Shown here piece after piece: positions 1-64,000 of a stretch of DNA of 64,000 nt. Each line of letters begins with the position of its first letter. Position 1 is the first letter of the stretch. The stretch is from Piper betle. Lineage: Eukaryota > Streptophyta > Magnoliopsida > Piperales > Piperaceae. The position numbers and the translations under genes are program-made. The stretch is from NCBI GenBank assembly GCA_033002965.1, contig JAURVB010001852.1, forward strand, positions 41,473-105,472. The letters run 5' to 3'. The notes under the pieces were generated by a model, which was not told the DNA's origin, did not search any database, and saw only the letters and a list, made by a program, of their open reading frames with translations.

Positions 1-67
1 CGGGATCCTAGTAATAAGTGCAAAGATAGAATCACTAAAAGTAGGGAAGTTAGAAGTATCCACACTA

Positions 68-790
68 TTATATTTGCATATCTTTATCATTATTTGGTTC
101 GTGCTGAGTGAAGGACATTAGCTTTTCCAGAATTTCTCTGCTTTTTCTCAATTCATCAAGTATTTTAGTAGTGGTTTTTGTGTCTCCAAATTGCGGTAAC
201 TCCTCCAGTGATTTGGCATAAATGGTCGTCCCATCCTTAACCCTTTGCTTATCTTCTGCAATCTCGACTCCAACATCCGTGCATATTATTGTGACCATAG
301 CAGGAAACCATAGAGCTTTCAAAGGATTTCACCACGTCAATTATCTTGTTGTAGATAAGCCACCCAGTATCCACGTTCTTTTTTATAATCATTACATAAA
401 GGAGGATGGTCCTATCCAAAGTGACATGGGAAGTGTGAGTGGTCAATTTGGAGCAAATTAATTTGAACAAGGGCATCCATCTTGTTGAGATTCTGATTGT
501 TTTAACCAGTGGTCCATACTACATCCTTCACCTCCTGACATAATGTTTTTACCAGTTCCTTTATCTCGAGTCCTTCCTCCATTAGTGTTGAATAGTCATC
601 CTCCTTATGGTGTGGAGTGTTAAGCAGTTTGTTCAGAGCTGAGCTGGAGAAGTCTACCCATTGACCAAGGAGAAATACCTTATCATCAACTACGCCCTAC
701 AAGTTATTGTAGAAGTCCTTTGCAATGGGCAGCAGTACCTCATCCGGCTTATCACACAACTGTCCCCACCATAGGTTGAACAAACCATAT
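68..790 (-). pseudogene. Decayed putative plant transposon protein ORF
   Basis: Read on the minus strand, this stretch gives consecutive pieces of one protein in three frames. First comes a WWGQLCDKPDE...AKDFYNNL piece, a stop, then VDFSSSALNKLLNTP. Next is HTSHVTLDRTILLYVMI..NVDTGWLIYNKI. Last is KALWFPAMVTIICTDVGVEI followed by EELPQFGDTK (68-322). The order and spacing match my memory of the plant transposon-associated domain annotated as 'putative plant transposon protein': FY-N..VRGK, then IN..L, then LDRALLLYAI..G..DVG.LI...I, then LWFPSLIT.LC...GV. There is an in-frame stop near 705 and frameshifts near 480 and 320, so it is dead. Such ORFs usually lie in Ty3/gypsy-derived repeats and their biochemical role is unknown. 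No neighbour helps to assign a family. The family match is from memory, not from a search. Confidence 0.5.
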
Positions 791-906
791 TGATCCCAAG
801 GAAATATCCAAGCCAAAATAGAAAAGAATAAGGAGCAGTAAGTAGAGCACTAAGTAGAGCTACCCCCAAGGAAGAAAAGTCTGGCAAAGAAAACAAAAGA
901 AAACAA
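791..906. other. Unassigned AT-rich stretch
   Basis: This stretch lies between the transposon-protein remnant and the G-rich insertion. It may be the upstream part of the same decayed ORF, but I see no readable motif. Confidence 0.3.
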
Positions 907-919
907 CTACCCACTACCC

Positions 920-1712
920 ACCACCATTGAAAAAGTGCGCCGATTCCACTCGGAATCGGCCGATTTAAATCAGATCGGGCGAAATCCGCGTCAAATTTGG
1001 TTGGAATCGGTTTTGGGTAAATTACTAAAATACCTTTCATTTTATATTATATAAATTATTTATCAATGGGTAAAATATGAATTTATAGTTTATAATGATA
1101 GAAATACCCCTTTTTCTCCCTCTGCCGACGCTGCCGCCCCTTCGCTCTGGCAGGGTGGGACAGGGTTGGAGGGGGGAGGCAGGGCCGGCAGGGGGATGGG
1201 GGCGGGGTCGGTGGGACTAGGGTGGCGGGGCGGGGCAGATGCCTGAGGGGGATAGGGCGGGGCAGGGCCAGTGGGGGAGTCTGAGCGAGGCGGGGACAGT
1301 GGGGGGAGTCTGGGCGTGGGCCGGTGGGGGAGTCAGGTGTGGCTGGGCTGGCGGGGGAGGCAGGGTGGCGACGGTGGGGTGAAGAGTTGGAGTGGTATTT
1401 TCATAATTAAAAATTGACTCGATTCCGATCCAAGTAAAAAAAATAATTAATTAAAAATAATTTTTTTAAAAATCCTGAAAAATATGAAAAATATCATAAA
1501 ATATAATACACACAATAATATCAAAATTACACCAATATCTAATTTTTATATATTTATGTTATGAGTTGTCAAATTATTATATATGACCGATTTGGACGGT
1601 TTCAGATCAATTCAATTGGACCGATTTTTGTCCGATTTAGACCGATTCCGATTCTAATTCCGACTCCTTTGAAAACCGATTCCGATTCCAATTTCCAATT
1701 TTTGCGACGATG
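920..1712. mobile_element. Possible insertion flanked by a 13-bp direct repeat
   Basis: The 13-mer ctacccactaccc occurs at 907-919 and again at 1713-1725. The segment between reads like an insert. Both of its ends are rich in aatcgg/ccgatt motifs, and the centre (about 1110-1385) is extremely G-rich. I see no TG...CA ends, no clear terminal inverted repeat and no poly-A tail, so the class is unknown. The flanking repeat is of low complexity and could be coincidental. Confidence 0.35.
1115..1385 (+). repeat. Degenerate G-rich minisatellite
   Basis: The plus strand carries dozens of GGG and GGGG runs. A recurring core (gtgggggagtctg, or gggggagtc) appears at about 1270, 1305 and 1325, interleaved with ggcggggcagggcc-like units. 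It has strong G-quadruplex potential and is compositionally unlike its AT-rich surroundings. Confidence 0.6.
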
Positions 1713-1725
1713 CTACCCACTACCC

Positions 1726-2670
1726 CCTGAGGGGGCTAGAGCCTCTTCTTCGTGGGTGTTGTTTCTTGTTTGGTTGGAGGCTCTGGCCCTTAGCCCCTCT
1801 CCTCCTTTGATTAGATCCTTCGATTGATACAGGTAGCTCTTGTACTTCCTATAGTGCAATATCTGCATTTTCCTTTGACTACTTTCTCCTTGTGCAACAT
1901 ACTAGGACTTCTCTTGTATTCTGATTGTCTTTTCTCCTGCCATTACTTTGTTTATTGTGTCTGGCCTTATGTGTTGGCTTGTCTCTTTCTCTTCGACCCT
2001 TACTTCCTTTGTCTGCTTTGGTTTTGTGCGGTGAATTGGGTTGAATGAGGGGCTCATGTTGGCATTGGAAATTGTAAGTCTTGTAGACTTCCTGTGCACC
2101 ATCTTCCATAGAGGAACATCTAGATCCTCCTATTTTTCTGTATCTTCCTCATCTTGATTCCTTTCCTCCTTTTCTTCCTCTCTACTTGGTTTCTACATCC
2201 CATCCCTCTCAGTTAGTTATGGAGGTAGTGGTGATCCTTCGATTTCTTCATCCTCCGAGTTAGTAATTTGTGGAGAGGCCCTTTCTTTTTCTGTAATGCT
2301 TCGGCTTGAAGTACTTATTGCTTTTCAGTGGTTGGAAAGTCAGCAGGAATGGAACTATTTAGTTCCCCATCATGTACTGCCTTGGATTTGAAAGCAAGTT
2401 TCTTCTTGTGCACCATCCTAACAAATGAGTAATATATGAGCAAATTGCAATTTTTGAACAAATGAGTAATATATCAGAACGTGCATGGACAAGCTAAAAG
2501 GAAGTCACGAATTATCTGACATGTATGAACCATTTAAGTTTAAGTAAGCTTCTAAACACACATAATCTATAAAAAATTTAACTTGAACACTTTTTCATCG
2601 GCACTCATACTTTTTGGTTCAAATCATCAAATCTTTTTTACATCTTAAACATACAATCATACAACTAAGA
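1726..2670. other. Unassigned region
   Basis: Only short, low-complexity pyrimidine-rich ORFs occur here (for example around 1824-2048), with no recognisable motif. Nothing supports a gene, and the sequence probably belongs to older repeats. Confidence 0.3.
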
Positions 2671-2675
2671 ATAAA

Positions 2676-5175
2676 TGTAAAAACTATGATTCAAGTTAGG
2701 GTTTTATAGTCTAAACTGGTTTGTTCGACCGTTATTTTAATTCGGGTCAATTTCAGAACACACGTATTGAACCGAAACCGATCTTGTGTTATGAACTAGG
2801 AGAGTCATGTGCGCCTAAGTATATGATGATAACGTTAGTAAGACAGCAGGAAAATGAGTTATCAAAATATATAAGAGTATGCCTTATTTTTCTTTATTTA
2901 TTTTAATTATATCGTAGAATTATTTTTAAGCCAAATAATACATTATGACGCGCCACAGGCAGTTTGGGCGGGTTATTAATTATAAGTATGCATTGCAGTA
3001 TTGAGTGTATTATGATTTATGAGATTTTTCCATGTTTTTCTAGATTTTTTAGAATTATTACGAATTAGTATTATTTTTCTAGAGTCAGAGTAGAGTCAAG
3101 TTTTAATTACGAGATGACCATTCATTTTTCTTACCGACCATTCGTTTTTCTCACTGACCGTTCATTTTTCTCACCAATCATTCGTTTTTCTCACCAATCA
3201 TTCATTTTTTATCTCCGTCCACTCGTTTTTCTCACCAACCACTCATTTTCTTCCCCTTGACATCTATTTATTCCACATCTCCGACACTGTCACCATCCAG
3301 CAGCCACCCTCCACCTCACCAAACTTCCTTCTTCTTTTTCTCCCTTCCCTCTTCCCCATGATCCTCACTCGAGCTAGCCACAACCTTGTCACTATTGCCG
3401 CATGATTGACGATTATGTAAAGAAATTTATCCAATTTTATTTGATTGTTTTATGACTTTGGTGTGATTGTAAATATGTGTTGATTTAAATTTAAATGCAT
3501 GTTAACGGATGATAATAATGAATTAGAGTTTGAATTTAAATGCATGTAAATAGAAATTGTCTTGTATGGATTGATGAGGAGTGTAGCATTTATGCATTAT
3601 ACGAGTCGTTAGTATTTAGTTTTGATGTGTAGGTACGGAGTAAAAGCTCGCCGCCTAGGTGCGAGGACACGCTCGGAGCTTCTACCATGTCCATTTAGGA
3701 CTCATTTCCTGTTTTACGCTCTATTCTTTTGTGTATTACTTCATTATTTACAGGGTGAGTTAAGTGGAATTTTATCGGATTTCACTTAATCCGGGCCATT
3801 TAAATAGATAGTTTTCTGGATTATTAACCCTCGAGAATGAGATCCCTCGATTATGTTTTCCAAAACAAGATCCACCACAAGTTGCCTTTGGGTCTATTGT
3901 ATAATTCCTTTTACACACCTATATATAGTTTTATTGAGTTGTCACTGAGACGAGAGATGGGAAAACTGACTCCTATGTACCATGACCTAGTGCGCGTGCC
4001 AGTCAAAGTAGGCTCTGGATTAGTTAGCAGGCTATTTCAATCTTGAGGGTTCCTGACGACTCCTTTTTGAGTTCCTCACACCCAAAGAAACATGGAGGTT
4101 TACGGGTACTGTTTAGTATAGCACATGTCCGGACTTGTGGTTCAAAGGGCACTAGATGCGACTACCTAAGAGTACTCGATCTTTGTGCTCAAGGCCAGGA
4201 GAGTTATTGAGAAAAGGAGAAGGCTTATGATATACTAGTAGTCCTGAGGGATTAGAAAATGAAATGAGAATCTCAGTAGCAGCAGAACAGTTAGTTCAGA
4301 ATGCTACAAGGTCTAGAACCCAATGGCTCCTCAGTAGGTTCCCTTCAGAGAGTTCACAAGAAGTATATGAATGTTTTCCTTTATATGAGAGTTTTCTTTC
4401 ATAGCCAGTTTAATATTTGTTATATTTTTGGACCAATGACACTCGTTACTGATGTGTTTTTATAATATATGTAAGTAACGATCATGAGTAGGATGAACCA
4501 ACCTAGATAGATGAGCGGCGACGTCTCTTGCATACACACATGTCAGACGATAGCATATTTAATATTTTGAGGATGATGTAATGAAATACAATACATGATG
4601 ATGTGGTGTGATATGAAGTATGTTGCCGTAGAAAGTTTGCTAACGATGACACGTTAATAAATATATTTAGACATTGAATAAGTACAATCAGTAAGTCAGG
4701 TCCCACAATTAATGAGAAATGTGAATAGAATGTATAGATGGATCAAGACCTTGTTCAGTTAGGTAAAATGAAGGCAAATCAGCAATTGAGTTGAGACTCA
4801 ATACAAAAATGAATTCTATAGTTAAATGAATTAATCGTGTAAATATTTTAATAATTATTTATATATGTATACATGTTGATTTGACAGAGTGTCCCTTAAT
4901 TGCACTTTTGTGGGAGATTTTGTCTATTTTATTTTTCAAATTTTTTTAATAATTTTATTGCAATTGTTGTTGGTATATAAATTGGTTTTCATGTCACTCA
5001 TGTAATAGCATGTTAAGTTTATTTTTATGCATTCATCAATACATAGCGATAGAAATCTTCCATCTCGAGACACCGAGAGTAGATCCACAAGGTTGGGTTT
5101 GGGGTAGCTGACCTAACCGAGACTAGTGACATTCTGGTTTGCTTCCCGTGCATAAACCGGATTTGGGGTGTTACA
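2676..5175 (+). repeat. 5' LTR of element A
   Basis: This 2500-bp LTR starts TGTAAAAACTATG and ends GGGGTGTTACA. It contains a 20-bp tandem array (3115-3258), then a TATA-like ctatttatt at about 3264-3272. After that come a pyrimidine-rich presumptive leader, an AT-rich middle and a conserved agctcgccgcctaggtgcg block near 3647. The same modules recur in the 3' LTR and, inverted, in solo LTR L. Confidence 0.93.
3115..3258 (+). repeat. 20-bp tandem array in LTR A
   Basis: About seven diverged copies of a 20-bp unit (gaccattcgtttttctcacc-like) lie immediately upstream of the TATA-like motif. The 3' LTR copy is at 6748-6905, and solo LTR L has about five copies. Confidence 0.85.
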
Positions 5176-5179
5176 ATTT

Positions 5180-5191
5180 TGGTATCAAAGC
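5180..5191 (+). other. Primer binding site, initiator Met tRNA (element A)
   Basis: TGGTATCAAAGC lies 4 nt after the 5' LTR. It matches the plant initiator-Met PBS TGGTATCAGAGC with one mismatch. This fixes the LTR boundary and the plus orientation. Confidence 0.88.
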
Positions 5192-6298
5192 AAACTCTCG
5201 ATCAATTAAGTTGGAAGATATTTTCATTCATGACGTGTGTGCAAAGACTACTCCAAGTCCAGCTGGCTAGTATATATTTCTGTCTTTGTTTTCTTTGATT
5301 TACAGATTTCTCACCAATGGGTAGTGTAGTAGTATTTTTCAGGATTGGATCAGTGAGCAGGGGTAATATGGTAAGAGCTTGAAGTACTTGGAATAGAACT
5401 CCATCACCTCCTTTACCTAGACAGGCTAGCCCTACTCATATTCATAGTGAGATGGTGTCTAGCCGATCTAGAGCCACATTGCCTCTAGGAAATCCTCGTG
5501 AGCTAGGCTCGGTAAGCCACCGTAGCCAGAGCCATCGTAGTGGAGACGCCGCAACATTAGAAGCCATTAGAATGAAACGGAGGCTACCATTACCTGGTTG
5601 GAAGAGGTGCAAATGCAAATGCAACATAGTTAGAAGGAATTCCGAAGAGAACTATGACAAATAGCTCTTGCCATAGAACGAACAGAGAAGAAAATAGATG
5701 TGGATGATGAGGCACGAGGGAAGCCTGCAGTTCCCATGGGCCCTCTGCAGCCACCTCCTCCACCACTACATCAGGGGACCACTCCTACAATAATCTCACC
5801 GGTCATCCCACTTTAAGCAAGAAGGGGTACAAAGGGTAGTGGACCTGGAAGAAATGACAAAGGATGGATAGGTGCCCCAGTGTTTGGTAATACTCTAATA
5901 GGAGCAGCATCGTCATTTTCGCAATTCGAGATTGGAGAAGGATAAAAAATTTGGCGAAGAGTTCAACAAAACCAAGGGTAGGGACAAAGAAACAATGATC
6001 AACAATCATCAAGACAACAACAAAGGGGTCTGGATCAGAGAGGAATAATGGCTACCATGATAGGAGAAGAATAGACAGCTTTGGATCATAAAGGAATACA
6101 TATAACACCACCAGTAGAACCATCTACTTCTGCACCAACATGGGCAATGGGGATGGGCACAGCCACAATTGCTGAAGCACTGGAGTATATGACAAATGTG
6201 GCAGGTATACACGCATCCAGCTTCAGATTTCAGATTTAGTTGATAGCTACAAGAGTAAAGCCTCCTTGATTTAAAATTTCGAGGACAAAATTTTTATT
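5192..6298 (+). pseudogene. Residual internal region of element A (gag-like remains)
   Basis: About 1.1 kb is left between PBS and PPT. A complete Del-type element would have several kilobases of gag-pol here. A 70-codon open stretch at 5452-5664 is rich in R, S and K, and later frames are rich in N and Q, as in gag linkers. I could find no protease, reverse transcriptase or integrase motif. I interpret this as a gag-derived remnant of a non-autonomous derivative. The coding assignment is weak and rests on position and composition. Confidence 0.45.
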
Positions 6299-6310
6299 AG
6301 TAGGGAAGAT
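6299..6310 (+). other. Polypurine tract of element A
   Basis: The purine-rich agtagggaagat directly precedes the TGTAAAA start of the 3' LTR, as expected for the plus-strand primer. Confidence 0.8.
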
Positions 6311-7796
6311 TGTAAAAATAGTGATTTAAGTCAGGGTTTTATAGTATGAACCAGTCGGTTCAACCGTTATTTTTAGTCGGGTCAATTTCAAACCACACAT
6401 TCCGAGCAGAGGTCGGTCTTGTGTTATGAGCTATGAGAGTCATGTGTGCCCAAGTATATTATGATAACGTCAATAAGACAACATCAAAATGAGTTATCAG
6501 AATATATGAGAGTATGCCAGATTTTTCTTAATTTATTTTAATTAGATCATAAAATTATTTTTAGACCGAATAACACATTAGGACACGTTATGGGCAGTTT
6601 GGGTGGGCTATTAGTTATCGAACATGTCATTGTAATATTGTGTGGATCATGTTTTATGAGATTTTTCCTTGTTTTTTGGATTTTTAGAATTATTACAAGT
6701 TAGTATTATTTTTCTAAAGTCAGAGTCGAGTCAAGTTTTAATTATGAAACAACCATTCGTTTTTCTCACTCCCATTCGATTTTCTCACCGACCATTCATT
6801 TTTCTTACTGACCATTTATTTTTCTCACTAACCATTCTTTTTTCTAATCGACCATTTATATTTCTCACCAACCATTCGTTTTTCTCAATGACCACTTGTT
6901 TTCTTCCCCCTGACATCTATTTATTCCACACCTCCGACACTGTCACATCTAGCCACCACCATCCTCCTCACCCAACTTCCATTAGGTATAGAAATTTATC
7001 CAATTTTATTTGATTATTTTATGATTTTTGTGTGATTGTAAATAGGTGTTTATTTAAATTTAAATGCATGTTAACGAATGATAATAATGAATTAAAGTTG
7101 AATTTAAATGCATGTAAATAGATGTTGGCATTTATGGATTGATGAAGAGTATAGCATTCATGCATTATACTAGGCGTTAGTATTTAGTTTTGATGCATAT
7201 GTACGGAGTAGGAGCTCGTCGCCTAGGTGCAAAGATATGCTCAGAGCTTCTACCAGGTCCGTTTAGAACTCGTTTCCTGCTTTGCACTCTATTCTTTTAT
7301 GTATTGTTTTATTTTTTGGTGGACGAGTTAAGTGACATTTTATTGGACCTATATATACTTTTATCGAGTTTTTAGTGAGATGAGAGATGGGAAAACCGAC
7401 TCACACGTACCATGAGCGGGTGTACGTGCCAGTCAAAGTGGGCTCTACATTAGTTAGTGGGTTGTTTCAGTCCCGAATGATCCTGACAACTCCTATTTTG
7501 AGTTCCTCACACCCAGAGAAACATGGAGGTTTACGGGTACTGTTGAATGTAGCGCATGTCTAGACTTGTTGATCAAAGGGTACTAAAGGTGACTATATAA
7601 GAGTGCTCGGTCTTTGTGCTCAAGGCCAGGAGAATTATGGCGGAAAGGACTGAGCCTAGGATATACTAGTAGTCTCAAGGGACCAGAAAATAGAGAAAAT
7701 CAGTAGTAAGAGAACAGTCATTTAAGGATGCTACCGGGTCTACAACCCAATGGCTCCTCATTAGGTGTCCTTCAGAGAGTTCATGAGAAGTATATA
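6311..7796 (+). repeat. 3' LTR of element A, first part
   Basis: Collinear with 2676 onward of the 5' LTR, including the tandem array (6748-6905) and TATA-like site (about 6927). It is interrupted where the 5' LTR reads gaagtatatgaatg. The last bases, atata (7792-7796), are one arm of solo LTR B's target duplication. Confidence 0.9.
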
Positions 7797-8434
7797 TATA
7801 ACACCCCAATTTCGGTTCACTTACAAACCGAATTAAAAATGTTATGATCGAGTCATCTTTAAAATTGTTTGTCTATAAGACTCGATTGATAAAATAGATC
7901 GAAAAAACCCACTTGATGTCATGGGAATGGAAGACATTGTTAAATACGCGTCAAAACACATAAAATATATGTAAAAGTAAAAAATAAATAAATGCGCCAA
8001 GCTCAAATGTATGGTAGCATTTATCTGTCCTTCCACCAAAGTCAGCTCAGGATTTGCAAGACGTATATATATTATATGAAAAGCGTTAGTAACTAGTGTT
8101 ACTGGTTCAAAAAATAACTAATACAATCTGGCAAATGGGTATTCTATTGCCCACGAAAACTTATAAACTTCAAGCATTTCCTTCACTGCAAAGTAAGCAA
8201 ACATATTTAAGCAATTATCGGCTCACATGCACGATTAATATTTATATTCATACATACAATGCTTATGCCCTCACATCTTCTATATTTTACCCACCACCGG
8301 AACTTGAGTGGCAAAAGGAACAGTTCAGTTCATGCCACAAATTCCAGAAATGTGTTGCGTTACACAGTATCCTCATACAGCACTACTTCAAGGTTTGAAG
8401 GAGTAATAGTGTTGTCCATACATATCTTCATCCC

Positions 8435-9589
8435 TGTTTGAATATTTTCAATGACGTGCAAGTATACACGGTCGAAACAAGTAATATAATGATAAATTGA
8501 GTATCGTCCCACAGGGAGATGAATTTCCTATAATTAATTAAAGAAAATAAAATGAGGAACAAAACAAAAATAACTGACTTAACTAAATCTAAGTAATAAC
8601 TTTAAATTAAAAGCAACGATTAAAATTATAAAACTCGTTCTAGAGTCGAATTTCCCTTAACATGAATTTAATCTTCATCAAATCTTACTCTTATCTTTTA
8701 TTCCCTCGGATTGTCGATCTAGGATAATTATATGACATGGTGGCTCCCGCTCCTTCATGCTTCTATTATTTTGCCTCAATTTCTACCTCCCGGTGATAAT
8801 TGATTAATCAACAAAATAATGCATTAAGATTTGCCTTACAATCGCATACGGTGTTGTGTATCTTCCGACCACAACGACAAACAAGTCAAAAGACTCGTCG
8901 TATGATGAATTACCAATGACTAATCTAATTAATTTCTCCCGAAATCTAATTAAACCTCGTGATCTAAGAAATAGGTGATCAATCTATTCTTAGCATTAAG
9001 AATATGATAATTCAAACATTCCGATTGAATAAAAGAGTAAAAGCTTGAAATAAATTCAATTAAATCATGTTAAGTTCCACTCTTCTCTAGAACGAAATAA
9101 AAGACTACTCCATAATAAAAATAGAAAACAATATAAAAAAGAAACTAATTTTTACTATGAAAGAGAAAGAAATTACAAAAACTAAAACTACTTCTTTCAC
9201 TACACTTCGAAGCCAAGAGATGAGATATGATAACAACAAATGACCACCCCTTTATATAGAAGTGGAGATACAAGAATTCGAAGAGAGTGTTCACAAATCG
9301 ACGTAGTCTAATTAATTATAATGTCCCTTCAAGTTTCCAACTGTTCGACTCCATTGAACACCATAAATTGTAGCCATTGGGTGGGGCCAAGTGTCATGAC
9401 CAATCAAATCCAAAGCTTAATTTATTCATCTTTTTCTGCATTGAAACACCAAAATTAAGCATATCTAATAAAATATTAATTAACTAGAATATAATGAAAA
9501 ATATCACTAAATTAATAATGTTTATACCCGAGAAGTACAAAATCATATTAAAAACATGGGTAAATATTATATATTTTAAACACTTAACA
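8435..9589 (-). repeat. 3' LTR of element C
   Basis: This 1155-bp LTR ends TGTTTG/CTTAACA on the plus strand. A TATA box (TATATAAA on the minus strand) lies at 9251-9258. Confidence 0.92.
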
Positions 9590-9606
9590 CACCCCCACAC
9601 TTAAAC
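9590..9606 (-). other. Polypurine tract of element C
   Basis: The minus strand reads AAGTGTGGGGGTG next to the 3' LTR, the G-rich PPT form familiar from Athila/Tat elements. A second copy-like motif, TTTAAGTTTGGGGGTG, lies internally at about 10962-10978. Confidence 0.75.
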
Positions 9607-10866
9607 TTTTGCACGTCCCGAGCAAAATATCATAACAAAGAAAATTTTACTACACAAAAATACTTAGTCCCCATTATGTTCTCATATGATTCTCAATCAA
9701 ACCCTCAAGAGTCAACAAGATGTCAATCAAATCAGAAATTCCCTTTCATCAATCACATCCAAAAGAAAGCTCTCTGTGTGTGTGTGATAGTCCATTGGCT
9801 TATCATTCTCATCTGCAACCAAGAGAATACAATCAAGTACATGCTTAAATATGTTTACCTTTCGCTCCCATCTCCACTAATATAGGTAATGCCAATTAAT
9901 GGAATCAATAGGTCTTTATAGGTTGTAACGGGGCCAGGGGCTAGGGACCAAAAATCGGATAAATAAGATAGAAAAATCAGAGGCTAATATGCACCCTAGA
10001 ATTAAAAATCCTTTCTAAATCCTGACATATATGTACAACAAATCCCCAAGCAATATGACACAAACTTCCTTAAATGTAGTATCGAGTTGACCCAATATAA
10101 GAACTAACTTTGCTTTGATTTTCCATTGACTACCTACTACTTTTTCTTTTTCTCTTTTCTTTCAAACCAGTGGAAGACTCTTGCTTCATCTTGTATTTAC
10201 TGGTGGAGGATCATTGCCTCATCTTTTTCTTTTCTTCTTTTTTTTTCTTTGTTTTTCTTCTCTCTTTTTTTTACAAAGCAAAGTGCCAGGATAGTCCACA
10301 CTATTCACTCAATCCCCACTCTATAACACGCAATGCCTTCCCCCTATACTACTCAAAATTTCATCCTTGTTAGAATTTGGAACGAATTCAAAACACTAGG
10401 GTGCTAGGACTCAAGCAGCAAGATATATTTTCAATAAAAAGGCCAAGGCTAAAATAAGGGTAATCAAACAAATATGTATAATAAAGGCCATGAAATTGTG
10501 TACAGAGGATAATTCATATTAGGTAGGCTTGAAGAAAGGCCCAGACTCATCAAAAAGAAATGCCTATATCATTTTCCATCTACATGGCAAGCCAAATATT
10601 TCGCCTCGAAAGTCGCTAGGGCAAATTCTAAAAGTCATGACCATCATGTACAATCCTTATTGCAAAACATTCATCGAAATCATCTAAACCAAAGGATTGT
10701 GAAAATAATATAAGGTAGAGAACCAACTCTCAAATGTAATCTTTTACTCAGTTCATCCCTCATATCATTTAATCAAGTTTTCTCAAGAAAGGTAAGACTA
10801 ATTCACATGTATCTATCATTGAACCAAGAGACTAAAATGCCATTGCATAATAAAATTTTTACACTA

Positions 10867-10908
<42 letters not shown>

Positions 10909-11149
10909 AAATCTAAACATGAGTCAAGAATGAACAATATGCATAAAATTAAGGCATCACCCCCAAACTTAAAGTAAGCATTGTCCTCAAAAATAAAAAT
11001 AAGGAGAAAGAAGTGAAAGAGAACTCCCTCAACCAATTAGTCGGTGGATGATTATCATGAATAACTGAATTTGCACTTGACCCATGCTACAAAATAAAAA
11101 AAATATTTAAAAAAATCTACAAATAAAAATAAACTTTTAAAATAAATCA
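9607..11149 (-). other. Non-coding 3' region of element C
   Basis: About 1.5 kb without coding motifs, typical of the long tail of Athila/Tat elements. It holds an (AT)n microsatellite at 10868-10909 and an internal PPT-like motif near 10970. Confidence 0.6.
10868..10909. repeat. (AT)n microsatellite
   Basis: A pure alternating AT run of about 42 bp within the tail of element C. Confidence 0.9.
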
Positions 11150-11388
11150 CTTGGGTTGCCTCCCAAGAAGCGCTTGGTTTAACATCTACAGCCCGACCAT
11201 CTTGATAATCTCCAAAATAGGTGGTACTTCAACTGATGGCAGCAATTTGTGGAATGGTAGATCTAAAGGTTCCACAACTCTAAATCTTCTAGGCTAGATC
11301 GGTTGCGAATCTAATACTTTAACCATTTCTTCCACATCAATATCTTCTTCACAAAGAGAATTTATGGCTTTATGTAATGAATCACTCA
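11150..11388 (-). pseudogene. Athila protease C-terminal end fused to distal pol tail
   Basis: The minus strand reads AINSLCEEDIDVEEMVKVLD, then PFHKLLPSVEVPPILE, then jumps to an ALLGRQPK-like motif. The first part continues the protease region beyond 12286 and stops just short of where reverse transcriptase should start (compare the plus-strand remnant at 57180-57600). The second is the short motif I associate with the end of Athila pol. The whole RT-RH-INT block is therefore deleted. One in-frame stop (QPI*PRR) is present. The true upstream neighbour, 12286 onward, is separated from this piece by the LTR-tRNA insertion. Confidence 0.75.
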
Positions 11389-11462
11389 ACCTTTGTAGTA
11401 TAGTGGTAAGTATTCCCCTTGTCACGCCGGTGACCTAGGTTCGATCCTCGGCAATGGCGCCA
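11389..11462 (+). tRNA. tRNA-Asp(GTC)-like pseudogene with 3' CCA, retro-copied primer
   Basis: The 74 nt align over their whole length to plant tRNA-Asp(GUC) as I remember it. The A box is TAGTATAGTGG (11396-11406), the anticodon region contains TTGTCACG, and the B box is GGTTCGATCC (11439-11448). The 3' end is GCAATGGCGCCA, where the final CCA (11460-11462) is not encoded in nuclear tRNA genes. The acceptor 5' half and anticodon stem are damaged (substitutions and a 1-nt loss), so it is not a functional tRNA. The CCA is followed by the spacer aaagt and then the LTR end TGTTCG (11468), exactly as the primer tRNA is joined to first-strand cDNA of this element. The tRNA strand equals the first-strand cDNA strand of the minus-oriented element. 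Confidence 0.88.
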
Positions 11463-11467
11463 AAAGT

Positions 11468-12285
11468 TGTTCGAATATTTTCAATGACGTGCAAGTATAC
11501 ACGATCAAAACAAGTAATATAATGATAAATCGAGTATCATCCCATAGGGAGATGAATTTCCTATAATTAACTAAAGAAATAAAATGAGGAGCAAAACAAA
11601 AATAACTGACATAACTAAATCTAAGTAATAACATTAAATTAAAAGCGAAGTCAAAATCATAAAACTCGTTCTAGAGTCAAATTTCCTTAACATGAATTTA
11701 ATCTTCATCAAATCTTACTCTTATCTTTTATTCCCTCGGATTGTCGATCTAGGATAATTATATGACATGGTGGCTCCCGCTCCTTGATGCTTCTATTATT
11801 TTGCCTCAATTTCTACCTCTTGGTAATAATTGATTAATCAACAAAATAATGCATTATGATTTGCCTTTGCAATCGCATACGGTGTTGTGTATCTCCAGAC
11901 CACAATGACAAACAAGTCAAAAGACTCGTCGTATGATGAATTACCAATGACTAATCTAATTAATTTTCTCCCGAAATCTAATTAAACCTCGTGATCTAAG
12001 AAATAGGTGATCAATCTGTTCTTAGCATTAAGAATATGATAATTCAAACATTTTGATTGAATAAAAGAGTAAAAGCTTGAAATAAATTAGATTAAATCAT
12101 GTTAAGCTTCACTCTTCTCTAAAACGAAACAAAAACTACTCCATAATAAAAATAGAAAAAAATATAAAAAAGAAACTAATTTGTACTATCAAAGAGAAAG
12201 AAATTACAAACACTAAAAACTACTTCTTTCACTACACTTCGAAGCCAAGAGATGAGATATGATAGCAACAAATGACCACCCCTTT
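11468..12285 (-). repeat. Internal LTR fragment (U5-R side) of element C family
   Basis: This 818-bp piece is collinear with the first 820 bp of the LTR at 8435, that is, the U5-R side when read in element orientation. It stops at ccccttt just before the LTR's TATA box. It is more diverged from the two terminal LTRs than they are from each other. CCTTTGTA occurs at both outer junctions of the tRNA-LTR unit (11390-11397 and 12281-12288). Confidence 0.9.
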
Positions 12286-13054
12286 GTACATTATTTTATC
12301 AGATATTTTAATTTTTGAACAATCATATGTTTCATCCGGGCAATTCATGGATTTAAAGATGTTGAATGTGACACAATCGTTGTTTACTCTAAGTGTAAGT
12401 TTTCCAGCAGCTACGTCAATTAATGTTCTCCCAGTTGCTAAGAAACCTCTCCCGACAATGAGTGGTATATTGTCATTCCTTCCTTCCATTTCAAGCACTA
12501 CAAAATCTGTAGGAAAGATAAACTTGTCAACCTTTATTAAAACATCTTCAATGTCTCCTTTAGGATATACCAATGATCGATCAGCCAACTGAAGTGTGAT
12601 GTTGGTAGGAGCAATATCCTTGATTCCTAACCTTTTGAAAAGAGAAAAAGGCATAAGATTAATTGCTAGAACCTAAGTCACATAAAGCATTACAATGGAC
12701 ATTTCCTCCAATTGAACGTGGAATCACAAATTTTCCTGGGTCTTTTATCTTAGGAGGTAGTTTTCTTTGGAGGACAACACTACATTCCTCTGTCATAGCT
12801 ACAACTTCATTGTAATATACTCTCCTTTTCTTTGCTAAAATATCCTTCAAGTATTTTACATAACTAGGCATCTGGTCAAGTGCTTCAGCAAAAGGTATGT
12901 TAATTTGTAATTTCTTAAATATATCAAGAAATTTTTTAAAATATTTTTCATCACTTTGTTTCCTCAATCTAGAAGGAAATGGTACCTTTTCTTCGACCTC
13001 ATCTACAAGTACTTCATCTTTTTCTTTCCCTTTGCTTCCGAGTAAGCTAACCAA
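12286..13054 (-). pseudogene. Athila-type aspartic protease region, interrupted
   Basis: Retropepsin of the Athila lineage. Minus-strand reading gives KVPFPSRLRKQ, then FKKLQINIPFAEALDQMPSY, VVLQRKLPPKIKDPGKF and NALCDLGSS (the active-site region, DLGAS in relatives). After a 1-nt frameshift near 12660 it continues PFSLFKRLG, LQLADRS, VLIKVDKFIFPTDFVVLEME and PLIVGRGFLATGRTLIDVA, then SDKIMYKG at the insertion point. The last 16 residues of the distal open frame (to 12232) are LTR sequence. The enzyme would normally process Gag-Pol. Here it is split by the tRNA-LTR unit and frameshifted, so it is inactive. Confidence 0.85.
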
Positions 13055-13400
13055 TGTATTGGGTTCACGTTCGTTGCTAGGCTTATCATCTTTTTCCCTA
13101 ACTTAATTGGGTTGAACTGGTTCTTGTAAAGTAATACCAGTCCAGGTTGTTATAGCTTTGCAATGCTCTTGACCATCATTCCTTGGTTGTTCTTATTGGC
13201 TAGGAAGTACATGCTTGGGTCGCTCACTTGGTTCCTTGTTTAATTGCACCATAACTTGTTGCATAAATTGTTGTTGTTGCCGATTCTGCATAAATTATTG
13301 CATAGTTTGTTGCATGAAATTGAACATTTGGATCAAATCCGGTTGTTGTGGTTGAAAAGAAAGTGAAGGAGGTCGAGAATGTGATGGTGGTGGTGGTGGA
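13055..13400 (-). pseudogene. gag-protease linker of element C
   Basis: On the minus strand, PSER.KHVLPSQ, GQEHCKAITTWTGITLQEPV and KPSNEREPN read between gag and protease, with stops. The same linker is found on the plus strand at 51600-51915 in remnant F. Confidence 0.7.
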
Positions 13401-14560
13401 TTAGTGGGAACAGCAACCAGCTTGTGGAGAATTATTCCATGAAAAGTTGGGGTTATTGCGCCAGCCCGCATTGTAGGTGTTGGAATAGCGATTGTTGTTT
13501 ATATTATAGTTGCCTACGTAGTTAACTTGATCTGTTGTACATTGACCTGTAGAATGTCCTTGTCCACACCATTCACACCTTGGCTCCACAGCCTTAACAT
13601 GTCTCTGTATATTAAGAATTTGAACTTGATTAGCTAAAGCACTAACCTGAGTAGATAAAGTAGTAAGTGCATCTAATTCTAAAACTCCGGTAGTCCTTCT
13701 TGGATGCCTTTCTTGTGTGGCATGATGGTTGCTAGGAACCATTAATTCTAGCAATTGGAAAGCTTCATGTGTGCTCTCCCTAAGAAATGATCCATTGGCC
13801 GCCGCATCAACTATGTTGTTTGTAAGCCCCAACAACCCGTTATAAAAAGTTTGGAGTTGCATCCATCTTTCTATACCATGGTTGGGACACTTTTTTAACA
13901 ATTCTTTATATCTTTCCCATGCCTCAAAGAGAGACTCACCATCAAACTGCAAAAAAGATAAAATTTTATTACGTAATCTAGCAGTTTTAGAAGGTCGAAA
14001 ACATTTTAACAAAAATTTTTAGATAATTCATCCCAACTGGTTATTGAATCTAATGATGACAACCATTCTTTCGCACTTCCTATTAATGAGAATGGAAATA
14101 AGCGAAGGCGGAGAACATCATCAAAGACACCTGGTTGCTTATACATATCACAAACCGATAAGAAATCCATGATATGCCTATTAGGATTTTCATTAGGCAA
14201 CCCACTAAATTGTCCTATGGTTTGTAACATGTTAAATAAAACTGGTTTGAGCTCGAAGTGGGTCACATCCACCGGTGGTGCAATAATACTAGGTTGTAAC
14301 CCTCTTGCAAGAGGTACAACCCAATCTTGGATTGCCCCATTGTCATCATTAGCTACTGCTACAATTGGTGGAAATGGAGGCATTTGTTGTTGTTGTGGGT
14401 CCATGGCTTCTTCTTCTATGGCTTCTTGTGCACTTCTTCCAGCGGCACGCAAGTTTCTCAAAGTCCTTTCAATCTCTAGATCATAAGAAAACAAAGGTGA
14501 CTGCACCAATCGATGCATAAACAAATGATAACAAATAAATGATATCAAGGAAGAAGGCAA
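13401..14560 (-). pseudogene. Athila gag (frameshifted)
   Basis: Capsid/nucleocapsid protein of the element. The upstream frame (14560-14006) has a DLEIERTLRNLR segment, MDPQQQQ and the capsid core FELKPVLFNMLQTIGQFSGL ... MDFLSVCDMYK ... LFPFSLIGSAKEWL. A 1-nt slip in a run of A and T near 14010 moves the reading to the second frame (14012-13401). That frame holds FRPSKTARLRNKI, FDGESLFEAWERYKELLKKC, FYNGL and the zinc knuckle CEWCGQGHSTGQC (about 13538-13577, all four C/C/H/C ligands present), followed by an Asn-rich tail. Apart from the slip it is well preserved, in keeping with a young element supplying or mimicking Gag. Confidence 0.88.
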
Positions 14561-14671
14561 TGATATAGTTTTTTTTCTTTAAAAATAATAATAATAATCA
14601 GACACTAAAATCTAAAAAGAAAAGAAAAACACTCAAAATTCTAATCCTAAATTAATTAAGAAAATTCGGTC

Positions 14672-14689
14672 TCCCCAGCAACAGCGCCA
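14672..14689 (-). other. Primer binding site, tRNA-Asp (element C)
   Basis: The minus strand reads TGGCGCTGTTGCTGGGGA, six bases after the 5' LTR. It is nearly identical to the Asp-tRNA PBS TGGCGCCGTTGCCGGGGA used by Athila/Tat elements. Beyond these 18 nt the sequence does not resemble the tRNA, unlike 11389-11462. Confidence 0.9.
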
Positions 14690-14695
14690 AAAACT

Positions 14696-15850
14696 TGTTC
14701 GAATATTTTCAATGACGTGCAAATATACACGGTCAAAATAAGTAATATAATGATAAAATTGAGTATCGTCCCACAGGGAGTTGAATTTCCTATAATTAAT
14801 TAAAGAAAATAAAATGAGGAACAAAACAAAAATAACTGACTTAACTAAATCTAAGTAATAACTTTAAATTAAAAGCAACGTTAAAATTATAAAACTCGTT
14901 ATAGAGTCGAATTTCCCTTAACATGAATTTAATCTTCATCAAATCTTACTCTTATCTTTTATTCCCTCGGATTGTCGATCTAGGATAATTATATGACATG
15001 GTGGCTCCCACTCCTTCATGTTTCTATTATTTTGCCTCAATTTCTACCTCCCGGTGATAATTGATTAATCAACAAAATAATGTATTAAGAATTGCCTTAC
15101 AATCGCATACGGTGTTGTGTATCTTCCGACCACAACGACAAACAAGTCAAAAGACTCGTCGTATGATGAATTATCAATAACTAATCTAATTAATTTCTCC
15201 CGAAATCTAATTAAACCTCGTGATCTAAGAAATAGGTGTTCAATCTATTCTTAGCATTAAGAATATGATAATTCAAACATTCCGATTGAATAAAAGAGTA
15301 AAAGCTTGAAATAAATTCAATTAAATCATGTTAAGTTCCACTCTTCTCTAGAACGAAATAAAAGACTACTCCATAATAAAAATAGAAAACAATATAAAGA
15401 AGGAACTAATTTTTATTATGAAAGAGAAAGAAATTACAAAAACTAAAACTACTTCTTTCACTAAACTTCGTAGCCAAGAGATGAGATATAATAACAACAA
15501 ATGACCACCCCTTTATATAGAAGTGGAGATAGAAGAAGTCGAAGAGAGTGTTCACAAATCGACGTAGTCTAATTAGTTATAATGTCCATTCAAGTTTCCA
15601 ACTGTTCGACTCCATTGAACACCATAACTTGTAGCCATTGGGTGGGGCCAAGTGTCATGACCAATCAAATCTAAAGCTTAATTTATTCATCTTTTTCTGC
15701 ATTGAAACACCAAAATTAAGCATATCTAATAAAATATTAATTAACTAGAATATAATGAAAAATATCACTAAATTAATAATGTTTATACCTGAGAAGTACA
15801 AAATTATATTAAAAACATGGGTAAATATTATATATTTTAAACGCTTAACA
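14696..15850 (-). repeat. 5' LTR of element C
   Basis: A 1155-bp LTR with TATA box TATATAAA on the minus strand at 15512-15519. It differs from the 3' LTR by only scattered substitutions and indels. Confidence 0.92.
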
Positions 15851-16405
15851 GTCCCACTCATTCTCTTGTTCGTGAAATCTAGAAAAATATGCATACTTAT
15901 ATAATAGGCTAAGGAAAGAGGCTTGTATCATAAATTTCTTGAGCTTAAGTTCGAAAACCAATAAAGGATCTCATCCTTGTAGTTTTATTAAACACGTGCA
16001 GAAAACACGGCTAAATAGCTCGACATCGCAGAGGTCCGACAAAACACCACTGATGCTACCCCATGTATAAAAAATGACTAAACACTACGCGCAAGGAGTC
16101 AAGCAGAGAGGGAGAGTTCTATGGACCTGTGATCCATGCTCCAAGCGTATCTGCACATCTACGGCGAGCTCAAACTCCAAGACCTACATCAGAACCCATT
16201 GCTAAGTAAAAAATAATATCTCTATATGATGCATTTTCGTGGTGTGTGCTCACATTATCAATACAACCTAATAAAGAAAATAGTGCTAACCAGGCTACAA
16301 CTAAACACCTGGCACGCAAATTGAGACATAATCATAATTAATATACAAATAAATACACACATAGATAATTAGGTAAATAATAAATACATAAACAAACAAA
16401 TAGAT

Positions 16406-16412
<7 letters not shown>

Positions 16413-16436
<24 letters not shown>
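16413..16436. repeat. (TA)n microsatellite in solo LTR B
   Basis: A pure alternating TA run. Confidence 0.85.
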
Positions 16437-16440
<4 letters not shown>

Positions 16441-17998
16441 ATACACACAACTTAGTAACATAATAAGACTAATGTTAATAAGTAAATATAATATTAGTAA
16501 TAACAAATAATCATGTAAACATTCATCACATACGATAAACATATAAATTAAATAAATGAGCAATAAAGAATGAATAAATAAATAAATAATAAGGAAAAAT
16601 AATCATAACATCTACACATGCTAAGTCATGTGAATATGCATCTAAACTAATATAAAGGTTCTCTAATTATCAAAAGTGGTGTAAGAACTAACGAAAATGG
16701 TTCAAAAGTGAGCTGCATCAGACAGAACGAAGCTGAACCAGACCGAACCAAATGGGGTAACCAACCCATTCTAGGATAACTAGAAAATAGGCTAGGTTGG
16801 TTGGGTAGGCCTGACTTAGACGGGTGGACTCAGACATGGGCTGGTGGGCCCAAACGCAGGTAGGCGGACGGGGATGTAGGCAGATGCAGATGTAGGCAGG
16901 GGAGTGCAGATAGGAACGCTAGCGGAAGACGTGATCATGATCAAACTGGTGGTGATGATATGCAGAGTCTGGCCACTGGCTAGCAAGAAAACAACATGAA
17001 AGGGGGTAGATTGTCACCGGGTGCGGCAACATCGTCGGCGACAATCACGACCATGGCGGTCATCGTGGGTTGTCACAAAATGGAGATCTCAGCAAATAGA
17101 AGCTGTGTGGGTGGTCAAACTGGCTGGAAGTGGCTTGCTGGCGCTGGAAAATGTTCTGAAAGGGTGGCGGTGGCAGCAGCAAAAATCGATAGCAAAAACA
17201 TTGTCGCCGGCAGTGACTACAATGGCTCCATTGGCGATCGTGGGTACGGACTAATAGCCGGCCAAGAAGTGGTCACGGTCGTACCGATTCGGTAGCCCGA
17301 GGCAAGGCGAAAACTCGTCGGCGGTGAGCCGAAGTGGTGACGGCGTGTGTAAATTCTAAAATTGTGAAAAATCTCAAGATATATAACATGGTGAAGCCAA
17401 GGCTGATGTGGACAGCTAAGATCTTGCCATGTGGCACGATCTAAAAGTCCGACAACCCTTGGTCAAGTGGAACCTACCTATGGGTATGTGTAATATACAT
17501 ATAGATAGAAAGCTCGATTCGAGACCGTCTAGAGTCGAAAATGACTCGAGTCCTAAAAATGAATCAATAGGCGGGAATTGAGGCAAGAAGGCTAAATGGG
17601 CCATAAACCCTGAACTCAATCAAGTTGGGCCCATAGGGGCACAATCTATTGATCTGAAATTCCTATGCTGCATGTAAATGAAATACCCATAAAATTCCAA
17701 ACGGATACTAAACGCTTCAACGACATTGATCTAGGCCTAAAATCTTGGCTAACTCTTAAAAACCATATGTATACCTAGTGTATACACTGACAACTCATGC
17801 TCTACTGTATCATAACTGAAACCATCATATGCATGTAGGGTATACACACCCTCCATAAAATGCTCATATGGGCATCTGAGCATCATACTCGTATTCTCAA
17901 AATTGTTCTGGTTCGAGCTCACTCGAATTGACTCAAGGCTGGCCCGATCTGGGAACCTACAAGCAGGTAAAAACATAACCCAAAACTAGGGTTTTACA

Positions 17999-18751
17999 AT
18001 ATGAATGTTTTCCGTCATATGAGAGTTTGCTCTCCTAGCCAGTTTGATACACCCATTACTGATGTGCTTTTATAATATATGTAAGTGATGATCATGATTA
18101 GGATGAGCTAGCCTAGACAGATGAGCAATGACGTCTCTTGTATACACACATGTTAGATGATAGCATATTTAATATTTTGAGGATGACATAATGGCATGCA
18201 ATACATTATGATGTGGTGTGATATGATGTATGGCAATAGAAAGTTTTCTAACAATGACATGTTAATAAATATATTTAGACAATGAATAAGTACAATTAGG
18301 AAGTCAAGGCCCAGAATTAATGAGAAATGTGAATAGAATGCATAACTGGGTCCAGACCTAGTTCAGTTAGGTAAGATGAAGGTAAATCAGCAGTTGAGTT
18401 AAGACTCAATACATAAATGAATTCTATAGTTATATGAATTTATTGTGTGAATATTTTATTAATTATTCATATACGTATACATGTTGATTTCATAGGGTGG
18501 CCCTTAATTTCACTTTTGGGGGATATTCTATCTATTTTAGTTTTTTGAAATTTTTAATAATTTTATGGCAATTGATGTTAGTGTGTACATTGGTTTTCAT
18601 GTCATTCATATAGTAACATGTTAGTTTTTTTGTGCATTCATCCATGCATAGGGATAGATATCTTCCATTTCGAGACACCGAAAGTAGATCCGCTGGAACT
18701 AGTGACATTCTGGTTCGATTCCCAAGAATGGACCGGATTCGGGATGTTACA
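17999..18751 (+). repeat. 3' LTR of element A, second part
   Basis: Resumes the LTR exactly where it was broken at 7796 and ends GGGATGTTACA at 18751, followed by the TSD ataaa. It is collinear with 4416-5175 of the 5' LTR. Confidence 0.92.
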
Positions 18752-18756
18752 ATAAA

Positions 18757-19149
18757 TCAACAATATTTACTCTATATCAAACTGAATGAAGATTAATTGA
18801 AAATTTTTTACAAACCTAGGGCCAGTGGAATTTTTAATAGTCCATAAATGAAGCATCAACCAGTTCAAATTAGTTGTTTCAAGCAAGATTATAACAAGAA
18901 TAGAGTACACCCTTTCATACATCTATAGTAAATCGGCTGATTAAAGTTGAATCAAAAGACGATGAAAAGAGGAGCAACGAAAGGGAGGAGGAGCAGGGTA
19001 AGAGATTTTTGCCTTTCTCTTCGTTACCTTTACCTTATCTGATTTGGTTCGGTTCAGTTTATTATTTTTGGGAGTTGGACACATTCTATCTTTCTTCTTT
19101 TATTTTCTTGCAAAAACAAATTAGTTATTTATTGCTTTTTTACTCATTC
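18757..19149. other. Unassigned region
   Basis: AT-rich sequence right of element A with no motif I can name. It may be the distal tail of the Athila fragment that follows. Confidence 0.3.
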
Positions 19150-19905
19150 TTTTTTGAATGAAATACATGAGTTTCCTCCCATAAAGCACTTGTTTAAAGT
19201 CTTTAGCTTGACTCAGCCTTTCCTTTACTTTGTTGACAACATGATGGATGAAGCTAGTCGAGTTATATCTTCGCCATGGTAAAACTTGAGTGTTTGGCCA
19301 TTGTCTTTAAATTGGGCACCAGACTTTTCATCTTTGATGTCTACAACCCCATGCGGAAATAATTGTGTGCTTGTAATGCCAAAGCTTGGTCCTTTCCTCT
19401 TGCATTTACATTTGCATCTAGTCTAAACTCATTCATTTCATTTAGTTCTAATAGCCATCTTTCTTGTATATCCTTACATCAAAGTTATGCTATGTGCTCT
19501 AGCTCAAATGCCAAATGACATGTTTTCCCAAACACAAGTCAATATGAGGACATTCCAATTGGTGTCTTAAAAGTTGTTCTTTAAGCCCATAGTTGGCCAT
19601 CTAACTTAAATGACCAATTTTTTATTGATGGACTCACAACTTTTTCCAAAATTCTCTTGATTTCTTGATTAAAGATTTCAGCTTGCTTTCTTTGGATGAT
19701 ATGTTGTGGCAACCTTGTGTTGGACTCCATTTTTGTGAGAACTTCAAAAACATTGTTGCAAAAATGGGATCCTTCATCACTAATGATAGCTCTAGGAGTA
19801 CCAAATCTTGTGAAGATGTTCTTTAAAAACCTTTGTAACAATGTTTGCATCGTTAGTGGGGAACAAACCTAGTATGTACTGATTGTGACTGAATGCATGA
19901 AATAT
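19150..19905 (-). pseudogene. Athila-type integrase fragment
   Basis: The minus strand carries the second half of an integrase. PTNDAN leads into FLKNIFTRFGTPRAIISDEG (second catalytic Asp) and SHFCNNVFEV, then QAEIFNQEIKRILEK (catalytic Glu in the NxEIK context), WSFKLDGQLWA* and TTFKTPIGMSSY. The C-terminal region follows in shifted frames, with PHGVVDIKDEKSG and FKDNGQTLKFYHG. The first catalytic Asp and everything upstream are missing; the sequence breaks at about 19905. It is a decayed fragment with stops and frameshifts, and no LTR of its own is visible nearby. Confidence 0.82.
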
Positions 19906-20074
19906 GTAACAACCTAATTCGGTCAAAGAATAGACAGAATCTTGATGTTATAATTCAGAAATTTGTTCATTGGATTATGGTCGTACAAACTCTATGGAAG
20001 GGGATCTTAACCCATTAGGAGGTTAAGAAAGACGCCTTATGACAATTTCATACAATGAAAATTGATCTTACTAA
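19906..20074. other. Unassigned, possibly a small LTR fragment
   Basis: Begins with TGTAACAACC at 19913 but has no matching end or partner. It lies between the integrase fragment and the TSD of E2. Confidence 0.3.
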
Positions 20075-20079
20075 TATAA

Positions 20080-21083
20080 TGTAACGGCCTGCACTAATCG
20101 GCCAGGGGTTACTAAAAAACATAAACGATGTAACAATAACAGTCAAAAACATGAATCATAATATGAAAAATAAGACTAGAAATTTATAATTTATAAAAAT
20201 AAATCGTGTTCTGATAGCATGTGACAATACATAAAATAAATTAACAACATGAGCACAAAGTCCCACAGTCTCTAACCATTTCCCATAGCCACATTTACAA
20301 CACAAGAGAATAAAAGGAAGTCCAAATTATTATCAATTCAACAAACCTAAGTGGGTAAAAGAACCACCAACCACACTTTTAATCCTCAATCCGAAGCTAC
20401 TCACCTGCAGAGGCAATTCCGCGTTAGTGATAAAACCACTAAGCCGCATATTTGAATAAAACAAATCAATATAATCCTAATTATCATTTCTCGAGACTTT
20501 TAGTAGTTATGAGCCTACACTGAGCTCCAATTATTCTGGGAGGGGTAGCCACCCCATCCAGCTACAATCTCATGCATGCACACACACGCTAAGTGGCCCA
20601 CAGCCTTTAGTAACCGATATTTGCCATTGTCTCACCCTCTCAGTATCACAAGTGTATAATGAGCCGTCTTGCGCCACTGCACCCTGTCACCCCTTTCAGC
20701 ATGGGGGCAGCTATTTAATCATTCAAGGGGTGTTGTCCTATGTCAAATTGAGTCAATTCATTGACCCCGGTTGCGCTTAGCCATGGTGGTCAGATATGAA
20801 CTCAAGTCGACCAAGACTCCCACATAGTAATTTTTTAAAGGGTGCAACCCTGTGTTGGATTAAGTCAATTCCTTGACCACAGTTGCACTCAGTACATGGT
20901 GGTTGAATCTGGGCTCAACGCTAGTGATTTTTACACAATTATAGTTTAATAACCCATATTATTACCGTAATCATATTTGAAAATGGTTTAATAATATTCT
21001 GTCATAGTTGGCGTGTTATTTTCACTACTACATAACATTAATTTAATATTATTTTCACTACTACATAATATTCTATCATAGTT
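20080..21083 (-). repeat. 3' LTR tail of E2 (internally deleted)
   Basis: Collinear with E3 (36264 onward), but with a jump near 20915 from the variable cassette to the cttgtgatttttac region. About 640 bp relative to E3 are missing. The junction at about 21083 switches abruptly to plus-strand pol of E1. Confidence 0.82.
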
Positions 21084-21091
21084 TCACTACT

Positions 21092-23535
21092 ATAGTAACC
21101 GACGCGTTGAGTCGAAATGGACAAGGTGGACAAAAGTTAGCAGCTAGCTAGACTTTGGACCATGTCAGCAGAAGTGGTGGCTATCAATCCTATGGAGCAA
21201 CTAACAGGATTACTAGCAAATTTGGTTTTTTCCATTGATTTAGTTGATCGTGTTAAGCTAGCACAAATGGGTGATGAGGAGCTGAATGAAATGTTGGACA
21301 AGATTCCTGACATTGTAGTTGATTTCAATAGTGTGATCAGATTTAGAGGAAGGTTGTGTGTACCCAAAGATGATGCACTAAGACGGAATATCTTGGAGGA
21401 GGCTCATCGCTCAAAGTTCTCGATACACCATGGAGTTACTAAAATGTATCAGGATTTAAAGCGAACCTACTAGTGGATTGGGATAAAGAGGGATGTTGTG
21501 GATTTTGTCTCCAAGTGTCAGACTTGCCAACAGATCAAAGCCCAACATCAGCTTCCTAGAGGACTGTTGCAACCTTTAGAAATACCAACTTGGAAATGGG
21601 AGTGTGTCACATGCAATTTTATTGCAAAGCTCCCAAGGACTCAAAAGAAACATGACTCCATATGGGTAGTTGTGGACTGACTAACTAAGGTAGCTCACTT
21701 CATCCCCACAAAATCAATGAGGACAGCAAAATACCTGGCAGGATTGTATGTCAACAATATTGTCAAGTTGCATGGGATTCCAAAGGAGATAGTCTCCGAC
21801 CGAGATCCCCTATTCACCTCACATTTCTAGGAAGCTTTCGAAAAAGCCATGGGGACCCAAGTTAAGCTGAGTATAGCCTATCAACCCCAAACTGATGGTC
21901 AAAGTGAGAGGACTATTCAAACTTTGGAAGAATTGTTAAGAGCTTGCATACCTGATTGGGGAGGTGACTGGGAGAAACACTTACCTTTGGCTGAATTCAC
22001 CTACAATAACTCTCACCAAGACTGTATATGGATGGCACCATTTGAAGCCTTATACGGTAGCCCTGCATATCTCCATCATGCTAGCTAAAGTCTACCGAAG
22101 AAGTTATTGTCGGGCTAGAGATGGTGAGACAAGCAACTAAAAAGGTTAAACTCATTTAGCAAAGGCTTAAGGCAGCTCTGGATTGACAGAATAGTTATGC
22201 TGATACTCGAAGGAGGGACCTAGAGTTCCAAGTTGGGGAGTTTGTGTACCTAAAAACATCTCCTAGGAAAGGGGTGATCAGATTTACAACATCAGGGAAG
22301 TTGAAGCAAAGATTCATATGACCATTTCAAATCCTGGATCGAGTTGGAAATTGTGCATATAGACTAGCATTACCACCAAGCCTAGTTGGAGTACTGTTCG
22401 GGCGCGGTTCGTCCGCGTCGGGTTGGAAGGGTTCGGTGGGACCGAGGCGCCCTTGCCGCGCAAAGAGACAGCGTGAATGAGACTAAAGTGTCACAAGTTT
22501 TCAATAACACTTAGACAATTCTTATGCACTCGGTGGGATGGCCACCAAGGTCCTGTTGCACGTTCCAGCCCCGGCTCACCCACATACTCGACAGGACTTC
22601 CCCAGCACTCGGCACGCAGGCTCGAGGCTGCTGGAATAGAACTGGGTGGTTCGGTCACAGGTGGACAACGCTGCACCGACAGCTTACCGGGTGTGCCCAG
22701 CACTTGGCCCCGACCAAGGCTGGTTGCGCCACACACCGGCAATCCCCTTTACCCGACACTACCTCACTTCTCCACGCAGGGAGGCACTCACCCACACTTG
22801 ATCACTCTTGATCTCATTTTTTCCCCCTTCACCACCAAATGAAGGTCCCTATTTATAGACTTTGGCTTGGACAATTAAGGCATGACCCAATGCTTGATCC
22901 TGGACGTTTATCAACACATCAACGAACCAGATTTCACCAAACACGTCACCAACAAAGATGAGTCCAGATCTGCCCTTGACCTTTGAGTTATTTCATCAAT
23001 GGACCAAAGTAGCCCTGTGACGTCATCCCAAACTCTTGGAGTTCCAATACCCCTGGTGCACCTAGCCCATGTCCCGATCCAACAACTCAGCAGCTCCAGA
23101 ACACAACGCAGGCTCCCAACTCACTTGGATCCCGATGCCTTTCTTCCGAATAAATCTCACGTATCTTATTTCTATTAAATTAGGCATAACCACGGGTTCA
23201 ACCACGACTGGCTGGGTTAGCCATCATGATTGAGCCGAGGGGTGCGGTGAAAAATTTGGACGAACAAGTACACAATGTTTTCCATGTGTCATTGCTAAAG
23301 AAATATGTACGAGATGAAGGTCATATAATCACAAATTTTTAAGACTTAGAGCTACAATCAAATTTAACCTACGAGGAAAAGCAGATTCGCATCCTAACAA
23401 GGGAAATAAAGACACTTAGGAACAAGGAAATTCCTTTGGTAAAGGTATTGTGGAAAAATCAGGGGTCAGAAGAAGCTACATGGGAGACTGAACAAGAAGT
23501 GGCAAGGAAATACCCTAGCCTATTTGTGACATAAG
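21092..23535 (+). pseudogene. RNase H end, integrase and chromodomain of E1
   Basis: The order is: DALSR at the end of RNase H; the HHCC zinc region (EEAHRSKFSIHHG ... SKCQTCQQIK, about 21395-21540); the integrase core with DSIWVVVD (first Asp, followed at once by a stop at about 21678), VSDRDPLF (second Asp, about 21800) and DGQSERTIQTLEELL (catalytic Glu, about 21895-21935); then YNNSHQ and PFEALYG. After the solo LTR insertion (22395-23271) it continues VHNVFHVSLLKKYV, TYEEKQIRILTRE, IPLVKVLWKNQGSEEATWE and ARKYPSLF, a chromodomain-like C terminus that in this lineage is thought to direct integration to heterochromatin. There are several stops (near 21471, 21678, 21828 and 22086), so it is dead. 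Confidence 0.88.
22395..23266 (+). mobile_element. Solo LTR inside E1 pol
   Basis: 872 bp with mirror-like ends TGTTCG...CGAACA and a perfect 5-bp duplication agtac at 22390-22394 and 23267-23271. The pol reading frame resumes directly after it. A TATA-like ctatttatag is at 22849-22858, so the LTR is plus-oriented. It is GC-richer than its host, and I could not assign a family. A PBS, a PPT and a second LTR are absent, hence a solo LTR. Confidence 0.88.
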
Positions 23536-23651
23536 ATTTCTTATGATTGTAGTAGCACGAACCGATATCGAAAAAATAATTTATCGTGATTGTCCTGTAA
23601 TCATGATAGATCCTATTGCCGTTATAATATTTCAGGGATGAAACATTTCTA

Positions 23652-23663
23652 ATTTGGGGAGAT
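23652..23663 (+). other. Polypurine tract of E1
   Basis: atttggggagat directly precedes the LTR start TGTAAAGG at 23664. It is preceded by the usual pre-LTR reading (FQG*NISNLGRL). Confidence 0.8.
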
Positions 23664-25553
23664 TGTAAAGGTTGTGAAAAATAAATAATAATAATATATT
23701 TGAATGCGGTCCGAGAAGGACCGAACGTGTTATTTTCTCTACCCGGTTAATTCTGCTCAGTTAATTATTTGCCTATTTTATTAGTTATCCGGTTAGATGA
23801 AATACAGGTGCATGGTTGTTTTCACATACCCTAGCCATCATTTTAATTTTTATAAATTTTGAAAGAGGACGTCATTTTTAACATATGGGTGTAAGGGTGT
23901 CTTCCTCACCTTAGCCCTAGTTCTCCTCTTCCTTGCCGGTGTTTCTTCCTTGCTTGGGTATCCTTCCTATCTCCCTCTTCTTAATTTTCTTGCATACATA
24001 TTCTTTTTAATTGATAGTAAGCTTGTTAAGCAAGTGACTAAAATCTCAAATCAAAAGAAAGAAAAGAACTAAGCTAAACTGGAAAATTGAAATCCTGTCC
24101 ATGGCTGACGGGTGCAAATTGTTGGCGAGATGGGCAACTGTAAACAAGTTTGCAAGGCTTCCCCTCACACCCCTGATGACCCCTCTGGTTGCTGGGTCGA
24201 AAGAATGGCTCTCCATGGCCCTGGTTTCTGGTGGGTGGCGGAATTGCAAGGGTGACGGAAGGGATAACGTTCTGCTGAAACAGACATTGTCATGGCAGCT
24301 TTAGAGGGTAAACGCTTGGCCTTGACATTGGGTCATCGTCCAGGGAGAAAGGGAGTGTTCCCGGTGGTGCTGTTGGCAGGACAGAGTCATCTTGCAGTCC
24401 CGGCAGTGCTGCTGGCAAGGAGTTTCGCGACTTGGTGCAGAACGTGATTCACCTTGGATAGTTGTTGTAATGCACGATCTTTATGCTTCCAATTGGATTG
24501 GTAGGGAAGGAAAGCAGTTGATGGAGTCATGATCTGGTTTTGGGTTGAAGAAGAAGGCATCACAGGTCTAGTTTTTGGTGCAGACGTGCAGAGAACGGTC
24601 CTCTTCCTTGCGTCGTCCAAAGGTGGCCAATCCTTCCTGTTTTGATGCTGGCTTGATGTTGTTGAACATCTAAATGGTAGCAAGGTGCAAGAAAGAAGTG
24701 GTCTTGAGGCTGGGAGAAGAAGGACAAACATGTTTTTGGAAAAGAGAAGAATGGCGACGGGAAGAAGAAGAAGAAGAAGAAGACGAAGAAGGCTGACAAA
24801 CTTGTAAATACTACTTGACTCAACGCTATTCGACGTAAAAATAATACTACCTCATAATAAATCCTTAAAAATAATTATTCTAATGGGTTATGTGTGAAAG
24901 TTACTTAACTAATTAATTGTTGTATGAAATTGCCATAAGTAATAAAAATACGGTAATGATTAACAGTCGATAATTGATCAGGACAATACAAACGATTAAA
25001 TTAAATCGAAAGATTATAAGTGATTATAAAAATAAATATTTTACCTTTACCATAATAAGTTTAATATTAGGTAAATAAAGTGATTATTTTAATAACGAAT
25101 TAGTAATGTAGAAAATGGGTTATTAAACTACAATCGGGTAAAAAATTACAAGCGTCGAACCTAAATAACATAATGAAAATAAATAAAGTTCAAAATATTA
25201 TTGAGTTAAATATTTTAAAATAATTTTATTAATAATATAATTGAATTAAAATAATACAAATTATTTTAAATAATTTAATCGAGCAACTTAATTAATTAAA
25301 TTGCTATGAATAATCATAGCTATTAAAAAAATAATATTCGTAAACTAAATCATCAAGATCGTAGTTAAGTAATTATTATATCAAAAGAAAATATACTATT
25401 AATAATAATTAAATACTTGTTTATGAATTAATAATTACTTTATTATATGTTAAGTGTTAATTATGATTTAGATAATTAATTTAAAATGTAAAGTAGGATT
25501 AAATGGTTATATCACATGAATAATTTAATATTTAATATTGTTGAATTTTAATA

Positions 25554-25590
<37 letters not shown>

Positions 25591-26546
25591 CATTTAGTGG
25601 CATGCAATTCTACTCGAATAAAATTATACTTATGTATAATTTTATGTTCTCGTTCAGATTAGGATCGTTGGTTATAGCTGCGAGTTCACTTACAAACTAT
25701 CCACGTCCATATAATTATTTGAAATGTTATGTTTTCCCTTGTTGGTCGCCCTAGTTGGCCTGAGCCCAGATTCGACCACCATGCGTTGGAACGCAATCGG
25801 GGTCAAGGAATTGACTCAGCCCGACACAGGGTCGTACCTTTAAAATTACTATGTGGGAGTCTTGGTCAACTTGAGTATCTGACCACCATGTACTGGAACG
25901 CAACCAGGGTCGACTCAATTTGGCACAAGGCAGCACCCTCTGAAAAATTGAACACCTGACCCGATACCAAAAGGGGCAACAGGCACAATGGTGTAAGGTG
26001 GCTCATTATGCACTTGTGATACTAAGAGGGTGAGTCAATGGCAAACATCGGTAACTACAGGCCGTGGGCCACATAGCGTGTGTGCGCATGCATGGGATGG
26101 TAGCTAGATGGGGTGGCTACCCCTCCCAGCATATAACGAGCTCGGCATAGGCTCATAACAACTAAAAGACTATTGAAACGATAATGGGGATTTTATTGAC
26201 TTGTTTCATTTAATTATGCGGCTTAGTGTTTTTATCACTAACACGGAATTGCCTTCGCAGGTCAGCAACATTGGACTGAAGAATAAAAGTGACCCAGGTT
26301 TGGTGAATTAATATTCAATTGGACTTCCGTATTATTCTCTTGTGTTATAATTGTGGCCATGGGAAACGGTCCTAGACTGTGGGACGGTTATTTTATATAT
26401 TGTCATATGCTTTCCGAACATCATTTCTTTGTATGAGTTGTAAACTGCTAGACTTATTTACTATATTATGAATCATGTTCTAGATTGTTATTGTTACATC
26501 AATTATATTTTAGGTAACACCTGTCTGGTTCGGGCGGGTCGTTACA
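23664..26546 (+). repeat. 3' LTR of E1, reference copy of the E-family LTR
   Basis: 2883 bp, from TGTAAAGG to GGGTCGTTACA. In order it holds a tataaatttt box at about 23850, a cctagccctag leader start (about 23910), a GC-rich antisense module (24046-24790), (AT)n at 25556-25586, a perfect 12-bp hairpin (25618-25645), the variable cassette (about 25740-25975), a paired-hairpin block (26222-26260) and the conserved 3' tail. Confidence 0.9.
24046..24790 (-). other. Antisense GC-rich module in the E-family LTR
   Basis: On the strand opposite to the LTR, a GC-rich segment carries open stretches (24387-24731 and 24046-24249). Their readings (for example RALQQLSKVNHVLHQVAKLL and RHPPETR) are largely conserved in the antisense strand of E3 at 38165-38560. 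Frames are broken in both copies. I do not recognise a protein family. It may be an antisense leader or a captured fragment. Confidence 0.45.
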
Positions 26547-27205
26547 TTTGGGCCCCCATGGCTTTTCGAAAGCTTCCCAGAAATGTGAGGTGAATAGGGG
26601 ATCTCAGTCGTAGACTATCTCCTTTGGAATCCCATGCAACTTGACAATATAGTCGACATACAATCCTACCAGGCATTCTGCAGTCCTCATTGATTTCATG
26701 GGGATGAAGTGAGCTACCTTAGTTAGTCGGTCCACAACCACCCATATGGAGTCATGCTTCTTCTAAGTCCTTGGGAGCTTTTGCATTAAATGCACATGTG
26801 ACACACTCCCATTTCCAAGTTGGTACTTCTAAAGGTTGCAATAGTCCTCCAGGTAGTTGATGTTGGGCTTTGATCTGTTGGCAAGTCTGACACTTGGAGA
26901 TAAAATCCACAATATCCCTCTTCATAGCAATCCACCAGTTGGTTCGCTTTAAATCCTCATACATTTTAGTAACTCCAGGGTGCATTGAGAACTTTAAGCA
27001 ATGAGCCTCCTCCAAGATATTCCGCCTCAGTGCATCATCCTTGGGTACACACAACCTTCCTCTAAATTTGATCACACTATTGGAATCAGCTACAATGTCA
27101 GGAGTCTTGTCTAACATTTCTTTCAGCTCCTCATCACCCATTTGTGCTAGCTTGACACGATCAACTAAATCATTGGAAATAACAAAATTTGCCAGACCCT
27201 GCTAG
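26547..27205 (-). pseudogene. Integrase of E2 (N-terminal part)
   Basis: The minus strand gives DRVKLAQMGDEELKEMLDK, VIKFRGRLCVPKDD, the zinc-binding EEAHCLKFSMHPG ... CQTCQQIK, then HDSIWVVVDRLTK (first catalytic Asp), KLHGIPKEIVYD*DPLFTSH and WEAFEK, where E1 interrupts it. The second catalytic region is broken by a stop, and a frameshift separates the zinc region from the core near 26760. It is closely related to the E1 copy on the opposite strand. Confidence 0.87.
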
Positions 27206-27600
27206 TTGCTACACAGGGTTGATAGCCACCACTTCTGCTAACATAGCCCATAGTCTAGTTAGATGCTGACCCTTGTCCACTTTGCCCTTCCAATTCAACG
27301 CGTCTGCTACCACATTTGCTTTCCTTGGGTGGTATAAGATTTGGAATTCGTAGTCCTTCAAATACTCTATCCACTGCCTCTGTCGAAGGTTAAGGTCATT
27401 CTGGGTGAAGATATACTTCAAACTCTGGTGGTCAGTGAAGACTTCGAACTGGGATCCATACAAGTAGTGTCTCCAAATCTTCAGGGCAAAAACCACTGCT
27501 GCCAGTTCCAAGTCATGGGTTGCATAATTTTACTCATAAATCTTCAATTGACGAGATGCATAGGCCGCCACATTACCTCCCTGCATAAGGACACATCCTA
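27206..27600 (-). pseudogene. RNase H of E2
   Basis: RNase H removes template RNA during reverse transcription. The minus strand reads [20 protein letters not shown], then [16 protein letters not shown] (the FTDHxSL catalytic context), [18 protein letters not shown] and ANVVADALN. The upstream end runs into broken frames between RT and RH. Confidence 0.87.
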
Positions 27601-28660
27601 AACCCAACAAGGATGCATCACTGATGACTACGAATCATTCATTACCATTTGGCAGTGTCAAGACTGGTGCAGTTGTTATACTCTTCTTTGGAAGCTGGAA
27701 ACTCTCCTCACACTTACTCCATTCGAACTTGACTCCCTTCCTTGTGAGTTTGGTCATCGGCAATGCTACTAAGGAGAAGTCTTTAATGAATTTCCTGTAG
27801 TAACCTGCTAAACCAAGGAAGCTTCACACCTTGAGAGCTTGGTCAACAGTTGATTTTCTCTCAGAACTTGAAGAGTAATGGATAGGTGTTTCACATGCTC
27901 TTCTTCATTATTTGAATAAACCAGAATGTCATCTACAAACACGATAATAAACTTATCCAAGTATGCATGGATAACTGTGTCCATGAGTGACATAAAGGCC
28001 ACTGGTGCATTTGTTAGACCAAAAGGCATGACTAGAAACTCATAATGTCCATATCGTGTTTGGAAAGCTGTTTTCTATATGTCTGACTCCTTTACTCACA
28101 ACTGGTGATAACAAGATAGCAAGTCTATCTTAGAAAATACTCCGGCTGTTTTTAGCTGATCAAACAAGCCATTAATCCTCGGTAAGGGGTACCGATTCTT
28201 GACTGTCACTTGATTGAGTTGGCAATAGTCAATACACAGCCGAAGTGATCCATCCTTCTTTTTCACAAAAAGAACAGGGGCTCCCCAGGGTGAAGTACTC
28301 GGCCGGATCAAACCTACCTACAACAACTCTTCTAGTTGACTCTTTAACTCCTTGAGTTTTGCTAAAGCCATGCGATATGGTGCTTTAGAAATTGGTGTCA
28401 CTCCAGGTCCTAGGTCAATGGCGAACTCCGCTGCCTAGTTAGGAGGTAACTCTGAAAGTTTGTTTGGGAATACATTGGGAAACTTTGCTACCACAGGAAT
28501 CATAGACAACTCATTGGGTTTGGACTCAGTCTCAACTAAGTTAGCCAAAAAGGCTTTACAACCCTCACCAAACAACTCAACTGCCTCACCGATCGACACG
28601 ATACAAGAAGATGGATCATGCAATGGCCCTTGGCAAGTGACCCCCATCTCACCATTACAA
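27601..28660 (-). pseudogene. Reverse transcriptase of E2
   Basis: Ty3/gypsy reverse transcriptase in pieces. From upstream: [119 protein letters not shown] and FVDDILVYS (polymerase DD at about 27928-27939). The thumb/connection part after SLV follows with several stops. The catalytic motifs are intact, but at least five stops or frameshifts break the frame. Confidence 0.9.
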
Positions 28661-28679
28661 AGGTTTTGTCACCACTCTC

Positions 28680-28990
28680 TTCCCTTTACAGTCAAGAAAA
28701 GCTTGGTGTGCATAGAACCAATCCATTCCCAATAGTGCATCAAACCCTTTTACCCCATACATGATAAATTTCCGCACATAGGGTTTCCCTCGTATATCTA
28801 AGGATAGGTTAGTCACTCATAAAGTTGTGACTTCACCGTCTCCCGTAGCAATAGTTACTCTATAGGACTTGGATAATGGGGATGCTTAGAGTCCTATCCT
28901 GTTGACTATTTGAGAAGAAATGAATGAATGTGTACACTCTGAATCAAATAAAACATCCACAATGACTACTTCGATTAGAATTTTACCTCG
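28680..28990 (-). pseudogene. Aspartic protease of E2
   Basis: The minus strand reads NVRGKILIEVVIVDVLFDSE, CTHSFISSQIVNRIGL (active-site region; the usual DSG is DSE here), GEVTTL, LDIRGKPYVRKFIMYGVKGF and DALLGMDWF (flap to GMDW motif of chromovirus proteases). The Gly-to-Glu change at the active site and a stop after RIGL indicate inactivity. Immediately upstream (28991) the sequence turns into the middle of the LTR, so gag is deleted. Confidence 0.82.
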
Positions 28991-29602
28991 GACATTAATA
29001 AGTCTGGTGAGATAATTAATTATTCATGTGACATAATCATTTAAGTCACACTTTACATTTTAAATTAATTATTTAAATCATAATTCACACTTCACTATTG
29101 ATAAAATAATTATTTACTTATAAACAAGTATTTAATTATTATTATTAGTATATTTTCCTTTGAGATGATAATTACTTAACCACGATCTTGACGATTTAGT
29201 TTATAGTTTTAATTTTTAATCACTATCATGATTAATTGCCATTTAGTGAGTACTAGATACTTAATTCATTGAATAAAAGCTTTGGTATACCTATAATAAT
29301 CTATTAACTTTTATTCATTCAGAATATCTAAGTAGCAATTAATTAAGTCGTTTGATTTAATTATGTAAAATGATTTGTATTATCCTAATTCAATGATACT
29401 ACTAATACAATTATTTTAAATTATTCAACTCAATAATGGTTCAAACTATATTTATTTTCATTATGCTAATTAGGTTCAACGCTTGTGATTTTTACACAAT
29501 TATAGTTTAATAAACCATATTATTTCCTTAATTGTATTTGAAAATAGTTTAATAATATTCTGTCATAATTGGGGTGTTATTTTCACTACTACATAATATT
29601 AA

Positions 29603-30918
29603 TGTAACGACCTGCCAAAGTATTGTGAAAAAATGGCGGATTGTGAAAACCATGATTTTTATTAAAAGACTCGAACCTAAATATTATGAATTAAATATAG
29701 ATGAACCGATATGGTTGGTTATCAAGTCAACTGGTCATAGTTTGACTTAAGGTCACTTAAGGAAAAATAAAAGTATGGTTGGTGGTTCTTTTACGAACTC
29801 AGGGTAGGAGAATGGATAATAAATTAGACTTCCTTTTATTTTCTTGTGTTATACATGTAGTTTTGGGAAACGATCCAAGACTGTGGAGTAACGCCCGGAC
29901 CGGTTAGGGCTGGTCGTTACAGGGTTGGTTTGGTTTAATTTCAAGCAACGCCTAGCCAACTAGGCCCATAGTATTGTGAAAAAAATGGCGGGTTGTTACA
30001 GGTGGTATCAGAACACGGTTTCCCATAAGCTCACATTTTATGACTCAAGTACCTTGTTGAAAAGTCTAGTAATTATCTTTTTCCACTGTGTTATGTTATT
30101 AATTAACAAAGTTCTTCGCTAATAATCCTAAGTCAAAACTGAAACAAGAATGTATAAATGAACCATGATGGACTCATGAGTTGGCATTTGAGCATGATCG
30201 CTCATAGAAACAGGGGAAGACTAACACGCAACACAAGAATGCCAACCATGGGGATATCTCAAATGGGTCCACAGAACAACAGCAGCAGAACTACCAAGGG
30301 AACGTAGATGGAAACCTCAAAAGGAAGTTTGAGGAGATTCTGTATCGACGATGTAAAAAATGCACCAAGATGCATTCCGGGCAAGGCAACGAGCCCCGTC
30401 GGTGCTACAATTGGGGCAGGACGGGACACATGATAAAAGACTGTCGTCAACCTCCGAAGCAACATTAGGAGTAGCCTGAGATCCCGAAGACATAATTAAT
30501 CATGCTTATCATCTTGTTGTTATAATATTTCGGGGACGAAATATCTCTAAGTTAGGGAGATTGTGTAAACCATGATTTTTATTAAAAGACTCGAACCTAA
30601 ATATTATGAAATAAATATAGATGAACCGATATGGTTGGTTATCAAGTCGACCGGTCATGGTTCGACTTAAGGTCACCTAAGGAAAAATAAAAGTATGGTT
30701 GGTGGTTTTTTCGAACTCAGGGTAGGAGAATGGATAATAAATTGGACTTCCTTTTATTTTCTTGTGTTATACATGTAGCTTTGAGAAACGATCCAAGACT
30801 GTGGAGTAACGCCCAGACCGGTTAGGGCTGGTCATTACAGGGTTGGTTTGGTTTAATTTCAAGTAACGCCTAGCCAACTAGGCCTATAGTATTGTGAAAA
30901 AAATGGTGGGTCGTTACA
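29603..30918 (+). mobile_element. Mini-element H: short-LTR derivative of the E family
   Basis: LTRs are 29642-30000 (359 bp) and 30562-30918 (357 bp), nearly identical, with PBS TGGTATCAGAACA (30003-30015), PPT ttagggagat (30552-30561) and only about 560 bp of internal sequence. A perfect target duplication attaa lies at 29598-29602 and 30919-30923. On the left it lies outside an extra 39 bp (29603-29641) that resembles the element's own 3' LTR end. The LTR's 3' half matches the last 350 bp of the 2.9-kb E-family LTR. H therefore looks like a TRIM-size, non-autonomous derivative. Confidence 0.87.
30238..30468 (+). pseudogene. Gag C-terminal fragment with zinc knuckle (element H)
   Basis: An open stretch on the plus strand reads NANHGDISNGSTEQQQQNYQ, then KRKFEEI, CKKCTKMHSG and the nucleocapsid knuckle CYNWGRTGHMIKDC (30403-30444), ending PPKQH* at about 30468. 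In functional Gag the motif is CxxCGxxGHxxxxC; here the second Cys is Trp, a one-base change. The sequence preceding the PPT still reads FRGRNISKLGRL. It is all that remains of coding sequence in H, and too short to encode a working capsid. Confidence 0.8.
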
Positions 30919-32251
30919 ATTAATTTTTGAATATAGCAAAGGTACCCACTTTATCTTATAAATCACACAAAAATGTCATACTTAATTTATTAATTAATGG
31001 TATTTAATAAACTATAATATCAACTATATTATACATGGACTAATAGTGTTTTACTTAATCAAACAATGACTAATAATAGTTGAAAATTAGTTCATACTTA
31101 ACCACCCTATGATTATCTAATCAATCCTAAGAGCTATATGTATCGATTAGGATGAAATTCATAAATTTTTTGACCACAAGAATTAATCTACCATACAGAC
31201 CATAATTTAACAACAATCATGAATTATCAGTAACACGAATGAGTACTAACTTTAATTAAATTCATCAGCAAAATAGTAACAAACTGATAACAATGAACAA
31301 AGTGAAAATAGCAGTGATTAATATTATTACCACTCAACGATGATCAGTTCATCAAGACTCCCTATTATAACAAACTATTACTCCTTTATAACTCATACAA
31401 TATAACCCAACACTCCCTCCTTTCACTCCGTGATGATGTTCGTAAGAAACCAATGATAAATTACCCCAACAAAGCGTCAACCAACTAATTTAAAACAGGA
31501 AGAAGAATAAAAAGGGTTCATGCATGCTGCTGCCCATGGCTGAGCACCAAAGTGCACGAGTAGTGCACCAAGGCACGCATAGCTGTGCACTGAGGCGCAT
31601 GAAGCCTGACCAAAAGCACAGCCAGGAAGGCTCCCCTTCCTTCTTGCACCGTAACCAACACCAACACGAGGAACAGCAAGCAGAAAGAGAAGAAGAAGAC
31701 AATCAACACGCACTCAACAAAACAAACAACCCAAACGAATCACTGCCATTCATACATACATAAAAAAAAATGACAAGACCCCATGCATAAAAATCATAAG
31801 ACGTCAGGGACCCTACGATTCAATTATCCTAAACCAAACAGTTACATATCATAGAACATTGATGAAGCAATAGAAATAGCAAGGATGGAGCAGCAGAATT
31901 AGCAAGGCGATCATGAAATGCATGCATACAGGAAAAAAAACCGCAAAATATAAAATGAACAAAAGAAGGACAAATGAAGCATACCGAACAGGATAAGAAG
32001 ACGAGATATAAGAACGCTACCTAGTGAGGAGAGTAAAAGGAGAGAAAGGAGAATAAGATGAGAAATAGGCTGCTAGGGTGAGGAAGACGCCCCCAACATG
32101 AAAATGACGGCTAGGGTATAGAAAAACACCCCAACACCAAAATTTAACCGGGTAGAGAATAAAATATAACAATAATAACAATTTCTCCAACATTCCATCC
32201 TTCCTAGACCGAGTATATATATATATATATATTTACAATCTTTACATATAA

Positions 32252-33287
32252 GAAGGATCTTAAACTTAAGGACCCCTGATTAAGTACTCTGAGCCATAAA
32301 AGAGATAGCACCTCCCCTATAACTAAGAGCATGACTATCATATACAATGATCAGTCTGAACTACACAAAGGTAACACCCTTAGTGAAGCTATTAGGTTGA
32401 CTTATTGAGAGATTCAAATACTTGTTCAGTTCTTATACTTAGTTCCAATGATTTGGATTAGGTGTCTTATTACTTGATGTTGATGATCCTGTATTAATGT
32501 AAATACTAGGTCATTATTACCTATTCCACACACCCTGCAAAAGATAAATTAAAAATAGAGGCACCATCGCATGTCAGGGCCTCTTACCCTAACACTCAAT
32601 CTTCACGTGGCCTAAATGGTTAGCTCCTCTAGTCTACGTTTCTCTAACATTCACACATAGCTGCAACCAAGTAAGTTTTTATACCTTAAATGCTTTCGTC
32701 ATGTTCCAAAACTTTGAGGCTTACACACCATATAGACGATTGTTAGTATTTGCCCCACAGTTAACACTGTGTATGACAATTATAATAATAATATAAAAAT
32801 GTCACACATACTCAAACTAGCCATGACATACATCTAATCCAATCTCATACATACTACATAAGTTCAGGGTACATGCCCAATAATACAGTCCAAAATAAAG
32901 TCCAAATACATAAACATATGGCCTTTGCACCACCATGAGTCATAGATCCATACAACTAAGCCAACCAATGCAACGGATCTCACCTACATACATATAGAAC
33001 GTAAGTCAGTAATTAAACAAGTTCAATTATTGATCAATGGGATCCAATAAAATGTCGCTGATGCCGTCCTATGTCTATAACTCGGTTAAAGTCGACTCTC
33101 AATGAGCTAAAAAGTGACGAAACAAAAGAGACCTATAGACTTGGATGAATGAAACTTCTCGTCCTAACAAGAAAATGAAACCTCATTATGTAACCTCATT
33201 ATGTAAAAAAACGTACTTACCTTAGTTATATTACTTAGTGTAGTATTAAACCTCATTATGTAACCTTAATCAAGGTGTAGGGTTTCA
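32252..33287. other. Unassigned region
   Basis: Between E2 and solo LTR L. Sequence near 32815-33250 resembles the middle of chromovirus LTRs in composition, but I could not match it to a copy in this window. No ORF or motif. Confidence 0.3.
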
Positions 33288-33292
33288 TGTAT

Positions 33293-35685
33293 TGTAACAT
33301 CTCGCTCCGACTCACCCGTGACCTGACCCGAAAATATCACCGGCAACCAAACTGTTCGCCAAACTATTTGATTCGGTTAAGCCGACCCGGATCTCCCCTC
33401 GGTGTCTTAAAATGGTAGTGCAAGTATATAATGCATGCATGGGATGCTTGGGTTCTAATGTGGCCCTACTTGCATGCCATGATATGCAATTGTGCACAAA
33501 TAGAATAATCGTGAAAATAGGTTTGAGAATAAATAATATTTAAATAAAATAAAATGGACTGGATCTTTCCTAAAAGTGCAATAATAAATATTTATATCGA
33601 TATAATTCCAAAACATGACATTTTAATTTCACTTTCATTCTAGCTTTGTTCCACAGGCTAAACATTCATAGCATCTCACAGAACAATCTAAAACAATCTC
33701 ATCATTCACACAGCTTAGAAATCATCATTTCCATTCATTACATGTGTGCAATGGGCTTACTACTCCTTTGCAGTCCTGATAGTGCTCTGTCCTTGAGATT
33801 CTCACCTACATGAATAATAGAAAACAATCAAAAATAAATGTTACCGGTCTAGAAAATAACTAATATCAAACTGGCACATGAGAACTGACCCTCCTAATGA
33901 ATAAAAATCTCAAATACTTCCTCAAGAACTCTCACAAGGGCAGTAATGGGAGTCGTCACCCTCAAGCGACAAAGTCCCCCTTTCCATAACTTTCTCTTTC
34001 CATATCATTCTCTCTTTCCTTGGCCAATTAAACTATCAAAATCATTGTCATTCATCTCAGCCCTCTACGTCCTTCGCATTACTCCTAGCCCAGAGTACAG
34101 GAGCCAAGTACTCTTAGACATGTGCCTTCAGGACCCTTTTTCACCATAAGTCTAGACATGTGCTGCACAACAGTACCCGTAAGCCTCCACACTTCTTCAG
34201 GTTTGAGGAACTCAAAGGTGGAGTTGTCAGGATCCCTCAGGAATGGAGTGGACTCTCACCAATTCCAGATCCCGCTTTGACAAGCACACGCCCTATCTCA
34301 AGATGTGGTCATTTGTTTCCTCTATCACACATCTCACTGAAAACACGAAAGCTATATATATATATATATATATATATAGGCTTGGGTAGAGAATTATATA
34401 ATATAGGCCTGAAGGCATCTTGAGGTAGATCTTGTTTTCTAAAACATACTCGAGGGATCTCATCCTCGAGGGTTATTATCGGTTAAATGGCCCGTGTCGA
34501 GTGGAACACAATAAAACCACCACTCGACATTTCCTCTTTCATGCTCTAAACAAAACACGATAGAATGAGACAATAAATAGAGAGCAAGTGCTAAACAGAC
34601 CTGGTAATAGCTCCAAGCGTGTCCACACGCATAGGCGGCGAGTTCCTACTCTATACATTCACATCAAATCTAAAAGCTAACACCCACTAACTAAATGATG
34701 CACCAAACTCATCATGAATATCACACATACAATGTTATTAGCATCTAACAATAGTCAAACAACCAATGTAAAAATATCTCATCCTATTCATCCCAATTTT
34801 ATTACGTTTTTTTCTAAGTTACGTTGCAGTCAATTAACATGCTCAAATTTAATTTACTTAATTAGATCACTAACTATCGGTCAAATCATGCAAATCATTA
34901 CTTCATTCACAATCAAACATTTATCACAACAGTTAATCATTCCTAGCATGATGTGATTAATAATTATAAATTTTAAATAATTAAATCGGATAAAAGTCTA
35001 TACCTAATCGTCAGTCACATGGCGACAACGACAAAGTTGTGGCTAGCTCAAGTGTGGATTGTGGGGAAGAGGGAAGGAAGAAAAGAAGAAGGAAGTTGAG
35101 TGAGATGGATGATGGTGGCTAAATGACAGAAGTGTGGAATATATAGATGTTAGGGTGAGAAAAATGAATGGTCAAGTGAGAAAAACGAATGGTCGAGAGA
35201 AAAAGGAATGGTACGTGAGAAAAATGAATGGTTGTGAGTAAAATGAATGGTTGTCTCATAATTAAAACTTGACTTGTCTCTGACTCGAGTAGAAAATAAT
35301 ATTAACTCGTAGTAATTCTAAAAAAATCACAAAAAATAGGGAAAAAACCCATAAAATATAATGCACATAAATGACATGCTATATAACTAATAACCCAGCC
35401 AAATTACCCGTAACATGTCCTAACACATCATTCGGCATAAAAATAATTCTACAATTTAATCAAAATAAATAAAGAAAAATCTGTCATAATCTCATATACT
35501 CTGATAGCTTATTCTACTACTATCTTACTAGTGTTATCATCATATACTTGGCCACACATGACTCTCATGGTTCATGATACAAGACCATCCTTGGTACGCG
35601 TGTTTTGAAATTGATCCGACTAAAAATAACGGTGGAACCAACTAGTTCAGACTATAAAACCCTGACTTGAATCACGGGTTTTACA
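33293..35685 (-). mobile_element. Solo LTR L (element A family)
   Basis: 2393 bp, starting TGTAAAACCC at 35685 and ending ATGTTACA at 33293 on the minus strand. Perfect 5-bp duplication tgtat at 33288-33292 and 35686-35690. Its first 100 bp match LTR A closely (GATTCAAGTCAGGGTTTTATAG). No PBS, PPT or internal sequence. TATA box tatata at 35140-35145 with the family's tandem array just upstream (35155-35260). (TA)n at 34359-34378. Confidence 0.9.
35155..35260 (-). repeat. Tandem array upstream of TATA in solo LTR L
   Basis: About five units of a 19-21 bp repeat (gagaaaaatgaatggtc-like on the plus strand). It is homologous to the arrays at 3115-3258 and 6748-6905. Confidence 0.82.
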
Positions 35686-35690
35686 TGTAT

Positions 35691-36258
35691 ACTTAATGGA
35701 AAAGTCTAAACTTAGAGATTTATCAAATGGACTTAGCCAGATGATTTTTAGAAGTCCAAATGAGTTGAAATTTGTACCAGTTGGCCATGACACTCTAAGG
35801 TTTTGGTATATAAATTATGAAGTGCTGGTTTGTGGTCCAACATGGTAAACAAGTCCCACTGAAGTTGGGCAAAGGTGTTGGGAACACTGTTCTTGGGCTA
35901 TGCATTAATATTCCTAGGCATCCTTTATGGGCGTGGAGACTACAAATAGGCATGGGTAATAGGTAAAGGTTATCCCGCAACGTGTACCTTAGCCTAGTAA
36001 ATATCATGTCCAAAACCCAAGTAATTGGGCTTAAGTGGGATCGGGAATGGTAGGCATTGGCCAATGTATTTCTAGAGCTTGCTGGACCAAAGTGATTTAG
36101 GAAACTCCTTCAGGATTATCTACCATACCAATGGCCCTGCAATTATTCAAAGAACCTAATATGACACATAATAAGGCCTGACTTAAATTTTGAAAAATTT
36201 CACCACCCACACTACCCTAATTCATGTGCACTCCCAAAATCTTAACTAGGTAACCATT
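35691..36258. other. Unassigned region
   Basis: Between solo LTRs L and E3. Short open stretches occur on the minus strand (35795-36064), but none has a recognisable motif. Confidence 0.3.
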
Positions 36259-36263
36259 TAAAT

Positions 36264-38975
36264 TGTAACAACCCCCTGAACTGGACTGGGTGTTAACTAA
36301 AAATATAATTGATGTAATGATAATATTCCAGATCATGAATTGAAAAACAACAAATAAGTCTCGCAATATATAATATAAATCATAACAATAAATCATGTTC
36401 TCTAAAATATAAAGTAACCATCCCACAGTCTCGGACCTTTTCCCATAGCAATATTTATAACACATGAGAATAATAGGCAAGTCCAATTTTTATTATCAAT
36501 TCACCAACCTGAGTCACTTTTATTCTTCAGTCCAAAGCAGATCACCTGCGAAGGCAATTCTGTGTTATTGATAAAACCACTAAGCCACATAATTAAATGA
36601 AACAAGTCAATAAAATCCCCATTATCGTTTCAAGAGTCTTTTAGTTGTTACGAACCAATGTCGAGCTCGTTATATGCTGGGAGGGGTGGCCACCCCATCC
36701 AGCTACCATCCCATGGATGCGCACAACACGCTACGTGTCCCACAGCCTGTAGTTACCGATGTTTATCATTGACTCACCCTCTCGGTATCACAAGTGCATA
36801 ATGAGCCGTCTTGCGCCATTGCGCCCTGTTGCCCCTTCTGCCATGGGGATAGGTGTTTAATCTTTCAGGCGTGCTGCCTTGTGCCAAATTGAGTCGACCC
36901 TGGTTGCGTTCTAGCACATGGTTGTCAGATATTCAAGTGAACCAAGACTCCCACATAGTAATTTTTAAGGTGCGGCCCCGTGTCGGACTGAGCCAATTCC
37001 ATGACCCCAATTGCGTTCCAGCGCATGGTGGTCCAATCTAGGCTCAGGCCAACTAGGGCTGCCAAAAAGGGAAAATACAACATTTTAAATAATTATACGG
37101 ACATGGATAGTTCGTAAGTGAACAACGATCCTAATCTGAACAAGAACATAAAATTATACATAAGTATAATTTTATTCGGGTAGAAATGTATGCAACTAAA
37201 TGCCTAATATATATATCATTATTAAAATTTGACAACATAAGTATGCAACCATTCAAAAATATTAAATATTAAATTCTCAATAAATCTAGTGAGATAATTA
37301 ATTATTCATGTGACATAATCATTTAAGCTCAACTTTACATTTTAAATTAATTATCCAAATCATAATTAATACCTAACAATTGATAATATAACTATTAACT
37401 GATAAACAAATATTTAATTACTATTATTAGTACATTTTTCTTTGAGATGATAATTACTTAAACATGGTCTTAATGATTTAGTTTACAATTATAATTTTTT
37501 TAGTCTCTATCATTATTAATAGTAATTTAATTAATTAAGTCATTCAATTAAATTAATTAAATTAATTTGCATATTCTAATTCAAAGATATTACTAATACA
37601 ATTATTTTCAATTATTGAACTCAATAAAGTTTTGAACTTTATTTATTTTGATTATGCTACTTAGGTTCAATGCTTGTGATTTTTACCCGGTTATAATTTA
37701 ATAACTCATTTTCTACAATACTGAGTCGTTATTAAAATAATTACTTTATTTACCTAATATTAAATTTAATATGGTAAAGGTGAAATCTTTATTTTATTAA
37801 TCACTTATAACCATCCGATTTAATTTAATTGCCTGTAGTACGCCGATTAATTATTGACGGTTTATCGTTACAGTATTTTTATTACTTATGATGATTTCAT
37901 ACAATGATTAATTTGTTTAATAAATTTAACCCATAAACATTAAAATAATTATTTTTAAAGATTTATTTCAAGTTAGTATTATTTTTTAACTTGAGTCGGT
38001 ATCGAGTCAACCCATATTTACAAAACTACCATCTTCTTCTTCCCCAACATTCTTCTTCTCCTACCTTCTTCTTTACACCAAAAACAGATCACGTCCTTCT
38101 TCTTCTTCAACCCAAAACCAGATCATGTCATTCCCTAACTACTTCCCTTCCCTAGCAATCCAATTAGAAGCCTAAGCTCGTGCATTACAGCAACTATCCA
38201 AGGCAAATCATGTTATGCACCAAGTCGCGCAACTCTTGGCCAGCAGCACCGCCGGGACTGCAAGGTAACTCCACCTTGCCAGCAGCACCAAGGCTAAGCA
38301 TCTACCCTCTGAAACTGCCACGACAGCGTCTGTTTCAGCAGCACGTCACCACCTCCATCACCCTTGCAACTCCGCCCACTCACAGCTTCAATTCCGCCAC
38401 CCACCAGAAACCAAGGACACAACGAGCCATCCCTTTGACCCAGCAACCAAAGGGGTCGTCGGGGTGTGACCGCTGCCTTGAAATCTTTGTTTACAATCAC
38501 CCATCTTGCCAACAATTTGCGCCCGTCGGCCATGGACTCGATTTCCAATTTCATGTTAGTTCTTTTCTTTCTTGTTGATTTCAAACTTTAGTTACATGAT
38601 TAGCAAGCTTATTATCAATTAAAAGAATAAGCATGCAAGAAAATTAACAAGAGGAAGATAGGAAGGATACCCAAGCAAGGAAGAAGCACGGGCAAGGAAA
38701 AGAAGAACTAGGCAGCTAAGGTGAGGAAGACGCCCTTTACACCAAAAATGACGTCCTCTTTCAAAATTTATAAAAATTTAAATGACGACTAGGGTATGTG
38801 AAAACACCCCAACACCGTATTTCATTTAATCAGGTAACTGGGTAAATAATCAAATATATTAATTAACCAGGTAGGATTATCTGGGTAGAGAATATAACAT
38901 GTTCGGTCCTTCCCAGACAGCGTTCGGTCCTTCCCGGACAACGTTCGGTCCTTCCCGGATTGCGTCAAATATATA

Positions 38976-39012
<37 letters not shown>

Positions 39013-39025
39013 TATAGTATTTATA
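36264..39025 (-). mobile_element. Solo LTR E3 (E family)
   Basis: 2762 bp of E-family LTR in minus orientation. The 3' end TGTAACAACC is at 36264. The 5' start at 39025 reads TATAAATACTATAAATAATA, where the canonical TG is mutated to TA. TAAAT flanks both sides (36259-36263 and 39026-39030). It has the conserved 12-bp hairpin (37148-37175), the E1-type cassette (about 36860-37060) and an (ATT)n run at about 38970-39010. No internal region, hence solo. Confidence 0.86.
38165..38560 (+). other. Antisense module of E3 (counterpart of 24046-24790)
   Basis: On the strand antisense to E3 the same reading as in E1 recurs: RALQQLSKANHVMHQVAQLL, ASSTAGTAR and RHPPETK. It is preceded by a gagtcggtatcgagtcaa motif at about 37998 and TTCTTC runs. 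Indels break the frame differently from E1. Function unknown. Confidence 0.45.
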
Positions 39026-39030
39026 TAAAT

Positions 39031-42000
39031 TGTAACACCCCAATTTCGGTTCACTATAGAACCGAATAAAAAATGTTATGATCGGGTCGAGTCATGCTCA
39101 AAATTGTTAGTCGGTAATACTCGAGCAATAAAATAGATCGAAACAACGCGCTTGGTGTCATGAGAATGGAAGACATTGTTAATTACTTGTCAAAACACAT
39201 CAAGTATAATTAAAAGTAATAAAATAAATAAATACGTTGAGCTCAAGTGTGTGTAGCATTTATCTGTCCTTCCACCAAAGATGACTGAGGATTTGCAAGA
39301 CCTGCATATATTATATTAAAAATGTCAGTAACGAGTGTTACTGATCTGAAAAATAACTAATACATTCTGGCAAATGGTATTCCATTACCCAAGAAAACTA
39401 ATAAAGCTTCAAGATTGTCTCACATTAGATGGTAATCAAACATACTTAAGCAAGTGTCCGCTCGCATGCACGGCTAATGTTCATTTTCATACATACAACG
39501 CTTACCCCCTCACATCTTTTAAATTTCACCTGCCACGGTACTCTAGTGGCAAAAGGAATAGTCAAGTTAGTGCCACAAGTTCCAAAAATGTGTTGCATTA
39601 CGTAGTACCCTCATACACTACACTACCTTGGGGTTTGAAGGAGTACTAGTGTGGTCCATACATATCTCCATACCACTTACTCTCTCATTCGTGAAATCCG
39701 TTAAAATGTGTGTACTTATATACTAGGTTTAGGGAAGAGGCTTATATCATATATTTATGGAGGTTCACATGCTATGATCGTGTGCACATGCTATGACGGT
39801 TCATGTATACCCAAGTATTGATGATGGCATCATATATGCATCAGCAGATTGAGTTATTAGTAGATATGAGAGTATACAGTTGATGTTTTTATTTTTTCAT
39901 GTCATGACCGTAGAAATAGTTTAGGCCGAATAACGCATTAGGAAACATTAGATTGTATTCGGGTGGGTTATTAGTTATACAGAACGCCATTTGGATATTG
40001 TAGTGTTTTTTTATTTTATGGGATTTTTCCTAGTTTTTTTGGAATTATCAGGGATTTATTCCTACTTAGTTATTATTATTAACTCTTGCCGATGTCGAGT
40101 CAAGTTCTATTTACAAGTTTACCACTCATATATTTCTCATCTCCCTCCCCCACAACCCCCAACATTTTCACCAACCCAAACCCTAGCCGCCGCCCTTGAG
40201 GTTTTTGCCACCACAACCGATGCCACCTCGCCGCCGATCGATGCCACCCAACCCGACCGTGTCGTCGCCTTGTCGCCTCGACCACGCCCCGCCACCATCC
40301 AACGGTCACGATGCCGGAAATCGCCCATGATTTTCATGGCCATTCCCGACGTGATTCTGCCACCATCTGCACCAAACCGCCGCCGCCGTGACATCGAAGC
40401 TCTTTGCTTGAATTTCCTTACCTTTCCCCCTTACCTAGTACTGCCGTCGAGGCCGGCCGTGGGTCTAATCTGAGTGACCGACCACCCCGACTAAACACGA
40501 CGCCGCCGTTGGTGGTCATCGCCACTGCGGCTGCCCTTGTCATCACCACCATTGGGTCAAGCTCACCGAGATGGTGCTAGCCCTTACCTCCGATTGCCCC
40601 GCCGGCACAGTCGCCAGAAAACAACCGGCTCACCTTCACCACCTTCGTCCGTCAGCACTGATTTCTGCGCTGATCGTGAGGTGGTTTTTTCTTCATTTTT
40701 TTAGTATTATTATATGCATGTTGTGGTCATGGTAGCTTATTGGAATTAATTTTATTAACTTCATGATTTTAGTTTAATTAATCATGATTTATGATAAACA
40801 TGTTTGAATAGCGTAGATGGTGTTGTGTGAAGTAAATGCTCACTGATGAAATTGTTAGTAAACCACTAAATAGTTAATTAAATGCTTGTTAGCTAGTTAA
40901 TTTATAAATTTGCATGATTTAGGTTTTGCATGCTAGTATTAAGTTAAACGGATTAAATTCATTAAACCATGGTCACCTACTTAGAATATGTAAGTTTTCA
41001 AATTGGACGTAAAAGTGCTAGGTAATAAGTAACGTATGAAATCATAACATTATTAACGTGCTTGACAATTAGAGATTTAGTGTGATTGTTGAGATGATTG
41101 TCATGTTTGATTAGATTCTTGTATGAATGTGGATATATTAGTTATATAGGCATGCATCATATATTTATGGGCGTTAGTAAATAGTTATGTTCATGTAGGT
41201 TCGTTGCAGGAGCTCGCCGTCTAGGCACAAGACTGCACTTCAAGCTGCTGACAGGTCCATTAGGATATGCTTCTCAAGTTTTATCTCTCCACTCTATCTG
41301 TGATTTGATTTATTGATCATAGGACGTGTCAGGTGGATGATTTATCAGACCCCACCTAACACTGGTCATCTGGTCGATTGTTTTTGGAATTAATAACCCT
41401 CGAGGATGAGATACCTTGAGCTTGTTTTCGAAAATAAGATCCACCTCAAATTGCCTTCGGGCCTATTATAGTAAATCCCGACCCAACCCTATAAATTGTT
41501 TTATTGAGTTTTCAGTGAGACAAGAGAAGATGAATTGACTTGCACGTACCATGAATGGATGTTGTGCCAGTCAAAGCGGGCTCTAGATTATTGAGTGGCC
41601 TGTTCCATTCCCGAGGGATCCTGACAACTCTACGTTTGAGTTCCTCACACCCGGCGAACGTAGAGGTTTATGGATAGTGTTCAGTATAGGGCATGTCCGA
41701 ACTTGTAGTTCAAAGGGTACTAAAGGCGCATGCCTAAGAGTACTCAGCCTCTGTGCTTAAGGCCAGGAGTAATATGGAGGTTCGGAGAGGTCTTAGGATA
41801 AAGGTTTCTCGAAAGTGGAATTAGAAAAGAAATGTTGAAAGTGGCAAAGTACCTAGATCGGAACGCTATTGAGTCAGCTACTCAACGGCTCCTCTGTAGT
41901 TGCCCTTATGAGAGTTCTTGAGGAAGATATATGATTGTTTGCTTTCCATGAGAGTTTGCTCTCATGTTCTAGTTTGATATTAGTTATTTCTAGACCAGTG

Positions 42001-44945
42001 ACACCCATTGCTAATGTTTTCTTACTATATATGTGGGTGAGGAAGATGAATGGAGTATGTCGGCTTTGACGAAGGACTAGCGTTTGCATTGCACACACAT
42101 ACTTGGCGGCGCGTTGACTTTTACATAAGATGTGACATGACTGGCTGATGTTGTGGATTTACATATTTGTGTATATATGCATGTGTTTGTGTGGCTCATA
42201 TGCCTTGTTTTAGAAATGCATGGAAATGTTTTGAGAAAAGCTCTAATGATGTGCTATACTGAAATGAAAAGGAACCAAATGAGCTGAGTATGAATTGCAG
42301 GTGGGCGAGACGCCGATTACAAAATGTATGGAGGTTTTGGAATCCTATTGTGATGTAAATTATTGTTTTCATATAAATTGTATTGTGTTGTGTTTTAGTA
42401 GGTAGTCCCCTTATGACACTTTTACGGGAGATTCTTTCTATTTTATTCCAGGATTTTTATGAATTTCGTTGCTATTTTAATTATTTTGTTATGTGGCTAT
42501 GATCATGACATTCACGTAGTATCCTGCTAGGGTTTTGCATCTCATTCATACTTTGTTTTTACATTAGCGACATACTCCATCTTGAGATGTCAAGAGGGTT
42601 ATATCGTAACCGTTAGGTTTTGGTCAACCAAATTAATTGGTAATGAGTAGTCGATCCATTGTAACAGTTCCGGTATTGGTTGAGAGTAAACTAGATTGGG
42701 GTGTTACAAGAGTGTTCCGATAAAACACCGCCGATGTTGTCGTACGTCTAAAACACAATTAAACTCTACACGCAAGGAGTCAAGCAGAGAGGGAGAGTCC
42801 TACAGAACTATGGTCCAAGCTCCAAGCATATCTACACATCTACGGCAAACTCCGACTCAGAAACCTACATCGGAACCCACTACTAAGTAAAATACTAATA
42901 TCATTATATGATGCATGCTCGTGGTGTGTGCTCATATCATTAAAATATCGTAATTAACAAAGTAGTGTTAACAAACCTATTACTTAACATGCGACACAAA
43001 AATTGAGACATAATAATAATAAATAATATATAAATAAATAAACAAGAAAATGCACTCATGGATAATTAGATAAATAATAACTACATAAACATTATCAATA
43101 CTCTAATCATAAAATAATAATATAATTATACTATATAAATGTATGGGTAAACACAAGTAAATATCAACATATACTACTGTTAGTAAACATATAAATAAAT
43201 AAATAGCTAATACTCAATAATCATTAATATTAATAATATCATAATCACAAAATACAAAAATACATAATTAAATACAAATAAATAATAATGTACACATAAC
43301 GAACAAATAAATATATATATACAATTTAGTAAACAAAATAAGACTAATATTCATAAGTAAATACAGTATTAATAATAATAAATAATCATGTAATCATTCA
43401 TCATATATGATAAACTTATAAATAATAATGAATAAATAAATAAATAAAGCAATAAATAAGGAAAAATAATCATAACCTCCAATCATGCTAAATCATGTGA
43501 ATATGCATCACAACTAACGTAGAGGTTCTCGAATTATCGAAAACGGTGCAAGAACGAACAAAAACGGTTTGAAAATAAGTTGAATCTGACTGAACTGAGC
43601 TAAACCAGACTGAACCGAATGGGATAAACCGACCTGGTCTGGGTTGACTGGAAAATGGGTTGGGTTGGCCGGGTAGGCCTGAACTTGATGGGCGGACTTG
43701 GACATGGGCTGGTGGGCTAGTGAACAAGATTAGGTAGGCAAATCCAAACACGAACGCGGGGAGGCGAACATGATGCAGGTAAACGGGCTGGTCGGGAAAG
43801 CGGCGCTATCTGTCACTAGAAAACGCTAACGGCGGTAAGGCTGGGGTCAGCACTAGTCGGGATGGATGGCCCATATGATGAGGATCATGATGGTTGTGGC
43901 GGTCGGAGGAGTCAGGCTGGTGGCTAGCCAAAAATTGGCGTGGAAGTGAAGATATCACCGTCAGGTGAGGCGACATTGCCGGCGGCGATCACGGCCACAT
44001 CAATGGTCATGTGGGTGGTCTCATAATGAAAATCTCAGAAAGATGAAGCTTTTTGGGTAGTCATCTTCACTGGAGGATAGTCATCGATGCCGGAAAATGT
44101 CTCGAAAGAGTGGCGGTGGCATCGAAAATAGACAGTATGAACGTCGTCGCCGGCTGCGACTGCAGTGGTGCCGGTGGCAATCATGGGTATGGACTGATAG
44201 CTGGCCGCGAGGTGGCCATGGTCGTACCAATTTGGTTGCCAGGGGCGAGGCAGAGATTTGCTGGCGGCGAGCCAAAGCAGCATCGGCCCTATGGGCGTAA
44301 AGCTCTGAAATGTGAGAAATCTATGGAGATCAAATAGAGAATGCTAGGTTTGAGTGGACGACTAAAATTTTGCCATGTGGCATGATCCGAGCATTCGACA
44401 ACTCAATGGCCTAGTGGGGCACACCTATGGGCATGAGTAATATACATATGGATGAAAAGCTCGGATCAAGACCGTCCAAAGTCAAAATTGACTCGAGTCT
44501 TAAAAGTGACTCTATAGGCGTGAATCAAGGCAAGAAAGTTAAATGAGCCTTGAACCATGAACTCAATCAAGCTGGACCCACATGGGCACAATCGAGTGAT
44601 CTTAAATTCCTATGCTGAATGCAAATGAAATACCTAGAAAATCCAAAATGGATGCTAAACCCTGCAATGGCCTAGATCTAGTCCTAAAATCTTGGCTAAC
44701 TAATAAAAATTATATGTATACCTCGTGTATACACTGATAACTCATGCTCTAATGTATCATAACTGAAACTATCATATGCATGTTGGGCATACTCAGCCCC
44801 CATATCATGCTCATATGGCCATCTAGGCTTGATACTAATATTCTTAAAATTGTTCTGCCTCGAGTTCGTTCAAACTAACTCGAGACTAGCCCGAACTAGT
44901 AAACTACAAGCGGGTAAAACCCTTACCTGAAGTTGGGGTTTTACA
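39031..44945 (-). mobile_element. Solo LTR J (family of solo LTR B), split by K
   Basis: Minus orientation, starting TGTAAAACCCC at 44945 and ending GGGGTGTTACA at 39031. TSD taaat at 39026-39030 and 44946-44950. Consists of 39031-39750 and 42709-44945, about 2.96 kb. It aligns with solo LTR B throughout except for about 105 bp missing at the K junction. No internal region. Its left TSD is the same TAAAT copy that flanks E3. Confidence 0.88.
39751..42708 (+). mobile_element. 5'-truncated LTR K (element A-like), inside solo LTR J
   Basis: About 2.96 kb of plus-oriented LTR ending GGGGTGTTACA at 42708. Near 39800 it matches LTR A from about 110 bp inside (ttcatgtatacccaagta). The start is missing and no TSD is visible, so insertion was followed by a deletion that also took about 105 bp of J. 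A GC-rich leader with an aaccctagccgcc start lies at about 40180-40680. The conserved gagctcgccgtctagg block is at 41210. Confidence 0.8.
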
Positions 44946-44950
44946 TAAAT

Positions 44951-46235
44951 AAATTTTGATTAACTAGAATATTTACTTGTTCATAGTAGACAACTAGTCA
45001 ATTATCATACAATTTTTATTGATTTTATAAAAATCTTTTAGGAGTTCAACTAGGAGCAAAAAGACTGAACATAGCCAAGCATGCTTGAAACATAGCATAC
45101 ACATAAAATAATTATGGGTTTGTTAAGGTCTTTATTGAGGTAATTTTAGCTTGGAATTTTATTTAAAGATAGATAACACCAAAAATAATAGTGCCAAAGA
45201 TGGCATGCAAAGGATACCTACACATGGGTAAAACGTTGGGGAAAATGTTAGATATGCTAATGCAAGTAGTAAAGCTTTCACCGTTCACCAATTTTGATTC
45301 ATGTACATGCTTAAACAGGCAAGAAAAAGTTAAATATGTATCACTAGCATTGTATTTCTACCACTTATGAATACAATGCAAGTCTTAGCATGCAAAATTA
45401 CAATGTAGACTAAGAGTTATAGTAGATTTACCAAGTGTGTGCAAATAGGTTATCATGGCATGCTAACAAATACATAACTATTTAATGAAACATACAAAAA
45501 TCATGCTACTTCCTCAGCAATGCTCCTAACATAATCATATAAACGATACATATATCAAAAAATAACATCCAAACACACCAATAAGCAGCAGCAAGCAAAA
45601 CTTGAGCATAGCACACCAAGGGGAAGAGACTTACCTCAAAGCACCAAGGGGGGGGGGGGTGGGTCCCTTGGAGCTTCATACCCCAAAACCTACAACCTCA
45701 CACTAGGAGAGCTTGGAGAGGCTTAGGAGATAAAGGAGAAGTCAAGGAAGGGAAGAAGGCTAGGCTGCAAGGGAAAGTAGGGGCAAGCAAGCGAGAGGAA
45801 GAAAAGAAGAGAAGGAGGGAGTTTTATAGAAAAGGGAAAAACTGCAAGTGCAATGGTATTGATAGAGTGAAAGGGCACTGGCCTCTAATCAGTCGTACCA
45901 CAAAAGCATGGTCCTCTGATGTCATAGGAAATGCACCACTGACCATCAGGGCATGGGCTGAGTGCAAGGTCCTGGCCCAGCGTCTTTGCACAGGTCTCGA
46001 TACCCTAATTTCCAAACCCTCAAGCTCAAGGGTGTCGGGAAGGTGCCTTTGTGTTGGATGCTGAGTGCGCGTACTTAAGGTTTTCATCCTTAGGTGGCCA
46101 GGATGACCTTGAAAACTGTGTTGCAGGTCCTACAAGATCTAGAAGGGCTTGAAAGGGGTTCCAAACATCTAGCAAGCAAACAAGATTTACAAGGGACTCA
46201 GTCCGCACATCTAACTAGACTCGACTAGGCTGAAT
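44951..46235. other. Unassigned region, possible LTR
   Basis: No coding motif. On the minus strand a TATA-like ctataaaact at about 45819-45828 is followed by a pyrimidine-rich stretch, as in LTR leaders, and a poly-G run lies at 45648-45658. It may be the 3' LTR or tail of element M, but no matching partner LTR is present. Confidence 0.3.
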
Positions 46236-46239
46236 CTGA

Positions 46240-46860
46240 TATAAAAAGGCCAGGTGCATAGCATCCAAATGGACATGCCAAACTCTAAAAGAGGCTAAGG
46301 TCGGGCAAACATACACCATGACATACTCACCACTGTAAGAAGGGTTGGGCCCAATGAACCTAATCAGGGTCAAGACCAAAAACCCTCGGATGAATGGGTC
46401 GCGTTTTACAAAATATATGCCCTACACATCAAAAAGCTCCACTTTTATAATTCATTGCAAAGGTATCTTGCCTTCTAGAAATGTTTCTAGCCCTTTGGCA
46501 TCTATTACACTACATCACAATCAGTTTGCATCTTCAAACAATGTTGGCCAATGGAACCCAGGTTGCAGTACTTTCATCTCAGTTTTATGGCCTTCAAATG
46601 TCCTTTATAGTTGGATGAATGATAGTGATATAGGATGTCTGACATTTCTTCTTCTATAACACATCTCTGTATTATCAGGTCATTACACTTCTTACATAAG
46701 TAGATCATCCCAATAATAATGAGCAATGCCAAACAGAAACTTCTTCTTCTATTGTTGTGAAATATTTAGTGGAATGACTAATCCAACTATAAAATTTACA
46801 TAGTCCACAAGCCAAGGTGAGTTATGGGCACTTACCTCAAATAGTTATTCATTTGGAAAA
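46240..46860 (-). pseudogene. Integrase N-terminal remnant of M
   Basis: Weak but collinear: WDDLLM near 46700, then TEMKVLQPGFHWPTLFEDAN (the zinc-region linker KILQAGFYWPTLFKDA in relatives). A DxxGxFMGPF-like stretch follows near 46340. Heavily interrupted. The catalytic core is not present. Confidence 0.5.
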
Positions 46861-47470
46861 ATTTCTTGTATTGGCAGGAAGTCTTCCTCTTAGTTTTCAC
46901 TCACTATTTTCGACAAGTGGTCAGCTACTACATTCTCAAATCCTTTTTGTCTCTAATTTCTATGTCAAACTCTTGTAGTAGCAATACCCATCGAATAAGT
47001 CTAGGTTTGACATCCTACTTTTGCAACAAGTACTTCAAGGCTGCATGGTTTGTGTGTACTATGACCTGGCACCCATGAAGTAAGACCTAAATTTGTCAAC
47101 AACATACGCCACAACCAATAATTTATTTTTAATGATGGTGTAATTCTGTTGATTCTCATTGTCTTACTTGCATAACATATTGTTAAAAGACTTTGTTTAG
47201 GCACTGGCCTAAAGCTACACCAATGACATAATCGCTTACATCACACATTAGTTAAAAAGGTTGGGACTAGTCAGGGGTTGCAACCATAGGAGCAGATGTG
47301 AGCTTTGCATTCATGTCTTCAAAAGCTTGCAGACATGCTTCATCAAAATTGAATACTGCATCCTTTCCCGACAAATTACATAATGTTTTTGCAATTTTTG
47401 CAAAGTCTTTTATGAACCTTCTGTCAAAACCTAATGGCCTAAACAATTTCTTACTCCTTTGCAGTGGTAG
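46861..47470 (-). pseudogene. RNase H of M
   Basis: The minus strand reads AFEDMNAKLTSAPMVATPD, a CDVSDYVIGVALGQ catalytic-Asp region, VIVHTNHAALKYLLQK (usually TDHAALKYL; the Asp is Asn here), LIRWVLLLQEFDIEIRDKKG and ENVVADHLS. Several stops. The replaced Asp is consistent with loss of function. Confidence 0.78.
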
Positions 47471-48490
47471 GAAGGTGCTGGTTTCTTAGCTTTTGCTTGA
47501 AACTCTATATCCTTATACAATTCCTTCTTGGACCATAAATTGACCAAGTTAGAGTTCTCATATCTCTATAAAACTCCATCTAGGGTCTTTAAACATTGGT
47601 CGTATGTGTTTCCAAAAACTAAAATATCATCCCTGAAGATTTCCTTACAATTTCAATCATGTCTGAGAATATAGACATCATACATTTTGGAAAGTCTCAG
47701 GTACATTGCACAGCCCAATGGGTATCTTTCTGAAGGCAAATGTTCTATACGGGACATGTGAATGTGGTCTACTCTTAGTTTTTCTAGATGAATTACAATC
47801 TAATTGTATCCAGAATATCCATCTAAGATGCAATAATATTTTTGTTTAGTGAATCTATCCAACATCTGATCAATTAATCACAAAGGAAAATGATCCTTTC
47901 TTGTAGCCTTGTTGAGCTTCATGTAGTCCATACACAACCTCCAACCAATGATTGTTCTTGAAAGAATTAACTCATTGCTTTGATTGGGGGCTATACTCAA
48001 TCCTCCCTTGTTTGGAACACATTTAATTAAACTGACCCAAGAACTATTAACAATTTGTTAAATGATTCCAGCATCTAACCACTTCAAAATCTTCTTCTTA
48101 ACAACCACTTTCATGATAGGATCAAGGCATCTTTGTTATCCAACAAAAGGTCTGTGTCCTTCAAAAAGAATCTTGTTCATGCAATCATTCACGCCAATGC
48201 CTCTAATATCAGCAACTATCCATACAATGGAAAGCTTGAGACATCTGAGAATTCTCAAAAGTTTTACTTCCGATTAGGGGATTAGTGAAACAGAAATAAT
48301 CACAGCAAGTCTTAGAATGTCCAAGGAATGCATATCTTAAACCCTTGGGCAAAGATTTCAATTCTAGCTCCGAAGGTTGAACAAATGATGGTATGTTCAC
48401 TTTGACTTCTAGGTTTAGCACAAGCAAAGGGTTACAGTCTTCACTATTACTTGGCTGGTTGTTGACCCAAGCCATCAGTTCAGATGGCAT
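47471..48490 (-). pseudogene. Reverse transcriptase of M
   Basis: Starts with ELELKSLPKGLRYAFLG (48209-48490), then WRLCMDYMKLNKATRKDHFP, IDQMLDRF, YYCILDGYSGYN, PLGCAMYLRLSK in place of the usual GLCNAPATFQ, and FRDDILVFGNTYDQC (the active-site xxDD). These are characteristic Athila motifs. Stops occur throughout. Confidence 0.82.
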
Positions 48491-48699
48491 TTTATCTTAT
48501 ATTGAATCATTTGCAACTAAAGCTCTCTCCAAGGGGTGGGATGCTTGACTTCTTTCTTGCACTTTTGTGACAACATTTCCAACGATATTGACTACAAAAT
48601 AGTCATCTAATGATTTTGGATATTCTATCGCCCTAAATATGTTAAAAACTTATTGTTCATTATTGACAATCGTGATCACTTCTCCCGGTGCCACATCAA

Positions 48700-49400
48700 T
48701 CAAAGTTCTTTCTAATGGAAGGAAAGTTCTACCCATGATGATTGTAACATCCTTGTCTTCCTATCTAATATCACAAAGTTTGCTAGAAATATGAACTTGT
48801 CCACCTTTGCCAAGATATTTCAATTTCTCCTTTAGGAATAATGTATAATCTGTCAGCAAATTGTAATTTCACAATGGTCGGCTTCACTTTTCCCAGACCC
48901 AATCTCTTGTAAATGCACAATGAGATCAAATTTATGTTGGCGCCTAGATCATAAAGGGCTTTACTTGAAAAAATTTTTCCAAAGGAGAAAGAAATGATGA
49001 ATCTTTCTAGATGCTGTAGCTTTAAGTGTAGTTTTCTTTGCAACACAACACTACACTTCTCACACAGAGCTATTATTTCAAATTCTTTCAGCTTCTTGGA
49101 TAGGATTTGTTTCATGAATTTGGCATAGGCATTTTCGACAATGCCTCAACAAATGAAGTGTTGATTGTCAATTTTTTGAAAATGTTTAGAAAATCCCATT
49201 ATCTAGGATCCAATTTGCTTCTTTGTTACCTCTGTGTATAGGTAAGTTTTGTACCATATTTTTGTGGAGTGGATTGGGGAATTGGTTTCTGGACTTCTAC
49301 CAACCATCTCATTTTTCTTTTCCATGCCTTGGCTTCCCTCCTGCTCCATTATCTTTGGTTCATGAGCCTTGTATGGGTCAAACAATTCCTTTCCACTTCT
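48700..49400 (-). pseudogene. Aspartic protease region of M
   Basis: Reads FKKLTINTSFVEALSKMP, a 2-nt deletion, then FMKQILSKKLKEFE, CSVVLQRKL, ALYDLGANINLI (active-site DLGA), YKRLGLG, VKLQFADR and IPKGEIE. The 60 bp covering FVEALSKMP (49100-49159) are duplicated in inverted orientation at 51511-51570. Confidence 0.78.
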
Positions 49401-49599
49401 TAGCTCTATTGCCTTACATTCTTTTCCTCATTCCATTCTGGGCACCTACGTGTCACTAGGGAGTCTTCCTAGTGGATGGTTGTCCAATGCAATTGTCAAT
49501 TGTCCCATCTAGTTTTTCAAGTTTCTTATAGAAGCTTGTTGGCTTTTCATTGTTGTTGTTATGTCTGCATGAACTGCATGAACATCCCCTCCAGAGACT

Positions 49600-50740
49600 A
49601 CTTCTTTTCAATAGGCTATTGTAATCTGTTTGCAGGATTTGCTTGGAATCCTAGGCGTGCTTGAACATGAGGTTGAGGTTGAGGATTTTTCCCACCAGTT
49701 TGGTTTCATCCCTATCGAAAGTTAGGATGATTCCTTCAACAAGGGTTGTAGGTGTTTGAATATGGATTGCTCTGACTCCTATTGTAATTACCCATGTAAT
49801 TTATTGTTTTTTTCCTTAAGTGGCCACTGCTCCCATGAGTGATTGTTTCCACAAGACTCACAAAACATCACTTGTGCAATCATAGCACCAATGTGAGACT
49901 TATTTTCTTGGCTATGCACTTGCTTGCTATGTGCTGGAAGTTGTGTAGAGATAGCATTGAAAGTGTCCATTCACAATACTCCGGGTACAGCCTTTCTCAC
50001 AGTCCTGTCATACATCATTTGGTGTGACTAGAAGGTAACTTTTCTATTAGTTCATAGGCCTCATCATATGTCTTGTTCATGAAAGACCCACCTACAGCTA
50101 CATCGACCATAGACTTGGTTTGGCTCAATAACTTATTGTGGAAATTTTGAATTTGCACTCAAGGTTGAATATCATGGCAGGGACACTTCTTCAACAAATC
50201 TTTGATTCTTTCCCATGTGTCATACAAAGAGTCATTCTCCATTTGAATGAAAGATGTGATATCATTCCTAAATTGCACAATTCTAAAAGGTGGGAAATAC
50301 TTTAATATGAATTTCATTTTCATCTCCTATCAAGTAGTAATTTAATTTAGTGTCAATGAATTGAACCACAGTGTGAATGCTCCATTTTGAGAAAATGGGA
50401 ACAACCAATGCCATCAAACACATGATGTTGCTTGTATGAATCACATATTACTACAAAATTCAATAAGTGCATGTGGTCATCCTCACTAGGTAGTCTCTTG
50501 AACTATCCAACAGATTGTAGCCTTAGGAACATCATTGGCTTCAACTCAAAATTGTTTACAAGCATCTAGGACCTTACAATATTGAGATTACAATTTTCAA
50601 GTTGAGGAAGAACAAGTTATGCCAATGATCTATTATTTGCATTGTTTAACTTCAGGCTGAATCTGATGTACTCGCCAAACTTGATTAGCCATATTCTGAT
50701 TACCTAAAGCTTGTTCACTAAGATTCTGGTTGCCAAGGTT
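49600..50740 (-). pseudogene. Gag of M
   Basis: The minus strand has NFELKPMMF, HMHLLNFVVICDSYKQ, KYFPPFRIVQFRNDITSF, DSLYDTWERIKDLLKKCP, SFMNKTYDEAYELIEKLPS and the knuckle CESCGNNHSWEQW (about 49830-49870; the last Cys is Trp). This is the Athila capsid-nucleocapsid order, in several frames. Confidence 0.78.
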
Positions 50741-50962
50741 AAGATTACCAAAATTCTGCGCCATGGCTTCCCCTTTTGTCTTTCCTGATCTTTAGGCAAG
50801 TATTTTCTATCCCTATGTCAAAAATGTAATAGATCATTTGTTCTAGACTGTTGCATACACTACTTGAAAAGAAAATAAAAGGTAAACTAATAATTGTACA
50901 AATAATGCTAATTTCAATAGATAAGAAAAACAAACGAATCTCTTGTAATGGCACCAAAAACT

Positions 50963-51220
50963 TGTACTATCTTAATGCGTTGAGCAAGCGTATGCGTCAA
51001 ACAAGTTATAGAGTGGTAAGTGAGATCGTTTATATGAAGATTTGGTGCTCTCACGATGCTATTGATATTAAGGAATTTGATTATACTTAGTAAACTTAAA
51101 CTAGAAATGTAAGAGAGCTAAACAGAAAACTGCAATGATAAGCGAGTATGAATCTATTATAATCTAATCCAGAAACAATGCAAGGGAATCAAAATAAAAA
51201 TTTTATTTATTTATTTGTTT
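50963..51220 (-). repeat. 5' LTR fragment of M
   Basis: Starts TGTACTATC on the plus strand right after the PBS-adjacent bases gcaccaaaaact. It fades at about 51220, and its other end is not found. Confidence 0.55.
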
Positions 51221-51299
51221 ATTGCATGTCATGTTTTGATTTGTGTGCTACGTGTTTGGTTGTTGATTTGTTTTCCATTGTTGATTGTCATTGCTGTTG

Positions 51300-51505
51300 T
51301 TGGTGTGAGCACACACCACTACCATGTATCATATAGAGTTGTAAGTTTTTTGTTTAGCAGTGGGTTCCAATGTAGATTTCAAAGTCCAAGCTCATTGTAG
51401 AGGTGTCGTCACACTTAGAGCTTTGACCTCAGGTCCATTAAGACTCTTTTCAGCTTTATTGATCTACTCTATCATGGTTTCAAATCATCAGATCATAAGA
51501 CATGT
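51300..51505 (+). repeat. LTR fragment of the B/J family
   Basis: gagcacacacca, then gcagtgggttccaatgtag and aggtccattaagactcttttc match the reverse complement of solo LTR B (about 16000-16270) and LTR N (60690-60800). Truncated on both sides. Confidence 0.6.
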
Positions 51506-51510
51506 TGAGT

Positions 51511-51570
51511 ACTTCATTTGTTGAGGCATTGTCGAAAATGCCTATGCCAAATTCATGAAACAAATCTTAT
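51511..51570 (+). repeat. 60-bp inverted copy of the M protease segment
   Basis: Reverse complement of 49100-49159 with a single mismatch, including the same 2-nt coding deletion. Confidence 0.85.
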
Positions 51571-51599
51571 TTTATTGGTCTACACTTAATGCGCTTTCT

Positions 51600-51915
51600 T
51601 GGTAAACATGTGGGTCATAACCCATCGCCACCTGATGCAACAAGTTGTGCTGCAATTAAACAAGGCACCAAGTGAACCCAAGGATGTACTTCCCCGCCAA
51701 CCAAAACAACCAAGGAAAGACGGTCAAGAGCATTGCAAAGCTGTAACAATCTGGAGTGGTATTACTTTACAAGAACCAGTTCAGCCCAATGAAGTTAAGG
51801 CAAAAGATGAAAATCCAAATAATAAACACGAACCCATTCCATTGGTTAGCAAAGGGAAGAGAAAAATGAGGTATACACAGAAGTGGTCGAAAAAAGTACC
51901 ATTTCCTTCTAAACT
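51600..51915 (+). pseudogene. Athila gag-protease linker, remnant F part 1
   Basis: Reads LNKAPSEPKDVLPRQPKQPR, DGQEHCKAVTIWSGITLQEP and KKVPFPSKL, the same linker as in element C (13260-13000, opposite strand). It breaks at aactctc (about 51912-51918), where E-family LTR G1 begins. Those seven bases are shared with the LTR, so the junction looks like microhomology-mediated deletion. About 60 codons of protease are missing relative to the part that resumes at 56662. Confidence 0.8.
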
Positions 51916-52916
51916 CTCATCATAGATCAGTGTATGGTTGATCTCATGTGTGTGGATGCCAACCTAGGGTGGTAAATGGCCAAAAATAGAGGACGGCGGC
52001 AAAAAGAGAGGCGACGGTTGTGGGTGAAGAAATCTGGCCGTCCTGGGTGGCGATGGGTTCCAATCTGGCCAGGAAAGGTCGATAGGGTGTAGAGGGTATC
52101 AAGGCGACCACCCAATTGATGACACAATGCTCACTAGTGGTGGAATCGGTGACACAAAAGCATCGCTGGTGTGGCGGTGCAAGCGTCGCTACGGCTAGAA
52201 GGCGGCCAGAGTTGGTCAGGGCGACACCGCAACGGCATGGGAGGGCTGGGCAGCGACGATTGACGACGGCCAGAGATGATTGCCGGCAGCGGCTAGAGGG
52301 CAGCTGCATTTAGGAATAGAGGATGGCACCGGGAAAGAAGAAGAAGAAAATTCGCTTGGGTGGCAAACTTGTAAATAATGTTTGACTTGACACAGCTCGA
52401 GTTAAATAATAATACCAACTCGTAATAAATCTTTAAAAATAATCATTTTAATGTGTTATTAAACTATAGTCGGGTAACAATCACAAACGTCGAACTTAAA
52501 TAATATAATGAAAATAAAAAATGTTCGAAACTTTATTGAGTTGAATAATTTAAAATAATTGTACTAATAATATTTATGAATTAAAATAACACAAATTATT
52601 CTAAATAATTTAATCGAACAACTTAATTAATTAAATTGCTATAAATAATATTAGTGATTAAAAAATTATAACCGTAAATCAAATCATCAAGATTGGAATT
52701 AAGTAATTATCACCACAAAGGGAAATTAAATACTTGTTTGTCAATCAATAATTATTTCATCAATTGTTAAGTATTAATTATGACTTAGATAATTAATTTA
52801 AAATGTAAAGTAGGACTTAAATGATTATATCACTTGAATAATTAATTATCTCACTAGATTTGTTGAGAATTTAATATCTAATATTTTTGAATTGTTACAT
52901 GTCATGTTGTCAAAAC

Positions 52917-52956
<40 letters not shown>

Positions 52957-53120
52957 CATTTAGCTGCATGCATTCCTACTCGAATAAAATTATACTTATG
53001 TATAATTTTATGTTCTCGTTCATATTAGGATCGTTGGTTGTAGCTACGAGTTCGAAATATCCAGGTCCGTATAATTATTTTAAATGTTGTATTTTCCCAA
53101 GCTGGTAACCTTTGTCGGCA

Positions 53121-53392
53121 CTAATCTCAGAATGAACTGGGAGACACTTTCTAATCTTAGAATGAACTGGGAGATAATGACTAATATCAGAATGAACTAG
53201 GAGATGATTTATAATCTCAGAATGAACTGGGTCATAATGACTAATCTCAGAATGAACTGGGTCATAATGACTAATCTCAGAATGACCTGAGAGACCACCA
53301 AAATCTCAAAATGAACTGGGAGAAAATTTCTAATCTCAAAACAACCTGAGAAACAATTACTAATCTTAGAATGACTTGAGACATAATTACTA
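53121..53392 (+). repeat. 30-bp minisatellite in LTR G1
   Basis: About nine units of taatctcagaatgaactggg-type repeats with a variable 10-bp tail. It replaces the E1-type cassette seen at the same LTR position elsewhere. Confidence 0.9.
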
Positions 53393-53476
53393 AAAGACTT
53401 GTGAAATGATAATAAAGACGGGTGAAATGATGATAGGGATTTTCTTGACTTGTTTCATTTAATTATGTGGCTTAGT

Positions 53477-56315
53477 TGTAAAGACCGTGGAAAAAAAAAA
53501 TTTTAATATATTCGACTCGGGCAGAGAGGGATCGAACATTAGAGAATTAATATTAATTATATTATATTCTCTACCCAGTTAAGTCTACCCGGTTAAATAT
53601 TTTATTCTTTACCCGGTTACCCAGTTAAAGGAATTAAATACGGGTGTTAGTGTGTTTCCACAAACCCTAGCCGTCATTTTATTTGTAAAGGATGTCCTCC
53701 ACCCTAGCCTTCATTCGCATTCTCTTCTCCTCTTCGTTGCCGGCGTGTCTTCTCCCTTGCTTAGGTATTCCTAACTCCCTCTTCTTAATGTTCTTGCATG
53801 CATATTTTAATTTGATAATAAGTTTTATAATAGTGAGGATTAAAAGTTTAAAATCAATAAGAAAACAAATATAATTTTACACTTGAGAAATTGCCGACGA
53901 GTTTCCCCTGTTCGGCGAGATGGGCAAGCACGGGCAAGCTTGGTCGGGAATCAGCGGCGACGACCATTCCGACGTCGGAAGATGATCCAACTCTCTTCGT
54001 TGATCAGTATAGGGTTGATCTCACGGCTGTGGATGCCGGCCTAGGGTGGTGAATAGACAAAAACAGTAACGGCGGCAAAAACAGGGGCGACGGCAATGGG
54101 GGAAGAAATCTGGCTGCCCTAGGTGGCGACGGGTTCCAATAGGGCCGGGGAAGGTAGATAGGTGGTCGAGGGTGACGAGGCGACCACCCAATTGAGGCGG
54201 CGATGCTCGCCAGCGGTGGAATCGCCGCCGCAAGCGCGCCGCTAGGAGAGTGATGCGGGCGTCGCCACTGCTTGAAAACGGCCGGAGTTGGCCGGGGTGA
54301 CACCGCCAGGGCATGGCAGGGCTGGTAGACGATGATTGACGGCGGCCGAAGGTGGTCGGCGGCGGCGGTGGCTGGAGCGCGCCTGGAGTCGGGAACAGAG
54401 CTCGCCGGGGAAGAAGAAGAAGAAGGGCGGTGGCAATTCTGTAAATACTGGTTGACTCGATACCGACTCGAGTTAAAAATAATACAAACACGTAATAAAT
54501 CTTTAAAAATAATTATTTTAACAGGTTATAGGGTAAAGTTACTAAACTAATTAGTTATTGGACGAAGTCGACATGGACATAAGTAATAAAAAAACGGTAA
54601 TGAGAAACTGTCGATAATTAATCTACGTAATAAAAGCGATTAAATTAAATCGGACGGTTATAAGTGATTAATAAATAAAGATGTTACCTTTACCATATTA
54701 AATTTAATATTAGGTGAATAAAGTGATTATTTTAATAACAAGTCAGTAATGTAGAAAATGGGTTATTAAATTATAGTCGGGGAGCATCACTCGCGTCGAA
54801 CCTAAATAGCATAATGGAAATAAATAAAGTTCGAAACTTTATAAAGTCAAATAATTTAAAATAATTGTATTAATAATATTTATAAATTAAAATAATACAA
54901 ATTATTTTAAATAATTTAATTGAACAACTTAATTAATTAAATTGCTGTAAGTAATACTAGCGATTAAAAAAGATTATAACCGAAGGAAAATATACTAATA
55001 ATAGTAATTAAATATTTGGGTATAAGTTGAAAATTATTTTATTATTTGTTAGGTGTTAATTATGATCTAGATTATTAATGTAAAGTAGGATTTAGATGAT
55101 TATGTCACATGAATAGTTTAATATTTATTATTGTTGAAATTTAATAGTAATATATATTAGTCATTTAGTTGCATGCATTTCTACTCGAATAAAATTATAC
55201 TTAAGTATAATTTTATGTCCTCGTTCAGATTAAGATCATTGGTCGCAGTTGCAAGTTCGAAATATCCAGGTCCGTATAATTATTTAAAATGTTATATTTT
55301 CCCTTGTGGATAACCTGGTCAGCCAGAGCCCAGATTCGACCACCATGCACTGAGTGCAACCGGGGTCAAGGAATTGACTCAGTCTGACATGGGCTATACC
55401 CTTCATAATCAAATAATGGACATGATGGACTGGCCCATCAGCCAATAAATTGGACATGGCGGATTGGACTCGCCAGCCAATTACGGACATGGTGGATTGG
55501 ACCCACTAGCCGATAACGGACATGGCGGATTGGACTCGCCAGCTGGTAATGGACATGATGGACTGACCCATCAGCCAATAAATTGGACATGGCGGATTGG
55601 ACTCGCCAGCTAATTGTGGACATGGTGGACTGACCTATCAGCCAATAGATGGACATGATGGACTGACCCATCAGCCAACTAATGGACATGGTGGATTGGA
55701 CTCACCAGCCGATAATCGGACATGGCGGATTGGACTCGCTAGCCGGTAATGTACATGATGGACTGACCCATCACCCAATAGGTGGACATGGTGGACTGAC
55801 CCATCAGCCAACTAATGGACATGGTGGACTGAACCATCAGCTAATAAATGGTCATGTTGGAATGGTCACAAGTGCCAATATTATAGATAATGATAGGGAG
55901 TTTATGGACTTGTTTTATTCAATTATATGGCTTAGTGGTTAATCACTAACGCGGAATTGCCTCCGCAGGTTAGCAGCTGGACCTAAAGACTAAGAGACGA
56001 CAGGGTGGTTTTTCTACCAACGCAGGTGGTGAACGGTTAATAAGCAGACTTCTCTTCTTACTTTTCTTGTGTTATAAATGTGGCTATGGGAAACGGTCCA
56101 AGACTGTGGGATAATTACTTTATGCATTGTCATTTGAAAATAAGTTCTTTTGAGTTAGAAATGCTAGACTTATTTACTTCATATTATTCATGTAACCTTT
56201 TAAGTAACAGCTGGTCCGGTTAGGATTGGTTGTTATAGGGTTGGGTTTTGTTAAATTTTGAGTAACACCCTGCCAGCAAGGCCCACAATATCGTGAAAAA
56301 TGGCGTGTTGTTACA
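53477..56315 (+). mobile_element. Solo LTR G2 (E family) inside G1
   Basis: 2839 bp, from TGTAAAGACC to GTTGTTACA, perfect duplication ttagt at 53472-53476 and 56316-56320. No internal region. Hairpin 55189-55216. The target lies in one arm of the TTAGTG...CACTAA hairpin of G1. Confidence 0.92.
55415..55875 (+). repeat. 33-bp minisatellite in LTR G2
   Basis: About 14 units of a 32-34 bp repeat (ggacatggcggattggactc-type, ending in a ccagccaataa-like tail). Because 33 is a multiple of three, the array stays open in some frames and mimics an 11-residue protein repeat. I see no reason to call it coding. Confidence 0.92.
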
Positions 56316-56661
56316 TTAGTGGTTTTATCACTAACGCGGAATTGCCTCTGCAGGTGAGCAGCTTTGGACTGAAAAATAGAAGTGTGGTTGGTGGTTCTTT
56401 TACCAACCTAGGTATGGTGAATTGATAATAAAGTTGGACTTCCTTATTATTCTCTTATGTAATAAATGTGGCTATGGGAAACGGTCCGAGACTGTGGGAT
56501 GGTTATTTTATCTATTGTCATATGCATCAGAACATGTTTTATTTCTACAATTTATAAATTTCAGATTATTTGTTGTTTTTCATTTCATGTTCTGGAATAT
56601 TATCGTTACATCAATTATATTTTTAGGTAACACCCGGTCCAGTTCAGGCAGGATCGTTACA

Positions 56662-57600
56662 AATGTAGTGTTGTCCTCCAAAGAAAACTACCTCCTAAGA
56701 TGAAAGACCCAGGCAAATTTGTGATTCAATGTTCAATTGAGGAAATGTTCATTGTAATGCTTTATGTGACTTAGGTCTAGCATAAATCTTATGCCTTTTT
56801 CTGTTTTCAAAAGGGTAGGGGTCCAGGACATTGCTCCTACCAACATCACACTCTAGTTGGCTGACCAGTCATTGGTATATCCTAAAGGAGTCATTGAAGA
56901 TATTCTAATAAAGGTTGACAAGTTTACCTTTCCTGCAGATTTTGTAGTGCTAAAAATGGAAGGAAGGAATGACAATATACCACTCATTGTTAGGCGAGGT
57001 TTCTTGGCAACTGGAGAACACTGATTGACGTAGCCACTGGAAAACTTACACTTAGGGTAAACAATGAATATGTCACATATGACATATTTAAATCCATGAC
57101 TTGCTTGGGTGCAACATATAATTATTCTAGAATTGAACTATTTGATAAAATAATGTACAAAGGGGATCAGTTGAGCGATTCATTACATAAGGCCATAAAT
57201 TCTCTTTGTGAAGAAGATACAGATGTGGAAGAGATGGTTAAAGTATTAGATTTACAACCAATCTTGCCTAGGAGATTTAGAGTTGTAAAAACCTCAAATC
57301 TACCAGTCCATAGATTGCTGACATCAATTGAAGTACCACCTATTTTGGAGCTAAAGCAACTTCCAAAACATCTCAAGTATACTTTCTAAGGGCCTAATGA
57401 CACTCTTCCCATTATTATTTCTTTAGAGCTAACTATGTTACGGGAATAAAAGCTGATTAGAATACTAAAGGATCACAAGTCAGTTATTGCTTGGACTATA
57501 GCAGACATAAAAGGCATGATCCATCCTTTTGTATGCATAGGATCAACTTAGTGGATGGATGTAGTCCAAATTTAGAGAACCAATGATGACTTAACCCCAA
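56662..57600 (+). pseudogene. Athila protease and RT start, remnant F part 2
   Basis: Resumes at CSVVLQRKLPPKMKDPGKFV. It then has a broken active-site region, LIDVATGKLTLRVNNEYVTY, DKIMYKG, HKAINSLCEEDTDVEEMVKV and VPPILELKQLPKHLKYTF (57096-57389). The start of reverse transcriptase follows (SLELTMLRE, HKSVIAWTIADIKGMIHPF). This copy shows the uninterrupted DKIMYKG-to-INSLCEE region that is split by the tRNA-LTR unit in element C. Stops and frameshifts throughout. Confidence 0.82.
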
Positions 57601-58240
57601 CATGAAAGAAGTGGTCAACAAGGAGATTATCAAGATAGTCAGGCTATAGGCGTTAAATCAAGCGCTTCTTGGGAGGCAACCCAAGTGATTTCTTTTAAAA
57701 GTTTATTTTTATTTGTAGATTTTTTTAGCATTTCTTTTTATTTTATAGCATGGGTCAAGTCCAAATTCATCATTTACGATAATCATCCACCGACTTATTG
57801 GTTAAGGGAGTCCTCTTGCACTTCTCTTTATTTTTCTAACATGGAGGGCAATGTTTATTTTAAGTGTGAGGGGATGCCTTAATTTTGTGCATATTGTTCA
57901 TGCTCGACTCATGTTTAGATTTAGATATGCATATTATATATAGTATAGTTTAGTGTAAAAATTTTATTATGCAACAATATTTAGTCTCTTAGTTCAATGA
58001 TAGCTACATGTGAATTAGTCTTACCTTTCTTGCGAAAACTTGATTAATTTATATGAGGGATGAAATAAGTAAATGATTACATTCGAGAGCTTCTCTACCT
58101 TATATTATTTTCACATTCCTTTGGTTTAGATGAATTCAATGAATGTTATGCAATACGAAAAATCCTTTAATCAAAGGAATTTGCATGACGGCTTTGGTTG
58201 TTTTAGGTTTGTCCTAGCAATTTAGATTCATCTTCAATTA
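57601..58240 (+). other. Distal pol tail and 3' region of remnant F
   Basis: Contains the KRFLGRQPK motif (57655-57685), then the non-coding tail with a TTTTAAGTGTGAGGGGATG PPT-like motif (about 57860). It is homologous to 11160-10600 of element C (opposite strand). As in C, most of pol is missing between the RT start and this tail. Confidence 0.68.
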
Positions 58241-58259
58241 AAGTGTTTTGGCAAAAACT

Positions 58260-59208
58260 TGTTTGATTAATTCAATAACATGTAAGTATACATAGTCAAA
58301 ACAAGTAATATAATGATGAACTTAAATATCGTCCCATAAAGAGATGAATTTCATTAAATTAATTTTAAAAAATAAAATTAAGAACAAAACAAAAACATTC
58401 GACTTAACTAAATCTAAGTAATAACTTTAAATTAAAGAAAAATTTATAATGATAAATCTTGTTCTAGAGTCGAATTTCCCTTGACATGAATTTGATATTC
58501 ATTACATCTTACTCTTATCTTTTATTCTCTTGAATTGCTGATTTAGGAGAATTATATGACATGATGGCTCGCCACTCCTTCATGCATCTATTATTTCGCC
58601 TCAATTTCTACCTCTCGATGATAATTTATAAATCAACAAAATAATGCACTAAGATTTGCCTTACAATTGCATACAGTGTTTTCTATCTCCTGACCACAAC
58701 AACAAACAAGTTAAAAGACTTGTCGTATGATGAATTATCAATGACTAATTTAACTGATTTCTACCGAAATCTAATTAAACCTCATGATCTAAGTAATAGG
58801 TAATCAATCTACTATTAGCATTAAGAACATGATAATTTAAACAATCTGATTGAATAAAAGAGTAAGAGGTTGAAATGAATTTACTTAAAACATGTTAAGT
58901 TCCATTCTTCTCTAGAACGAACTAAAGGATTACCCCATAATAAAAATAGAAAACATTATAAAGAAGAAACTACTTTTCATTATGAACGGAAAAGAATTTC
59001 AAAAACTAGAACTACTTCTAAGACAAGATTTGAGATATCTCAAACAACAAATGACCACCCTTTTATATAGAAGAAGAGATGGCCATTAGGTACATGAATT
59101 CAAGAAAGGTGTTCACAAATCACGTAATCTAATTAATTTTAGTGTCCAATCAAGTTTGCAACTCGTCGACTTGCTCAACCAAGACACATTGTATACTTTA
59201 AACACTTA
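58260..59208 (-). repeat. LTR of the C family in inverted orientation to remnant F
   Basis: Reads TGTTTGATTAATTCAATAACATG onward, homologous to the plus-strand reading of C's LTRs. It is preceded by the PBS-proximal bases ttggcaaaaact. For plus-oriented F the 3' LTR should have the opposite orientation and no PBS next to it. Diverged and somewhat shortened (949 bp). Confidence 0.78.
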
Positions 59209-60001
59209 AAAAAGTTATATGGAGATATGGAGAGGGCTTACGATATGTGCTTTTCTCGAGAGTAGGACCAGTTATTTCTGAGAGTGGCACATCACGAGTT
59301 CAGTTCGAGATGCTATCTGTTCCAAGTTGATGGCTCCTCCGTAGATGCCCTTTAAGTGTTCCCATTGAGTTATATATTGTTCTTCCTCGTGGAAATATGA
59401 TTCCACTTGTCAATTTGTACTAGTTACTTTTTGAGTCAATGATACTCATTGCTGATGGTTTTCCTATTATATGTAAGTCTTGTGTTCCTATGCGTTGGGT
59501 TGGCATTGGTGGAAGGACCAATAGTTACTACACATACTTGTGCTCAGTGTGCCCTTGTTTTCTTTCATTCTTTTGTCTGAGTTTGATGCATGTCCATGTA
59601 TTTAGTGGATGTATTATGCTTTATGCTTTAACCAACTTATGTATCACCTGATCAGACATGATACTATGTCTCAATGAGACACACAGATTTCAGCTTGAGC
59701 AATTGTTTTAATATACTTACTCGTTTATTTTATTTACTTATATTTTTTTTCTTGTGTGGTTGTTTGCATGCCACGGCATTGTACGTAGTGCTTTATTAGG
59801 TTGTTGCACACTTCTATTCACCCTTTCTTGTTGATTTTGGTTGCACATGTAGTGGTGTCTTCCTTTATAAAGACACCAAGAGGATGCATCGGTCTGTTTC
59901 TTGTTCAAGTCTTACAAATTAATCAATTTAGACGTGACTCAACTCTGGTCATAACAGATCTCATCCGATTCTTAGAAGAAATGACTTTAGGGTGTTACAG
60001 T

Positions 60002-60014
60002 TGGTATCAGAGTC
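60002..60014 (+). other. Primer binding site, initiator Met tRNA (element N)
   Basis: TGGTATCAGAGTC, two bases after the LTR end TTACA. It differs from the initiator-Met PBS only near its end. Confidence 0.82.
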
Positions 60015-61496
60015 ATGTCTTGGTCGATTGAGATTGAAGACTATTGTTTTGAGACAAGTGTAGGGAGCTCTCTCTTATCAAGCAGACATGTCATTTCCGT
60101 TTGCATTTTCTCAAGCTTCCTAATTTTTGCTCAGTCAAACTTGATCACTACATGTTTCAGTGTTTGCAGTTATAAAGGAATTATAGAATAGATTTGAGAT
60201 CAAGATTTTAGTAGATTTTATTAGGGATCTCACAAGCATGTCATGATAGAGTTAGTGGCCTACTTTTCCCTTCCGTTGTACAGTACATGTCTATCTTTTG
60301 CATGTCACACTATAGTCTTCCTTCATTAGGAATGGTGTACATTGCGAGAGTTAGAGATGGCACCTATAGAGATCTTGGAGTGTGGAGACAATGGCAATCT
60401 TATCTGGCATATGAGTTAGACCACCGAGTGCCTTGAAGAACTTTGTTCCTCAGATAGATCCTTGTAGATGGAGGTTATGGCTATGCCATCGAAGCCCCTA
60501 GAGCATTTGGCACAGAAATGAGAGTCTGGATATGTGACTTGGATTGACCACTTCCAAGAGATCTGTGAGCATGAGTGGTGAAGAGGGCCTGCTTCCCCAT
60601 TGGCACTCCTCTGTCTCCCCTTCTTTCACTAGTTTATGTTCATTCTAATAGCACTTTTGGCTAGCTAGATGATTCCTACATAGTTATCAGTCTTTTATTG
60701 AGCAGTGAGTTCCGTTGTATGTTCCAGAGTCTGAGCTCACCATAAATGTGCCATCAAACTTGGACCTTGGACCTTAGGTCCATTAGGACTTTCCTCAGCT
60801 TTATCACTCTACTCTATCACGGATTTGATTTCTAGAACGTAGGTCATGTTAAGTGGTTGTTTTATCGAACCCCATTTAACACGGGCCATCTAGATGCATT
60901 TTACTTCCATGATTAATAACCCTCGAGGATGAGATCCTTCGTATTATTTTCAAACTTATCTCCACATCACATTACCTTCATGCCTAGAATTGGTAGACTT
61001 GACCTAGTCAATACCATGAGTGAGAGCATATGCAGGTCGCAACACTCTAGATTAGTAAGAGACTTGTTCCATTCCCAAGGGATCTTAATATTTCTACGTC
61101 TTGAGCTTCCTCACACCCAGAAATGCATCAAGTAGATGGGTATTGTTGTGTATGGTGTTGTCTAGGCTTGTAGTATCAATGGGTACTAAAGGCGGACTGC
61201 CTAAGAGTATGCAGCCTTTGTGCTTTCAGTTATGGAAAGGGCTTAGGATATGTACTTTTCCTGAGAGTGCGACCATTTATTGCCAAGAGAAGCATTTTTC
61301 GAGTGTAGCACAACACCAGTTCAGCGCTCAGAATACTATCTAGTCTGCAGCTTGATGACTCCTCTTTAGATGCCCTTTGAGTGTTCCCATGGAGTTATAT
61401 ATTGGTTTTCCTTCCTTGTGGAAGTCGGATTCCCCTTTTAGTTTGTATTAGTTATTTTTTGAGACAGTTACACTCGTTATTGACCACTTTCTCGTA

Positions 61497-61500
<4 letters not shown>

Positions 61501-61554
<54 letters not shown>
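61501..61554. repeat. (TA)n microsatellite in LTR N
   Basis: A pure alternating AT run of about 54 bp. It is absent from the 5' LTR part, which accounts for most of the length difference between the two LTRs. Confidence 0.9.
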
Positions 61555-61555
<1 letters not shown>

Positions 61556-62083
61556 TCTTGTGTTCCTCCTGTGTTGGGTTGGCCTTGGTGGAAGGAAAGA
61601 TAGTTACTACACACATTTGTATTGAGTGCGCCATTGTTTTCTTTGGTCTTGTGTTTGATGTGTGTTCATGTATATTTATTCGATGTATTGTGATGTTTTC
61701 TTTATAACTAGCTTATGTATCAGTAGATCAAATATGGTATTAGGTCTCTTGATGAGACATTCATATTTCAGCTTCAGCAATTATTTTGATATACATACTC
61801 CCTTGTTTTATTTATCTATATCTTTATCCTTGGTATATGTTAAATGATATCACGTAATGTCATTGCACGTAGCTCCTTATTAGGTAGTTGCACACATCAT
61901 TAAACTTATCTTGTTGAGTATTGGCCATGCATTTAGTGGTGTCTCCGTTTCTCAAGATGCCAAGAGGGTTGCTTTGGTCAATTTCTCGTTTGCATCTTTC
62001 AGATTAATTGATTTCAACATGACTCGAATTAATCATAACAGTTCTAATCTGGTTCTTAGGTGATCCAAATTTTGGGTGTTACG

Positions 62084-62450
62084 GAAACAATCATTCGTGG
62101 CCCATAAAATAAAAAGAGCAAAGTATTGTCTCTCAATCATGTATCAATCCCTTCTTGTGACACTCTTATCCTCATTATTTATGGCTTGATCTGGACATCA
62201 CTCGTGTTTTTGTAAATGACAAACATGATCAAACACAGTCACCTTTCTTTCTCTTTGTAATATTGGCACCAAATCTCAATAGAATGAAATGGGTCTTCAA
62301 GAATCATGCCAAGTCAATCTTAAAAGTGTTACATTGGAATGATCATGTAATGTTTGGAAGAGTATCAACATAATGAAGTTTTCTATGGCTTTTAGCTTGG
62401 GCTATAAATTTTCTGTAGGGAGTTCTTCTTCATTGTCTGATGCTTGCTTG
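62084..62450. other. Unassigned region
   Basis: Between N and the TRIM. No motif recognised. Confidence 0.3.
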
Positions 62451-63070
62451 TGCTGGGTTTATCCCACATCGGTCGTAGATGATGTTGATAACTTGTATAG
62501 ATGCTAATCGGAAAGCCTTATTCCTTTAAGTTAATTTTTGGATTAAAAGAGGCCTTTGACACCTATTGCAAGTCCCTTTTAGGGGCCCAAAGGGCCCAAC
62601 AAGGGCATCAGAGCTTGGTTTGAGGCCCAAAGGGCCCAAGAAGTGGTATTAGAGCTAAGTTGGATTTGGTATTTGCCTACGCCGATTGTCGGAGTTTCCT
62701 TCATGGGGTCCACCTTATAATTTAAGGAGAGTTTGCCAAGTGAGCTCCGTTGGATTTGGTATTTGCCTACGCCAATTATCGAGTTTCCTTCATAGGTTCT
62801 ACCTGATGATTTAAAGGGAGTTTGTCAGGTAATAATATATGATGATATATGAGTTTTGTCTGATGAAGCGGAGATTGCCAGATACGATGATAATTTCGGG
62901 GTCTCCCAATGTGTGAAGGAGAGTTGGTGGGTTTATCTCACATTGGTTCGTGGATGATATTAGTGACTTATATATAGGCTAATGGGAAAGCATTATTCCT
63001 TTAGCTTTTAGATTAAGAGAGGTTGTGATACTTATTGCAAGTCCCTTTTAAGAGCCCAAAGGGCCCAACA
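62451..63070 (+). mobile_element. TRIM (terminal-repeat retrotransposon in miniature)
   Basis: Short LTRs 62451-62601 (151 bp) and 62935-63070 (136 bp) start TG(C/G)TGGGTTTATC and end GGGCCCAACA. A PBS-like GGGCATCAGAGC (62603-62614) follows the first, and a purine-rich gaaggagagt precedes the second. The internal 330 bp is non-coding and contains a tandem duplication (62659-62740 and 62752-62832). Left and right flanks gcttg/atttg give no convincing TSD. Confidence 0.78.
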
Positions 63071-64000
63071 ATTTGCACTTCACCGAAGGTCAACTCTCCC
63101 CACCAACCTTGACGTCTATGGCTCAAGAAGTTTCACTCATTACCCACAGTTGTACATTCATCTTTTCACCGTGATAAATGATACCATGTTTCTTCCACAA
63201 ATCTCACTTGATTGTTCTTGGGTTGATCCCAAAACTCTTTCTTTCTAATAACTAAGCCGATTTACTGTTTGCTCCTAATTCTAGATATATAGTACGATAA
63301 TTGTCAGACTGTGTTGTGTTGATTTGGAGATGTAAACCCAAGTCTATACTTTCTTGCACTCTGAAATCAATCAGCATGTCATCTTTATACCAAAAAATAC
63401 CAATTGAAAATTACTCATGCCATTGAGCACTCTCACGATATCATGCCATCCTAGATTTATGGTTGACATATTTTGCACCAAACAGATAATTACCAATCAC
63501 AAGTTTCATCTGTAATCTCCACTAAAGTCTACCCACAAGATTTCATTATAGCATAGAAGATAGCCAGCAAGGGTAAAGGGATCCTGTGGAGAAGCGAAGA
63601 CAAAGGGGTGGGTGGAAAGTCTGGTTACCCTAAAAGTCTAATAAGGAGAAATAAAGAGAACAATAAAGATGGGAAGACTTTAAAGCCATTGGATTTTATC
63701 TAATGAGAATAATAGATCTTTAAAATGGGCAAGTTCCTGTTCTATTTAACTGGAAGGACCTTTGCTATATAAAACAGTTAGAGGACACATGACGATACCA
63801 TAGTCTAGGGCAGGAAAAATTTCCCTATGTATGAGAAAGATTCCACCACCCCTGACTTCGCTGGAGGCCAAACAAGGCCATCTCCCACCAAATCCTGCTG
63901 CCGTAGGTCCAGATCTGGCCGGAGGCCGGCCGGACCAGACCGGAGGTGGCCAGATTGCCTCGGCAGGATGGACCTGGCTGCCCCACGCACGTGATGCTGC
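63071..64000. other. Unassigned right edge
   Basis: AT-rich up to about 63760. A TATA-like ctatataaaac follows at about 63764, and after 63850 the sequence becomes GC-rich with repeated gccgg/ccgg motifs, similar in composition to the LTR leader modules seen elsewhere. A 55-codon plus-strand ORF (63827-63994) has no recognisable motif. It could be the U3-R boundary of an LTR running off the window. Confidence 0.3.

Follow-up and report, generated by a model that had tools for sequence, protein, structure and literature searches.

The elementary error described here, the reverse copying of a tRNA next to viral DNA, is already known from MMLV and HIV. An MMLV circle (Colicelli and Goff, 1986, as described in PMC12220202) carries tRNA-Gly between its LTRs with four 5′ tRNA bases missing. 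The locus from Piper betle reported here resembles it in having a tRNA reverse-copied next to retroelement DNA, and its tRNA copy likewise starts at nucleotide 5. According to that account, however, the circle was cloned, unintegrated and due to a spurious primer, whereas in Piper betle the primer is cognate and the products are found in the germline, stem from many events and include palindromes. The same source presents an HIV provirus with an adjacent tRNA-Gly copy lacking five 5′ bases, in which, as here, CCA adjoins U5 bases that are usually lost on integration. In that presentation the provirus differs in being a single cell-line clone with a non-cognate tRNA and no target duplication around the tRNA, and its authors also propose another origin. 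In HIV-1, plus-strand strong-stop synthesis normally ends before m1A58, copying of an unmodified primer proceeds as far as its 5′ end, and a methyltransferase mutation extends synthesis past A58, as stated in the relevant sections of PMC13191261. This read-through without m1A58, studied there in vitro and in human cells, is the intermediate that we propose below; lasting chromosomal products, unlike here, are not described in those sections. tRNA sequences also lie within Helenus TRIM elements, but the account of them in PMC10886601 concerns a tRNA promoter inside the LTR which is attributed to SINE insertion, is not related to the primer and belongs to propagating families. Tailless tRNA retropseudogenes are reverse-copied tRNAs in the genome as well; the part of PMC5322556 that deals with them differs from our case in describing 3′-truncated copies attributed to LINE1 and no LTR fusion. 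Literature searches, made largely without subscription journals, recognised by title or abstract no chromosomal primer-tRNA/LTR fusions in plants, and with search terms that did not name palindromes no description of palindromic LTR–tRNA–LTR products was found.

The window analysed here is a stretch of 64,000 nucleotides from Piper betle (contig JAURVB010001852.1, positions 41,473 to 105,472 of the forward strand). It contains a 7.4-kb LTR element on the minus strand (8435–15850) with an insert in its pro region. The two LTRs comprise 1155 bp each and are 97.4% identical to each other (BLAST); the element ends in TG..CA, and its flanks ATCCC/GTCCC form a 5-bp duplication with one mismatch. A gag domain (PF03732) and a protease with relatives in eudicots place it with the Ty3/gypsy type. 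Its assignment to the Athila clade is putative and follows an earlier note on this stretch. Among the listed frames of the element no RT or integrase frame was recognised, and because of this the copy is probably non-autonomous. The features are as follows, each with its coordinates in the window and its strand.

8435–9589, minus: 3′ LTR (BLAST), with the flank ATCCC at 8430–8434
11390–11397, plus: left copy of CCTTTGTA, of which TTGTA is also part of the tRNA
11393–11462, plus: tRNA-Asp(GTC) copy, nucleotides 5–75 including CCA (alignment; host genes)
11463–11467, plus: spacer AAAGT from CCA to the LTR end, with the counterpart AAAACT at 14690–14695 at the 5′ LTR
11468–12285, minus: partial LTR of 818 bp, which begins with the U5 end and breaks off in the TATA box (BLAST)
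12232–12672, minus: protease frame of 146 amino acids, shortened by the insert; plant relatives often carry PF13650
12281–12288, plus: right copy of CCTTTGTA, overlapping CCCCTTT
13401–14018, minus: gag frame (Retrotrans_gag, PF03732, E = 4.9e-9)
14672–14689, minus: normal 18-nt PBS, complementary to the 3′ end of tRNA-Asp at 16 of 18 positions
14696–15850, minus: 5′ LTR (BLAST), with the flank GTCCC at 15851–15855
56662–57350, plus: relative without insert, its pro site uninterrupted at 57150–57180 (sequence comparison)

A motif scan found the insert-derived tail of the protease frame in none of the 120 protease relatives listed of 429 matches. At 57622–59207 a related plus-strand element runs into an inverted-orientation LTR from about 58251, which keeps its spacer (GGCAAAAACT) untrimmed, as though this were another aberrant joining product from which the tRNA part has gone. 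A sub-threshold Rfam match to SNORD45 at 11043–11109 (20.9 bits, gathering threshold 42) is most likely due to chance.

The earlier note had described a whole tRNA-Asp from 11389 with intact A and B boxes and a terminal CCA at 11462. The CCA is in place and both boxes, in what we take to be their usual motifs, are present, but the copy starts at nucleotide 5 of the tRNA, at 11393; the bases before this position can be derived from pro, because CCTTTGTA recurs at 12281–12288. Aligned with a tRNA-Asp reference that the host genes bore out, the copy matches at 64 of 70 bases and has one 1-nt deletion. Nucleotides 5–75 of tRNA-Asp(GTC) gave an alignment score of 105. The runner-up in the window scored 26 and lies in the PBS region; with tRNA scores elsewhere in the window of at most 26, a Helenus-type tRNA promoter in both LTRs was not found. 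The 18-nt PBS, which is located where the note had placed it, explains just the last 18 tRNA bases. PBS and insert each match the canonical 18 nt at 16 positions, with mismatches at different places. The 57 nt upstream of the PBS part scored 79 compared with a maximum of 27 in 20,000 shuffles, which bears out the view that the primer tRNA was copied past A58. An Infernal-type check as suggested by the note gave a mixed picture: RF00005 aligned end to end at 11389–11459 but below threshold (21.9 bits, E = 0.17), ARAGORN reported no tRNA gene in the window, and the RNA fold of 11389–11462 was no better than that of shuffled sequences (z = −0.08), as for a decayed copy. Here the direct alignment is decisive.

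The CCA is followed by AAAGT and the 818 bp of LTR from its U5 end, just as had been noted. In element sense the partial LTR extends from LTR nucleotide 337 or 344 to the end and stops within the TATA box (TATATAAAGGGG). Its identity to the two element LTRs is 94.5% and 92.2%, below their mutual 97.4%. Transcription is expected to start 25–35 nt after a TATA box. The expected start thus falls about 20 nt inside the insert, and therefore the insert is not an exact U5–R copy. Junction homology amounts to 7 nt on the LTR side, where CCCCTTT (12279–12285) is common to LTR and pro as claimed before, and to 5 nt on the tRNA side; the chance of such homologies at random breakpoints is 0.0008 and 0.003 respectively. 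Both outer junctions had been assigned to the same protease site, which agrees with the presence of CCTTTGTA on both sides, but in comparison with the intact pro of the relative at 57150–57180 seven target bases (TGATCCC) are lost at the left junction.

Eight tRNA-Asp genes were found in the host genome, six identical to the reference (72/72) and two with 71/72. None of the eight encodes CCA, so that the earlier argument from a post-transcriptionally added CCA holds. The AAAGT spacer between CCA and the TG of the LTR is without counterpart at the integrated U5 end of the element and represents the part normally trimmed at integration. Both CCA and spacer would be lacking if an LTR had inserted next to a tRNA gene, and the window copy must therefore be a copy of the primer; the copied tRNA is also of the element's own primer type (PBS, 16/18). 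In comparison with the eight host genes, the marks of a nuclear tRNA gene (a 5′ leader, no encoded CCA and a T-run soon after G73) were not found. Instead, a non-encoded CCA abuts untrimmed U5-side bases and the tRNA is copied upstream of A58. We regard it as confirmed that the window contains a reverse-copied primer tRNA joined to an LTR.

The genome to which the window belongs (527 Mb, 11,211 contigs) was searched with bases 1–172 of the insert as query. As 40 out of 1,744 first-look candidates were scored, the counts given here are lower bounds. There were 45 matches. In 19 of them, the window included, the match begins no later than query base 25; the 26 that start at query base 52 or later were left out of the fusion count. 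All 18 similarity loci examined (18/18) have a tRNA-Asp copy joined to U5. A pattern extending 8 bases past the PBS with at most 3 mismatches gave 22 matches, compared with none for the reversed pattern; 12 were already known and 10 were new, including L053, whose LTR is a distant relative (59%). A tRNA-body pattern gave 16 matches, comprising the eight host genes, seven known fusions and L089, a rearranged case with tRNA nucleotides 4–69 between U5 and antisense gag and without CCA. In total, the tRNA 3′ side is joined to U5 at at least 29 loci including the window, to which L089 is added. The earlier note had proposed a search for tRNA–LTR junctions but had not foreseen about 30 fusions, and none of the others has the junction of the window. 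In a viral contig collection the tRNA-Asp and junction patterns had no matches; five bacterial loci matching the tRNA 3′-end pattern in the genome contig collection were left out of the analysis.

The tRNA 5′ ends of the fusions range from nucleotide 1 to 43, and the upstream 60 nt at equal offset are at most 40% identical between any two of the thirty tRNA-Asp loci. The CCA is intact in 24 of 29 tRNA-Asp fusions. At position 58 every one of the 38 copies scored (29 Asp and 9 Met) has A, a count that is biased by the pattern-found Asp loci, which needed most of the A58 region to match, while the 18 similarity-found loci did not. Two copies match the tRNA without a difference, over 71 and 73 nt, and others diverge by up to about 15%, so the fusion events differ in age; among 108 substitutions, 84 are C>T or G>A. 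As judged from these sequences, the primer tRNA appears to have been copied repeatedly, whole or nearly so, into retrotransposon DNA and then inserted in Piper betle. Since L028, L032 and L044 have G at position 20 of the tRNA, as do two of the eight host genes, both tRNA-Asp gene variants seem to have served as primers. L018 and L019 join within a few nucleotides of the same gag site and may reflect a hot spot or one diverged event.

The PBS-extension test was also performed with tRNA-iMet and gave 45 matches, compared with none in the control; 15 of these loci were classified. Eight of them carry a tRNA-iMet copy with intact CCA that starts between nucleotides 7 and 36, and in these TGTAA..., presumably marking a U5 end from a different LTR family, begins within 2 nt of the CCA. 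In five others the match is limited to the final 30 nt, L074 is a less clear copy, and L075 is a genuine tRNA gene (72/72) without CCA. At L061 (C9797:29486), which has several further arm copies, a tRNA-iMet copy (62/62) lies central in an inverted repeat, and we regard it as the Met counterpart of the LTR–tRNA–LTR palindromes described below. L067, L068, L069 and L073, together with more than 20 of the 45 matches, belong to one element family in which the sequence adjoining the iMet PBS continues to resemble tRNA-iMet some 11 nt past the 18-nt PBS, mostly with T at the A58 position. This recalls the lentiviral primer over-extension sequence treated in part of PMC13191261.

The architecture of the tRNA-Asp fusions was mapped piecewise against the window element, which gave the following classes.

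LTR–tRNA–inverted LTR: L020, L021, L023, L026, L027, L037, L049
The same, shortened or rearranged: L032, L038, L052
Element 3′ end in sense orientation, fused to tRNA and inverted LTR at the PPT or no more than 30 nt from it: L014, L015, L017, L044
One-orientation joins to gag or leader: L018 (assigned by eye), L019, L022, L030
One-orientation joins to pro: the window, L047
One-orientation join to the 3′ side: L028
One-orientation join to integrase: L016 (PF00665)
One-orientation joins to LTR: L024, L045
Left partner not recognised: L025, L029, L031, L039, L053

In 19 of the 28 fusions other than the window and L089, the LTR adjoining the tRNA reaches LTR nucleotides 1–3, that is, the 5′ end of plus-strand strong-stop DNA. 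It does not do so in L014, L020, L022, L025, L030, L032, L038, L039 and L053, some of which are cut by the locus end. L037 shows the tRNA complement up to the anticodon arm followed by tRNA in sense orientation, as in a snap-back. L030 (flanks AATTT/AGTTT) consists of leader to 302, LTR 834–1154, spacer, tRNA complement to nucleotide 12 and gag from 283, and repeats the plan of the window insert in another element. Short homologies occur at several tRNA junctions, e.g. AAGT in L017, L021 and L045. The fusions of the window (12281–12290) and of L047 (C9640) land at the same pro purine run, ACAAAGGGG. Because of this coincidence AAAGGGG may be a preferred landing site and perhaps, speculatively, a second (central) polypurine tract.

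Both outer ends are readable in nine molecules. Four have TG..CA ends with exact 5-bp target duplications (L021 GTGAC, L024 CTCAT, L027 CCAGT, L049 CCGTG), three have a duplication with one mismatch (L026, L030 and the window) and two, L037 and L047, have none. For the left end of L044 an exact-pattern search gave no match, and the stretches examined for the left ends of L015 and L017 and for the far end of L016 contained no LTR. L028 is located in a tandem, and L029, bounded by a regular LTR end at one side and by the tRNA at the other, shows no clear duplication. LTR molecules inserted by integrase are marked by TG..CA ends and target duplications of 4–6 bp. For comparison, the figure given in PMC6317226 for a 5-bp target duplication is 93.4% of the plant elements considered there. 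Since target duplications flank whole chimeras, at least several palindromes and one direct product had formed prior to integration. Within a palindrome the arms are 90.1–98.9% identical (the 38-bp comparison in L032 was left out), and in all six loci cross-compared they are closer to each other than to any other compared locus, which makes each palindrome an event of its own. Arm identities and best identities to other loci are:

L023, 90.1% versus at most 83.2%; L026, 91.5% versus 83.2%
L021, 97.1% versus 93.0%; L027, 97.1% versus 93.8%
L037, 97.4% (117 bp only) versus 93.8%; L049, 96.7% versus 89.8%

Taken together, plus-strand read-through of the primer tRNA-Asp, followed by mis-transfer and integration, is a likely explanation of the fusions. 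Plus-strand synthesis would fail to stop at A58 and copy the primer to, or nearly to, its 5′ end, giving an over-extended plus-strand strong-stop DNA of the form U3–R–U5–spacer–complement of tRNA. Its 3′ end would no longer match the PBS and would be transferred wrongly via short homology. Fold-back on itself or a sister would give the palindromic LTR–tRNA–LTR products, copying by a plus strand arriving at the PPT the internal–PPT–tRNA–inverted LTR products, and a jump to minus-strand gag, pro, integrase or LTR the direct joins, all of which integrase could then insert. For the window, the plus strand under synthesis would have switched at AAAGGGG from pro to the U3 of a co-packaged, diverged cDNA, continued through R, U5 and the tRNA, and switched back into pro at TACAA, near its departure point. 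For the window and L030 alike this amounts to a putative round trip, outward into the U3–R–U5 end of a minus strand capped by tRNA and back to a point shortly behind the departure. The structures of the sequences, their separate junctions and the target duplications are observed; from them we infer the order of the transfers, the co-packaging and an under-methylated primer. Copying of m1A is expected to cause misreading. Because A58 reads A in 38 of 38 copies, an under-methylated primer would be the preferred cause of the read-through.

The lack of duplications in L037 and L047 and the left end of L044, for which the exact-pattern search gave no match, speak against this explanation, and the 7-nt loss at the return point of the window is not accounted for by a round trip. 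For the window insert, entry into an element that was already integrated is also conceivable, since the target duplication, with one mismatch, belongs to its host element only. It would then have been captured during break repair in the resident element, from a primer-tipped cDNA of another family copy. The divergence of the insert LTR from both element LTRs, the small target deletion with microhomologies and the lack of a second junction copy among the scored matches agree with such a capture, which we nevertheless think improbable in view of the same round-trip plan in L030, a second element, and of an insert tRNA that is, if anything, older than the integration. The age of the insert was estimated from CG/CHG transitions, of which a first test counted 5/24 for the insert versus 2/142 (P = 0.0007), suggesting an insert older than the integration of the element. 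Calibrated on the palindromes, whose tRNA and arms are taken as one age, the test gave P = 0.04 (bootstrap mean 0.06), and in the PBS, for which a young age is expected, changes were found at 2 of 18 bases, a proportion not different from the 6 of 70 in the tRNA (P = 0.66). With the calibrated P = 0.04 and no second junction copy seen, we withdrew the idea that the insert predates the last transposition of the element. For the same reasons the earlier statement that the insert was amplified with the element is unsupported, though not disproved, among the 40 scored candidates.

According to the earlier note, the insert was tRNA–U5–R strong-stop cDNA, i.e. minus-strand strong-stop DNA on its RNA primer, captured in pro through microhomology or insertion, the tRNA becoming DNA in the process. 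The insert does end no more than about 20 nt from where R is expected to start and has microhomology at both ends, but it overshoots this start, the LTR of 19 of 28 siblings continues to nucleotides 1–3, and palindromes with integrase duplications are not predicted, so that we hold this origin to be still more doubtful than break repair. A genomic tRNA gene beside an independent LTR, or an assembly artefact, is very improbable: the identity of the tRNA would fit a gene and false palindromes are a known sequencing artefact, but CCA is absent from the eight host genes, the spacer is untrimmed, and the palindrome arms, unlike artefacts, differ by 1–10% and show target duplications. A tRNA-headed SINE-like element with an LTR-derived body can practically be dismissed despite its tRNA head followed by an unrelated body and its 8-bp flanking repeat, as pol III transcription would terminate at TTTT (11478), 16 nt past the tRNA, the 30 loci share no body end or junction, and neither a fixed 3′ end with an A-rich or simple tail nor a copy family was found.

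Returning to plus-strand read-through, we lean slightly towards a wider reading, in which whole-primer read-through would be a regular branch of replication here. Via primers without m1A58 it would yield unrecognised palindromes that are mobilised by integrase and form datable single-molecule records of a failed second strand transfer. Such a palindrome, originating by snap-back of over-extended plus-strand strong-stop DNA, would be bounded by identical U3 ends and have at its centre a tRNA that includes pol III boxes. The stop at the methylated A58 is known mainly from HIV-1 work, and the germline fusions show, event by event, the outcome of its failure in plant retrotransposons: where the over-extended end went, how it found homology and that integrase accepted the product can be read from them. 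As each event can be dated by the divergence of tRNA and arms, any assembly can be used to measure the rate of primer read-through over time. For annotation this means that head-to-head LTR pairs, CCA-ended 'tRNA pseudogenes' and odd internal LTRs may be the result of one misdirected strand transfer.
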